Of a stretch of 64,000 nt of DNA, positions 1 through 64,000 are shown one piece after another (the stretch's first letter is position 1; every line of letters begins with the position of its first letter). The DNA comes from Notamacropus eugenii. Taxonomy: Eukaryota; Chordata; Mammalia; Diprotodontia; Macropodidae. The position numbers were made by a program, and so were the translations under genes. The notes under the pieces are model-generated. The model did not search any database. It was not told the DNA's origin and saw only the letters and a list, made by a program, of their open reading frames with translations. The stretch covers positions 186,133,022 to 186,197,021 of the forward strand of contig NC_092875.1 in the NCBI RefSeq assembly GCF_028372415.1, given 5' to 3'.

Positions 1-140
1 AAGTATTATTAATCCCATTTTACAGATGTAGACACGGAGCCCCAGGGAGTTGAAATGATTCACCCACAGTCCCATAACTTATAAATGTCAGAGCCGGGGC
101 TCAAACACACATCTTCTATCTCCAAGTCACTGATATTAAA
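1..140 (-). mobile_element. MIR-type SINE
   Basis: tcccattttacagatgtaga, then tgattcacccacagtcccat and cagagccggggctcaaacac, match the complement of the MIR core. It runs off the left edge. Confidence 0.6.
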
Positions 141-185
141 CTTTAAATCGTAGCAATTCAGATTACTTGGGACAGAGAATTCAAT

Positions 186-245
186 TCAAGAAACATTTAT
201 TAAACACCTACTGTGTGCCATGGTCCTTGCTAAGTTCAAAGAATA
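186..245 (-). mobile_element. L2/MIR-type 3' end
   Basis: aaacatttattaaacaccta and ctgtgtgccatggtcc are the complement of the shared L2/MIR terminal sequence. Confidence 0.4.
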
Positions 246-730
246 ATTCTAATGTGACTTTATTTTGTGGCAAATCATATGTGTATGTGTTATCTCAGAA
301 CTTCTGATCTTGGCCAGATAAAACTGGACTGAACTAGTTTCTTCACCTTTAGTTAGGTGTCCATCAATTCAATGCAGGAGGTTGTGCTATAGATGTGTGC
401 TTCATTCCTTTCTTTGTGTTTTTAATTTTGTACTTTTTAAAGAATGGATATTATTTCAGGTAAACATGTGAAACTTGAAACTCTAACAGACAACACTACA
501 ATGACTGTTAGAGATACTGCTGTGGCTATTACTGTAGAGAAATCAAGCCTCTAAAGGACGATTCAGGCCCATAAAGAAATAGAATCAGAGGCATCAAAGA
601 AGAAAGGAAAATGTGGTCAAATTTTTGAAAAATGCCAACAACTGAAAAACTGTCTCTATAAAACAGTCCAATTAACTTTCAGAAAATAAGCAAAGACCTT
701 TAGTGGGATCTGTTAACTAGAGGAGACAGC
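246..730. other. no feature recognised
   Basis: AT-rich sequence without long open frames or a repeat I can name. Confidence 0.5.
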
Positions 731-734
731 TATG

Positions 735-1003
735 TGGTATAGCAGATAGAACAGTGGGCCTGAAGTCAGGAAGATTTGAGTTTAAATTCAGCCTCAAATA
801 CTTACTTAGCTGTGGGACTTTGGGCAAATGACTTAATCTTTATTTGCCTCAGTTTTCTCAACCATAAAATGGGCAAAATAATAGTGCCTGCCTCCCAGGG
901 TAATGCTGAGGACCAAATGAGATCATATTGTAAAGCACATAGCTCAGTGCCTGGCACAGTAGGCACTATATAAATGTTAGCTTTATTATTATTATAATTG
1001 ATT
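735..1003 (+). mobile_element. MIR-type CORE-SINE, near full length
   Basis: It has a head (gtggtatagcagatagaaca), core (cttagctgtgggactttggg), tail (cataaaatgggcaaaataat, gcctggcacagtaggcacta) and a final ATT-rich end at about 985-1003. Confidence 0.8.
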
Positions 1004-1139
1004 ATCTTCTACAATGCAACATAGGTTTTTTAAAGCTGTAACAATAGGAAAAAAAGTCCAGTAAAAAATTACTCTCAAGTACCATTGATGATACAAAAAT
1101 TGGAGCCAGGAAGACTGGAAAAAGGTAATTTTTGACTAA

Positions 1140-1372
1140 TTGTTGTACAATCACATGCGACTCTTCAAAACTCCATTTGGGGTTTTCTTGGCAAAGATAT
1201 TAGAGTGGTTTGCCATTTCCTTCTTCAGCTCCTTTTTATAGATAAGGGAACTGAGGCAAACAGGGTTAAGTGACTTGGCCAAGGTCACACAGCTAATAAG
1301 TGTCTGAGGCCAAATTTGAATCCATACAGGAGTCTTCATGACTCCTGTGCACTATGGTGTCACCTAGCTGCC
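1140..1372 (-). mobile_element. CORE-SINE with LINE-derived tail A
   Basis: The complement reads head, core and tail in order. Tail at left (ccatttggggttttcttggc), core (ggtcacacagctaataagtg), head at right (ggtgtcacctagctgcc). Confidence 0.87.
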
Positions 1373-1374
1373 AT

Positions 1375-2710
1375 GTTGTTGACTCATTAAACTCACCTTT
1401 TAATTTGAGTGCAGTCTCCTTCTCTGGGCTCACTGCTAGTTCAGTCACACTGGTAGGTTGGATCCGCAGAGGTTGGCTAACATCTTTCCTCAGGATAACC
1501 CTAAGGAGTTATATCTTCTACTACTTTTTTTTATGAGCTCCATCTGGTGTATTCCTTCCAATGCAAAGAGATATTTACTGAGAAGGTATACCAGTGATAG
1601 ATATTACAAAAATATTCCACAAATCAGGTCTGCACTTTTTCCTCTGCTACGTACTTGGTCCCTGGAGACAGTGGGCTCAAACTTGAAGCTCAAAGTTACT
1701 GAGGCACATATATAAGGAACAGGTGGAGCTGAGGGGCACCCTCACGTTCCCAGCTAACTCTGGGAATCTTTTTCTTCCTTCAAGGGATCCCCACCAGCAT
1801 TCTTTCTGGGTGTGGTACCATCGACCAATGTGGTTTTTCCCTTTCCTCTGCTGGACTAATTCTTTACAGGATGCCATATATTAACTTACAGGTTAATCTA
1901 CTGCAGGGCTGGGTTAGACAGGTCGATCCTCAGGGTTGGCTCCTCACTATATTTTTCTGCTGATGCTAGTAGCTCTAGTGGTCTCTGTTACCATCTCTGG
2001 TTTCTAAGGGGACCTACCGTTCAAATCTTATAATGTAAAAATCTAGTCTATTTTGTCTTTGTGTACTCATTCAACTAAGATCAAGAAAGAATAAATAGGA
2101 CCGAAATAGGCACCATGTACTCAAGGGAACATGGTGGCCAGATGGGGAGATAAGGCAACTGAAACCACAGCTCCTCCCTGTACCTAGAGGCTCTTGATAC
2201 TTTTTTTGGAATTAAAAGTCTCTAGGGAAGAAAGAGGTTTTTTAAAAAAGGCTAGGTGAGGGGTAAATAACCTTCCAGATGCAAAATTATTCCAAAGTCA
2301 ACCAGAAAATTCCTTGACACCACATAGCGCCAACCCCTGTGTCACTCACAGCCAGAAGAATGTTCTTCAAAGTTCTATGTGTTTGATTAAAGTCAGGCAA
2401 AGAATATTGTGCAGGACTTTAGGACTGGACTTTCACTGACCAGTTTTTTGTTATACTAGTCAACACTAAAAACATTGCAAGAAAAAGTCCAGATGAGCCT
2501 GTAAAATTTTGACATTTTCTTTATACTCAAAAATGTTTTTGTTTTTCTTAACTTCTAGCAGGCCTGGACATCTTGAACTCACTGAGGGAATGATGAACTT
2601 TGATAAATATGTTGACATACCAAGAAGCAGAGTTATTTTGAAATGATAGGAATTTCCTAAATGGAGATGTAACAAGTTGTAAGGTTTATTGTATATCAAT
2701 AAATTTCATT
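1375..2710. other. no gene or repeat recognised
   Basis: Moderately AT-rich sequence. Open frames are under 90 codons and resemble nothing known to me. Confidence 0.5.
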
Positions 2711-2714
2711 ATTT

Positions 2715-2830
2715 TACTTTGTCCCATACACCATTTTAAGTGCTGGAAAAGACACAAAGTTCAGATATTTGCTGCCCTCATGGAGCTTACACTTTAGTAG
2801 AGGGGTAAGACACACGTACAAACAACTATA
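2715..2830 (-). mobile_element. L2-type 3' end
   Basis: tgctgccctcatggagctta and actttagtag are the complement of the L2 3' 'taagctccttgagggcag' region. Confidence 0.5.
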
Positions 2831-3009
2831 AAACACAACAATGTTGGATAAGTCATGAGGCACTTGCAATTCAATTCTGTAGTCTCAACACTTCAGTATT
2901 TTTCACAGTCTCTAGATCTTTCTCTTTCAGGGACCCCAAGAACTGATCTATTCTGAGTCTTCAAGAACCTGATTTCAACAGATGTGGTTAGAATTATTCT
3001 TTCAGTTAC

Positions 3010-3180
3010 TGGTTGATTCATTCAGCATATTTTTATTCAGAATCCTCCTTGGGCAGAACATTATGCTAGACTCTAGATGAGATAGAAAATTTAGATAAGA
3101 CTTGGTTCCTGCTCTCACGGAATTTACAGTTTAGTAGGGCTATAAGTTACAACAAAGGACAAAGATGATAACAAACACAA
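3010..3180 (-). mobile_element. L2-type 3' end
   Basis: Another copy of the same end: gcatatttttattcagaatc, then tcctgctctcacggaattta and cagtttagtag. Confidence 0.5.
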
Positions 3181-3344
3181 CCTCATAAACATATCTGAGA
3201 AGTGCAAAATAAAGTATTACGTGAAGTCCGAAGGGGAAAGACATTACTAATATTTGCCCTAAGAAAAAATACAGATCAATGAATTAAGAATTCAACTAAA
3301 AATACTAGAAAATGAAAAAGTTTTCAAAATCTAAATTAAATAGC

Positions 3345-3490
3345 TAGTAATAGGACCTGCCTCCCAGGATTGTTGTGAGGATCAGATGAGATAATGATCA
3401 TAAAGCATTTAGAACAGTGCCTAGTACATAAGCAAGTAAGTAAGCACTATCTAAATGTTAGTTTTTATTATTAGTAGTAGAAGTAGTATT
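3345..3490 (+). mobile_element. MIR-type SINE 3' half
   Basis: cctgcctcccaggattgttg, agaacagtgcctagtacata and a terminal TTATTA run match the MIR 3' half. Confidence 0.65.
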
Positions 3491-3740
3491 AGAAATACTG
3501 GCTATAGCAATAAGACAAGAAAAAAGAAATTAAGGGAATAAATACATGTAAATAAGAAACAGAATGATCACTTTCTTTTGCAGATGAGATTTCTACTTTA
3601 AGAACTCTAAAGAGACTACTAAAATTAATTGAAACAAAAACTTCAATGAATTTGCAGGATATAAAATAAGTCCACAAAATCAATATTATTCCTATACAAT
3701 ACCAATAAAATTCAGCAAGAAGAGATAGAAAGAGAAATTA
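3490..3740 (+). mobile_element. L1 ORF2 fragment (RT region)
   Basis: It aligns by eye with the outer L1 at 49915-50110: gctatagcaataagacaaga, tttgcagatgagat, caatgaatttgcaggatata. It is decayed. Confidence 0.65.
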
Positions 3741-3982
3741 TATTTTCAGTGATCAGGAGGATAGTCTGTGGCCTTGAAATAGAAGACAATCAATTGAGCC
3801 TCGTGAGAAAGAAACCTACAAAATTTTCTTCACTATTTCTGCTTCCCAGCCAATTTTGATGCATCATGAGGATGTCCTAGGTGTATTAAGATATTCTGGC
3901 TTTCCCTAATTTCCTTTTCCAAATTTTGACCTGGGGGATTGAAAGTAGATTAGCTATGCGAAAAAAGGAGGGAGAATGACTG

Positions 3983-3984
<2 letters not shown>

Positions 3985-4031
<47 letters not shown>
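3985..4031. repeat. (GT)n microsatellite
   Basis: About 23 uninterrupted GT units. Confidence 0.97.
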
Positions 4032-4032
<1 letters not shown>

Positions 4033-4034
4033 AT

Positions 4035-4495
4035 GTGTATAGAGTAATTAGACAGATGACTAAACAGAGAATTTCTCTTCTTATAAATGAACAGGTTTAC
4101 TGGTTTGTCATCAACTGCAACAGGCTGGGAAGTGCTATTCTAACCAACTTTATTTACTATTCATGGGCAAGGGTAAGCAGAATGACATCCTCTGGGAAGG
4201 GAGTTGAAGGATGGTGGATACCCATACAACATTGTCCTCCAGATTTTGGCTTCCTGGGTGATGGTCATCTCATGCTCCTAGTAGGGAATCTCTAGACCAA
4301 AAGTGAAGTTTACTCTGGAGCCAACGGCTGTCACCTGTACTGTTTCGCATGACTGTTTAAATGAGTTGGATCTGTTATCTGGGCCAAAACATGCTGGTCT
4401 AGGCAGACAACTTGATTCAGTTATTCTGAAATGGATAAATTCTGCACCCTCTCTCTCTCCTGCTACCATTTTCAGGAAGCATTTTTTAGAACTGT
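4035..4495. other. no feature recognised
   Basis: Unassigned sequence between the GT repeat and a SINE. No convincing coding frame. Confidence 0.5.
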
Positions 4496-4497
4496 CA

Positions 4498-4752
4498 TGG
4501 ATAACTTTGTTGTTGCTCAGCTGTTTTAATCATGTTGACTCTTCATGACCACATTTGGAGTTTTCTTGGCAAAGATACAATAGTGCCATTTCCTTTTCTT
4601 GCTCATTTTGCAAATGGGGAAACTGAGGCAAACAAGGTTAAGTGACTTGTCCAGTGTCACACAGCTAGTAAGTGTCTGAGGCTGGATTTGAACTCAGGTC
4701 TTCCTGACTTCAGACTCTGCACTCTATCCACTACACCATCTAGCTTCCTCAT
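4498..4752 (-). mobile_element. CORE-SINE with tail A, full length
   Basis: Tail (gagttttcttggcaaagata), core (gtcacacagctagtaagtgt) and head (ctatccactacaccatctag) lie in antisense order. Confidence 0.9.
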
Positions 4753-5159
4753 CATGATAACTAGTAAAGCAAAAATCCAGAATTAGAAAAAACAAACAAG
4801 GAAATATGGCAAAGTTGCTGGCAAAACAAATTACAAGCAAGTCAAATACTCTTCTTTTACCTGTAGGGGAAAATCATCTTTTCCCTTTACCAACACTATA
4901 GGGGAATCTGCTCCATCATTAAGTCACAACCTCATTTTTGTAATTGAAATGCATTTTAAAAAATCATATAATAAAACATTCCCCTACCACTGTTGACTTT
5001 AGCTCTGCCCCAACTCTTCCTTTCAGATCTCTTTAAATCTTAATCAGCTCACAACTCAGCCATGACCCACCATCCTTGCTACCTTGGTCATCACTTCATC
5101 TGGACCGTCATGGTTTTGTCAGACACCCCCTATACCTGGAAGCATGAAAGGACAACAGA

Positions 5160-5345
5160 AATAGTCCTAGATTTGGAGCCCGAAGCTCTAAGCTTCTAAA
5201 GTAGACTTTACCATTCATGATCTGCATTACTTTGGTCAAATAACTTAACCTCTCTAGGCCTCAGTTTCTTCATCTGTAAAAAGAGGTGCCTGGACTCAAT
5301 GACACTGAAACCCTTTCTAGGCCTAAATCCTATTAGGAAGGATAT
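5160..5345 (+). mobile_element. MIR-related CORE-SINE
   Basis: taacctctctaggcctcagt, tcatctgtaaaaagaggtgc and a tail of the 'ggactcaatgacactgaaac' type. Confidence 0.6.
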
Positions 5346-5359
5346 TGATAAGATGAATT

Positions 5360-5500
5360 AGATCATAGAACTAGAAGGGACCTCAGAGTCCAGCTGGTGG
5401 AACCAAGGGATATTTGGAGACTTGCTTGAGGTCACACAGATAAGAGGTATAAGAGGTGGAATTTAAATCTGAGTCTTATGACTTCAGAGAAGGGTCATTA
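5360..5500 (-). mobile_element. MIR-related SINE
   Basis: tcatagaactagaagggacc, then gaggtcacacagataagagg and atttaaatctgagtct in antisense core order. Confidence 0.6.
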
Positions 5501-5504
5501 GGGT

Positions 5505-5800
5505 CTTTAAAGCATGCCACATGAGTCACATTTGAATGAACTGGAGTTGTTTAGAAGATTATGAGGGGGAGAAAGAAGAGAGAAATAAACCTATATTTAC
5601 CTCTTTGAAAGACTGTTGTGAAGAGGGTTCAGACCTGTGCTGCTTGGCCCAGAAGACAAAAGCTGGTCAACTCTATGCAAGGCATCGAGGGGCAGTCTTC
5701 AGCTTGATGTGAGGACAAGCATCCCCATTCTGTTACATTGAAAGTAACATGAGTGACTCCATTTTACCTTGATTCACCATTTTGTGAAACTAAGTTTCAG
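5505..5800 (+). mobile_element. L3/CR1 3' region
   Basis: gggttcagacctgtgctgct, tggcccagaagacaaaagct and tcttcagcttgatgtgagga follow the L3/CR1 3' ORF order also seen at 30020-30090. Confidence 0.55.
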
Positions 5801-5804
5801 CTGC

Positions 5805-6330
5805 TTGTGCACCACCTGTTCTCATGAACTGTTAACAAAGACTAGGGCTGGGTGATAAATGAAGCATCTCAGGAACAGCCTAGTCCAGTCAGCACCTGGA
5901 TCCTGCTCCAATCCCACAGAAAGATACCTGAGGCTCTGAGAGCATTTGGAGAATAGGGTAGAGGGAAGCCTGTAGTAGATAATAGAGGTGACGCAGGGTG
6001 AGGGAGGTGAGATGAGAAGAAGGTATAGTTGCATGGTCCTCATGAAGTAATGAAATAAAATAGATTTCTGGATGGGTTTGACTATCATCTCTGCAAAGTG
6101 AATAGGTACATTGAGGCAATTTTCAAGATGACTCAGAAAAAATTCTAACCCTCCTCCTGCCAACAAAAAGAAAAGAAAACCCCCAGCCAAACAACAAACA
6201 TACCCCTGCCACTGAGAAAACCATGGGAAAATTCTTTACAATGGAGGAAGGGGTAGAAAGGAGAACTGTCCTGAGCAGTTTTTACTGACTGTTCAGCAAA
6301 CTTGTTGAATAAGATCTTGCTCAGTGGGAG
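5805..6330. other. no feature recognised
   Basis: A 122-codon open frame on the minus strand (5822-6190) resembles no family I know. Without composition or homology support I do not call it a gene. Confidence 0.4.
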
Positions 6331-6414
6331 TTATTATTATTATATTATATTAATTATACATTATAATAATATAATTATATATAATATAATATATAATAAT
6401 ATCATTATTATATA
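6331..6414. repeat. AT-rich low-complexity (TAT/ATAA)
   Basis: Almost pure A/T with imperfect dyad symmetry (ataatataattatat). Confidence 0.85.
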
Positions 6415-6419
6415 CTTTT

Positions 6420-6850
6420 AAGTTCATTTGTTTCAGAAAGGTAAAAGATCGACCTCTTCTGATACAGGTGGGAGAATGGTGGCAGCAAAATACTCCTTTA
6501 CTGACTGACAAAAGTAGGAATTTTAAGTTTTAACATGGAGTTAAAAAAAACTAAATGATAATATTAGCTCATTGTAATGCTAGTGTCATAACTCAGTGAG
6601 GAGGGGAGCTTTAGGCTCATGTGAGTGTTAGGGGCCCTCATAAACAGTGAAGACTAGACTTTCCATTGTGTGTATCCAACTCATCTTGTGGCTGTATCCT
6701 TGTTTTCTCACATTCCAGTCTTTTGCCATTCTTGATTAGGGACCTTGACCTTGTGTTCTTGACTCCATTACCTGTACTGGACTTCTGTCTCATTTTGGTG
6801 GGGTATAGTTCTGAAATGGAAGAAATCATTTATTTTAATTTCTCAAAAGC
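6420..6850. other. no feature recognised
   Basis: Unassigned, no coding signal. Confidence 0.4.
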
Positions 6851-7350
6851 ATAAGCAAAGGTATATATTTGAGAAATTTGAGAGGGCAGTATTTAGGGAA
6901 GACTGAGTAATACATTTTGACTAGAATATAGAGTATATACCGCAGAATAATAGGGGATGTGCCTGGAAAGAAAATTTGCGTAGTATTATGGATGGCTTTA
7001 AATGTCAAGCTATGGAGTATTAACTTTATTAGGTAGGCAGTGGGGAGCCTTTGAAGCAAGGAAATGGCCTGATTAGAGCTATATTTTAGTGAGATTAATC
7101 TGCCAATGCATGGAGCATGGCTTGGAAGGAGAGAAACTCCTTGGGAATACCAGTTAGTAGACTAATGTCCAAGTGAAGGGTGCTAAGGGTATTTGAACTA
7201 TAACAAGTTTCAGAGGTACAAAGGAGGCAAAAATTGGAAAAGATACTTGGATTGTCAAAGCAACAGGACTTGGCTATTAATTTTATGGGGGAGGAAAGGG
7301 AGAGGGAACAGTCTAGGAGGATGTCAAGATTCTGGGTCTGGGGACTGGGA
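6850..7350 (-). mobile_element. L2 fragment, left of the L1 insertion
   Basis: The minus strand reads an L2 3' ORF region: the complement of 'atggctttaaatgtcaagct' gives the L2 LTFKAIHN-type string. It continues beyond the L1 at 7963, giving one antisense L2. Confidence 0.6.
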
Positions 7351-7367
7351 ATATGGTGGTGTCATTA

Positions 7368-7945
7368 TTTTATTATTGGTTTATTTGCTTTCAGTTTTAA
7401 ATGATCACTTCCATAAGTCTTAGATTTTCTCCCCCTCTCTTATCCCTCCTTCCCTGAGATGGAATGCAATCTTATATGGGCTCTACACATACATTCTTAT
7501 TAAACACATTTTCACCTTAGTCATGTTATCTAGAAGAATTAAAATGAATGAGGGAAACCACTAGAAAAGCCCAAACAAAACAAAACACAACACAAAAGAA
7601 ATAATCTGCTTCATTATGTGTTCCAATTCCATAGTTCTTTCTCTGGATGTGGAAGGCATTTTGCCTTAAGAGTCTTTTGGGAATGTTTTAGATCCTTGCA
7701 TTGCTGTGAAGGGCTAAATCTACCAGAAAAATTCCTTGTGCACTATAGTTGTTACTGTGTACAATGTTCTCCTGGTTCTGCTCCTTTCACTCAAAATCAG
7801 TTAATATAAGTCCTTCCAGGCCTCTCTGAAGTCTTCCTGTTCCTCATTTGTTACAGCACAATAATATTCCCTTACATTTATATACCACAACTTGTTCAGC
7901 CATTCCCCAATTGATGGGCATCTTATTGATTTCCAGTTCTTGGCC
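7368..7945 (-). mobile_element. 5'-truncated L1 3' end, antisense, with perfect target duplication
   Basis: Antisense late L1 ORF2 and 3'UTR: the minus strand reads the same block as the outer L1 at 51040-51420 (for example complement of cagccattccccaattgatg at 7898). A perfect 17-bp duplication, atatggtggtgtcatta, lies at 7351-7367 and 7946-7962. The flanking DNA is one antisense L2, so the L1 is the younger insertion. Confidence 0.9.
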
Positions 7946-7962
7946 ATATGGTGGTGTCATTA

Positions 7963-8170
7963 GAAAAATTAAGGAATTTTTGGAGAAGGAGTGAATTTGC
8001 TGGTATGATAATGAGTTTAATTTTAGACATTTCAAGTTTGAGATATGGTGGGATGTTCATAAGATAGGCCTAATAGATTGCTGTAAACATGGAACTAGAG
8101 CTCAGAAGAGAGGATGTGGTGAGAGAGGTAGATCTCGGAGTCATCCATATAAGTCATCCATAGAGAGAGG
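7963..8170 (-). mobile_element. L2 fragment, right of the L1 insertion
   Basis: It continues the antisense L2 toward the RT region (tttcaagtttgagata, agctcagaagagagg, ggagtcatccata), colinear with the left part across the 17-bp duplication. Confidence 0.55.
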
Positions 8171-8177
8171 GAGAGAG

Positions 8178-8330
8178 AGCATTTATTAAGTCCTTACTGT
8201 ATGCTAGGCACTATATTAAGTAGTGGGAAAATAAACACAAATAAATGAGAGAAGACAACATGTTCAAGAGAGCTTCAAGCAGAGTATAGGAGCAGGGGTG
8301 GAGAGAAGGAAGGGAGAAGATACCTATGTG
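8178..8330 (-). mobile_element. L2-type 3' end
   Basis: gcatttattaagtccttact with gctaggcactat is the complement of the L2/MIR terminal 'tgcctggcacatagtaggtgcttaataaatg' type. Confidence 0.45.
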
Positions 8331-8449
8331 AGTATGGAAGCACCTCTATGGTGAGGTGGGAGCTGGGGAAAAGCTGAAAACGTCCAGAGGGTCAGGAGCA
8401 AAGCCAGAGTATAGAAGGGTGAGAGTCATTCACCCTTTCGGATATTAAT

Positions 8450-8555
8450 ATGAGAAGAAATGGCAAGGCACTCCAGTGTCTTTCTCAAGAAATTCCCAAG
8501 TGAAGCCACCAAGAGCTGGACATGACTGAAAAATGACTGAAAAACATAAAAAGAA
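8450..8555 (+). mobile_element. CORE-SINE 3' tail fragment
   Basis: aaatggcaaggcactccagt and agagctggacatgactgaaa are the LINE-derived tail of the abundant CORE-SINE. The head is absent. Confidence 0.6.
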
Positions 8556-8689
8556 AGCAAAGGTCAAGAAAAGAGGGTTGAGAAAAAGGCCTCAGAGAAA
8601 GCCTATATTTAAAGGGCCCAAGGAGAACCAATACAGGTGAAAGAGAGATAAGAATTAATCATAAAAGTAAGAGAAAAACTAGATTTGTG

Positions 8690-8920
8690 TTATATTATGG
8701 AGACCAAAAGGGACTAGAGATGAAGGTAAACACCAGTAAACGTGAATGTGCTGAAGAAGGAAACTTAGAAAAGGCTTTGGAACTTGGTGATTAGGATGTC
8801 GTTGGTGACCATCGGGAGAGCAGTTTCAGTCAATTGGTTGTGATAGAAACCACACCTATAAGAAATTGAAGAGTGGGTGAGAAGAAAGGAAATGACAGTT
8901 TGAAGGGGATCACCGCAATG
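8690..8920 (-). mobile_element. L2 fragment (5' RT region)
   Basis: gtcgttggtgaccatcggga followed by gagcagtttcagt is the complement of the L2 ORF2 block upstream of the DLSAAFDTVDH-type motif. Confidence 0.55.
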
Positions 8921-9169
8921 GCCACTTTCTATACGGCTCTGACTCCATTGAAGATCTCAGAAATTATCTGGCTCATGGCATAGTCCAGAACAGGAATTAC
9001 TGAACCCAACTCTTCTACAGATGGACATATCTAGAGTTAGAGGGTTGGTGGCATTCACTTGAACGATTGCCTCATAATGAGAGATAAGGTGCTCGGCTAT
9101 TGAAAACCTTATGGAATGCATCCTCTAGTGAAAGCAAAGCTTAGGAGGAAACAAAATGCACAGGACTCA

Positions 9170-9325
9170 TAATAAGGGGAATCCTAGTCCTGGTTCTGCC
9201 AGTTGTGTTTGAGCAAATCCCTTGTCCTTTTTTGGAACTTCAGTTTCCCTCTCTGTAAAATGAGCATTTGGACTAGAAGTGTTTTTTGAAGTCACTTTCA
9301 GTTCTATAATTCTATGAAAAGACTG
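9170..9325 (+). mobile_element. MIR-related SINE
   Basis: tcctggttctgccagttgtg, ctctctgtaaaatgagcatt and tggactagaagtg. Confidence 0.5.
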
Positions 9326-9329
9326 AAGA

Positions 9330-10095
9330 TAAGCTCAGAGTTACATTTCCAAGGGTTATTTTTTAAGTTGTACAATATATTTAACTAGTTTACGTTCATA
9401 ACAATATACAGCATACTTAGTTACATATATAACATGTGCAAGTACATGTATTTACACATATGTTTACAATACATGTGTATATGTCAATCACCCCAGGTCT
9501 CTTAATGAAAATTCATCTCCCTATTGGCTACTCCTTTTGGTTTCCTTTGGGAAAAGAACTAGGCAAATAATAAAATAATAAATAATAAAATTACAATCTT
9601 TTCTGAAAGTGCTGTTCCTTATCATAACAAATGGATAAACAGGGCTTGATGGTCCAGGTCCTGAACACTAGTCCGAACCCCTTTCAGCTCCTTGACTTAG
9701 GTCCCCATACTCTAGCCGACATTCTAATCATCAGGATTCTTGTGAATTTCCCACTTTGCTTTCAGAACCAGTCATACTGAAAGCAGCTGACTCACACGCA
9801 AGCTTCTAAGAGATCTCAATCAGAGACTGTTGGAATCCCTTTAGCTTAGAATAGATAAATTTAGAAGTCTTTACCAAAGACCAAACAAATGAAGCAAAAA
9901 TTCATAAATGTGAAATAGCTTTTTCATAGGCAATATTCTATTAAAGTACTAACAACTCAATTTGTTGAATTTTTAGAACTGTTAATTTTCCCTCCTCATT
10001 TTCTATTTTCTATCTTCAGGCTATTACAAAAAAGGGATTCCCTTTTTTAAGGTTGTTTGAGAAATAAGTTGAAATTTTTAACTAAGAGTTTTGAG
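9330..10095. other. no gene or repeat recognised
   Basis: AT-rich, with a weak acatgt/tatgt-rich patch at 9400-9490. Confidence 0.4.
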
Positions 10096-10099
10096 TATT

Positions 10100-10185
10100 A
10101 CAGTTTCCTTCGAGAGCATGACTTGGACTAGATGACCCCAGAGATCTCTTCCAATTCTCCAATTCTGTGATTCTGTGCTATTTAT
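10100..10185 (+). mobile_element. MIR-related SINE tail
   Basis: tggactagatgaccccagag, ccaattctgtgattctgtg. Confidence 0.4.
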
Positions 10186-10624
10186 ATATTCTGTGTTGTT
10201 TCTTATAACAATGAGGAGCAGATCCTCTTATATCCTTACTAATTCACTGTCCACATTTTATAGTAAAGCAACCAGTATTTTGTAAAATGTTTACTACAAG
10301 GGGTCCCTCTTTTTCATATTGATTATGTATTTATAGAAGGTAGAGTAATGAATGTATCATGAAGACATTGTCATAGGGAAGCCAGTGATATTTTAAGAAT
10401 TCAGAGTTAGACAGGGGAAACTTTAGTTGAAAGCCACAAAAGGGATTTTTCCAGGGTGTTACTGATTTTTTCAAAAAAGGCAACATTTTAAGACAAGAAA
10501 GGGGAAAACATTCATTTAGCCAGAACTCAAGGTTAGGACTTATTTTTCTTTCTCACTACTTGGACATTTTGCTAAGACCGAGACCTCTGTATAGGAGGGG
10601 ATTTTAGGTTTGCTGGTATTGAGG

Positions 10625-10785
10625 AAAGCTGTCCCTAGTATTTCCCTCATTTGGCGATCCCATTAGCTCCCATGGATTCAGTTATCATCTCTATGTTGAT
10701 GCTTCTCAGATCTACTTATCCATCCCTAGACTTTTAGATGGCCTCTGTTCTCACATCTGTAATTGCCTATTGGACATCTATCTGG
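10625..10785 (+). mobile_element. L2 RT fragment, inverted partner of 11727-11863
   Basis: It reads as the L2 reverse-transcriptase YADD region: ggattcagttatcatctcta, then gatgcttctcagatctactt. Positions 10643-10779 match the complement of 11727-11863 with about 6 differences in 137. Confidence 0.75.
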
Positions 10786-11124
10786 TAAAGACAGTTAAGA
10801 AGTAAATAGACAAAGATGGATTTTAGCCGTGAAAAGAAGAAAAATCCATATGGCAATTTGAGGGTCATCCTTTCTATGATCACTCTCATTAGAGCTGTGA
10901 TCCCATTCAAAATCCCCAAACTATCTAAATTCATTTCTTATTTGCTTCTTTCTGTTACAAAGAAATAAAACTAATAGACAAAAAAAAACTCAGTTAAGAA
11001 TAATAGAGAGGAAAATGATTCTAAATTTTGTTATATTCAAAAATATTATTTGCCCAATTCATCTTCTGAGAAAGTGTAGCATCAGCATCAGTTAAAAAGT
11101 CATAGGTTCAAGTTTCATCTTTGG

Positions 11125-11378
11125 CTTAAAGTGGCTGTGTCTTGTTCAGTCTTCTCAGCTGTGTCTTGCTTTTTCTGAGTCTGTCTGGGGTTTGCTTGGC
11201 AAAGATACTAGAATGGTTTGCCATTTCTTTCTCCAGCTCACTTTACAGATGAGGAACTGAGGCAAGTAGGTTTAAATGACTTGGCCAAGGTCACATAGCT
11301 CCTAAGTGTCTGAAGCCAGATTTAAACTCAGAAAGATGAGTTTTCTTTACTCCAGACCTGGCACTCTATCCATTGTTA
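11125..11378 (-). mobile_element. CORE-SINE with tail A
   Basis: gggtttgcttggcaaagata, then caaggtcacatagctcctaa and cctggcactctatccattg in antisense order. The head is truncated. Confidence 0.85.
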
Positions 11379-11639
11379 ATTAACTAATTAGTTAAAGAGA
11401 GGTGTAAAATGATTGTCCTACTGCATTAAAGATCCAGTTGAGATTATGTAACATAAATCTAGAGTGGACCCATAAACATAGTTTCATGATTTTCCCCACT
11501 TTTGTTCTGTAGCTGGTAAGTAAGAATGAAGATAGTAGATTGTGGGAGTAAATCAAGGCTGGGGCTTACAAGGGAAAGACTGGCAATAGGATAAGGAAGG
11601 GGTTTGAAAGATAGCAGCACTGTCAAGTCATAGGGAAGT

Positions 11640-11904
11640 TTGGAATGGGGGAATATTTGGGAGGAAAAATAATGACTTCAGTTTTGGACATACTGAGTTT
11701 AAGATATTTACAGGACATTCAGTTTGAGATGTCCAATAGGCGATTACAGATGCAAGAATAGAGGCCATCTAAAAGTCTAGGGATGGATAAGTAGATCTGA
11801 GAAGCATCAGCACAGAGATGATAACTGAATCCATGGGAGCTAATGGGATCGCCAAATGAGGGAAAAGAGAAAAGGGACAAGGTATTGTGTGTTTGTACGC
11901 TCAT
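11640..11904 (-). mobile_element. L2 RT fragment
   Basis: The minus strand translates as YHLCADASQIYLSIPRLLDG, a decayed version of the L2 HLYADDxQIYLS motif, followed by NRLLDIS. It is interrupted at 11905 by a SINE and continues at 12216. Confidence 0.75.
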
Positions 11905-12215
11905 CCTTCATTGACAAAGAAGACCATGCCATCAGAGAAATAATGACATGACTTGCACTTGACTTTGTTCTAATGAAGGAGGGCTGTGCAGGTCACCAGC
12001 CTCACTTCTCCTCCAGAACCATCTGAATCCAGTGACCAGATATTCATCACGATAACTGGAGATAACCCAGGATGAAGCAATTGAGGTTAAGTGACTTGCC
12101 CAAGGTCACACAGCTAGTGAGTATCAAGTGTCTGAGGTGAGATTTGAACTCAGGTCCTCCTGACTCCTGCACTGGTGCTCTATCCACTGTACCATCTAGC
12201 TGTCCTGTAGTGATG
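11905..12215 (-). mobile_element. composite CORE-SINE with the second type of 3' tail (tail B)
   Basis: On the minus strand: head ggacagctagatggtacagt, MIR-type core (ggtgaccttgggcaagtcac type), then a tail ending ggcatggtcttctttgtcaa. This tail differs from the common ccaagaaaaccccaaatggg tail. The tail alone occurs at 18930, 36990, 38915 and 42096. Confidence 0.8.
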
Positions 12216-12580
12216 AGGACAGAGTAATGTGGGACACCCATGGTTAATGGTACAGACCTGCATGAAATTCCAGCAAAGACTAAGAAGTAGTCCAGACAGA
12301 TAGGATGAGAACCAAGTAAGGGTATCATCCTGACTACCTAGAAAGAAGAGAGTATTAAGGAGAAGAAAGTCATAAAAAACATAAAAGGGTAAAGAAAGAT
12401 CAAGGACAACTATTGAGAAACAGCCATTGGATTTGGCAATTAAGAGATCATTGTTAACTTTTTTGGTGGAATAATGACACTAGAAGCCAGATTGTAGAGC
12501 ATTAAGAACATGAAAGGAGAGGAAATGGAGGCACTCACCTATTAGAGATGACTTTCTTAAGGAGTTAGCCCCCAGAGGCA
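12216..12580 (-). mobile_element. L2 fragment, continuation right of the SINE
   Basis: gtgggacacccatggttaat, and later ccattggatttggcaattaa and gatcattgttaac, are the complement of L2 RT sequence (GVPxGSV region and upstream). It is colinear with 11640-11904. Confidence 0.6.
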
Positions 12581-12710
12581 GAAGAGATATGGGTCCTAAG
12601 TAAGTCATGTAATATCTCTTTGCCTTTATTCCATTCTAAAGTCAAAATATGCTATTCATCTCATAAGACTGTAGCATAGAAAATGATTTGTAAACTATAT
12701 GTGATTTGTC

Positions 12711-12960
12711 ATGATGATGGTGATGGATGAAAATGGTGGTGGTGGTGATAATGGTGGTGGTGATAGTGGCGGTGGTGGTAATGGTGGTGGTGATAGTGGT
12801 GGTGGTGATAGTGGTGGCAGTGGTGATTATAATGGTGGTGATGATGATAATAGTAGTGGTGAAGATAATAATGGTGGTGATAGCTGTAAGAGTGATGGTG
12901 ATGGGGGTAGTGACAGTAGCAGCAGTGATGGTGATGGTGAAAATGGTGGTAGTGGTGGTT
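12711..12960. repeat. imperfect (GGT/GAT)n trinucleotide microsatellite
   Basis: About 250 bp of TGG/TGA units with GTA and GGC variants. It yields long frames of Gly/Asp or Val/Met/Ile in several frames, a sign of simple repeat and not of coding. Confidence 0.93.
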
Positions 12961-13059
12961 CTTTTTCTATAGCTAAGAAGCATTTTAAAACTTGAGAACT
13001 GAATCTTCTTTCACATCTCCTCAGATTATTAAAATGAACTTACTTTTGATGATAACAAT

Positions 13060-13245
13060 ATAAGAGATTTAGAGCTAGAAGGAAACTTGTAGGTCATGTA
13101 ACTCAGGCCTCTGTTTTACAGATGAGGAAATTGTGACCAAGAGAGATTTCGCCCATGTTCACAGAGACAGTAAGGAGCAGAGCTAGGATTTGAATTCAGG
13201 CCCTATGACTTCAAATCTAGCCAGCTGTTCTGCTGTATCAGGATG
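13060..13245 (-). mobile_element. MIR-related SINE
   Basis: ctgttttacagatgaggaaa, agctaggatttgaattcagg and ccctatgacttcaaatc. Confidence 0.6.
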
Positions 13246-13489
13246 CTTCCTTTAATTACCAGACCAGATAAAGACCATCAGTAAAGAAAAAGTGCTGCGA
13301 CATCTTGACTCTGCTGACATCTGTTATAGCATTTCACACTTTATTGAAAAGCCATAAAAAGTAATTAACAAGTCATTAGCAAGTTTTTAAAAGCTTCCTA
13401 ACATTTCTCCCCAAATTGCTAAGACAGGCATGTGACAGTGTAGTGACAAGCCAGTGTGCCTGGACCTTGATTAAAAACAAGGAATAAAG

Positions 13490-13700
13490 GCGAATGCAAA
13501 AAGTGTTGATTTGGGATCAATGATGTGGTTCACAGCTAGTAATTAACTGTGTGACTCTGGGCATGTCCTTTACTTCCCTTGAGCCCTGGTTTCTTGCTCT
13601 GTAACATGGTATTGAGCTACCTACTCCCCTGGGCTATCCTGAAAAGCAAATAATGTCAGAAATATGCAAAGTGATGCCAATTATTTGTAATTATAAAGTA
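13490..13700 (+). mobile_element. decayed MIR-type SINE
   Basis: attaactgtgtgactctggg, tcttgctctgtaacatggta and a degraded 3' half. Confidence 0.4.
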
Positions 13701-13704
13701 CCAA

Positions 13705-14350
13705 ATATATTTACTCATTTAGATACATTTAAATAACTATATTGACTCATTTAGAATTTTGGTGAATCCTCAATGAGGGTATTAGTAGAGAATAAATCAC
13801 ATCTTTATGACTTCATGATTGACTGAAAGACATGGACTCCCCCTGTGCTTACTGTTTGAAAATTTTTATTACAAGAAGTAACGAATTTGGTAGAGCAAAT
13901 CACTGCCTTCCAAGTTTTCTTCCAATAAGGTGCCTTCCCACACATACAGCAGTTATTCAAAATTCTGTGAAAAAAACAACAAAGACAAATTTGTTTCACA
14001 GTTGTCTGATCATTAATATCTGGGGAGACAAGAAAGGATCACCAAAAGAGTTCACCATCATCGCTGATAGAAACTATCCAGAGCAAAATCCAGATTGAAG
14101 AGATGTTCCCTACAGCTGGTGATACCCTTCACACTAGTAGTCTCAAACTCAAATAGTGGGGATTCACATACTGACTTAGAAAATCACAAAGGAATATTAT
14201 CTGTTATATTGTCTTTTTATTTATTTTGTTAAACATCTTTCAATTATATTTGAATCTAGTTTGGCAGAACTTGGGAGTTTTGCCGAATTTGACATTTCTG
14301 TTCCAGATCGGTGGTATTCAGATGAAATAGAAATGGACTCACTAATCCAT
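13705..14350. other. no feature recognised
   Basis: Overlapping open frames on both strands at 13805-14098 (64 and 88 codons) match nothing I recognise. Confidence 0.4.
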
Positions 14351-14353
14351 ACA

Positions 14354-14573
14354 TGAGGTAGCTAGGTGGTCCAATGGAGAGAGTGTTAGGTCTGGAGTCA
14401 GGAAAATTTCTTCCTGAGTTCAAATCTGGTCTCAGGCTCTAGCTATGTGACCCTAGACAAGTCATTTAACCCTGTTTACCTTGGTAAAATGAACCGGAAT
14501 GACAAACCACTCCAGGAAACCCCAAATGGGGTCATGAAGAGTTGGATATGACTGAACCACAACAATAATAAAT
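14354..14573 (+). mobile_element. CORE-SINE with tail A
   Basis: Head gaggtagctaggtggtccaa, core agctatgtgaccctagacaa, tail ccaaatggggtcatgaagag. Confidence 0.9.
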
Positions 14574-14574
14574 C

Positions 14575-15340
14575 CATATGTAGAAATCCCTAGAGCCTCA
14601 TTTTGACTTAGTTTTCAAATGTAATGTTATCTCTGTTTTTGTCTTTTGATTTATCTTTTGCATTTTAATCTGGTTTGGGCTTCACTCAGGAAGATTGAAC
14701 AGAATAGCAGGCATGGATTAGTTGCAATCTGCATCCCTGGAGGGAATGTATATATTAACGAGATAACAAATCCATTTGAGTATTAATCCTTCACAAAGTC
14801 CTGCTCTGCTATTTCGTGGCTGACAGGGTTACCAGTGGAATGTATACAGACTCCTCCTTCTAGAAAGGTTTTGAGAAACGTCTTATTGACAGATTGTGAT
14901 TACCTAACTATGAAGAGTTTCAACACAAGTCATTTGGCCATCAGACAATGAATTCTTCAACTATGAAACAAAGAAAAATACAAAATGGTGCCCAGTTTTC
15001 CATGGCTCTCATCTGTTTCTGCAGACTGCCACTGTAGAAGTGTGGCAGAGGGTTTAGATGATCAATAAATATTAATTTGACCTTTGTTATCACAAATGTA
15101 TGTCCCAGTGACCTAAACAAGCTGGTTCTACTGGAGGGAACAAACCACATCAATATCAACATTCTTGCTATGCATGATGAAGAAAAGGTGCTTTTTCCTC
15201 AATGTTATCACGTATGGATTTTGTTTATATTTTGTTTAAATTTTAAATGTACATGTTGGTTCTTCTAGTATTAGTAAATTCTTTTAGAGTAGGAATATTT
15301 TGTTATTGTTAATGTTATTTTTTTGTTTACTTTTGATCTT
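14575..15340. other. no feature recognised
   Basis: Mostly unassigned sequence with no coding signal. Confidence 0.4.
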
Positions 15341-15344
15341 TGTA

Positions 15345-15415
15345 CTCTGAGCTGGGGTATTGCCTCACTCATAGTAAGCAATTAATAAATAATTGTTGAT
15401 TAATTGCTAATTAGA
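15345..15415 (+). mobile_element. L2-type 3' end
   Basis: catagtaagcaattaataaa and ttgttgattaattg. Confidence 0.4.
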
Positions 15416-15714
15416 TAGCCTTAAGTGAATGAAGGATTGAGGTTAAACAGAGTAAAATAGGGTATTACATAGAGAAAATTGAGAATTTCTAGGTAAAGTG
15501 GATTACAGGGAAATCCCAGGGCAAACTATGCTCCTAGTCATTTTTTTTATTTAGGTGAAATCTGTGTAGAATGAACATCAAGGACAACTTTCGAGTGGAA
15601 AAATTATAACCTAAGAAGGCCACATGGAGCCTCGGGTGTGTATGAGGATGCAGGGGTGACCCTATTAATTTTGTCTAGGTGATAATACATCTATGGGAGA
15701 TACAGTGCCAGATA

Positions 15715-15835
15715 TAGCTGTGTGTAAGTTCTTTGAGGGCAAAGAATAATTTTTGTTTTGTTTTTACATTCCCCACTTCTAACCTAGAGCCTCCTACACA
15801 GTAGGTCCTTAAATCCTTGCTAGATTGTATTGGGT
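15715..15835 (+). mobile_element. L2 3' end
   Basis: taagttctttgagggcaaag, then cctacacagtaggtcc. Confidence 0.55.
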
Positions 15836-16169
15836 GTCATTTAGGGTTAATCATACATATCTCCCCGAGTCTCACTTATAAGCCCCCTTTCTCTATCAAG
15901 GAGTTAACTTCAGGGAAATTGGATGTAGTTTGAACAGCCCTTTACTATTTTCCTCTATTCAACTCAGTAGCACAGACACTTTCCCAAATCAGGGTGACCT
16001 TGTGTGCCCAAAGGAGAAGTCTTGAGGAACTCCACACTCTGAAACACTAAGGTTCAGTATTTTCTCTGAAACTCAGAGAGGAAGTAGCGATTAACACTAC
16101 AAAACCTGAACCTGCAAAGGGTGCCTTCATCACATGGGCTCCCCAATCCTGGGCTTGTTTTTTTCCTTT

Positions 16170-16425
16170 TATCGTTCATTTATTTCAGTTATGTCTGACT
16201 TTTCATGACCCCATTTGGGATTTTCTTGGCAAAGATACTGAAGTAGTTTGCCATTTCCTTCTCCATCTCATTTTACAAACTAGGAAACCAAGGCAAACAG
16301 GGTTAAGTCTATTGCCCAGGATCAGTCAGCTAATAAGTGTCTGAGGCTGGATTTGAAATCATGAAGAGGAGTCTTCCTGATTCCAAGCCCAGTGCTCTGA
16401 CCACTGCACCACCTAGATACCTATT
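16170..16425 (-). mobile_element. CORE-SINE with tail A
   Basis: ggattttcttggcaaagata, aataagtgtctgaggctgga and gaccactgcaccacctagat in antisense order. Confidence 0.87.
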
Positions 16426-16429
16426 GTCT

Positions 16430-17120
16430 TCCTAACTTTAGTGAAAACTGTTCTCCCTGTCCCACTCCAATCCTAATTCCTCTTCTTCCTCCTCTTCTCT
16501 CTTGTCTATGTTCTCTCATAGAATAAAAGCTCTTTCATTGCATAGGTTTATCCACTTCCTAGGGGCTTCACTTATGGGCCTTCTTTCCAATTTCCAGCCC
16601 ATTTTCTCTTCCTGTTGTACAAGTCTATGACAACATCCTTTAATCTTGTTCTTCAGAGTTCCTTGGCTGTTATGTGTCTGCTCATACTTCTCATGGTTCT
16701 CATCATTGCCCTCTGTGTGATACTTACCTTTCCTTCTTCTAACATTGTGATATTCCATACTCCACCGCCATCTAGGCACAGTGGTGAAATATTATTAAAG
16801 TATTAAAAACATAGGACTTGGCTTTCATGGCAAACTTGGAGTCATTAAAGGAACCGCAGTTTCTGGAAAGCAATACAACCTTTTCTATATCTGAAAGGGA
16901 CAGTATAAATGGACCTAGTGTTGAAAATGTAAAATACACAAAAAATAAATAGAAGCAAGTTTCTGGGGGTGAAAGGAACACTAAATACTGCGGGACTTAG
17001 GCAAGACCTCCCTGAGCCTTGACGTCAGCTAGGATTCTGCAAGGTAGATGTGAGGAGGGAGTATATTTTAGGGAGGAAAGCCTATACAAAGGCCATGGAA
17101 GATGGAACGTCATATGATCC
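16430..17120. other. no gene recognised
   Basis: A CT-rich patch at 16475-16505; otherwise unassigned. Confidence 0.4.
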
Positions 17121-17124
17121 TCAT

Positions 17125-17400
17125 AAAATGGACTGGAGGTCCTTCTTCCTGGCCATTCCCTTTGGACATTTTTCTGGCATATCAGTATCGTTCCTTGAAT
17201 GTGGCTTCTAGAATTGAGTACAATACTCCAAATGTCATATGCCTAGGGAAAAATATGGCATGAAAATTATCTTCTTAGCCCTAAATACTACTTAGGACAA
17301 TGCAGCCCAAGATTGTGTTAGCTGTCATACTGCGTTACTAACTCCTATGGAGCTTGTAGCTTGCTAAAACCCCAGAGTTATCTTCATCCATCATCATATA
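17125..17400 (-). mobile_element. L3/CR1 fragment (3' ORF region)
   Basis: gagtacaatactccaaatgt, gcagcccaagattgtgttag and aaaccccagagttatctt follow antisense L3/CR1 order. It is colinear with 18000-18570 across inserted SINEs. Confidence 0.55.
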
Positions 17401-17404
17401 ATAA

Positions 17405-17620
17405 AATGGAAAGAGTACAGTCTCTGGAGTAAGATGAACTAGGTTCATGTATCACATTGATGTATACTATTGTGACCCTAAGCAGGTTGTCCAGAAGCCT
17501 TGGACCTCAAATGCCACCACAAATATTTCTTAATGGTGTGACCCTGGGAAAGTCACTTCAGTTCTCTGGGTTTCTGCTTCCTCATCTGTAAAATGAATGC
17601 ATTGGATATGATGGCTTCCA
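17405..17620 (+). mobile_element. MIR-type SINE
   Basis: ggtgtgaccctgggaaagtc, tcctcatctgtaaaatgaat and a 'ggatatgatggcttcc' tail. Confidence 0.5.
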
Positions 17621-17870
17621 GCTAGGTGGAAAGAGCAGTGGATAGAGAGCCATGCCTGAAGTCAGGAAGACTCCTCTTTGTGAGTTCAAATCTGCCCCTC
17701 AGACACTTACTAGATGTATAATCCTGGACAAGTCATTTAACCCTTTTTGTCTCAGTTTCTTCATCTGTAAAATGAGCTCAAGAGAGAAATGGCAAACCAC
17801 TCCAGTGTCTTTGCCAAGAAAACTGCAAATAAGGTCATGAAGAGTTGGGCGTGACTGAGAAATGACTGAA
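17618..17870 (+). mobile_element. CORE-SINE with tail A, full length
   Basis: cagctaggtggaaagagcag, core, then gtctttgccaagaaaactgc and gactgagaaatgactgaag. Confidence 0.92.
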
Positions 17871-17999
17871 GTTCCTTTCCACTTGTAGGTGTATGATCCT
17901 ATGAGCTTGTGCTTATGATAATGACTTCTTTTTAGCTCAAATATTCAACTTTACATACGCCGATGTCATCTTCTGTTTTTGTTAAGATTCAGACTTTTG

Positions 18000-18570
18000 T
18001 TCTAATCTGTCAAGATATTTTTTGGTCTTGACATAGTCATCTCTTATGTTAGCTCTCCTCTCCAGCGTTGTGTCATCTGCAAATTTGATAAATGTGACAT
18101 CTTTGGCTCCAAATTCATTTGATTCAGTTCAACTTGACAAGCTGTTATTGAGTGCTGATAAAAAATGAAGCTGACAAGTACAGGGCCAAGGGCAGATTTC
18201 TGAGACTTTGGATTACAGACCTTCCTCCATGTTGACATTAACCATTCAATGACCTTCTTAGCATCCACTCATTTAACCATTTCTGAATACATCTAACAAT
18301 ACTGTTGTATAATGTACATCTTCCACTTTTGTTCACAAAGATGGCATGAGGCTTTAAATTATAGCTAAAGGACTTCCTTTATTGACCAATTTAATAAGCC
18401 TATCAAAAAAAGAAATGAGATTAGTTTGCATGATCTGCTTTTAATGAAGCCATGCTGTTTCTCGGTTAATTAGTGGTCACTGCTTTATCCTTGATTATTT
18501 TCCAGATCTTCAGTGGTCACTGTTGCTGTTACCCTCTGTAAACCAGATCTTCAGAGATCATGCCTGGAGC
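18000..18570 (-). mobile_element. L3/CR1 ORF fragment
   Basis: cgttgtgtcatctgcaaatt, gtacagggccaagggcagat, aaaagaaatgagattagttt and aatgaagccatgctgtttc are in antisense L3/CR1 order. Opposite-sense homology is seen with 29150-29290. Confidence 0.78.
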
Positions 18571-18929
18571 AGCTAAATGTCTCAGTTCCAACTCACTCCC
18601 ACAATGAGACTACACTCTTGAATTTTTTAAAATTTCATTTTTATTCTTATGAAATTGATTTTAAAAAATAGGCACAAGCGTGACCAAATGCAAAGAACAG
18701 AAAAAGAGGATTGTAAATAAAACCACAAATCCCTGTTTTGTACAAATCCATATATTAACCACATCTGAAAATGTCTCAGGTGGGAAGCTTGACTTATCGC
18801 CAGTCTTCTGGGGTATCAGTTGGTCATTGCATTAATTAGTTCTTGGTTATTGATTATGGTTTTTAAGCCTTCAAAGCTGTTTTCCTTTATAATGTTGTAA
18901 GTCATATAAATTGTTCTGGTTTTGATCAT

Positions 18930-19197
18930 TGCATTCTATGGGTATTGCCTCAGACAAACTGAGACTTGGGAAAGACCTTAGCTTAAAAAGGCAGAGGTTC
19001 CCCACTGCATCTGTGGCCATTGCCAGTCATTTTGACCTATGTCTAGCCACTGGACTCCAATGACTTTGGAGCAGATAGTGAGGCTTGTGACTTTGCATAA
19101 CTCTGTCTCACTTAAATCCAATTCCCTTGCAAGGCAAGACAAAATCCTCCTGATGTCATTGGTACTCTTTAAGAATGAAGGATGAACATTCTACATC
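18930..19197 (+). mobile_element. SINE tail-B element
   Basis: ccccactgcatctgtggcca, gactttggagcagatagtga and aagaatgaaggatgaacat. Same family as 36990 and 38915. Confidence 0.7.
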
Positions 19198-19450
19198 AGT
19201 TCACACAAGTCCTCCTAGGTTTCTCTGAATCTTTCCCTTTCATCAGCTTATGGTACAATAATATTTCATTCCATTTATTCATCAAAAATTGTTTAGTCAT
19301 CCCCTAACTGGTGGACACCCACTTTGTTTCCAGTTCTCTGCTATAATAAAAAAGTGATGCTATACATATTTTTGTCCAAATGGGTTCTTTACCTCTTTAT
19401 CTGCTCTTTGGGGTGTATGGCTAGCAAAGATATTTCTGGGTTAAAGGGTA
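19198..19450 (-). mobile_element. L1 late ORF2 fragment
   Basis: cccctaactggtggacaccc, atatttttgtccaaatgggt and tttctgggttaaagggtaca match antisense L1 ORF2 3' sequence. Confidence 0.65.
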
Positions 19451-19454
19451 CACA

Positions 19455-20265
19455 CTGTTCAGTGCAGGCCCTTAGTATCTCATGCCTAGATTATTGCAAT
19501 AGCCTGTTCATAAGTCTGCCTGCCTAAGTCTCTCCTCACTCTAATCCATTCTCCATTCAACTTCTAAAGGGATTTCCTAAAGCAGGGTTCTGATCCTACT
19601 ACACCCCCACCCTCCCCAATAAACTCCAGAATAAACACAAAAGGCTCTGTTTGGCATTCAAAGCCCTTCATAGCCTAACCTCTTCCTACATTTCTAATCT
19701 TCTTACATCTCATCCTCCAACACATACTCTTTGATCCAGTGATGCTGGCCTCCTGGCTACTCCATAAACAAGTAGCTCCATTTCTTGGCTCCAAGCAATC
19801 TCTCTGGCTGTCCCCCATGCTTGGAATGCTCTCCCTCCTCCACTGTGATTACTGACGTCCCTGGCTTCATTTTAAATCCCAACCAAAATTCCATTTTTTA
19901 GTGGGAGCCTTCCCCAACCCTTCCCAATTCTAGCACCTTTCCTGTGCTAATTATATATCCCATGTACAACTTGCTTTACACACATTTGTTTACATATTTC
20001 CTCCCCTATTAAATTGTAAGCTATTTCAAGGCAGGGATTATCTTTTGCCACTTCTTATATTCCCAGCACTTAGCCCAGTGCCTGACATAATAGATGTTTC
20101 ATAAATTTTTGTTACCTATTTATTTACACATTGTCTCCTCCATTACTATGGAAGCAGGGGCTGTTTTTTGTGTTTATGGGTTTTTTTGCCTTTTGGTATT
20201 TCTGGTACTTAGTACTTGCCTATCATATAGTAAGAGTTTAATAAATGTTCGTTGACAGACTCGTA
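19455..20265 (+). mobile_element. L2 3' ORF and 3' ends (two tandem ends)
   Basis: The L2 'SCLDYCNSL' region (tgcctagattattgcaatag) is followed by the C-terminal region (tttggcattcaaagcccttc) and a 3' end at about 20125. A second L2 3' end closes at 20230-20260 (tttaataaatgttcgttgac). Confidence 0.8.
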
Positions 20266-20339
20266 TAAAAATACATGGGAAGATGAATCTAATGTAGAGA
20301 ATTCTATTTGAGGGGCAGGGAAGGAAATAGGAGAAGGTG

Positions 20340-20745
20340 TTACAGAATCATAGTTAGAAGGGAGTGATGCTCCTTTGGCCACCTAGTCCAACACCCATCT
20401 GAAGAAGGAGTTCCTTGATAATATACCAACATGTGGTCACGCAGCCTTTGTTAAAAGACCTCCAATCAAGACAACTCACTACTTTCTGAGGCAGTCCATT
20501 CCATTTTTAGATAGCTTTACTCCTTAGGAAGTCTTCACTTATATCAAGCCCAAATTTTCCTCTTTATAGCTCCTACACATTTTTCCTAGTTCGATTTATT
20601 GGACACAAAGCAGAACAAATGTGGTCTCTCTTCCAGAGGACAGCTTTCAAAGCCTTGAAGTTATCTTGTCCTTCTTAAATCTTCTCTTCTCTGGGCTATG
20701 CATCCCCAGCCTTTGGAGACTAATTACCATTACAAGCTTCAGTAC
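20340..20745 (-). mobile_element. L3/CR1 3' end
   Basis: gaatcatagttagaagggag, gcagtccattccatttttag, atcaagcccaaattttcctc and aatcttctcttctctgggct are in antisense L3 order. Confidence 0.72.
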
Positions 20746-20749
20746 TTCA

Positions 20750-21970
20750 GTTGTTTAGGTAGAAAGCACAGACTGATTCCACAAGGATTTGGTGTCTGAA
20801 ACTCCTGTTTGATGAAAAGCACATGTATTATGCATGCTCAAAAACCATTGAAGGAGTAACTCTGTGGTGAAAGCTTCCCAAGAAATTTATTGGGTAGGTT
20901 TGGAGATTGGCCAAATGTATCTTACCCACTTCACATTTTGGCTTTTAGTCCCCCTTCATTGACAATATTTTTCAGATTTCAATACTGGATATCAGAACCC
21001 ATTTAAATATTTCACAAAAGCTTAATGGGGAGTCAGAACCAAATTAAACAAATGGCTAAGGGTTCAGCTGCTAGACCTTTACTTGAGCCATTACTGAGTT
21101 AGAAAAAAACCACAAAGTAATTTATATCTAACCTGTCTGCCCAGAGAGAGACCTCTATCTCAGCTCAATCCTCTAGGGCATGCTTAACCCATCTCAAATG
21201 ACGCATGAAGAGAAACATCTGTTCTTTGTCAAATAGGTACATAAGAACCATTTGAACTACAAACCCAAATCAATATCAAATGCATAACCTAGTGCATTTT
21301 AAATAGATCTGGGGGATACTGCAATGCAGAATTCATTACAAGTCATAAAATTTATTTACCCAGCTTAATGCTCAGTGGAGTCAAATTCCATCTTAAAAAT
21401 GGAGGGAAAGCAACATGTAATGGAGAGAATTGGAGGAGGTAAGAATTTAATAAAAGAGAAACCATACTTCACTGATCTCATCTCTTTCCTACATGATCTT
21501 GAGTCCTACTGTGATTTCTCATTCCTGTTCTCATAAGCCTCATAAGTTCCCTGTAGATCTCTTTCCAGTCTTTGAGTTGTCAGAATTTATCCCTTGCAGA
21601 ATTTGTGTTCCTCATTGACATATCTCTTTCTCTTCCCACTTCACTTGAAATCTCATTAGCCCATCTTCACCTTGCATTTTACCCTAGAAAGATACTTTCC
21701 TCATCTCTTTGGAGAAAAGTTCTTGTCCCTGTGACAATGAAAGATGGAGCTCTTCTCTCAGCTACTGTATTCAGGAATAGCTCTGCTGAACAGAGGTGCG
21801 AGGTTAGGGGAGGGCAGAAATGGTGAGGGTCCTGATGGTTTTTCTTAATCTTTTCTTTTACACAAACACAGAGCAAGGGACTGAGTCTGTAATTTTACTA
21901 TTATTAAGATTCCTGTAAGAGGAAACTCCCTTTTATCAATGTAAGTCAACAACTTCTCCTAAATCCATAG
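20750..21970. other. no gene or repeat recognised
   Basis: Unassigned. Short overlapping frames on both strands at 21572-21876 look like chance frames. Confidence 0.4.
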
Positions 21971-21974
21971 ATTT

Positions 21975-22105
21975 AGAATTGCTTAGACTAGAGCCCTGAG
22001 ACATTAAGTCATACACCCAGAATTAAATGTCAGAATGAGGATTGTAACCAGTTCTTCCTGGCTCTGAGTCTAGCTCCACTCAACCACTTCAACATCATGC
22101 TGCCT
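21975..22105 (-). mobile_element. MIR-related SINE
   Basis: gactagagccctgagacatt, then ttcttcctggctctgagtct. Confidence 0.5.
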
Positions 22106-22107
22106 TT

Positions 22108-22270
22108 CTCATCTATATCTATATCTATATCTATACATTATATATAGATATGTATAAAACATATATGTATATGTGTATATATGTGTATATACATGTGTAC
22201 ATATATGCACATACATACATTATGCACATGTATATATCTATGCCTATATCCATATATATTTAAATCTATC
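22108..22270. repeat. compound (TATC)/(TA)/(TG) microsatellite
   Basis: tatctatatctatatc, then tatatg/tatgtg units. Confidence 0.88.
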
Positions 22271-22529
22271 CTTTTGTGTCTACAAACAACAAAAGGTATT
22301 TAAGTAGAGGTTTTCAGAGTTAATGTACACCGAATTTAAGACTTACACAAATGTTAGACTAATATCTAAAGTCCTCTTCAGCTTAAGATTCCATGTTTCA
22401 ATGAATATTCTCAATGGTAACAAATTGAGAATGGCTTTTATTTGTAGAAATATCCCAGCAGAATTCAGAACATGGAACTGCAAAAAAGTTCTGCTCTCTC
22501 CAAAGGTTAACTAGTCCAGTACCAAAAGT

Positions 22530-22765
22530 AGGGATTCTTAACTTCAGATCCATGGAATCCTTGGGGGTCCATGGATAAGTTTCAGGAAGTTCATGAATTT
22601 TTAAAATTTTGATAATAGTATTTAAAATAACTGATTCACTATAAAGTCTTATATATTTAATTTTATGCTTTTAAAGACCTTATTCTGAGATGTCCGCAAG
22701 CTTCACTTGACTGCCAAGGGAGGTCCATGACACAAAAAAAATCTTAAGAACTTCTGACCTAAAGC
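22530..22765. mobile_element. hAT-type non-autonomous DNA transposon, candidate
   Basis: It starts agggattcttaacttcag and ends cttaagaacttctgac, imperfect inverted ends. Internal ggggtccatgg and ggtccatgac are also arranged as inverted motifs. Confidence 0.5.
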
Positions 22766-23026
22766 ATTTTGGAAGAAGGTATTATGAAATATGACAGATA
22801 AAAAATGAAGTTCAAAGTGGTTCAGCTCTTTTCTTCATTTCAACATGATGAAACCATCTATGACTCCCATGGTTTTATATGGGATGAATTCATAACCTCA
22901 TCAATGACAGGACTCTCTTCAGCATACAGATCATTACTCACTCACTCTTTCTTATGCTGTGTTATTTTTGTGCATGTATTTTCACAAATGTACTTAATAT
23001 ACTGAAAGATTCTGGTTCTTTTAGTA

Positions 23027-23941
23027 CAGTCAATCCTCAACTTTCATGCGAGTAATGTTCCTAGAAAATGGCATGAAAGTAAAATCACAAATGCTGATAC
23101 CTTGAACATATGGGAAATTAGGGGTTAGATTCTTGCAACCACTAAAAACTATAATTTTTCACTAGAGATTGTTTAAAATACACTTTTCTACATATGATTC
23201 TTTGCAACAAAATATTAATTTTGGTAAAAAGCACTTTCCTTAATACAGTAATCATGAAATAACCCATTGAATCCAGTACACAAAATAAAATTGGTAACAT
23301 GCAAAACATTTTTTCTTGCTAGTATTTCTCTAGAATTCTGTGAAACTTTGGTGCTAACATTTTAATAAAAAAGTGATTTCAGACAATATTTACTTTTCAA
23401 TACACATGAAATCTACAACACCATAAATTCTGTATGGCAAATAAAATGCTTAAGATAATCTTAAGATTTTTAAGATACTGTGTCTGATGGCAGCGTAAGG
23501 GTATTGTATTGTGTATTATATTGCTGTAAAATTGCCACCCTCTGAAAACCAAGGAACAGGTGGTTAGGACTTTAGTTGCTGCTGTCAGAAGATACTGAGA
23601 CAGGCCTTAACATCATCCTAAAGCCCAAAGAACTTATACCACTCTTTGGGGGCATAATTGCAATACAAAACATGAGTTTTAAAGGCAAGCAATGAAAATA
23701 TACAATGCGTGAATTGAGAGCTCTTTATAGCAGTAGGGTGGATGTGACTAGTGTCTGGCCTAGAAGGATACCCAGAATACCTCCACAAACTTGCCATATC
23801 CCATGTTTCATTTTTTCTCTCTTATTGTCCATAGCTGCAAATGTGAACAGCTGCCAGTGCAAAAGTGAAAATGATGCTACTAATAAAATCATTGGAATGC
23901 TTCAAGTAGCAAATAAATGCATGTGTATTAAGAATTGACTA
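23027..23941. mobile_element. Tigger/pogo-like DNA transposon remnant, candidate
   Basis: The left end cagtcaatcctcaac and right end ttaagaattgacta are imperfect inverted repeats. TA lies directly outside both (23025-23026 and 23942-23943). It is about 915 bp and non-coding. Confidence 0.5.
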
Positions 23942-24004
23942 TATCTTGGGGCTCCCAGTACAATCTTTGGGTTGTTCACCTATTATACTGGGTTGCTGTG
24001 CGAT

Positions 24005-24072
24005 CTATCTACCTTTTCTTTCTCCTCCCTCCTCCTTTTCTCTCCCTCCCTCTATCCCTCCTTCCTTCCTGT
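24005..24072. repeat. CT-rich low-complexity
   Basis: ccttttctttctcctccctc and similar. Confidence 0.8.
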
Positions 24073-24129
24073 AATGTTCATTAAATGCCTACTGTGAATA
24101 TAGTTTAATACAATAAATGCTGAATAAAT

Positions 24130-24372
24130 GCAGCTGAATAAAGGCAGTGAATTTGGAGTCAGGAAGACCTGAGTGAGAATCCCGCTGTAAGACATTTCCT
24201 AGTTTTTGTCCCCTGGCAAGTTACTTATTCTTTGTAACCTCAGTTACCTTCTCTGTAAAATGGTGATAATTATAACACCTATCACATAAGGTTGTTGTGA
24301 TGATGAAATAACATATAGAAACATGTGCAAGCCATAAAGTGCTATCCAAATACTGGTATTGTTATTATTGTC
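24130..24372 (+). mobile_element. MIR-type SINE, near full length
   Basis: gtcaggaagacctgagtgag, ctctgtaaaatggtgataat and ggttgttgtgatgatgaaat, ending in TTATTATT. Confidence 0.7.
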
Positions 24373-24374
24373 AA

Positions 24375-24540
24375 CTGAATATTTACTTCTGTGCTTGTAG
24401 CACTGTGCTCAGTACTGGGAAAGATTCCGATTATAGATAAAACATAATCCCTTCCTCATAGAGCTTATAGTGTAGTCAGAAAATAAGACACAAAACAGAT
24501 AGTTATAATGAACAATATTATATCAGAATAGCATTAGAAA
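24375..24540 (-). mobile_element. L2-type 3' end
   Basis: gcactgtgctcagtactggg, then cccttcctcatagagcttat. Confidence 0.45.
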
Positions 24541-24544
24541 TGAG

Positions 24545-26265
24545 TAGATTTCAATAGGGAAGGTGAGAAAAGGTTTCATGGAAGGAGATAGCATTGAGTT
24601 GGGATTAAAGGGTTGGTAGGATTTCAGTGGAAAAGAGAGGAAGGGAGGGCGTACACATATGCTTTATGTATTCATAAATATGTATAAACAAATGATGCAT
24701 ACACGTATATGTATACATACTAAAGGATTGTTATCACCAAGGCAATATTCACAGCACTGGTGATGACTATGAATATAGCAGCATAGTTCTCAGTCGCAAA
24801 ATATAAAAGATTCTCCATATAGAAGGCAGAATAAAAACATTTATTTAAGCACCAGAAAGCCAAATCTGTCTTGATGACCAAAAAGTTAATAGACATGATT
24901 ACAGCAGAGGGCAAAGCCATTCTCAAAACTCCCCTCTCTCAGCCAGGGCCTTCTCACTATCAACTGTCCCAATGTTTTAGTTGGACATGTGTCAGTTGGC
25001 CTGCTTTCTTTCCCCTCTAACCTGACCCCACTCACTCACTTCCTTCCAGTTCTGCTCCACCCTTCCTGTTCCACCTCTTCAACAAGCTCCACTCACCACA
25101 TGTGACTTAGACTTTCTGTTGATTTAAACAGATCATATGGGCCTATTCATTAATGAGAAAGATCTTTCTATTTTAAATTACCATGGAAAATGGTACCAAA
25201 ATCAAACAATAGTTATATCTCACATTTATACAGAATTTTAAAGCTTGCAAAGTGTTTGCCTTACAATGGCCTACCTGCCCAATTGCTTCTTGTAGTATGA
25301 GCAATCTATATTTTTCAATTACTCCCTCACCCCCCAACTTTTGGAGAGTTTGACTTATCGTTTTTGAATGGCTTTGCAGTTGGTTTGGGTGTTTTCTAGG
25401 TTCTTATGCAATCTGTGCAGTGTCATCCATGAATAGGAACTCTTGGAGAAACTTTGACAATGATAGGGAATCCCTCATGTCTTTGAGCCTGGGATAATTT
25501 CCACTGGTCACTGAGGTACAGGATGAAGACTTTATAACAGCTATTAGTTTGATCAGCATTTCTGATTCAGGTTTTTTTCTTGGTAGCCAGGAGAAAGGGC
25601 TGTGACATTTTCTATTCTCTTATTTATTATCTTTATTTCATATTCAATTTCTCTGACTAAGAAAGAAATTGATGAAATCCAGAGGATAAGATCTGAGTTT
25701 TATAAAAATACCAAGGTGGGGCATATTTCTTACTCATTCACCATCTATCTTTTTGTGCTTGAAAATGGTGCTTGAAGAAGAGCAAACTGAGAAGAATATC
25801 ATTTAATTTTCTTCCTTCTGCTTCTTTCCTTTTATCTTTTTTTTCTTTTTCTTCTTCCCTTTCCTTTTTATTTAAAAATTCTTGAAATTGTTTTGGTACA
25901 GCAAAGTTTTGCCAACATAATTCATTTTATAAAGTGTATTCCAAGGCAGGCATGGAGCAGTAAGGGTATAGGAGGAATGTAGCTCAGTTTGATTATCTAC
26001 TACTAACAGAAAGAATGACTGAGTCTTTTAACTTTGGCACTGTCTTCTCATCTAATTAGACTAAGATCATTCTAAATTTCATATATGAAATTTTCATCTT
26101 CTTTGTCCATATATACTTAAAGTATACTTCCTCAGAATCCCTGAACTATGTGGTGGTTCCTTTTAAGAAGGAATTTGACTCTACAGTTGAGTATTAAGAT
26201 TGGTAATAACTTTTATGGCTGGAAATGAATGCTGTGTTTTTGGATATGCATACAGGTATGTGTAG
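24545..26265. other. no gene recognised
   Basis: Largely unassigned. A 68-codon minus-strand frame (24720-24926) is hydrophobic, but nothing else supports it. A faint L2/MIR-type string (aaagcttgcaaagtgtttgc) lies at 25240. Confidence 0.4.
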
Positions 26266-26522
26266 GGCAGCTAGATAGTGCAGTGGATAGAACCTTGGGC
26301 TTGGAATCATGAAGACTCCTCTTCATGAATTCAAATGCAGTCTTAGATACTTACTATCTGTGTGACTCTGGGAAAGTCATTTAGCCCTGTTTGCCTCAGT
26401 TTCCTCATCTGTCAAATGAGCTGGAGGAAGAGATGGCAAACCACTCCACTATCTTTGTCAAGGGAAACCCCAGATGGGGTCATGAAGAGTCAATCACAAC
26501 TGAAATGACTCAGCAGCAACAT
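26266..26522 (+). mobile_element. CORE-SINE with tail A, full length
   Basis: gggcagctagatagtgcagt, gtgtgactctgggaaagtca, ccagatggggtcatgaagag. Confidence 0.92.
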
Positions 26523-26774
26523 AGCTATGGGTGTGGCTGTGTTTGTGGGCTGGTGTGGGTGTGTGTTACTAATGTAAAGACCCAAACCTAACTGAGCCAA
26601 GCCATTCCACTCCTTTATTTCTTCAGGCAAAATAACACCAAAACCACTTCATTTCCCATTTCTCCTGTCTACTCTCCTCTCCCTTTAAGCATTGCAATAG
26701 AGAAGCCAAAGAGCATTCTTGCAGAAGATGCTCCTGCCTTTTAGCTAAGAGTTTTTTCTATGTCTAACTTCTGC

Positions 26775-26920
26775 TGTGTCTTTCTGGGGTCCCAATTCTT
26801 TACAACACTTGCCAGACGTCTTACAATCATGCCACTATCCCTCTGTGTGTCATTTTCCCACATTGGAGTATAAGCTCCTCAAGGATTTGGGCAGGGACTA
26901 CCTATTTGCATCCCCAGTAC
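26775..26920 (+). mobile_element. L2 3' end
   Basis: gtataagctcctcaaggatt and tgggcagggactacc, interrupted by a SINE at 26922. Confidence 0.5.
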
Positions 26921-26921
26921 T

Positions 26922-27170
26922 AGGGCAGCTAGGTGACACAGTGGATAGAGTGCTGGACCTGGAGTCAGGAAAGTTCATCTTCCTGAGTTCAAATCCTTGA
27001 TACTTACTACCTGTGTGACCCTGGGAAAGTCACTTAACACTGTCTGCTTCAGTTTTCTCATTTGTAAAATGAGCTGGAGAAGGAAATGGTGAACCAGTAT
27101 CTCTGTCCCAAAACCCCAAAATCCAAATGGCATCACAAAGAGTTGGACACAACTGTGATGAATGAACATC
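26922..27170 (+). mobile_element. CORE-SINE with tail A, with target duplication
   Basis: gggcagctaggtgacacagt through ggacacaactgtgatgaatg. Flanked by ccagtact on both sides (26914-26921 and 27172-27179). Confidence 0.92.
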
Positions 27171-27309
27171 TCCAGTACTCTATGTCTGTCTGTCTGTTCA
27201 TCTCTTATCTTTATTTTGTCCCCTTACATTCTGGCCAAGAGTAGCAAGTAGTAACTTAAGAACAGGAAAAATCAAACCAGACTTAGAATCTTACACTTTT
27301 ACTAATTCC

Positions 27310-27485
27310 ACCCTTTCTTAGAGACTCACAGAAGACCTCTACTGAGAGGAACCATGGAGGTCATCTGATTCAACCCCCTCATTGAGATGGGTGAAGAGCC
27401 TTGTCCCACCTCACCAGAGACTGGACTAGACTCTAAATCTCCTAAGTCTGTCTGGTCTTCCTCCCTCAATAACACAGAGTTATAA
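27310..27485 (-). mobile_element. MIR-related SINE, decayed
   Basis: ggaggtcatctgattcaacc, then gtctggtcttcctccc. Confidence 0.4.
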
Positions 27486-28036
27486 TTATAGGTCATATTT
27501 ATTTATAGAAGGCCAAATGCAACAGCTGCAGCTCATCTGGCACCAAGAGAGTAGCCTAAGTCCAAAAGCTGACAAACTACAGAACCCAGGCCCTGGGATC
27601 TTTCTTCCTTATTGGCTGCACCACTGGAAATTGATGTGAGTAAAAATATGTTCTTTTACAAATTAGATTTAAGACCAAAATTACCCTTTCTGATTCATGT
27701 GGTGGAGTTTAATTTTGCACGTTTGTCTTCTGTAAGTGGAAGCCTTTTTGCTAAATATTATACATGTATGAAGGAAAAGGCAAGCTGCCATGACACCAAG
27801 ATTTTCCAGTGGGATAAGAAAGAACAATCTTGTATTTTATTTAAGTACTGATTTTGTGAAGAAACTTGGTGCTTTTATAACACTTTATCTGGACTTCACT
27901 TTGGCCATAATATTTAAAGGGAACCTCTATTTCTCTGCTCATAGCAGGGAGACATGGAAAATGGAACCAAAATTAAAGAAGTGAGATTGCTATAAAAGTA
28001 AGGACACTGATTTTTTTCTTAAAAATAATTGTAACA
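27486..28036. other. no feature recognised
   Basis: Two overlapping plus-strand frames (79 and 64 codons, 27612-27984) have no recognisable product. Confidence 0.4.
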
Positions 28037-28182
28037 GGGGTAGCTAGGTGACTCAGTGGATTGAGCACCAGCTCAGGAGCCAAGAGGACCTGAATTCAAA
28101 TCTGACCTCAGACACTTGCTAGCTGTGTAACCCTGGGCAAGTCACTTCATCCCAATGGCCTCAAAGGAAAAAAATAATAACA
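28037..28182 (+). mobile_element. short CORE-SINE (no LINE tail)
   Basis: ggggtagctaggtgactcag, agctgtgtaaccctgggcaa, ending in an A-rich tract directly after the core. Confidence 0.88.
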
Positions 28183-28469
28183 GAATTTAAACATCCAAAT
28201 GACTGCTGTTCCTTTTAACCAAATCACCTTGAATAGAAACGCAAAGGTTGCCTATGCTTCAAACAGTTTTGGAATATCTTTTGTAACTGTACTTAAAATG
28301 GGTTTCTAAGCCATCTTTAGGTGAAACGAGATTTTGTTACTTAAAAGTCATAACTCATTTTTTTCTCCAAAGTGTATTAAACATTTATATGGCCATTTAT
28401 TCTGAATTCCTCTGGGCTATTTCCACATATCAAAGTCATTCTCAATTTGCCACCACTGAAAATATTTAT

Positions 28470-28580
28470 TAAATTATAGAATCTTAGAGTTGAAGGGGAT
28501 TCTAGGTATCAGTCTAACATTTATGTAAATATTAAATTCTGTTTACATTATCCCTGACAGGTGGTCATTCAGCCTCTACT
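28470..28580 (-). mobile_element. L3 3' end, left of a SINE
   Basis: gaatcttagagttgaagggg and gtggtcattcagcctctact. It continues after the SINE at 28872 (ggtagtaggaaactccctac). Confidence 0.5.
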
Positions 28581-28591
28581 TAAATACCTTT

Positions 28592-28860
28592 TGATGTTTG
28601 GTCGTTTTTCAGTCATGTTGGACTCTTTGTGGCCCCATTTGGGGCTTTCTTGGCAAAGATACTGGAGAGTTTTGCCATTTTCTTATCCAGCTCATTTTAC
28701 AGATGAGGAAATTGAGGTAAACAGAGTTAAGCAATTTGGGCAGGATCACATAGCTACTAAATATCTGAGGCTAGATTTGAACTTATCAAAATGAGTCTTC
28801 CTGTCTCCAGGCACTGTACCCTATCCATCATGCAACCCAGCTGCCAGCTACTTTTAGTGA
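28592..28860 (-). mobile_element. CORE-SINE with tail A, with target duplication
   Basis: Antisense tail, core and head (tttggggctttcttggcaaa; caacccagctgcc). Duplication taaataccttt at 28581-28591 and 28861-28871. Confidence 0.9.
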
Positions 28861-28979
28861 TAAATACCTTTGGTAGTAGGAAACTCCCTACTTACTGAGA
28901 AGGCACATCTCAGATCATGCTAGACTAACCTTACTTCCTTTTGAGAAAGGGTTACTGGTAGATTGGAACTATATTTATA

Positions 28980-29725
28980 GTTCACCTAGATTTTTAACAA
29001 AATATTTTACAGATGTGATTCTTATAGGAGAAAAAATATAGAGATGCAGGCTAGACTATAGAAGAGTTTGGAATTTAAATAATTTGACATAAAGAGAAAT
29101 CATCAGTGGTTTAATGTCAACTTAGAATTAAGTCTCCAGGGTACTACCCCAGAGTGCTGTGCTTGGCCTAGTGCTGCTTAACGTTTTGTATCAATTACTT
29201 GGATAAAAGCATAAATGACATGCTTGCCAAATTTGCAAATGAGACAAAGCTGGGAAGGGAGAGCTAACACACTGGATGACAGAATTAAGAGTCAAAAGAT
29301 TTTGACAGGCTAAAACACTGGGCCAAATCAAATAAGCTGAAATTTAATAGGGATACATTTAAAGTCTTACACTGAGGTTCACAACATCGACTTTACAAGT
29401 ACAAGCTGGGGGAGGTTTAGTTAGGTAGCAATTTAGCTAAAAAAAAGTTCTGGGGTGGGGGGTAGGGATTTAGAAAATTACAAGCTTAATATGAATCAGC
29501 CGTGTGAGGTAGCAGTCCATAGAGCTAATGTGATTTCAGGGTGTATCAAGAAGGGGCAGAGTGTAAGACCAGACCAGGAAGGGGATCATCATACTCTATC
29601 CTGGTCAGATTCATCTTTGGATTTTTGTCTTGTGTTCTGAGTGCTATGTTTTAGGAAGAAGATTGAGCAAGTGAAAAGTTAACAGAGGAGGGTAGCCAGA
29701 GGGAGGTTTTCAGTTTAGGTTCATA
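28980..29725 (+). mobile_element. L3/CR1 RT fragment
   Basis: gctgtgcttggcctagtgct, caattacttggataaaagca, tgccaaatttgcaaatgaga and acacactggatgacagaatt. This is the CR1-clade RT region (F/YADD-type palm and beyond). Confidence 0.8.
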
Positions 29726-29827
29726 TATATACACACACTCACACATATGTATATATACACACATATATGTATGTATGTGGGTATATATGTGTATGTGTAT
29801 GTATTATATATACATATATATATATGA
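29720..29827. repeat. (TA)/(CA)/(TG) compound microsatellite
   Basis: tatatatacacacactcaca and similar, inside L3. Confidence 0.88.
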
Positions 29828-29905
29828 TTCAATTCACTTGGGAATCATGATATCACCTTCATGGTGTCATTGGACATCTTTGAGAATGAAGAACAAAAAC
29901 GACAT
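29828..29905 (+). mobile_element. SINE tail-B fragment
   Basis: atatcaccttcatggtgtca, then gagaatgaagaacaaaaacg. Confidence 0.5.
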
Positions 29906-30120
29906 CACTTAGGCATCAGTTGAAGGAGTGGGGCATGTTCAAGCTGGAGGAGAAAAGGCTGGAAAGATCATAAGCAGCCATTTAAGTAAGTGAGGGATTG
30001 TTGCTTCCATAGAGACCGAATTTGTTCTCCTTGTCCTGGCAGGGCAGATTTAGGAGTAATGTGTAGCAGCTACACAGAAGCAAATTTAGGTTTAAAGTAA
30101 AAAGCTAAAACTCTCTAACA
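29906..30120 (+). mobile_element. L3/CR1 fragment, 3' continuation
   Basis: gcatgttcaagctggaggag, gaatttgttctccttgtcct and ggcagatttaggagtaatgt continue 28980-29725. Confidence 0.6.
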
Positions 30121-30384
30121 ATTTGAATTATGGAAAAGTAGGATGGGCTATCTCAGGATACAGTAATGACTTTCCCCCCTGTGGTATATAAAATAATTTC
30201 AAGGGACAGTTTTGGGGCAAATTATAGTCAGTTTTATCAATCATAGCCATCAAGTGATTGACCAAAAGGGCTCCTTACCCTCTCACTTGTCAAGGAGGAA
30301 GCATGGCCACTTCTTGAGGTTTACATGCCCTTGGATGAGAGGTGGTCCAGCAATCAACTCTGATTGGTTAACAATGAGAGGTTG

Positions 30385-32850
30385 ATTCTGAGAAGATGGC
30401 GGAGTAGGTCAGAAAACTTTTGGCTCTCCAAATTTCCTCCACAAAAAAAAGATAGAACATCTCCTCAGAGCAGCAGAAATAGACACCCAGTAAAGCTGTT
30501 GTCCTCCTAAGACAATTGAAAAGATCCCGGGAAAGACCCAAGCTCCAGGGGCAGAAGTTGGACCTGAGTGAAATCCAAACACCTCCAGACTGACTTTACA
30601 GAATCAGCCCAGAGGGCCAGCCCTGGGGTCAGTTGAGAGGCCGCCTCAGTTTTAAAAACCTTCATCTTATGGTAATGTTGGGGAATGAGAGGTGAATAGA
30701 AGACTGAAGAACCTTCCAGTATTAAGAGATGCCAAGCACAACTGTGCTGACCAAATGGCATTCCAGGCTGTGGCTTTGGGGAGAAGGAGCCAGTACACAC
30801 CTATTGATCACAGTAGCCAGGGGCAGGGACTATATTGGCTGTGGGCACTTGCAGGAGAGCAGAGGCTCTGGTTTCAGTTCTGGGGCAGGGAGGACAGCTG
30901 TAGTTTGCAGTCACATGAGGGACTGCAGGGAGCAAGATCATTTGTGTGACACTATGACTGGAGGCCCAAACTGTGGCTTAGGAGTGAAGAGGAGAGCCCA
31001 AGGTTGGGCCTCAAGACAGACCTCAGAAAATAACAGTGAAAAGCAGCTGAGGCTTGGGGAAACCACTCCCCATACAACTTGATTACACTAATAACTGCTA
31101 AAAGCAAAATAAAATAATATAGAAATAAAATCAGTAGGTAAAGGAGAAAGAACCCAACCATGCATAGTCACCATTGGGATAGTATTCAGAGGAAGATAAT
31201 TCTTCTAAAAAAGTCGCTCCTTTTTCAGTGAGAAACATCAAATAGTCCCAAGTACAAAGGGAATTCTTGGAAGCACTTAAAAAGGACTTTAAAAATCAAA
31301 TAAGAGAGATTGAGGAAAAATTAGAAAAAAAAATAAGAGCAACCCAAGAAAATCAGGAAAATTATGAAAAGAAAGTCAAACAACTAGACACAGAATCAAA
31401 AGCTTAAGGAAGAAAATAATTCCTTGAAAACTAAAATTTTCAAAGGGAAGCTAATGATGGTCTACCAAGTAATCATAAAACAAAATCGAAATAATGAAAA
31501 AAATAGAAGAGAAAGTGAAACATTTCATCAGAAAAACAACTGATCTGATGAATAGATGGAGAAATAATATAATAATTGGATTCCCTACAAATATGATAAA
31601 AAAATAACCTTGATACAATATTACAAGAAATTATCAAGGAAAATTGCCCTGAAGTTCTACAAGAAGGAAAAGCAGAAACAGAAAAAAATCCAGTGATCAC
31701 TACCTGAAAGAGATCCTAGGAGGAAAATTTACTGGAATATCATAGCCAAGTTTCAAAGCTCTCAGGTTAAGGAAAAAATATTGGAAGCAATAAGAAAAAA
31801 TAATTTAAATATCATGGAGCTACAATAAAGATTACATAAGATCTAGCAGCTACTATGTTGAAAGACCACAGGTCTTGGAACACTATAGTCCATAAAGAAA
31901 AAGAGCTGGGGTAATAACCAAGGGTAACTTACCCAGAAAAATTAATTATAATACTGAATGGAAAAAAATTGACATTTAACAAACTGAAAGACTTTCAGGT
32001 ATTTGTGAGAAAAGCAACAGAATTTAAGGGAAAATATGACATATAACATCCAGGAGAAATATAAACATTAAGGATTAAGGTAAAGTCATTTACTTTTTAT
32101 ATTTGAAAATATTATCACTTCTTTCATGATGGTCGTTCTTATTTGGGTAGTTTGAAAGAAAGACTTGGCCTGATCTGAATATGATGGGGTGATTCTAAAA
32201 AAACAAAACTGTATAGGGAGAGATAAAAAGGAGCAATTATCTCATAGAAATGAGGCAAAAAAGGAAAACAAAAGAAGGGTGGGTCATTCTGAAATCTCAA
32301 TCTCATTGGGAATGGGTTAAAGAGGGAATAACATACATATCTAGAAAGGTATAAAAGTCTTCTGTAATCAGAAAGAAATAAGAGGGCAAGGGGATAGGGT
32401 AGGGGGAGAGGATAAGGGAGGGATTCTTAGAGGGGTGGGTAGGTTAAGGAATAGGAAGGTAAGACAGCAGGTAGAAGTAAAGCAGAGGAGTGAAGAGGAA
32501 TAGGAATAAGGTGAAAAGGATAAGGAGGAAAAATACAGAGGACTATATATAGCAAGCTTAGAATGTGAATGGAATGAATTTACCCGTAAAAATGGAAACT
32601 GATAGCAGATTAAAAATTTGAATTCAACAATATGCTGCTTTCAGGAAATGTTATAAAATGAAGGATACACACAAACATAAAATGAAAGTCAGGAGTAGAA
32701 TTTATTACGTGAAAAAGGGCAGTAATCATGATTTAGGCAAAAGTTAAAGCTAAAATAGATTTAAAGAGAAAAATAGGGAAACTGCACTATGTGTGAGCCA
32801 TTTTATTCAATATTGTTTTATACCATTTAAAATAACTAGACAGTATAAAA
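30385..32850 (+). mobile_element. old L1 derivative, 5'UTR plus degraded ORF1 plus internally deleted ORF2
   Basis: It starts with an L1-type 5' end (aagatggc at 30393-30400) and a 5'UTR-like stretch to about 31200. A decayed ORF1 follows (31230-32040; for example gaaattatcaaggaaaattg at 31630, matching the intact ORF1 at 48022). Early ORF2-like sequence (32540-32790) then jumps to an RT-region string (32809-32819) and again to a later ORF2 string (agacagtataaaat). The same junctions occur in the copy at 39510. Many stops and frameshifts are present. Confidence 0.75.
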
Positions 32851-32945
32851 TGACCATAGACAAGTCCCTTAACCTCAGTTTTTCCTCAGTTTTCTTAACT
32901 GCAAAATGGGGAGAATAATAGCATTTATCTCCCAAGGTTGTTATG
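32850..32945 (+). mobile_element. MIR-type SINE 3' half
   Basis: The diagnostic order aacctcag, ctgcaaaatggggagaataat, then ggttgttatgaggaac matches the 3' half of MIR. It sits inside the L1 derivative. Confidence 0.5.
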
Positions 32946-33043
32946 AGGAACAAATATGAGGAACTTGGAGAATCATGTGAAGACTTACATGAACTGATAC
33001 AATGCTGAAGCAAACAGAAGCAGAAGAATGACTGCTGTTCTAT
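32946..33043 (+). mobile_element. L1-derivative 3' region, left of the Tigger insertion
   Basis: Late ORF2/3'-type L1 sequence (gaagacttacatgaactgat near 32977, compare agacttatgtgaactgatg at 51179 in the outer L1). It probably belongs to the element beginning at 30385, and the Tigger1-derived element at 33045 interrupts it. Confidence 0.5.
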
Positions 33044-33044
33044 A

Positions 33045-33847
33045 CAAGCATACCATGGAGCTATTGAGGGTTCAGTCCTAGATGAACACAATAAAGCAAA
33101 TACCACAATAAAGTGAGTCACATGACATTTTTGGTTTCTCAGTGCTTGTAAAAGTTACGCCTACACTACATAAATCTATTAAGTGTATAACAGTATTATG
33201 TCTAAAAAATATACACACCTTGATTTTAAAATATTTTATTGCTAAAAATGTTAACCATCATCTGAACCTTCAGTCAGTGATAACCTTTCTTGCTGGTGAA
33301 GAGTCTTGCCTCAATGTTGATGACTACTGACTGATCAAGGTAGTAGTTGCTGAAGGTTGGTGTGGCTGTTGCAATTTCTTAAAATAAGACAACAATGGAG
33401 TTTACTATATGGATTGACTCTCCCTTTCACTGCACATACTTAGAGACTATTGTAGGGTTATTAACTGGCCTAATTTCACTATTGTGTCTCGGGAATAGGG
33501 AGGGCCAAGGAGACAGAGAAAGATGGGGAATGGCCAATAGGTGCTGCAGTAAGAACACAGGCAACATTTATTGATCATATTCACCCTTCTTATAAGGGGG
33601 GGGTGGTGTTTAGTGGTGCACCCCAAAACAATTACAATAGTAACATCGAAGATCACTGATCAGAGATCAGGTTGAAATATTGTGAGATTTATCAAAATGT
33701 GATACAGAGACACAGCGTGAACACACGTGTTGGAGAGATGGTGCAATGGACTTGCTCCCATCAGAGTTGCCATAAATCTTCAATTTGTAAAAAATGTAAT
33801 ATATGCAAAATGCGATAAAGTGAATTCAGTAAAATGAGGTATGCTTG
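33045..33847 (-). mobile_element. Tigger1-derived MITE (pogo/Tc1 superfamily), internally deleted
   Basis: Perfect 10-bp terminal inverted repeats, caagcatacc (33045-33054) and its complement (33838-33847), are flanked by TA at 33043-33044 and 33848-33849, the expected pogo/Tigger target duplication. The two ends read as Tigger1 5' and 3' terminal sequence on the minus strand. The transposase middle is missing; the 5' and 3' parts meet near 33415-33430 at a tgaaagggagagtc-like string. At 803 bp it is a non-autonomous derivative that depended on a full Tigger1 transposase. Confidence 0.87.
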
Positions 33848-33849
33848 TA

Positions 33850-34258
33850 ACAACACACAATGACTACAGTGATGTTTTCATCTGCTCTATTGTGTTTCTT
33901 ACAGTGATGCGAATGAGAATATCACTAAAGGGCAGCTGAACTCAGATTAATTTTAATGACCAGTCTTGGTCCTAGAGAACAGCTGACTAAATATACTTCA
34001 CTTTTCTTTTGAGAGCAGGTGGGATTCTATGGATATGGAATATTATATACAAGATACCCCAAAAATTTTAGTTCAGTTTTGCACTAAGATTTTTGGGACA
34101 TGCTATATACTGCTAGATGAGTAGTTGAGCAGTTTTGCTGAACTGTCTTTCTTTGTTAGAAAGATGTATTCCCTACAAAAAATGTGGTGTAATGACTGGC
34201 ATAAAAATCAAATGGCAACAATGAAATATTAAGAAATAAAATTTTAAAAATTTAAACT
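33850..34258 (+). mobile_element. probable continuation of the L1-derivative 3' region, right of Tigger
   Basis: The L1-like acaacacacaatgactacag continues here after the DNA transposon. The block ends in an A-rich stretch at about 34225-34257. Assignment of the middle part is uncertain because of decay and the palindrome at 34055. Confidence 0.35.
34055..34101. mobile_element. short palindrome, possible mariner-type MITE relic
   Basis: Left arm ccccaaaaattttagttc pairs with gcactaagatttttgggaca on the right (about 16 of 20 positions), leaving a very short loop. The arm sequence resembles mariner terminal repeats that begin near tgtcccaaaa. TA-rich flanks fit TA target use. Confidence 0.45.
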
Positions 34259-34259
34259 T

Positions 34260-34795
34260 GTAATTTAATTACATATGATTTCTGGGAAAATCAGTCAAAG
34301 TAGTCAAATAGGTTTTTCTGATTCTAAAAAACAGCCTATTGTCTTGGTACACTACTTCCGGAAGCCATCTGGAAAAATGTCTTGCATGTTTGAAGAGCTG
34401 AGTAGTTAAATGTAAAACAGAAGTCTTCCTGTTTATATAAATAAAAAGAGGAACCACGCTGAATTTTTTTCCATTTGAAATGAAATCATGAAAAAGTTTT
34501 CCTGCTTTCTAAAGAACTTAATTTTCACCTCCAAATATAGTAACAAAAATACAAGTTTGTATACCTGCCCATATCAGGTGAGATGAAAACTGAAATTCTC
34601 CCATTAGTACAATTAGGATTTGAGTATTTGCTTTGCAAAATGATTCATTTCAGAATTGCTTAGAGAGTTCCCCTACTACACTTAAGTATAGATAACATCT
34701 TACAGAAGCTAAAGGAGGCATTTAAAAGGAGAATCAAACTGAAGATAAATATTAGAAAGGGGACAAAGTAACTTCTGATGCCCATCATTGGAAAC
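34260..34795. other. no feature recognised
   Basis: AT-rich, unassigned. Confidence 0.4.
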
Positions 34796-34799
34796 TGAT

Positions 34800-34935
34800 C
34801 GTTCTACCTATTTTCTCCTGGGTAGAATACAACGTTTTGAGGACAAGGACTTACTAGTTCCTTTTTTTAATTTTTGTACCTCAAGTGCCTAGCCTAGCAG
34901 ATGGTACATAGTAAGCACTTAATGTGTTTGTTAAT
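34800..34935 (+). mobile_element. L2 3' end
   Basis: ttgaggacaaggacttacta, then gtacatagtaagcacttaat. Confidence 0.5.
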
Positions 34936-34989
34936 ATGAAACATGAAAATTCCATTTATAAGCAGCTTTTTATAGGAGTGCAGGCACAC

Positions 34990-35095
34990 TAAATGTTTAT
35001 CCACCCGCAAATCAATCAATCAATAAGTATTTATTAAGTTCCTCTGTGTGCTAAGTACCCTGCTAGGTGCTATGGATGCAAGTAAAAAGAATGGT
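34990..35095 (-). mobile_element. L2 3' end
   Basis: aatcaatcaatcaataagta, tttattaagttcctctgtgt, gctaagtaccctgctaggtg. Confidence 0.5.
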
Positions 35096-35310
35096 GGGCA
35101 GGTAGGTGGCACAGCGGATAGAACACCAGACCTGGAGTCAGAAAGACTCCCCTTTCTGAATTCAAATCTGGCCTCAGATACTTTTTAGCTGTGTGACCCT
35201 GGGCAGGTCACTTAACCCCATTTGCCTCAGTTTCCTCATTTGTAAAATGAGCTAGAGAAGGAAATGACAAACAACTCCTGTATCTTTGCCAAGAAAACCT
35301 TAAACAAAAT
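35096..35310 (+). mobile_element. CORE-SINE with tail A
   Basis: gggcaggtaggtggcacagc, agctgtgtgaccctgggcag, tctttgccaagaaaacct. It is 3' truncated. Confidence 0.92.
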
Positions 35311-35700
35311 ACCTGGAATATTTACTAGAGGCCTTGGAGTCTCGATCTCCAAAAAAAAGAACAAATATTTTTGGATGATTTTGACATTCACCTGCCCAAG
35401 GGAATGGAATTGGATTAATTAATCCTTTCAAAGCATTTTCCAGCTCAATAGTTTCTACATTATTTCTCTTTCTTTCCTCCCCCTACCCCCAAAACCCTAA
35501 CCCTAGGCAGGGACCAGACAGATATGAGCGATGGAGTCTCCAACAACCACTCAAGTTCCTCTTTCAATTTCTGCTGAAGGGGGGGGGGGGAGTCTCCTGG
35601 GAAACTGTGAGGGGTGTGAGGAGCTCAGAGTTCTGCTTTTGGGCAACTTTCTGGCTGCCTAATTGATCCCATGAGCAAAGTGTTTGAAGCATGGCCGTCA
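35311..35700. other. no gene; short G-run and telomere-like string
   Basis: ccctaaccctagg at 35494 and an 11-13 bp G run near 35580 are too short to call. Confidence 0.4.
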
Positions 35701-36145
35701 ATATGTCTCCAGCACCCTGGGATTAAAGACTGTCATGTGGAGAGGCAACCTAGTTTTCAAGATCTCTACTTCCAATGGCCAGAGTCTATCCATCTCTTAA
35801 TTCTAGGCATTTTCTCTGGCTATCCCCCATCCCTGGAATACTCTCCTTCCTCAACTCTGCCTACTGGCTTCTCTGGCTTCTTTTAAGTCTCAACTAAAAT
35901 CCTTTTACTGAAAGCCTTTCCCAACCCTTCTTGATTTTAGTGCCCTCTTTCTGTTAATTATTTCCTATTTATCCTGTATATAGCTTGCTTTGTATATATT
36001 AATTTGCATATTATCCCCCCCATTAGATTGTGAGCTCCTTGAGGGCAGAATCTGTCTTTTGCCCCTTTTTGTATCCCCAGCACTTAGAGCATTACCTGGC
36101 ACATAAAAGACATTTAATAAATGTTTATTGATTAATTGATAAATC
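35700..36145 (+). mobile_element. L2 3' ORF end and terminus
   Basis: atttaataaatgtttattga at the end, preceded by ttagattgtgagctccttga and ggctatcccccatccctgga. Confidence 0.83.
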
Positions 36146-36429
36146 ATTGAGATAGAAGTTGAGTTCCACCATACAAAACACTTGGTTATTCCATATGACA
36201 ATTACACATGTAATTGTAAGGTATGTGAAAGGAGTTTCTTGTTCAATTATGAGTGTGACTAGGTGGCCTCTGAAATCCCTTCCAAAAGTGAAATTCTGTG
36301 ACTTTTTTCAGTTAGGACCTTGGGTTGGTAGAAATAATCAATGAATGGCCTAAGCACTCCAATGATATCTCCTTGATATCAAGGGAACTTGAGGAAAGTC
36401 CTCAGTGTGTTGAATACATGCTTTGTAGA

Positions 36430-36720
36430 TGTGTAGTTTCTGGATCCAAATAGAACAAGTCTGATGCTTCTTCTGTACTATAGCCCTTGAGATGCATAAA
36501 TCATATGCCCCCAAAATCTTTCCACCTTCACGCTGACCACCTGATCTTTCAAATGATCCTCAGATAACTTGATTTTAAGACTATTCATCATCCTGGTCTC
36601 CCTTCTCTGAATACTGTCCAATTCATCAACATCCTTCTTAAAATGCGGTGTCTTCAACTGTACACAACCTTCTAGGTAGGGATATGTTCATAAATGTTTA
36701 ATAATTGGCTGCCTGGAAAA
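36430..36720 (-). mobile_element. L3/CR1 3' region
   Basis: atagaacaagtctgatgctt, cttctctgaatactgtccaa and atccttcttaaaatgcggtg are in antisense L3 order. Confidence 0.68.
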
Positions 36721-36989
36721 AAAGTGTATATATAACACACTTGTTAATATTTTCTCCATCACTTTCTTAAGTCTAGGCAACTAAGAAAAACATAAATCAA
36801 GCTCTGCTTTGTAGCCTGAGGTGCAAATGTTCCCACAGGAAATTTAACAATAGGTTTTTCTCAGACAGTGTAAACTGGCTTTAGTATACCTCTATTTCTA
36901 GGTGTCTAACCAGAACTATGAACAGTGAGACTATCAGTGAGACCCTTTGCCTCTCTCAATTCATTCTAAAATCAAGTTAGCTTATCACA

Positions 36990-37210
36990 CCATTGACTAA
37001 AAAGGCCTAAAAGGTCAAGTTCTCCCACTGCATCCTGGGCCATCTCAGTCATACTGATGAATATCTGGTCACTGGATCCAGATGGCTCAGGAGGAGAAAG
37101 TGAGGCTGACCTTGCATAGCTGTCCCTCACTCAAATCAAAGTCAAGTGCGAGTCATGTCATCATTTCTCTGATGTCACGGTCCTTTTTGAAAACAAAGGA
37201 CAAACATACA
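36990..37210 (+). mobile_element. SINE tail-B element
   Basis: cactgcatcctgggccatct, ctggtcactggatccagatg and catcatttctctgatgtcac. Confidence 0.78.
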
Positions 37211-37246
37211 ACAGCACAAATTGTTCAACCATATTAAATTAATTAA

Positions 37247-37490
37247 AATTTTAATTAAACTGAAGCATAATAAATTCTACTCCAAACCTCTATTTTAACC
37301 CTGTGTGTATCTCTCATTCTTAATTGTGTTCCTTGTAAACAACATATTGCTGGATTCTGATTTTTAATCCATTCTGCTATTTGTTTCCTTTTTATGGGTG
37401 AGTTAATCCCATTCACATTCAAAATTATAATTACTATTTGTGAATTGCCTTTCATCTTACTTTTACATGATGATCTGTTAAACAATGTTG
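37247..37490 (-). mobile_element. L1 ORF2 5' end, endonuclease domain start
   Basis: The minus strand translates as LNVNGINSPIKRKQIAEWIK then NQNPAICCLQGTQLRMRDTH, the N-terminal L1 APE-type endonuclease. The catalytic Asn in LNVNG is present. The E of the usual LQET motif is replaced (LQGT). Confidence 0.85.
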
Positions 37491-37770
37491 TTAGCTAATT
37501 TCCCTACTTTTGTATCATCTTCACCTGTGATAAGCAGTTCTTCTGTGTCTTTAATGATGATGATGATAGTGCATTAAGGTTTGCAAAATGCTTTAAAAAT
37601 ATTAACTTATTTTATCCTGACAACAAGGCTGGGGGGAAGATTGAGGCATGGGCTGGGGCCAATTCAAGCTAGTTCAGGTGATCTAAATTTATTGTGAGCA
37701 TTTACACCTCAAAAGTAAGCAAATGCTACAAATTGGTACTTGACTTATTACTTTCCTGATTGTCTAGAGC

Positions 37771-37965
37771 TAGGGACAGGGAACCTGCACTGCTGAGGCC
37801 ACATGTGTTCTTTCAGTCCTGAAGTGGAGCCCTTTGACTGAATCCAAACTTCACAAAAAAATTTTTTTTAGGGGATTTGTTCTGTGAACTTTGTATTCAG
37901 TCAAAGGCTCACATATAACTTTGAGGCTGCAGGTCACTGCAGCCCTAGGTCACTCTAGACTCAAG
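37771..37965. mobile_element. palindromic hAT-type MITE
   Basis: Arms 37827-37860 and 37877-37910 are near-perfect complements (cctttgactgaatccaaact versus complement of tttgtattcagtcaaaggct). The ends carry cagggaacctgca and a gctgcaggtc-type string. Confidence 0.6.
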
Positions 37966-38039
37966 ATAAAGGTACAGATTTCAACTTATAAGAGTGTCAT
38001 GGGTACAGACCCCCATCCTAAAGCTGATTGTTAAACATT

Positions 38040-38215
38040 TACCTGAGTATTACTTGGCATAACTACTCCCACTTACAGATGAAGAAACTGAGGCAAAGCA
38101 GAAGATTAGTGACTTACAGGGGTCACACAGCTAGTTAGCGTCTGAGGCAAGATTTGAACTCGTCTTCCTGACTCCAGGCCCACTGGTCTACCCAATGTCC
38201 CATCTAGCTGCCTCT
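38040..38215 (-). mobile_element. MIR-type CORE-SINE
   Basis: cttacagatgaagaaactga, gggtcacacagctagttagc and gtcccatctagctgcc. A matching outer piece (gtttgcaaaatgctttaaaa) at 37575-37640 may be its far end, split by the MITE at 37771. Confidence 0.78.
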
Positions 38216-38219
38216 GATA

Positions 38220-38590
38220 AAAATATTTAACAGCTCAAGGCAAAGGACAGATTACTGGTGCATTCTATTAGAGACCTTTCTCAAAGCTAATATCAGAGAG
38301 CTGATAATTAATCTTTGGTTGTGGTCATTCAACAAGTTCCCAATCTGTATAATCATGCCATTGTCTAGACTAGAATTCTCCATTTGTTTGTAAGGACCAC
38401 ATGAGAGATTTTTTTCAAATGCATTGATAAAATCTAGGTATGATACCTATATTTATAGAATTCCCCTGATTTAACAGTCTAGTTACCCTGTCAAAAAAAG
38501 AAATGAGTTTAGTCTGGCATAAACTGTTCTTGTTAAAGCTATATTGGTTCTTTGTTTCCTTTTCTGTATGCTCACTGAGGTGTAGGAGGT
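38220..38590 (-). mobile_element. L3/CR1 ORF fragment
   Basis: tcaacaagttcccaatctgt, tagttaccctgtcaaaaaaa and gaaatgagtttagtctggca are antisense L3, homologous to 18230-18470. Confidence 0.75.
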
Positions 38591-38912
38591 GTTCAGGGAG
38601 GACTAGCACTTCTGATGTGAGGGCTGCTCATCCACCTTTGGTGTTCATCTTTCACCCAACTCTCTCCTGTGGCTCCAAGAAACTGTAGCATGTGCAGTGG
38701 CCATACTCTGGTAAAGCAGTCTCAGCATATGAGCTAAAGCAAAACCTGGGCCTCAAACCTGTCGGTGAGTTGGGGGGATGTCTACCCCGGGCATGTAAAG
38801 ACTTCCCTGGGAGGGAGGAAGTGAGCTGATAAGAACAATTTGTTCCAATGACCACGAAGGTGGATGAAGCAGGCATTGTGGAATGCTTAGGGACTGGTCA
38901 GACACAGAAGAT
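38591..38912. other. no feature recognised
   Basis: GC-richer than its surroundings; no family recognised. Confidence 0.4.
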
Positions 38913-38914
38913 AT

Positions 38915-39105
38915 CAAGGTTATCCACTGCATCTTGGGCCAGCCTCTTGACTTCTGTCTTGCCATTGGACTTTGATGACTCTGGAAGAGAGAGTGAAGCT
39001 GACGACTTTGCGTAACTCTGCCTCACTTAAATCCAATTTAAGTGGGAGTCAAGACATACCTTAAGTTTTCATTGGCCCTTTTAAAAAATGAAAGATGAAC
39101 AAAAT
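38915..39105 (+). mobile_element. SINE tail-B element
   Basis: tatccactgcatcttgggcc, gccattggactttgatgact and gcctcacttaaatcca. Confidence 0.68.
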
Positions 39106-39505
39106 CTGCTCACTAACCATTCCTTTAATAATACATTCTAAAATCTCACCAGGAATCCTGGCTGGTTTTTGATAGGCAGAGATATCAATACCACGGAAAG
39201 TTTCTGGGAAAGAGAGACAACATCTTTCTAGAGCCCCATCAGCTTTCCTGGGTCTGATTTTCACTTTAAAAAGAAATGAATTCACCCAAAGAACAAGGCT
39301 GTCAGTCTACTAAAAATCCAACAGCAGCACTATTGACCCTTTTTTTCTTCCTGAGCATTTTTAGTAAAGACTGCTTCTAAGTTGACTCAATTGTTCTTAA
39401 TGCAACTCATTTGCTCTGCATTTCTCTACTGACCTTGAATCACAGAATTCACATTCCTCTTCACATCCTCTACTCCAGTGTCCAGTCCGTAAGCACTCAG
39501 TTGCA
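39106..39505. other. no feature recognised
   Basis: The first bases resemble L3 antisense (accattcctttaataataca); the rest is unassigned. Confidence 0.35.
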
Positions 39506-39509
39506 CATT

Positions 39510-40225
39510 AGTATGTAAAAAAGCAGAAATAGTCATCATGATCTCAGACAAAGTCAAAGTCAAAACAGACTTAATCAAAAGTGAAAAACAGAGAAACTTA
39601 TGCCATGTGTCAGCAATGTTATTCAATATTGTTTCAGACCATTTAGGATATGTAGACAGTATAAAATACCTGAGCATATACCTGCCAAAACAGACACAGG
39701 AACTATCTGAACATAAATATAAAGCACTTTTTATACAAATAAACTCAGATCTAAATAATTGAAGTAATACTTATAGTTCATGGGTAGGTAAAGCCAATAT
39801 AATTTTGAAAATGACAATTTTACCTAACTAATCTATTTATTCAATGTCATCCTAATTAAATTATTAAAAATTATTTTCCTAAGTTAGGAAAAATAATAAC
39901 AAAGTTCATTTAGAAGAATAAGAGGTCAGGAACTTCAAAGAAACTAGGGAAGAAGATGTAAAGGAAGGAGATTCAGCAGTACCAGACCTTAAATTATATT
40001 ATAAAGGAGAACATTGTTTAAGTCTAAAAAGAATAATTTTGAATTAAAATACTCTTGTATAAATAAAACATATGTAGCCAAGAATAGAAGGAATGCAGAA
40101 AATTGAAGTTAAGAATTTTCATAGACAATCGCTCAGATAGAATGTGACTGGGTTGGAATATTATTGTGGTGTAGGAAATTATGAGTTGGTTGATTTAGAA
40201 AAGGATGGAAAGACTTGGACTTTTG
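39510..40225 (+). mobile_element. L1 derivative sharing ORF2 deletions with the copy at 30385
   Basis: It begins in early-ORF2-type sequence (atcatgatctcagacaaag). At 39613 it jumps to ttattcaatattgttt and at about 39650 to tagacagtataaaatacc. It then continues colinearly through late ORF2 (accagaccttaaattatatt, matching the outer L1 at 50490). No open frame survives. Confidence 0.72.
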
Positions 40226-40309
40226 AAGGAAGATAGTACACCCACCTTCAGATAAACAGATGGTAGGAGGAAATAAGTATAGTATGAGAGTATATGTTTA
40301 TAGACATCT

Positions 40310-40377
40310 ATGTATATACCTATATATCTCTGTCTGTCTGATCTATCTATACATCTATCTGTCCATCTATCTGTCCG

Positions 40378-40434
<57 letters not shown>

Positions 40435-40465
40435 ATCTATCCATCTGTCTATCCATCTATCTCCA
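40310..40465. repeat. (ATCT)n tetranucleotide microsatellite
   Basis: About 14 near-perfect ATCT units at 40377-40434, with degenerate TCTG/TCCA flanks. Confidence 0.95.
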
Positions 40466-40599
40466 CGCTTAATTGTAGCTTTCTTTAGGGTAGAGTGGAA
40501 GACAGGGGGAAAATAAAGTAAAATGTACAGCAGAGGACAAAAGAAAACCAACAAGGAAGCAAAGAAAAGCTAGGCAGTTTTGAAAACAATATGTAGTAT

Positions 40600-40740
40600 T
40601 TATTATATAGGTTTTCTTGAAATGGAAATTTATTGTTTTATATTGAATCCTCTCTTATGGTCTGCTGTGTACATGGCAATGTGGTTTTTTCTTTTCTCAT
40701 TTTGTATTTAAATTTAAAATAAAAATATTTACAAAAAAAA
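40600..40740 (+). mobile_element. L1 3' end with A-rich tail
   Basis: A late 3'UTR-type L1 ending (ttgtatttaaatttaaaata) finishes in aaaaaaaa at 40732-40740. It probably terminates the element at 39510 after the ATCT microsatellite. Confidence 0.5.
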
Positions 40741-40909
40741 GAATAAAGGGAAGAAATCAACTGAAAAACAAATGGTAATAGTTGTTGCATAAATAAAAGA
40801 ATGGTTACAGCAAAAATCTTCTCTAATGTCCCTCACACAGCCCTGGGGCCTTTGGTCTGTTTTCCTCTGTTCCACTTATTGCCACATCATTGACATGGAA
40901 ATAAATGGA

Positions 40910-41035
40910 TAGTATCACAGATGTATAATTAGAAGAGATCTGAGAAGTCATCCAGTCCAAGCCTTTCGTTTTATCAGTGAGGAAAATGAGGTCTATACAG
41001 GAGTGTGATGAAACCAGTTGGTAACAGCTGGAAAG
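40910..41035 (-). mobile_element. MIR-related SINE
   Basis: agaagagatctgagaagtca, tccagtccaagcctttcgtt. Confidence 0.5.
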
Positions 41036-41216
41036 CTGATAGTTAAAATTTAAATGTGAGTAATTACACTTCAGAAATCAGCAAATGCTTGATTTGTTAT
41101 TTTGTTTATTTCATAGACTGAAAAAAACTTATGGTGATAATGTTAATAATGCTGAATAAATTTAAAAGTGTGTTCTGTGTACCTCCCCCCTGACCCAAGA
41201 ACCTATTGTTCTCCAA

Positions 41217-41445
41217 AGGAATCTCAGTTTCCTCATGTGTAAAATGGGGATAATGCTATTTGTACTGCCTATCACCCACTATTTCTAGGATTTTAGAGTC
41301 TGAAGCATATTTTGGGGTCCAGATGAATTTAGTAACCCCATCCCTGGGTCACACGAATAGTATATGGCAAAGTCCGGATTCAACCTCAGGATCTCTGACT
41401 TGAAAGTTCAAGGATTTTTCCACTGTAGCACCTATACCCTTTGAG
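41217..41445. mobile_element. MIR fragments, plus (41217-41290) then minus (41300-41445)
   Basis: Plus: atctcagtttcctcatgtgt and aaaatggggataatgctatt. Minus: ccctgggtcacacgaatagt, ggattcaacctcaggatctc. Confidence 0.5.
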
Positions 41446-41569
41446 GCACCCCTCTGTTCCCCATTAGACTCTGCTTTAAGAAGGCAAGAATGTGCTTTGA
41501 ATGGAATTTTGCATCCTATTCAGAAATTTAGATATTGATCTAACTGATTTTATTGTAGCCCTCCCTTCT

Positions 41570-41719
41570 TGTTCTTCTCCTCCTCTTCCTCCTTCTCCTT
41601 CTCCTTCTCCTTCTCCTTCTCCTTCTTCTTCTTCTTCTTCTTCTTCTTCTTCTTCTTCTTCTTCTTCTTCTTCTTCTTCTTCTTCTTCTTCTTCTTCTTC
41701 TTCTTCTTCTTCTTCTTCT
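41570..41719. repeat. (CTT)n / polypyrimidine microsatellite
   Basis: (CTT)n of about 32 pure units (41623-41719), preceded by CTTCTC units. The plus strand is pyrimidine throughout. All long Ser, Phe or Glu frames here are repeat artefacts. Confidence 0.97.
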
Positions 41720-42095
41720 GTCTGGGCCACCGAATTAGAGTCAGTGGAACTTCCCCATATGTACTTTAAAACCAAATTCAGCCTCTGAACCTTCAAAGTC
41801 TGTGTCTCTTAAGCCCTGAAATTTCCTGCTGTTACCATTCTTGGTTCACTCTTCTGAAAGAACCCTGCCCTTGGATATTCATTAGTAAAAAAGGGAGCGC
41901 AAGGCGCCAGAATCTTCTTCCATTGACAGCCTCCCTTCTGATACCCCCATCCCTTCTTTCCATTTAGCTCATCCCTGCCCTGCAGAGCTGATTTGGCTAC
42001 TCCTGAATCTAAACTAAAAGACCTGGGGAACTTTAAATTTCTGTGTCTTGGAAGCCTAAGATGTCTGTAGCAGAAGTATATCATTGTCAAAATTG

Positions 42096-42310
42096 TGTTC
42101 ATCATTCATTGCCGAAGAAGACCATGCCATCAGAGAAATGATGGCATGACTTGCACGTGACTTTGTTTTGTGTGAGGGAGGTCTGTACAATGTCACCAGT
42201 TTCACTTTTCCTCCAGGGTCATCTGAATTCAGTGACCAGATATTCATCAGGATAACTGGAGATGGCCCAGGATGCACTGGGAGACCTTGGGCCCTTTAGG
42301 CCAAGGTCTT
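42096..42310 (-). mobile_element. SINE tail-B element
   Basis: gaagaccatgccatcagaga, gacttgcacgtgactttgtt and agtgaccagatattcatcag, the same tail as in 11905-12060. Confidence 0.75.
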
Positions 42311-42540
42311 TGTAGATTCTCACTTAGGGTGAGGTAACACCTATTTGTTGAATAGGCCTGTTTAAGAAGTAGCCAGGGCATGGCCCCTTTAATGAGACAA
42401 AGAAAAAGAAAGACATCAGGCTGGGTGTGAAACGGCAACAGTTACTATTGATAACCACTCTAAAGCCAAGAGGGTCCAGAAGAGCCCTTAGGCAGGGGCC
42501 CATTGGTGTCCCAGCTTCAGAGTGCACTAATTTTAAGGTT

Positions 42541-42783
42541 TTGGGAAAGGAAAAGACAGGACAGGACAGGGAAGGACAGGAAAGGACAAGGAAGGACAGG
42601 AAAGGAAAGGAAAGGAAAGGAAAGGAAAGGAAAGGAAAGGAAAGGAAAGGAAAGGAAAGGAAAGGAAAGGAAAGGAAAGGAAAGGAAAGGAAAGGAAAGG
42701 AAAGGAAAGGAAGGACAGGACAGGACAGGAAAGGAAAGGAAAGGAAAGGAAAGGAAAGGAAAGGAAAGGAAAGGAAAGGAAAA
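42541..42783. repeat. (AAAGG)n / polypurine pentanucleotide microsatellite
   Basis: More than 30 AAAGG units interrupted by GGACA clusters at 42553-42600 and 42711-42730. The plus strand is almost all purine apart from the C of GGACA. The Lys/Gly/Glu/Arg frames are repeat artefacts. Confidence 0.97.
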
Positions 42784-42784
42784 G

Positions 42785-43925
42785 AATGTTCTTAATGTTC
42801 TATCAGTTGAGGGAAAAGGAACCAACCCCCTTTGGCAGAAGGGGTTTCCTCATTTGGGAATTTCCTATACTGATGAAATTAGAGGTCCAGTCCCTAAGAA
42901 TGGGGGAAGGGTGGCAAAGTGGGCCCTCACCAGTCAGAACACCATAGCCTTTCAAGCAAAGGTGATCATAATTATGGTTTAAAGATAGTAGCTATCTTTA
43001 GCTTGCTTATTTCTCTATTGCAGCTGACCAAATGACTGTGAAGTCTCTCTTTTGTACTGACTGCCTCTGTGTGATACCTACATGATACTTCCTGGATGAG
43101 GTTCTGTGCATTGTTAGAACAGCTTGGGGTGGGTGGCTGTGGTGTGGTGGGAAGAAGATTCCTTCTGGTCTGACAGCAGTCACTTGAGAAGGGTTCATTA
43201 GAGTAGGTGGTTGTTGTATTGACATGTTCTCCCCAAAGCATTCCCAAAATAATTCTAAGGCCTGCAGGAAGTGTTGCTGGCAGCCGCTCGGATGGGTGAG
43301 TTCTTATCTTGACCACAGAGCTTGCCCTTCTTTCCTTCATGCATGGCCCAATGAGCTGTGGCCTTAAGGCCAGCCAAGGCATTAAGTGAAAGTAAGCAAC
43401 ACCTGGTGCTGTACAAATACCATCATCCCTCAAATTACTTCTCCCAGGAAAAAAATGATTCCTGGATGGATGCAGCAGCTGGAACTTTCCAAGAGAGCTT
43501 TCTATGAGAGAAATATAGATCCGCAAGGTGTAGAACTCTCCCATAGTCCTGCTGCATCAGCAGCTAAGCATAACGTGTGGAAGGGAGGTTGACTGAGCTG
43601 CTTACTGATGTTGGTTAGAAACCAAAGTAGCTTAATTTAGAATTTTCTCATCTATTATGGGACAAAAAACCAAAACCACCTGCTCTCTGGTATATGTGGA
43701 GATGTGGAATGACAGGCTAACTGAGATGAGCAAGATGGCGTGTTAAGGGACCCACTGAAGGACCTCCAGCTTGGCTCCTTGACCTTCAGGACTGAGACTA
43801 TCTGAGCACAGAGAGTTCTTAGCTCCAACATGGCTTATATGTTGTTCAGAGTTTAAACTCTGCAGTGTTATAGGTAAAAATGTATGGAGAGTTTTGTGAC
43901 TTGCTAGCCTCTTCATATTGTACAT
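42785..43925. other. unassigned, possible L1 5'-end relic near 43732
   Basis: A minus-strand frame of 190 codons (42972-43544) is the longest non-repeat open frame outside L1. It shows no motif I know and a low-complexity Pro/Thr patch. An L1-start-like caagatggcg lies at 43731. Confidence 0.4.
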
Positions 43926-43929
43926 AATT

Positions 43930-44019
43930 ATTAGTCAATAAACTAATCAGTTAATAGTGCCTGCCATGTACCTGGCCCTGTGCTTTGTACTGACAATACA
44001 AATACAAAAGAGAGACAAC
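43930..44019 (-). mobile_element. L2 3' end, left of an L1 insertion
   Basis: cagttaatagtgcctgccat, then ggccctgtgctttgtactga. It continues at 44183 (cgcattttcaagcagcatgt). Confidence 0.5.
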
Positions 44020-44165
44020 AAATCAAATTACTGCCCATCACAGGGAGAGAGGGGAGGTAAGGGAGACAGAGAGAAAATTTGGAACTCAAAATTTTTTAAA
44101 AATGAATATTAAAAATTGTCTTTACAGGTAGCTGGGGGAAAATAAAATATTATTTAAAAATCCAG
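44020..44165 (+). mobile_element. very short L1 3' end with target duplication
   Basis: agaaaatttggaactcaaaa, then atgaatattaaaaattgtct and aataaaatattatttaaaaa form an L1 3' terminus. Duplication tacaaaagagagacaac (44003-44019) and tacgaaagagagacaac (44166-44182), 16 of 17 identical. Confidence 0.8.
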
Positions 44166-44252
44166 TACGAAAGAGAGACAACCCGCATTTTCAAGCAGCA
44201 TGTATTTTACTAGGAGTATTCTATAATGTATTCCCAGGAAGAAAATACAGGA

Positions 44253-44254
<2 letters not shown>

Positions 44255-44288
<34 letters not shown>

Positions 44289-44440
44289 CATACATATACA
44301 CATATATATATATATCATATGGATATGTGTGCGTATATATACACACACACATGTACATCTATATATGCACACACATGTATATATATATACATACACACAC
44401 ACACACATATATATATACATATGTATATATACACACCTAC
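44255..44440. repeat. compound (TA)/(CA) microsatellite
   Basis: atatatatatata, acacacacac and tatata blocks. Confidence 0.93.
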
Positions 44441-45182
44441 TCTGAATATGGCATTGACTCAAGTATTTTTAATACCTATTCCTGGGCTGGGACTAGCTTA
44501 TTTAACAACTTGCACCTATTTCAGCAGGTAGGAAAACCATGCAGCTATAACTTTAACTCTCAGTTACCTGAGTAACCATTGTGAGTGACTATCCCTGCCA
44601 ATATCATAGCTCATTAGCCTCCACCAGAGGCTACCAATTACAAATGTATAAATTTACCATTTACAAATGCACTGGTTACAATTCAGCCATGTATAATCGC
44701 AATGAAAACATTCATTGAAAATGCAAGGCAAACATAGATTTTTTTATATAACAGTCTACCCAATTATATGCTCCACCAATGCACAGGAGCTTTGAGGAAG
44801 ATAGGCACTCACTTAAAGTCACAGGGCAGAAAAGTACACAATTTGGGAATACATGTGACCAATAAAACTCACATCCCTGAAATTGTAGACTTTGATAGCC
44901 TGTTTCTATCTTAGGAAGAGTTCATAAAAATTCCTTGATAAGCATAGAGTCTATGCTGAACAAATGCTTTGCATGTTAACCTGTGATGATCTATGATGTG
45001 CTTGACTAACTCCTTACTAGGCATGACATTTCAACTGGACTAGTCAATTTACAGGCCAGTTTGTCTGACTCTCTGCTCCCAAGCTTTTAATTTAACCTCT
45101 GTTCCTCAGTTCAGCTGGACTTACACAACAACAATAACTTTAGTGTATATGACTTCCAGCTTCAAAGTTAGATGATGCTTTT
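44441..45182. other. no gene or repeat recognised
   Basis: Unassigned sequence up to the outer L1 target site. Confidence 0.45.
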
Positions 45183-46019
45183 AACGATATGAAACATGGG
45201 AGAGAGGAGGGCAGTGCCAAGATGGCAGAGTGAGAGCAACTACGCACCTAAGCTGTAAGAAAAGCTCCTTCAGATACCTCGTAAAAGAGATTCTGAACAG
45301 ATTTTGGAGGGGCAGAATCCAACTGGAGACAGAATGTGGCAGATTTGCAGTCCAGGACATACTGAAAGGTCTATGGGAAAGATCTGTTGCACATGTTTGG
45401 AGGAGCGCACAGGTTGTACCAGCGCAGTCCCTGCCATGGCAGGGCCTAACAGGAAACCCCAGGCAATCTGAAGCTGCAGACACACTGCAGATTTTCAAAC
45501 ATATTAGCTCAGGATGGGAGCCCAGTGGAACCTAGGGAGAGAGCAGCTCAGAACCCCAGGTAATTGCAGCAGTCACTCCTGGGATTTTCAGCCAGCAGAT
45601 TAAATGTCTATAAGTCACCTCCTTGAACTTTTGGGAGCTAAGATGGCAGAGTGAGTTGCTATCTCCCTCCTCTTCTTGACTTTGAAGAGCCCAGAGAATA
45701 TTACCCCAGGAAAAATCCTGAAATAGTGGGATCAACTGAAGGATTAAAAAGTCTCTTAGCCTTTGAGGCTAGGAAAATCGCTAAGGAGGATCCCTATTGC
45801 TGTGGCTGAAGGGGACCAGTGCAGGACCAGAACTATCCCACACAGCCCCACCTCAGCAAACTGGAAGAAGATGCTGAGCCCCAGTGGGGTGAAACCTTCA
45901 ACCATCAATACCAGGATCCCAGGTGTGCCTCAGCACCCCAGGAGAATTGGGAAGACACTAGTGCAGAGGGATCACCAAAGAAAACTATTGAACTAATAAA
46001 TAAAACTAAGAGTTAGTTT

Positions 46020-46580
46020 TACGAAAAAAACCAATAAAATTGATAAACCTTTGGTCAATTTGATTAAAAAAAAGAAAGAAGAAAACCAAATTACCAAAAT
46101 AAAAAATGAAAAGGGTGAACTAACCTCCAATGAGGAGGAAATTAAAACAATAATTAGAAATTACTTTGCCCAACTGTCTGCCCATAAATTCAACAATCTA
46201 AAGGAGATAGATTATTATTTTAAAAAATATAAATTGCTCAGATTAACAGCAGAGGAAGTTGAATACTTAAATAACCCCATCTCAGAAAAAGAAATTGAAC
46301 AAGCCATCAGTGAATTTCCTAGGAAAAAATCTCCAGGGCCAGATGAATTTGCAAGTGAATTCTATCAAACATTTAAAGAATAGCTAATTCCTATACTATA
46401 TACACTATTTCAGAAAATTGGGTAAGAAGGAGTCCTACCAAATTCTTTTTATGATAGAAATATGTTTCTGATACCTAAACCAGGAAAAACTAAAAGAGAG
46501 AAAGAAAATTATGGACTAATTTCTCTAATGAATATAGATGCAAAAATTTTAAATAAGATATTAGCAAGAAGAATACAGCA
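46020..46580 (+). pseudogene. L1 ORF2, region just before and at the start of the RT domain (5' part of split gene)
   Basis: The translation contains the L1 ORF2 block [20 protein letters not shown] followed by GPDEF, then a stop at about 46381. After a frame change it continues as [20 protein letters not shown], the RT fingers region, and [12 protein letters not shown]1 ORF2 normally supplies endonuclease and reverse transcriptase for target-primed insertion. Here the endonuclease half is absent, one stop is present and the frame is broken by insertion at 46580, so this copy cannot act on its own. Confidence 0.85.
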
Positions 46581-47345
46581 GGGGGCAGGGCCAAGATGGC
46601 AGACTAGAAAGACATACTTACACAGGGTCCTCCCCACAACCCATAAAATACCTGCAGAGAGGGCCTCTCAACAAATTTTGGAGCAGCAGAAGTGGAGAAC
46701 AACAGAGTGGAAGAGATTTCCAGCCTGCAGTGACCTGAAAGGCCCACAGAAACATCGGTTGTGCTGGACACAGAGCCAAGCTGGGAGCCCAGCCCAGCCT
46801 TGGCCAAGAGGAGCAGCCCGACAAGACTCTGGGAGGAGGACACTTCAGGGTGGAATCTCTAGTCTCAGTAGCGGGTCCTCAGATCCCTCAGTGCACAAGC
46901 ACCAAAGGTCAGTGACAGGGTTTTATCAGTAGGCCAGGAAGGGAGAAGTGCCTTCCCATAGCTCTGGCAGCAGGCAGCAGCCACAGAGCCTCCACAGCAG
47001 CCCATACAGAAGCTTCGTTGTTGCAGCGTAAAAACCCCTAGGGGCATTGAAGAGCTGAGTCTTTCCTCAGCCCTGCGCAGAGGCCCTGCCTGAGCTGGTC
47101 TTTGTCTCAAACTGAATGGTGGCCCTGACCATCCAGCTTATGTGAAAATCAGCCCCCAGTGATGTCTTGGGAACTGGGGGCCAAGTGGCTGTGGAGAGGT
47201 ATCTGCTAAGATTCTGGGCACAAAAATCCCTCTCTGCATCCAGACCAGTACATGCTTGACTGTGCCACCTTGGAGGAACTGAGATCTCATAGATTCTCAG
47301 AGTATACCCTACTCTTGATAAAGGACCCAAAAGTCAAGTAACTGG
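46581..47345 (+). promoter_or_regulatory. 5'UTR of the half-L1-like element
   Basis: GC-richer sequence begins gggggcagggccaagatggc. The aagatggc string 13 bp inside the 5' end resembles the YY1-type motif at the start of mammalian L1s, which sets the transcription start in human L1. Presence of the true 5' end implies a full-length insertion of this element type. Confidence 0.6.
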
Positions 47346-48435
47346 TTGGGAAAATGCCCAAAAAAGGGGAAAAAAAATAAGACTATAGAAGGTTACTTTT
47401 TTGGGGAACAGATATCTCCTCCCATCCTTTCAGAGCAGGAAGAACAATGCTTACCATCAGGGAAAGACATAGAAGTCAAGGCTTCTGTATTCCAAACATC
47501 CAAAATAAATATTCAATGGGCTCAGGCCATAGAAGAGCTCAAAAAGGATTTTGAAAATCAAGTTAGAGAGGTAGAGGAAAAAACTGGGAAGAGAAATGAG
47601 AGAGATGCAAGAAAAGCATGAAAAGCAGGTCAACACCTTGCTAAAGGAGACCCAAAAAAATGCTGAAGAAAATAACACCTTGAAAAATAGGCTAACTCAA
47701 TTGGCAAAAGAGGGTCAAAAAGCCAATGAGGAGAAGAATGCTTTCAAAAGCAGAATTAGCTAAATGGAAAAGGAGGTCCTAAAGCTCACTGAAGAAAACA
47801 GTTCTTTCAAAATTAGAATGGAACAGATGGAGACTAATGACTTTATGAGAAACCAAGAAATCACAAAACAAAACCAAAAGAATGAAAAAATTGAAGATGA
47901 TGTGAAATATCTCATTGGAAAAACAACTGATCTGGAAAATAAATCCAGGAGAGACAATTTAAAAATTATGGGACTACCTGAAAGCCATGATCAAAAAAAG
48001 AGCCTAGACATCATCTTTCATGAAATTATCAAGGAAAACTGCCCTGATATTCTAGAACCAGAGGGCAAAATAAATATTGAAAGAATCAACAGTTCACCTC
48101 CTGAAAGAGATCCAAAAAAAGAAACTCCTGGAAACATTGTGGCTAAATTCCAGATTTCCCAGATCAAGGAGAAAATATTGCAAGCAGCTAGAAAGAAACA
48201 ATTCAAGTATTGTGGAAATACAATCAGGATAACACAAGATCTAGCAGCTTCCACATTAAGGGATAGAAAGGCTTGGAATATGATATTCCAGAAGTCAAAG
48301 GAACTAGGACTAAAACCAAGCATCACTTACCCAGCAAAACTGAGTATGATACTTCAAGGAAAAAATGGTCTTTCAATGAATAGAGGACTTTCAAGCATTC
48401 TTGATGAAAAGACCAGAGTTGAAAAGAAAATTTGA
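47346..48435 (+). pseudogene. L1-type ORF1 (RNA-binding chaperone) with one frameshift and one stop
   Basis: ORF1p forms trimers and coats L1 RNA in the cytoplasm. The reading starts MGKCPKKGKKNKTIEGYFFG, followed by a heptad-rich coiled coil (47540-47900). An RRM-type block contains RRDNLKIMGLPES (about 47947-47985). The C-terminal domain contains ARKKQFKYCGNTIRITQDLA followed by ASTLRDRKAW. Two lesions are seen: a frame change near 47577-47610, next to an A-run, and an in-frame TAA at 47761-47763 where a CAA codon is likely ancestral. Otherwise about 350 codons are readable, so this is a recent copy. Confidence 0.85.
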
Positions 48436-48592
48436 CTTTCAAACACAAGAATGAAGAGAAGCATGAAAAGGTAAACAACAAAGAGAAATCATAAGGGACT
48501 TACTAAAGTTGAACTGTTTACATTCCTACATGGAAAGGCAATATTTGTAACTCTTGAAACTTTTCAGTATCTGGGTAGTTGGTGGGATTACA

Positions 48593-48621
48593 CACACATA
48601 CACACACACACACACACACAC
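48593..48621. repeat. (CA)n microsatellite inside the half-L1 3' region
   Basis: A cacacaca run with one interruption lies in the 3' region of the half-L1-like element. Confidence 0.9.
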
Positions 48622-49470
48622 AGAGCACAGAGTGAGTCGAATAGGATGGGATCATATCTTTAAAAAAATGAAATTAAGCAGTGAGAAAGAAATACATTGG
48701 GAGGAGAGAGGGAGAAATGGAATGGGGCAAATTATGCCTCATAAAAGAGGCAAGCAAAAGACTTTTTAGTGGAAGGAAAAAGAGGGGAGGTAAGAGAAAA
48801 ACATGAAGTTTACTCTCATCACATTCGACTAAAGGAAGGAATAAGATGCACACTCATTTTGGTATGAAAACCTATCTTACAATACAGGAAAGTGGGGGAG
48901 AAGGGGATAAGCGGGGTGGGGGGATGATGGAGGGAAGGGCAATGGGAGGAGGGAGCAATTTGAAGTCAACACTCTTGGGGAGGGACAGGATCAAAAAGAG
49001 AGAATAGAAGCAATGGGGGGCAGGATAGGATGCAGGGAAATATAGTTAGTCTTACACAACACAACTATTATGGAAGTCATTTGCAAAACTACACAGATAT
49101 GGCCTATATTGAATTGCTTCCTTCCCAAAAGGAATGGGTGGGGAAGAAGGGATGAAGAGAAGTTGGAACTCAAAGTTTTAGGAACAACTGTCGAGTATTG
49201 TTCTTACTAGTAGGAAATAAGAAATACAGGTAATAGGGTATAGAAAGTTATCTGGCCCTACAGGACAAAAGGGAATGGGGACAAGGGAAGGGAGGGATGG
49301 TAGAAAAGAGGGCTGATTGGTGATAGGGGCTATTAGAATGCTTGGCATTTTGGGGTGGGGGGAGGGGAGAAATGGGGGGAAAATTTGGAACGCAAAATTT
49401 TGTGAAAATGAATGTTAAAAGTTAAATAAATTAATTTAAAAAATAAAATAAAAAAATAAAAATAGAAGAG

Positions 49471-49554
49471 AAAAAGGAACATCTTTGCAAAGAAAACAAC
49501 AACCCTCCAATAAAAGTCTCATTTCCAGGATAAATAAAGTACTGATTAAAATGT
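49471..49554 (+). other. extra 3' segment downstream of the half-L1 tail, with its own poly(A) signal
   Basis: The half-L1 3' end appears to finish in an A-rich stretch at 49411-49470. A further ~85 bp follows, resembling late L1 ORF2 (compare catctttgca and gtctcatttc with the outer L1 near 50980-51030). It contains AATAAA at 49533-49538, about 17 bp before the final poly(A). It is inside the target duplications, so it arrived with the element. A 3' transduction is the simplest reading; a subfamily-specific 3' end is the alternative. Confidence 0.5.
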
Positions 49555-49587
49555 AAAAAAAAAAAAAAAAAAAAGAAGAATACAGCA

Positions 49588-51320
49588 ACTTATCACAAGA
49601 ATAACACATTATGATCAGATAGGATTTATACCAGGAATGCAGGACTGGTTCAATATTAGGAAAACTATCAGCATTATTGATCATATCAACAACAAAACTA
49701 ACAGAAACCACATGATTATCTTAATAGATGCAGAAAAAGCTTTTGACAAAATACAACACCCATTCCTATTGAAAACACTGGAGAGCATAGGAATAAATGG
49801 AACCTTCCATAAAATAACAAGCAGTATCTACCTATGCATTTCCAATAAGATCAGGGGTGAAACAAGGATATCCATTATCATCACTGTTATTCAATACAAT
49901 ATTAGAAATGCTAGTTGTTGCAATAAGAGAAGAAAAAAAATTGAAGGAATTAGAATAGGCAAAGAAGAAACTAAGTTATCACTCTTTGCAGATGATATGA
50001 TGATATACTTAGAGAATTCCAGAGAATCAAGTAAAAAACTGCTTGAAATAAACAACTTTGGCAAATTTGCGGGTTACAAAATAAACCCACATAAGTCATC
50101 TCAACTTCTATATATTACTAACAAAGCCCAACAGCAAAGAGAAATCCCATTTAAAGCTATGGTAGACACTATAAAAAATCTGGGAGTCTACCTGCCAAAA
50201 CAAACCGAGGGACTATATGAACACAATTGCAAATCACTTTTCACAGAAATAAAGTCAGATCTAAGTAACTGGAAAAACATCAGTTACTCGTGGTTAGGCT
50301 GAGCTAATATAATAAAAATGACAATCCTACCTAAATGAATTTCCTTATTCAGTGCCATATCAATCAAACTACCAGACAATTATTTTCTTGAGCTAGAAAA
50401 AATAATATCAAAATTCATGTGGAAGAACAAAATGTCCAGAATATCAAGGGAACTAATGAAAAGAAATGGTAGGGAAAGTGGCCTAGCCCTACCAGATCTC
50501 AAATTGTATTATAAACAACAATCATCAAAACCACTTGGTACTGGTCAAGGAACAGAGGGGTAGACCAGTGCAATAGGTTAGGGACTCAAGATACAGTAGT
50601 CAATGAATATAGCAGTCTACTATTTGTTAAACCCAAGGACCCCAGCTTGTGGGATAAGAACTCACAGCTTGACAAAAATTGCTGGGAAACTGGATAACCT
50701 TGTGGTAGAAACTGGGCAAAGACCAATGCCTGACACCATACACAAGAATAAAGTCCAAATGGAAACATGATCTAGATATAAAGATTGATACTACAAAGAA
50801 ATTTGGGGAGCAAAGAATAGTGTATTTGTCAGATTTATGGAGAATGGAGACATTTTTGACCAAACAACAGGTAGAGAACATTATGAAGTGCAAAACGGAT
50901 AATTTTGATTACATTAAGTTGAAAAGTTTTTGCACAAACAAACCCAATGCAAGCAAGATTAGGAGGGAAACAGAAAAACTTGGAAATAATTTTTGCAACT
51001 AATGTCTGTGATAAAGGTCTCATTTGTAAACTACACTCTTTATGGTAGCCAAAAACTGGAAATCAAGGGGACGTCCATCAATTGGGGAATGGTTAAACAA
51101 ATTGTGGTATATGAATGTAAAAAAATACTATTGTGCTATAAGAAATGATGAACAGGAAGACTTTAAAGAGGCCTGGAAAGACTTATGTGAACTGATGCTG
51201 TGTAAAAGGAGCAGAACCAGTAGAACTTTGTACAGAGCAACAACCACAGTGAGGATTATTTCTAGTAGACTTAGAACTTCATTGCAATGTAAGGACCTAA
51301 AAAATTCCCAATGAACTCTT
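49588..51320 (+). pseudogene. L1 ORF2, RT palm and C-terminal region (3' part of split gene)
   Basis: This continues in frame from RIQQ at 46580 as LITRITHYDQIGFIPG. It includes ILIDAEKAFDKIQHPFLLKT and the catalytic LFADDMMIYLENS block (about 49983-50030). There is a local frame disturbance around the SPLLF-equivalent near 49880. One long open segment spans 49637-50302. Remnants of the C-terminal part continue through 51042-51314. The palm aspartates (FADD) are preserved, but the enzyme is fragmented. Confidence 0.88.
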
Positions 51321-51657
51321 AAGGCAAAACATCTTCCACATCCACAGAAAGAACTATGAAATTGGATTGCAGAATGAAGCAGACCATTTTCTTTTGTATT
51401 ATGTTTTGTTTTGTTTTATGGTTTCTCCCATTCATTTTAATTCTTTTATGCAACAATGACTAAGGTGAAAATGTATTTAATAGGAATCTATATGTAGAAC
51501 CTATATAAGATTGTACGCCATCTCAGGGAGGGAGTGGGGAGGGATGGGAGAAGAAGGGGGAGGGAAGGGGAAAAATCTAAATATATGGAAGTGATTGTAG
51601 AACACCAAACAGAAATAAAACAATTTGATAAAAAACAATATGAAACATGTACAAAAA

Positions 51658-51678
51658 TAGAAATTAAAAAGGATGAGA
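51658..51678. repeat. left copy of a 21-bp exact direct repeat
   Basis: tagaaattaaaaaggatgag plus one A. Partner at 52611-52631. Looser similarity continues for roughly 50-60 bp to the right once the SINE at 52648 is removed. Confidence 0.7.
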
Positions 51679-52610
51679 AATATGAAATAAATTATTGATA
51701 ATATTTTTATTGTTACCAAAGAAACATTATGTTCCTTTACAAAAAGGCATATTTATCTCATCCTATTTAGTCTTGATCTTCTTGCCAGCCACATAAAGCT
51801 TTGATTTTAGCCCTTCAGCTGCAAAATCTTTCTGGCTAAGGGCAACCAGTACTTGACTTGTGAACTCAGACTCTTGAACTCATGAGGTTTTCTGTCAAGA
51901 CTAGAAATAGTCATTTTTCAGGATTGCTGTTCAGTGACTTGTGCTCAGGGAAACAAACATAAGGCAGAAGAGGCAACCTATGCCTTGGGGTCCCAATCTT
52001 AGGGTCATCTAGACAAATATGCAGTCTGCTATGAGCTTTTTTAGCCATGATAGTTACTGTGAGGAGGGGAAGGGACAGGAATCCCCTCCGCTGGATAGGA
52101 TAGTCTGGCACCACAAAGGAAAGCTGATATGCTCAAAAGAAGAAAAGTGACAGCCTTTTGTTCTTTCTTTTTAAACTGAGTGGGAAGCTGTTCCTAGCTC
52201 AGACAACAATCATCTTTAATGCAGCCTCAAAGTCCTGGGCACCAGTAGGGGATTGTTATGTCATCTCAGAGCACAAGTGGCTGAGTCAGATCATGAATCT
52301 CTACCCACTGAGTCAAAGTGAGCATGCTCAGCTGTATGGAAGGCTCCCCTTATCACCCCTCTTATGTATATCTAGCACTTCATGTACATTATCTCATTTG
52401 GCTCCCACAATAACTCTGTGAGATTGGCACTGCAGGTATTATCAATTGTATAAAGGCAGGATAACATAATATAATAGTCTTCTAACTTTTTAGTTGCATA
52501 TCTCTATTGATAAGACATTTTTGAGTATGAAAATTCCTGATATGTAAATTTATAAATTATCTACATATACTACTGTATTAATATATTGTATACATTAGAA
52601 AACGTAAAAC
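51679..52610. other. 932 bp between the 21-bp repeats; minus-strand open segments, identity unknown
   Basis: The minus strand has an open segment MAKKAHSRLHICLDDPKIGT at about 52045, stopping at about 51911. In another frame it reads LVALSQKDFAAEGLKSKLYV then AGKKIKTK and a stop at about 51769, followed by AATAAA on that strand at 51709-51714. This could be a decayed retrocopy, but I recognise no parent and see no poly(A) tract. Confidence 0.3.
52360..52445 (-). mobile_element. MIR/L2-type fragment
   Basis: tgtacattatctcatttggc, tccca, then taactctgtgagattggca. Confidence 0.45.
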
Positions 52611-52631
52611 TAGAAATTAAAAAGGATGAGA
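52611..52631. repeat. right copy of a 21-bp exact direct repeat
   Basis: Identical to 51658-51678 over 21 bp. The pair encloses 932 bp of unassigned sequence. Confidence 0.7.
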
Positions 52632-52647
52632 TAAAGATGAACTATGT

Positions 52648-52890
52648 GGGCAGCTAGATAGCACAGTGGATAGAGTTCATCAGGAAAACTCATATCGAGT
52701 TCAAATCTTGCCTCGGACACTTACTAGCTGTGTGACTCTGGACAAGTCACTTAACTCAGTTTGCCTCAATTTCCTCATCTGTAAAATGAACTGGAGAAGG
52801 AAATGGTAAATCGCTCTAGTATCTTTGCCAAGAAAACCGAAAATGGGATCACGAAATGTCAGACACAAATAAAAAATGACTGAACAAAAG
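52648..52890 (+). mobile_element. CORE-SINE with tail A
   Basis: gggcagctagatagcacagt, agctgtgtgactctggacaa, tgccaagaaaaccgaaaatg. Flanks aagatgaactat / aagatgaaatat look like a degraded target duplication. Confidence 0.92.
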
Positions 52891-53149
52891 ATGAAATATA
52901 TTGTTACTAAATAATTTTATTATCTAATGCTACAAAAATCTTTTGCCATTATTAATAAAAATGATATTTTAGTGAGATCAATGTGAATTGTGGTTCATTA
53001 TTTTTAAAAATCTAGGCTTAACAGTTAGCAATACAACAATTCAAAAGCCTGGTTTTAAGTTCAGTTTACTTTGATACCTCTTTTTGCTGTCAGATCAAAA
53101 AGCTACCTTGAAGAGATTTGGTTAGGTCGAAATGGAATGTGGCCATCAA

Positions 53150-53325
53150 TGGCTATCTCACCAAACCATGATATTCACTTTTTCATCTCATTCTCCTCAT
53201 GTAAGGTCCTTGAGGGGAAGGAGTATTGGGTTGGTTTTTGCTGTTGTGCATTTTTTATACCCTTAGTGCTTAGCACAGTGCCTGACTTGCAGCAACCACT
53301 CAATAAATTCTTGATGATAACTGAC
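53150..53325 (+). mobile_element. L2 3' end
   Basis: taaggtccttgaggggaagg, gtgcttagcacagtgcctga, ctcaataaattcttgatga. Confidence 0.62.
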
Positions 53326-53649
53326 AACTAAGCAAAGATTTTTCTTGAAACTTCGGCTATGAAATTTCCAGCTTCCCTGATATCAATCACTTGTTCTTAC
53401 CAATAGGAAGGTGTTGCAGTTTTAACTTTTCAGTAACTGGATTCAAAATCCCCTGAAGATCTTCATTTAGAGGATTTTAAAAACAAGAATATTTAAAAAC
53501 AATTCTGAAAGTTCTATTTGCAAATGTATAAGGTATGCAGATATGAGAGATTATATAGGTGACACGCTTAACATAGCTTTTGGCAATGCAACTTATTTTT
53601 AAGTGTTTTGTTAAGTTTTGATCGCTTCATGCTATTTTTAGCTAATTTG

Positions 53650-53818
53650 TTGTTCAGTCATGACCAACTCTTTTGACTCCATTTGGGGTTTTCTTGGCAA
53701 AGACACGGGAGTGTTTTGCTATTTCCTTCTCCAGTTAATTTTACAGATAAGGAAATTAAGGCAAACAGGGGTAAGTGACTTGCCCAAGGTCACACAACTA
53801 GTCAGTGTCTGAGGCTAG
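53650..53818 (-). mobile_element. CORE-SINE with tail A, head missing
   Basis: ccatttggggttttcttggc, cccaaggtcacacaactagt; it ends at gtctgaggctag before a microsatellite. Confidence 0.82.
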
Positions 53819-53829
53819 TCGGGAAGATT

Positions 53830-53954
53830 ATACATATACACACATATACATGTATATGTATGTATACAAATGTATATGTTTATGTATGTATATGTACACA
53901 CACATACTATATACATAGCATATATGCACCATATATTATATCTATGTATACATC

Positions 53955-53985
<31 letters not shown>
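53830..53985. repeat. compound (TA)/(CA)/(TG) microsatellite
   Basis: tatacatatacacacatata and a pure (TG)n of about 12 units at 53956-53980. Confidence 0.93.
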
Positions 53986-53989
53986 TTAG

Positions 53990-54565
53990 CTAATAGATAC
54001 TGCATATGTAAAGAACAGGGCTTACTGCTAATGATAGTGAATATAAATCCATATTTCAAATAATGTTCTAGATGATTTACAATTTGTTGCCTAAACTTGT
54101 CAGATTTGATTAGGTTGTCATTGTTTATAACCTTGAAATGTGGCTGATGAAGAGCTTATGCTGGGAGTAGGAAAAGAGTCGGCTCAGCTATTTTTGCTGT
54201 TATTTATTTGCTTGTGTTTTTGTATTGATCTTATTTTCAGCCCACAGTTTCTCTTAGGTCTCTTGTCTCTTTTGTGAGGTTACTCTAGTTAGAATTAGAA
54301 TCCACTTAGCTAGGCATATATGAACTTCAGTATGTCACAACACACTGAGTAAATAAACAAGTTGTTCTTTTTTGGGTTGGAGCTTCCTTTCTTCTCTCAG
54401 GACACACTCCTTACCCTTGATGACATGTGACTCTCTAACACACAGATCAAGTGAGGGCATCAGTGTCATCTCATACATTAAATGTTCCTAAAGCTTAAAT
54501 TCTTTCTTTTTTGGATGTTCAATGTGTGTAGAAATTCTAATATTGTCTTTCAATACCCCAATGGA
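53990..54565. other. no feature recognised
   Basis: Unassigned. Confidence 0.4.
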
Positions 54566-54569
54566 TCTT

Positions 54570-54740
54570 GTACAGCCTGCTTTAGAGACCCAGGCATAAG
54601 GAAAAGCCCTATCCTTGAATTTTGTGTTCAAATTTCAGCTCTTACTATATACAGAGTACATGACCCTGGGCAAGTAACTTGACCTTTCAGTGTTCTAGAT
54701 GTTGCTATAAGACTATCAGTTGCAGATTGTCCAAAGTTCT
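54570..54740 (+). mobile_element. decayed MIR-type SINE
   Basis: tgaccctgggcaagtaactt, then the 3' half is lost. Confidence 0.45.
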
Positions 54741-54984
54741 TTCTACTATTTTAGGCTGTTTTCATTTTCATATTTACATGTAAAAAGGTGATTCTAATAG
54801 GCATAATGCTTTAATCCAAAGGAATAGATTTTTACAGAGGAATCCTATTCCTTTGGCAATTTCAGACAGTCTGGCAGACCAGCGGGGAAAAGATTGGGGT
54901 AGGTTAGGTGTCAGGGAAGAGTTAACTTCTTATCTGATTACTGGGTTACTGTCTGCCTCTACTATCTACTGTGTACTTAATAAA

Positions 54985-55065
54985 CTCTATACCACTCTCT
55001 CTCTCTCCCTCCTTCTCCTTCCCTCCTTTTTCTCCCTCCCTCTCTCTTTCTCTCATTTTTTTCTC
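54985..55065. repeat. CT-rich low-complexity
   Basis: ctctctctctccctccttct and similar. Confidence 0.88.
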
Positions 55066-55084
55066 CATGCATAAAACAAGGATA

Positions 55085-55215
55085 GCCTGGCTTAGCAAAT
55101 AAAAGGCTGTTTCTAGAGGTGAAAAGACCTGGGTTCTAAGCCATGTTACATTCTAACTGCGTACCTCTAGGTAAGTCACCCAACTTCTCAAGGCCTCAGA
55201 TTAAAAGTTATAGAC
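55085..55215 (+). mobile_element. decayed MIR-type SINE
   Basis: gacctgggttctaagccatg, taggtaagtcacccaacttc. Confidence 0.42.
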
Positions 55216-55837
55216 TTATACTCTGAGGACTGATCTTCACTGATGGAGGAAGTTTCCATATTGGGAATTCTCTCCAGGGCTAGAATAACAGGTTCATGCC
55301 CTCACCTTCATCCCAAATGGGGACAATTACACTTACCTCTTTCTTTTTTTCACGTGTGAATAGGAACAATGTAAGATACTTTGATTTTTCTCAGAAGAGA
55401 AACAAATAGCACATGATATACAGGAATTTGTTTTTGTTACGATGGTTTATTAAGTTTATATAGTTGGAAAGTACAGGGTGACTCAGAGATGGGACAAAGG
55501 GAAAAACCAAACAGGGAAGTTTTTTACCAACAAATGTAGTTTACACACTCTCAATACGAAAAGTTCTAGCTTCCTTTTCTGAATCTTGTGGTTTTCAAAA
55601 TGTCATGGGTGAGTGCCCAGAAAGCTGATGACCTTACTGTTTGACCTGTAGGGGGTTGGTTAATGGTGGAGTCCTTGTGTGGGGAGACGTGTTGGAAATA
55701 GGGTAACAACAGAAGCCACACTGATAAATCAAAATGAGCTTAACATGAAGAGTTTTGTAGGAACGGCCCTTCTGGATGACTGAAAGTAGAGAGGGAAACT
55801 TTGGAAAGTGTTTATTTACTTCTTGCTCAAGAATCCA
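55216..55837. other. no feature recognised
   Basis: Unassigned. Confidence 0.4.
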
Positions 55838-55976
55838 AAGCAGCTAAGTGACACAGTGGATAGAGCACTGGTCCTGGAGTTGGCAGTTTAAATCCAGCCT
55901 AAAACAGTTACTAAGCTGTGTGACCCTGGGCAAGTCACAGCTCCAATTGCCTTCCCTCCTCCAAAAAAAAAAATTA
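55838..55976 (+). mobile_element. short CORE-SINE (no LINE tail)
   Basis: aagcagctaagtgacacagt, agctgtgtgaccctgggcaa, ending in an 11-A run. Same short type as 28037. Confidence 0.88.
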
Positions 55977-56079
55977 GAACAGCCAAGGTGCTGGCCCTCA
56001 GGGCAATGGTGCCAGAACCTTTGAAAACTGAGGTCCAGAAGGTCATTCCTTTGCCCTAGATGAACCCAGTTGGACAAGG

Positions 56080-56255
56080 GAATCATAGATTTAAAGCTGC
56101 AAGGAACCAACTAAACTTAGTGTACAGATGAGGAAATGTAGCATCAGAAAAATTAAATGTATTATCTAAAGTCACAGAGATAGTGAGGGGCAGGACAAGG
56201 ATTTAAGCCCAGACCCTCTCCTCTGACTTCCAATCCAAGCTTATTTCCAATGTAC
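56080..56255 (-). mobile_element. MIR-related SINE
   Basis: gaatcatagatttaaagctg, cagatgaggaaatgtagcat, ccagaccctctcctctgact. Confidence 0.57.
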
Positions 56256-56469
56256 CATCCTACAGTAGAGAGTCTGGGCATCAAGATAAGCAGTTTTGGC
56301 AAAGTACCTTTGCTGCTGCTGGTTCCCCTTTTACAAGGCTCTCACCACGCTTCAGTTCACAGAGTCATTGACCAACCTGAGAAATGGTGGGTGGGGGAAG
56401 GCAGGGGTAGTATCCCTGGGTTCTATACTAGTCATCTCAGAAACAATAATAATAAAAAAGCTTGAGTTG

Positions 56470-56595
56470 TCATGATTTATGACTTACAAAGTTCATAACA
56501 ATCCTTTGAAGTCAGTAACTGTTATCCCCATTTTACAGATGAAGAAACTGAGCCTCTAACAGGTTAAGTGACTTGCCCAGGGTCATACAAGGAGA
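56470..56595 (-). mobile_element. MIR/L2-type SINE, 3' half
   Basis: tatccccattttacagatga, agaaactgagcctctaacag, gacttgcccagggtcata. Confidence 0.68.
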
Positions 56596-56609
56596 GAGCA
56601 TACAAGACA

Positions 56610-56830
56610 GGTGTCATAGTGGATAATGTGATGGGCCTGGAGTCAGGAAGACTCATCTTCCTGAGTTCAAATCTGGTGTGAGACACTAGCTGTGTGAACC
56701 TGGGCAAGTCACTTAATCCTATTTGCCTCAGTTTCCTCATTTGTAAAATGAATTGGAGCAGGAAATGGCAAACCACTCTATTATCTTTGCCAAGAAAACC
56801 CCCAAAAGTCAGACATGACAATGACAAAAA
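56610..56830 (+). mobile_element. CORE-SINE with tail A
   Basis: gtgtcatagtggataatgtg, gagtcaggaagactcatctt, tttgccaagaaaacccccaa. Confidence 0.9.
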
Positions 56831-57044
56831 TATGAAGTAGGGTTCCTTCCAAACAGGCTCTTGACACCAAATCAAGCACTTTATATTCTCAACTCACATG
56901 AGTAGTGTCCAGATGAGTTGTCATCATTTAATTCAAAAGTTTGTGTGGAATATCTAGCACTTCTTAGATATTATAAAATATGTTTTAATCTGAGCACAAA
57001 AGTTCCTAAGAGAATTTTACCGCAGCGTAATCCATTGCTGAACA

Positions 57045-57225
57045 ATTCCTTCATCATTTCCCATGCTAGAGGCTGAGGGTTTAAAGATGAAACAAAAATG
57101 AAGCAATCCCTGCCCTCAGGGATATGATAACACATAAATAAATAAATGAAGGAATGAAGGAGTGAACAAAATAATGGCATGGTAAATGGGGGGGAGGGAG
57201 GAGGTAACTAACTAACTGTATATAA
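57045..57225 (-). mobile_element. L2 3' end, inverted partner of 57925
   Basis: ctagaggctgagggtttaaa, gatgaaacaaaaatgaagca and atccctgccctcagggatat. The complement matches 57930-58125 closely. Confidence 0.6.
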
Positions 57226-57364
57226 AATGAATGCAAGTTTAATTTTTGGCGGGGAGGGGAAACATGAAATTGTGGAGATCAGGAAAAGCTTTGTAACGTA
57301 GGTTTCATTTCAGTACTATTTTGAAGGAAACAATGAATTCCAAGAGGCAGAAAGGGAAGAGAAC

Positions 57365-57630
57365 AAGCTTTTATTAAGCACTTACTATGTTCCAGGCAGT
57401 GCTTTAGCTGCCAGGAACTTTATAAGTCCTATTTCATTATATATTATATTCATTTCACAACAACCCTGGGAAGTAGACTCTATCATAATCACCATTTCAC
57501 ATGTGAGTAATCAGAAATTAAGTGACTAGTCCAGGGTCAAAGAGCTAGTAAGTAGGCCAGACCAGACTGGAACTCAGGTCTTCCTAACTCTAGGCCTAGC
57601 ACTTTGTCTTATATATCACCTAACTGACTC
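57365..57630 (-). mobile_element. MIR-type SINE, full length
   Basis: ttttattaagcacttactat, acaacaaccctgggaagtag, ctggaactcaggtcttccta. Confidence 0.68.
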
Positions 57631-57689
57631 TAGTGCATGAGAGCAAGACAGTGCAAATGCACACAAGCTGAAGGCAGAGTGTGGTGCAT

Positions 57690-57820
57690 CAGGAACAAGC
57701 TAGGTAGTCATTGGAGCTTATTGAAGTGATACGTTTCCACTTATGCTTCAAGAGAATCCCTTTGGTAGTTGTATGAAGGATTGATTACAGAAGGGAAAGA
57801 TTTGGGGAAACAAACATTGC
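57690..57820 (-). mobile_element. L2 ORF fragment
   Basis: agtcattggagcttattgaa, cctttggtagttgtatgaag and gattgattacagaagggaaa are antisense L2. Confidence 0.5.
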
Positions 57821-57924
57821 TTTCCAATGTTCCTTTATTCCTTTGTTCCAAAATTCCTGTAAAGCTTATGACCAGGCTTTAAAATGTTCAATTTTGCCAA
57901 TACATCAGTAGTCTCTACTTGCAT

Positions 57925-58150
57925 GTTGAATGAACATTCATTTTATTTGCATTTTATATATATATGTTTAGTTAGTTATCTCCCCCCCACAATTTGCCAT
58001 GTCATTATTTCGTTTATTTATTTACTCATTCATTCATTTATGTTATCATTCTATAAGGTCCTTGAGGGCAGAAATTGTTTCATTTTTGTTTCATCTTTAA
58101 ACCCTCAGCCTCTAGCACAGTGCCTGGCACATTGGAAAGCTCTAATACTG
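57925..58150 (+). mobile_element. L2 3' end, inverted partner of 57045
   Basis: ataaggtccttgagggcaga, tttcatctttaaaccctcag and cacagtgcctggcacattgg. Confidence 0.65.
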
Positions 58151-58472
58151 AGGAGAGGGCACAGTGTTTTGCCTTGTAAGAGAAGCAAACCTTAACACAA
58201 ATACCTGGCACAGAAACCTCCAAAAAATAGATATCATCCCAATGACTTGTGATTATATACCATCACAAGTATATCCTTAGATAAAGAAGGAGCAGGAAAA
58301 CAGAGGTGACAGCTTGTGGCTTCAGAGAGACAAATAAACATAACTTTCCTTTATAATCATTTCCCTCCTTTTTCTTTCTGGAGAAAATAAGATAAATCCA
58401 TCTAAATTCATCCTCATGAGTTCACTGGTAAATGCCAGAGGGCTTTTTCTCAATCAGGGCTTCCCCAAATTC

Positions 58473-58522
58473 AATCAGCCTTAGTAACATTACACTCAAT
58501 CAACCTTAGTAACATTATACTT
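58473..58522. repeat. 25-bp tandem duplication, two copies
   Basis: caatcagccttagtaacatt is followed directly by caatcaaccttagtaacatt with the same spacing. Confidence 0.75.
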
Positions 58523-58554
58523 AAAAAAATTCAGACTGACATTCACATTTTTGT

Positions 58555-58794
58555 CCTTCAGTTGTTTTTGCAGTCATGTCTGACTTTTCATGACACCATT
58601 TGGGGTTTTCTTGGCAAAATACTGGAGTGGTTTGCCATTCCCTTCTCCAGTTCATTTTAGAGATGAGGAAACTGATGCAGAGTTAAGTGACTTGCCCAGG
58701 GTCACACAGCTAGTAAGTGCTGAGGCTAGATTTGAATTCAGGAAGATGACTCCAGGTCCAGCCCTTTATGCACTGCACCACCTAGCTGCCCCCA
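58555..58794 (-). mobile_element. CORE-SINE with tail A, full length
   Basis: ccatttggggttttcttggc, ggtcacacagctagtaagtg, gcactgcaccacctagctgc. Flanking acatttttgt / acatttatgt (58545-58554, 58795-58804) look like the target duplication. Confidence 0.92.
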
Positions 58795-58805
58795 ACATTT
58801 ATGTA

Positions 58806-60119
58806 GGATGTGACTTTAAATATATCTTTTAACCCCACCTCCACTCAAGTTCTACTCCTTTGCTCCATTGTGGGATATTGGTGATTTGTGAGTTCTTAGA
58901 GGCTACGCTGAGGTGCAAAGGCTGTAGCCAAAGTGGAAAGGTTTTGACTATGGACCTGATAATGAGCTGCATGGATGTTGTCAGAAGACCAGTAAGGCTA
59001 AGTTCAGAGGGACCCATCACCAGCCTGGCCACAGAGTGATGAATTGGGGAACAACCGTAACTCCACTGTGTCCCTGATGTACACTACCAGGGGGAATCAG
59101 TGTGGATTCATCCAGAACACATGCTGATAAAATCACTGATCCTGTGGACCAAAATACACCTAACAATGGACCAGATCTATAGTTTCATTTGCTGTTGGGG
59201 ATTCTAGGTGAAAAGCTCTTATCAATGCAGATCAGCAACTGTTCAGCAATTTAGAGACTTCAGAAAGTTGCCAGAGTCAGTGAGAGGTTAAGTGACTTGC
59301 CCAGGGTCACAGTCAGCCTAAGTCAGAAGTATGACTTTCTATACTTCCTCCAGATTCTGAGTACAGATCTCTACCTACCATGACTTGCTACCTTTCACCT
59401 ATTCACATGATGTGCCATTTAAAAATGAAGTATGTATATCTGTGGTTCCTATGCTCAAGAATTATAGCAGATAGCAGCAAGGGGCAGTTGTTTGAGGACT
59501 CTTGAAAGCTTAGTTACAGAAGGCATACATAGACATAGTTAACGTATGCCGAAGGTATACTCTTTTTTACTAGATAAAGGAAGCAGGGTAGGTGAGGAAC
59601 GGGAGAAAACGGATTTCTTTTGGTGGCATTAAGGACTCAGATCAGGATATCTGGAAAATTAAAATGTTCCTTAAAGTAAGGATTAAAGACTCCCACGGGC
59701 TAAGGAGGAGTCGGTAAAAAAAGGATCCCAGATGCATCATTGCGGCATAGGGGCTGTGACCCTAGGTTCTAGAAGTCAAGCCACCTGAAGGCAAGCATAT
59801 TGCCAGGTCCTGTCAAGCTGGAAAGGCTGGACAAGTCCTTGATGAACTGACTCAGTCTATCGCCTCGGAATCAGCCCAAGTTCATTAGGCATCATCCCTA
59901 AAGGCTGGTCACCTAGTGATGATTCCTTCCTCCTAGCCAATGCATGTCGTGAAGGGGAGAAGCGGTTACGATGGGCTCCTCTTGAAGTAGTCTCCACCCT
60001 GCTGAAATCCTGGATCCTTTGAGCAGAAAAATGAAAAAGGAGTTTTTCCCCCTGGAGTAGTTCAGGTGGCAGTGCTAATGGTTGGTGGATTCTTCAGGAA
60101 ATCAGAGAAGGAAGGGGTT
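58806..60119. other. CD83 upstream flank, largely unassigned
   Basis: Unique-looking sequence except for an antisense MIR piece at 59282-59350 (ttaagtgacttgcccagggt). It rises gradually in GC toward the promoter. Confidence 0.5.
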
Positions 60120-60282
60120 CCTGCCCTTACTTTCCGAAGCTCCCCTCCACCCCAATGCGCCTTGGTCTCTAGAGCCCAGGCGGCAGGCAGAGAACCCGGC
60201 AGGAAAGGGGTGCCTTGAGGCTCACAGAACAAATAGATGGTACTGCTTCTAGACAGGGAAGCAACCTAGTCGAAAGGGAAGA

Positions 60283-60292
60283 GAAAGTGAAA
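60283..60292 (+). promoter_or_regulatory. candidate IRF/ISRE-type site
   Basis: GAAAGTGAAA matches GAAANNGAAA exactly and sits in a purine-rich run (60272-60294), about 340 bp upstream of the CD83 ATG. IRF input to CD83 has been described in human. Occupancy here is inferred. Confidence 0.5.
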
Positions 60293-60299
60293 GGCGGGG
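60293..60299 (+). promoter_or_regulatory. candidate GC box (Sp1/KLF)
   Basis: GGCGGGG lies immediately 3' of the IRF-type motif. It is short, so it is supported only by its position in the CpG-enriched CD83 upstream region. Confidence 0.35.
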
Positions 60300-60426
60300 G
60301 AGAGGGAAAGGACAGCTGGGGGTGGAGCTGTCCACGCAGTTGAGGAGAGGGCGGAGGTGGGGGATGCCCCGGAGTGGCGCAATATCTTGGGGGAGGGGAG
60401 AGACTAATCCCCTTCATTTCTATGCA

Positions 60427-60438
60427 GGGGAGATTCCC
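60427..60438 (+). promoter_or_regulatory. candidate NF-kB site
   Basis: GGGGAGATTCCC contains a perfect GGGRNWYYCC match at 60428-60437, about 185 bp upstream of the CD83 ATG. NF-kB control of CD83 is established in human. Use of this particular site is inferred. Confidence 0.6.
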
Positions 60439-60620
60439 TAAAGCTCAGGGGGACGAGAGCGTGACGACAGAGCGGGGAAGCCCCAGCGCTGGCTAGAGAA
60501 GGCTGAGGCCGCGGGCGCAGCAGCCAGATTGTGAGATTTGGCGTCCTGGGAGGCAGAGCTTCGAACACACACTCCACCGCGTCTCTGCGCTCAGCCCTGG
60601 CCAGCCCCACTCCCCAAGCC

Positions 60621-60654
60621 ATGTGCGTCCTCCAGCTCCTCATCCTGAGCAGCG
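60621..60654 (+). CDS. CD83: CD83 exon 1, signal-peptide start (partial gene)
   Basis: CD83 is a type I membrane glycoprotein of the Ig superfamily, found on mature dendritic cells, activated lymphocytes and thymic epithelium, where it affects MHC II stability and CD4 T-cell selection (established knowledge). This exon starts at ATG 60621 with G at -3 and encodes MCVLQLLILSS, a short hydrophobic leader, plus the first base of the next codon. It ends at a consensus donor, gtaagt, at 60655. Spliced in phase 1 to 60845, the leader continues AWCLASA, with a likely signal-peptidase site after ASA. Identity rests mainly on exon 2. The start was chosen because it is the only ATG giving a leader in frame with exon 2 across good splice sites. 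Confidence 0.88.
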
Positions 60655-60844
60655 GTAAGTGCATGAAGCCGACCCCGAGCTCCTGTCCCTAGGGTTCTTG
60701 GGGGTGAGAGTGGGGAAGGGGTGGGGAGGGGCGCCACCACATGTAATCCTCCTCTCTCCACCTTTCCTCACTGCTCCCCATCCATCTTTCCTTCATCCAT
60801 CTACGCTGGCTCACCACGCATTCGTGTCGGGCTCTCTCCTGCAG

Positions 60845-60963
60845 CCTGGTGTTTGGCGTCGGCCACTCAGGTGGTGGAGGTGATTAGTTCAGAGGATGCT
60901 CTCCTGACCTGTACAGCCCCCTGGAGCCCTCAGACCCCATACACGATGATCTTCTGGGATAAG
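60845..60963 (+). CDS. CD83: CD83 exon 2, start of the extracellular Ig V-type domain
   Basis: A pyrimidine-rich tract and 'cag' acceptor end at 60844. The exon reads AWCLASATQVVEVISSEDAL, then LTCTAPWSPQTPYTMIFWDK, and ends at donor gtaagg (60964). The SEDxxLxCTAPWxPQxPYT block is the distinctive N-terminal part of the CD83 Ig domain. The Cys in LTC is the B-strand cysteine of the Ig disulphide and FW is the following C-strand tryptophan region. Exons 1 and 2 total 153 nt (51 codons), so the next intron is in phase 0. The second Ig cysteine, the transmembrane segment and the tail are not in this window. The reading frame is intact, so the gene is probably functional. Confidence 0.92.
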
Positions 60964-61439
60964 GTAAGGAAAACTGGAGAAGGGGCAATACCTCCCGTTT
61001 GGCGGCGTTGGGTCAATGGGCGGGGACAGGGAGAACTTAGCTTCTGAGGTGTTTCATGCCTTTTAGAGAGCGATCTAGTGAGAGCAAAGGGGACAGAGGT
61101 AATCCTGTAGCTTCTCGCTAGCTCATCGAACACACCCCTCAATCTCCAAGGCTCACGGTCAATCCTCCAGGCTCAGATAAAAGGAGAGGGACCCTTCCAC
61201 ACACCACCCGAGGATTGACTCTTCAGTACTGTTGTCCCCAAACTGTAAAAGCCCATGGTTGAGCGCTAATCTGCAATCAGAATCCTTTCTTTCTCTTCTT
61301 TCCCCCTACTTCTAACCTGGATTAACTTGAGAAGTATTTATGACTCTTCTCAAAACCAAAAGGTCCCTAAGGTCAGAAACAATGGTCCATTTAGAACTTG
61401 AAAATATGGAATAATTTCATATTCCTATAATATTATGCC

Positions 61440-61525
61440 CCGGACATATGTATGTATATATGTACACATGGGTGTGTGTATACATATGCACATACATATA
61501 AGTATGTATATGTGTGTATGTGAAA
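61440..61525. repeat. (TA/TG/CA) microsatellite in CD83 intron 2
   Basis: atgtatgtatatatgtacac and gtatatgtgtgtatgtg. Confidence 0.88.
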
Positions 61526-62034
61526 AATGAACAGAAACGAACTTGAAAACTGTTTTTCAATTCACTCAAACTCAACTTTCAGTTATTCACTTTATGGATT
61601 ACCCATTTTCTCCAGCCATTCTCCATCAAGGCTGACAACCAGACCGAAACAGTTAAATTGAATCTTTGAGCATATGTCCTCTATCTATGGGTGTACAGGT
61701 GTATTTGAAAAAGCCCAATTTTCCCTATCTGAAAAAGGAGGAGTTTGATTAGATGTTCCTCCAGGTCTGACCCAACTCTAACATTTTCTAAGAGGCTGTC
61801 TGATTATATTCCCCAAATGAAATACAAATTAATTTTTGGCATTAGGTATCAGCAGCAGTTCAATTCTAAAAGAAACATTATGCCCGAGTCTCTCTTTTTA
61901 TGACCGTCACTGCTGTGGGAACTTAAGAGGAATTAGTCATCTGCAAAACTGCAAAATGTTTGCCACCCACATTACAGTGATTGCTATAAGAGAACTTAGT
62001 GTCTGTGCCTTTTATTCATCACTTATTATAAACA

Positions 62035-62112
62035 AATATACATACATATATGTATATATATACACATACATAGATTTATATTATATATACACACATACAT
62101 ATATATCCGTAT
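62035..62112. repeat. (TA/CA) microsatellite in CD83 intron 2
   Basis: acatacatatatgtatatat and tatacacacatacatatata. Confidence 0.88.
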
Positions 62113-62589
62113 ATTGCTAGTTCTCTATTTAAAGCATTTTATAATTTTTGATGCCTTCAATTTAAAATCATGTTAATTTCTGAGTATATCCTTTCCTCCC
62201 CCCATTAAGCCATCCCTTGTGATAAAGATTTCAAAGAGAAAGAAACTAGATAGCACATCTTCCGTTCTGGTGGTGTATACAATATTATACATCCATAGAG
62301 GGGTCCCCATTTCTGCAATGAAAGGAGGAAGGTGCTAACTCTCTTTTTATGTGTATAAGACTTGTTTCCCTAACTAAACTGCGTTTCCTAAGGGCAGGGG
62401 ACTGTATCTGATATTTCTTTAGCATCCTCCAATTGAAGGGGTGGTGTATGTCTTCTGCCAATGTCTGGTTTTTAATTGATGTAAGCATAAAGTGGAGAGG
62501 GTGCTAGACCGTCAAATAAAGTTCTAGATAAGATTGACAGAAGGGAGGCCTTAAATCACCTGCTTCAGCTACACCTAAAAAACAAACTC

Positions 62590-62735
62590 CTGTTTGTGAC
62601 AGCCAAGAGATACCCAAGATGAAGTCATCTAGATTTTTCCAAAGACTTCTGAAGGTCACGATGAACTTACTACTTTATGAGGCATTTCAGTCCATTTTTG
62701 GACAACTCTAATAGAGAGGAGTGGGGTGAAGGTAC
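62590..62735 (-). mobile_element. L3 3' region
   Basis: actttatgaggcatttcagt, ccatttttggacaactct. The possible continuation (tgtttgaagacagctaccaa) is at 63205-63320. Confidence 0.5.
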
Positions 62736-62975
62736 ATAATGCCTTCTATGTGCCATGCACTGAGCTAAGCACTTTACAAATGTTATCTCATTTGATCCTC
62801 ACAACAACTATGGGAGGTAGATGCTGTTTTTATCCCTATTTTATGATTGAGGAAACTGAGGCAGAGATTAAGTGATTCGTCAAGGTCACATGACTAAGTG
62901 TCTGAGGCAAGATTTGAACTCAAATCTTCCTGATTCCAGGCCCAGAGCTCTTATCCACTGCTTACCAGCCTCAAC
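62736..62975 (-). mobile_element. MIR-type SINE
   Basis: ctcacaacaactatgggagg, gattgaggaaactgaggcag, atcttcctgattccaggccc. Confidence 0.7.
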
Positions 62976-62984
62976 CTTATATTC

Positions 62985-63115
62985 AATTCAGTGGAATTCA
63001 ACAACCATTCATTAGGTGCCTGCTCGGTACCAGTCCCTTGGAGATACAATGACCAAAATGAAAACAATCCCTGCCCTCAATGCACTTAAGTTTTATTGAA
63101 AGGAAACACAAATAA
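62985..63115 (-). mobile_element. L2 3' end
   Basis: cattcattaggtgcctgctc, then aatccctgccctcaatgcac. Confidence 0.5.
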
Positions 63116-63439
63116 GTAAATATAAGATAAAGTCCAAAAAAATGGGGGGTGAGAAAGGGCAGGAATAGAGAATCTAATTGACAATTTGGAGGATCAATCA
63201 AATTAATCTTCCTGTAACTTCCACCCATAGTTTCAAGTTTTGTCCATCAGATGTTTCTCAAGTCTTTTTTATGTGCTATCCTTTCACATGTTTGAAGACA
63301 GCTACCAAATGTAATAGAAAGGGCATTGCACTAGGAGTGACAGGGCCCAGATTAAAATCTCAACTTTTTCATTTACCCATTTGCACAGGTGATATTTCCA
63401 ATGCCCACACTGCACTCCCTCCATATGTTACCTGCTGAA

Positions 63440-63540
63440 ACATTTTCTTTTTTTGACCTAGATCAGGTATCACTCCCTTCATGAAGACTTCCCCCATTCC
63501 CTCCATTAGAAAGTGGTCTCTGTCCTCTCAGATTTATTTT
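63440..63540 (+). mobile_element. L2-like fragment
   Basis: catgaagacttcccccattc, then attagaaagtggtctctgt. Confidence 0.4.
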
Positions 63541-63544
63541 AGAA

Positions 63545-63800
63545 ATGGAACAAGCATTTATTAAACGCCTACTATGTGCCAGGAACTGTGCTAAGTACGT
63601 TACAAATATCTCATTTTATCTTCACAACAGCTCTGGGAGGTAGGTGCCCCATTATCCATTAACCTCATTTTCCATCTGAGGAAACTGAAGCAGACAGAGA
63701 GAGGTTAAGTGATTTAATCAGGGTCACACAATTAGTAAGTATCTGAGACTGGATTTGAACTCTAGGTCCATTGCTGTACCCACCGTGCCACCTCACTAAC
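63545..63800 (-). mobile_element. MIR-type SINE, full length
   Basis: agcatttattaaacgcctac, ctgaggaaactgaagcagac, caggg-tcacacaattagtaag order, and head ccgtgccacctcac. Confidence 0.72.
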
Positions 63801-63949
63801 CCTTTTTCCTGGATCTTGATTTGTCCTTAAGACATTCTTTCTTCCTTTGTAATTATTTATGCATATTACTTACCCCTGTCCCCAAATTAGATTATAAACC
63901 TCATAAACCCATGGGCAATGTTGCTTTTCATTTTCCAATCTCAGGTTAT

Positions 63950-64000
63950 TTACATATATATATATGTATGTATGTATATAAGTAAATACACACACACACA
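63950..64000. repeat. (TA)/(CA) microsatellite at window edge
   Basis: tatatatatatgtatgtatg, then acacacacaca. It runs off the window. Confidence 0.88.

Follow-up and report, generated by a model that had tools for sequence, protein, structure and literature searches.

Why would a retrotransposon that must borrow its reverse transcriptase keep a gene for its own RNA-binding protein? ORF1-only elements raise this question, and the window studied here, i.e. the whole 64-kb stretch of DNA that was analysed, holds such an element, 2,992 bp long (46581-49572), which interrupts an older L1 in its reverse-transcriptase frame. The element and its parts, the host L1, the second copy and the related 3'-end fragment described below all lie on the forward strand. 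The element is very probably a copy of a half-L1 (HAL1-type) retrotransposon, probably complete at its 5' end; its insertion would have proceeded by target-primed reverse transcription, with ORF2p coming from elsewhere. Its RNA would have contained, after a 5' untranslated region, the ORF1 of an L1-type RNA-binding protein, followed by a 3' region of 1 kb and a poly(A). The ORF2p (endonuclease/reverse transcriptase) of a full L1 would have nicked the older L1 in the genome, and target-primed reverse transcription would have copied the half-L1 RNA into this site, giving rise to a 15-bp duplication. On this reading ORF2p was presumably supplied in trans, and ORF1p would have been made by the element itself and would have mattered for its spread.

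HAL1 elements are described as encoding ORF1p only and as having arisen several times in mammals (PMC5753468). They are further described as carrying a poly(A) and target-site duplications, as depending on the reverse transcriptase and endonuclease of L1 and, in the human genome, as amounting to nearly 2,100 copies (PMC5322556); the machinery used by them is likely that of L1 (PMC4161310). Among the rows considered from one table of young families, HAL1 is entered under marmoset and guinea pig, and it is absent from the eight families given there for opossum (PMC3183009). Among the papers listed, judged by title and the opening part of the abstract, none dealt with marsupial half-L1 elements. 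Repbase may contain opossum HAL1 consensus sequences.

Insertion site and anatomy of the element

The element is enclosed by a 15-bp direct repeat, AAGAAGAATACAGCA, whose left copy (46566-46580) and right copy (49573-49587) are identical (0 mismatches). With up to two mismatches allowed, these two were the only matches in the window, for a chance expectation of 0.35, and two or more matches were obtained in 4 of 100 shuffles. The repeats were taken as a target-site duplication because they are placed at both ends of an element with an L1-like 5' end and a poly(A). When 46580 is joined to 49588, the reverse-transcriptase frame of the host L1 reads through the site, and the host matches human ORF2p. 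An initial annotation of this DNA had described an element nested in L1 ORF2 at 46566..49587, with a perfect 15-bp duplication that restores the L1 frame; its coordinates proved exact, and the duplication, the nesting and the restored frame were all recovered. The duplication starts at GC/AAGA. The consensus of the L1 endonuclease is TT/AAAA, to which this start appears to be a poor match, and this counts against the reading as an insertion by L1 endonuclease.

The 5' untranslated region comprises 773 bp (46581..47353). It begins with GGGGGCAGGGCCAAGATGGCAGA, and CAAGATGG is found at 46592, a motif which we take to be the YY1 site at the 5' starts of human L1s. Due to this L1-like start and the CAAGATGG motif, the element is considered probably 5'-complete. 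Alignment of its 5' region to that of the host L1 gave a score of 12.0 (shuffle mean 13.2), which is non-significant, and the best piece was the 14-base start, in which 13 of 14 bases are alike. Downstream of ORF1 lies the 3' region (48455..49423), which spans about 1 kb, is rich in purines and includes a (CA)n run (about 48590-48621). To the 3' UTR of the host L1 it showed no detectable relation (score 24.5, shuffle mean 18.1, shuffle maximum 28.0). It is followed by an internal A-rich tract with approximate ends (49424..49459), which we infer to represent the source copy's own poly(A), an extra segment of 95 bp and the terminal poly(A) (49555..49572). Together with the two bases that open the right duplication, the latter forms a run of 20 consecutive A. 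The 3' region and poly(A) reported in the initial annotation are hence both present.

ORF1 (47354..48454) was recognised from its frames, Pfam families and structure matches. Its longest open piece has 223 codons (47764..48432) and matches PF02994 (E 7e-11) and PF17490 (E 5e-07), as well as the structure 2ykp of human L1 ORF1p (E 7e-25). According to Pfam, this piece covers the RNA-binding domain of L1 and the first part of the C-terminal one. The pieces upstream of it have the look of a coiled coil, as judged by eye only, and gave no Pfam family above the cut-off. ORF1 is decayed. One stop codon is located at 47761-47763. The frames indicate one frameshift soon after the ATG (47354-47377) and another within 47575-47618, and two further shifts, at 48368 and 48379, were determined by alignment to the C-terminus of a second copy. 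The last ~22 codons of the 223-codon frame are therefore out of the ancestral frame. In total, ORF1 carries about five lesions in 1.1 kb. Thus, the ORF1 named in the initial annotation is confirmed, but the count of one frameshift and one stop has to be corrected to one stop and about four frameshifts, and the statement that lesions are few does not hold.

The same annotation had called the insertion recent and well-dated. Of this, the relative order stands: the nested position gives a clean order in which the element is younger than the host L1, and it implies nothing more. A date does not follow. The one stop corresponds to 1.8% substitutions per site (interval 0-10%) and the four frameshifts to 2.6-4.6% (intervals 0.7-11.7%) under assumed ratios of indels to substitutions; the lesions hence give a divergence of a few per cent, with intervals jointly spanning about 0 to 12%, which is too loose for dating. 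The probability of a perfect 15-bp duplication is 0.21 at 5% divergence and 0.08 at 8%.

The element has no detectable ORF2 between ORF1 and the 3' end, as the initial annotation had claimed, and its reading as an ORF1-only element moved by borrowed reverse transcriptase is also the one preferred here. All stop-to-stop frames of at least 45 residues were extracted from it, and the longest was the 223 amino acids of ORF1. A tblastn search with two reverse-transcriptase segments of the host gave no match inside the element. Six forward pieces taken from the 5' and 3' regions gave no Pfam family at E 0.1; five of these pieces come from the 3' region, in which no Pfam match, the endonuclease included, was obtained.

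The element appears to be a fine representative of HAL1s as already known, and not a new kind of system. With the HAL1s of mammals it shares an L1-type ORF1 (PF02994, PF17490 and 2ykp) as the only ORF, non-coding regions on the 5' and 3' sides, a poly(A) and a target-site duplication (run of 20 A, perfect 15 bp), the lack of an ORF2 before the 3' end (frames, tblastn and Pfam) and a presumed dependence on the L1 reverse transcriptase and endonuclease. It differs from them in its extra 95-bp tail, and the likeness described here is one of layout. Autonomous LINE-1s have the ORF1p domains, the L1-like 5' start and the insertion hallmarks in common with the element, whereas their ORF2 with endonuclease and reverse transcriptase was not detected in it. 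L1-mobilised SINEs are likewise non-autonomous and borrow ORF2p, but they code for no protein, whereas the element codes for ORF1p.

A second copy and selection on ORF1

A second, more decayed ORF1-only copy was found by alignment and tblastn about 14 kb upstream, at about 31270..32535. Its ORF1 (31270-32040) lies on the same strand and is ~70% identical to that of the element, in two pieces; by protein, the match has an E value of 9e-25. A local alignment of the two copies runs from 47706/31330 to about 49044/32535 and crosses the boundary between ORF1 and the 3' region with small gaps, of which the largest is at the (CA)n run. The 3' regions of both copies are homologous: the alignment score of 38.5 exceeded all 500 dinucleotide shuffles (mean 19.8, maximum 37.0, z 6.3) and also 300 cruder shuffles (maximum 30.5). 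For the 300 nt adjoining ORF1, homology is weaker, with a score of 20.0 that was attained by 2 of 500 shuffles. The 5' regions of the copies do not align (13.5, shuffle mean 13.6).

The tblastn search with the two host reverse-transcriptase segments gave no match in the second copy either, and this copy also appears to be without ORF2, which counts against a deletion of ORF2 private to the element. The initial annotation had asked whether other copies of the element carry an ORF2; in the one other copy compared, none was found. The ORF2-less layout is thus common to the element and one further copy, and the comparison is limited to these two.

Mismatches between the two ORF1 sequences were counted by codon position and amounted to 49/211 at the first, 45/212 at the second and 75/208 at the third position. 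The excess at the third position over the first and second is significant (p 0.0003). A dN/dS of ~0.36 was calculated after Nei and Gojobori from 198 ungapped codons, with 7 set aside due to stops in the second copy; the compared stretch includes the ~22 codons which are out of the ancestral frame. The excess of third-position mismatches shows that purifying selection acted on ORF1 along the lines separating the copies. Judging from the sequences, the selected lines may either have been half-L1s throughout or have been L1s which lost ORF2 separately.

In the latter case, the two copies would represent separate L1 lineages with independent losses of ORF2, and the codon bias would reflect selection on L1s and not on half-L1s. 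The copies differ by ~30%, their 5' regions are without alignment, and repeated origins of HAL1s within mammals are reported (PMC5753468). Set against this is the alignment across the ORF1/3' boundary, which contains small gaps only, even if the significance at the boundary itself is modest (2/500 shuffles). We regard independent losses as somewhat unlikely. Since the ORF2-less layout and the codon-position signal are both seen with two copies from a single window, the question of why such elements keep an RNA-binding protein of their own could be resolved across the genome of this species.

A fragment of a related 3' end is located at 44053..44117 and is 81% identical to 49357-49423 of the element. 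Within the region 43988-44182, this fragment is flanked by two exact copies of AAAGAGAGACAAC (44007-44019 and 44170-44182). It is possibly a small insertion with a duplication. There is no poly(A) directly before the right repeat.

The 95-bp 3' tail

The extra 3' segment (about 49460..49554) follows the internal A-rich tract and contains an AATAAA (49533-49538), with 16 nt between this signal and the terminal poly(A). It is probably a 3' transduction, since the element is followed by an A-rich tract, then by additional sequence that has a poly(A) signal of its own, and finally by poly(A) and duplication; this order is typical of a 3' transduction irrespective of what the additional sequence is. 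The source copy would have been read through into its 3' flank, and the transcript would have ended at the AATAAA encountered there. In the related fragment at 44053-44117, no such tail was seen by eye. The tail represents a tag with which the source copy could be identified.

The sequence of the tail is suggestive of an origin from L1 ORF2, and we take it to resemble marsupial L1 ORF2 sequence. A peptide of the tail, SNKSLISRI, corresponds to residues 1045-1053 of human ORF2p, SDKGLISRI. When the DNA of the tail was aligned to positions 50941-51045 of the host L1, a stretch chosen beforehand, the score was attained by 10 of 1000 shuffles; at the protein level, the scores against human ORF2p were attained by 57 of 1000 and 11 of 300 shuffles. 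Comparison with the host L1 peptide gave no support (score attained by 249 of 1000 shuffles). Likewise, when the tail DNA was aligned without such a restriction to the host right part, the score of 37 lay close to the mean of 200 shuffles (36, maximum 52). Extending the alignment to the whole host and everything else in the window gave nothing above the shuffles tested on the host right part. Two PDB searches with the tail were without match. If the tail does stem from L1 ORF2, the source copy itself would have been situated inside another L1.

Instead of a transduction, the tail may record a template switch during one insertion, in which reverse transcription changed between the half-L1 RNA and an L1 RNA with its poly(A) added early in ORF2. 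Its end 16 nt past the AATAAA and its weak likeness to L1 ORF2 would fit such an event, and chimeras of L1 with other RNAs are described (PMC13174262). No feature at this locus discriminates directly between a switch and a transduction, but for the latter a single RNA, primed once in the ordinary way, is enough, and a template switch is thus rated unlikely.

With the 3' transduction retained as the preferred reading of the tail, a wider interpretation is offered tentatively, as a possibility which falls short of being probable. A marsupial half-L1 lineage without an ORF2 of its own may have kept ORF1 under purifying selection across a long divergence, so that ORF1p would have to help its own RNA in cis; in addition, half-L1 sources residing in L1s might mobilise pieces of L1 ORF2 by 3' transduction via chance poly(A) signals.

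The host L1 and its surroundings

The left part of the host L1 (45635..46565, start approximate) was delimited by sequence and frames. An L1-like 5' start joins ORF2 directly at ~45978, upstream of the reverse transcriptase, and neither ORF1 nor endonuclease was seen by eye in this part. It contains at least two stops, at 46381 and 46423. The right part (49588..51700, 3' end approximate) comprises reverse transcriptase, C-terminal pieces of ORF2 and the 3' UTR. On this side, 221 residues match human L1 ORF2p (8c8j, E 7e-54), and RVT_1 of Pfam was found with an E value of 8.5e-17; the reverse transcriptase right of the insertion contains two frameshifts in 0.7 kb. The stretch corresponding to residues ~1054-1197 of human ORF2p is missing, with the gap at ~51030. 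The host L1 is therefore itself internally deleted, a feature that, like the second copy and the 95-bp tail, had escaped the initial annotation, and its two gaps could be due either to splicing before insertion or to later deletion.

That the element is a one-off product of a single L1 which lost ORF2 by deletion or RNA splicing, and does not belong to an ORF1-only family that propagates, is very improbable: spliced L1 RNAs do insert, as described for SpIREs (PMC5860796), and the host L1 appears to have its 5' start joined to mid-ORF2, but in the second copy ORF1 likewise leads into the 3' region with no ORF2 between them, and this 3' region is homologous. SpIREs resemble the element in that they derive from L1, miss a part of it and are inserted by the L1 machinery; those described (PMC5860796) have lost the 5' UTR or the 5' UTR and ORF1, whereas the element and the second copy miss ORF2.

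A target duplication of the host L1 was searched for by comparing repeats of 9-20 bases ending at 45622-45641 with the region from 51301 to ~53500 within a mismatch rule, and no candidate was found. Near the 3' end of the host L1, a 26-bp direct repeat of 96% identity (51653-51678 and 52606-52631) encloses ~930 bp; it could be the long target duplication of another insertion.

Searches in collections of prokaryotic and viral contigs gave 80 and 3 stretches, respectively, matching the ORF1 pattern, and 16 stretches in viral contigs matching that of the reverse transcriptase. No relative was among them, which is unsurprising for prokaryotic and viral DNA. Rfam gave no match in the window at gathering scores. 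The window is rich in L1 sequences, which, together with the matches of a SINE motif given below, suggests a marsupial genome. Long simple-repeat stretches at 42427-42982, 41476-41796 and 12642-12983 lead to spurious ORFs of low complexity. A SINE motif, which we assume to be one of marsupials, matched 11 times in the window with up to three mismatches, for an expectation of 0.01.
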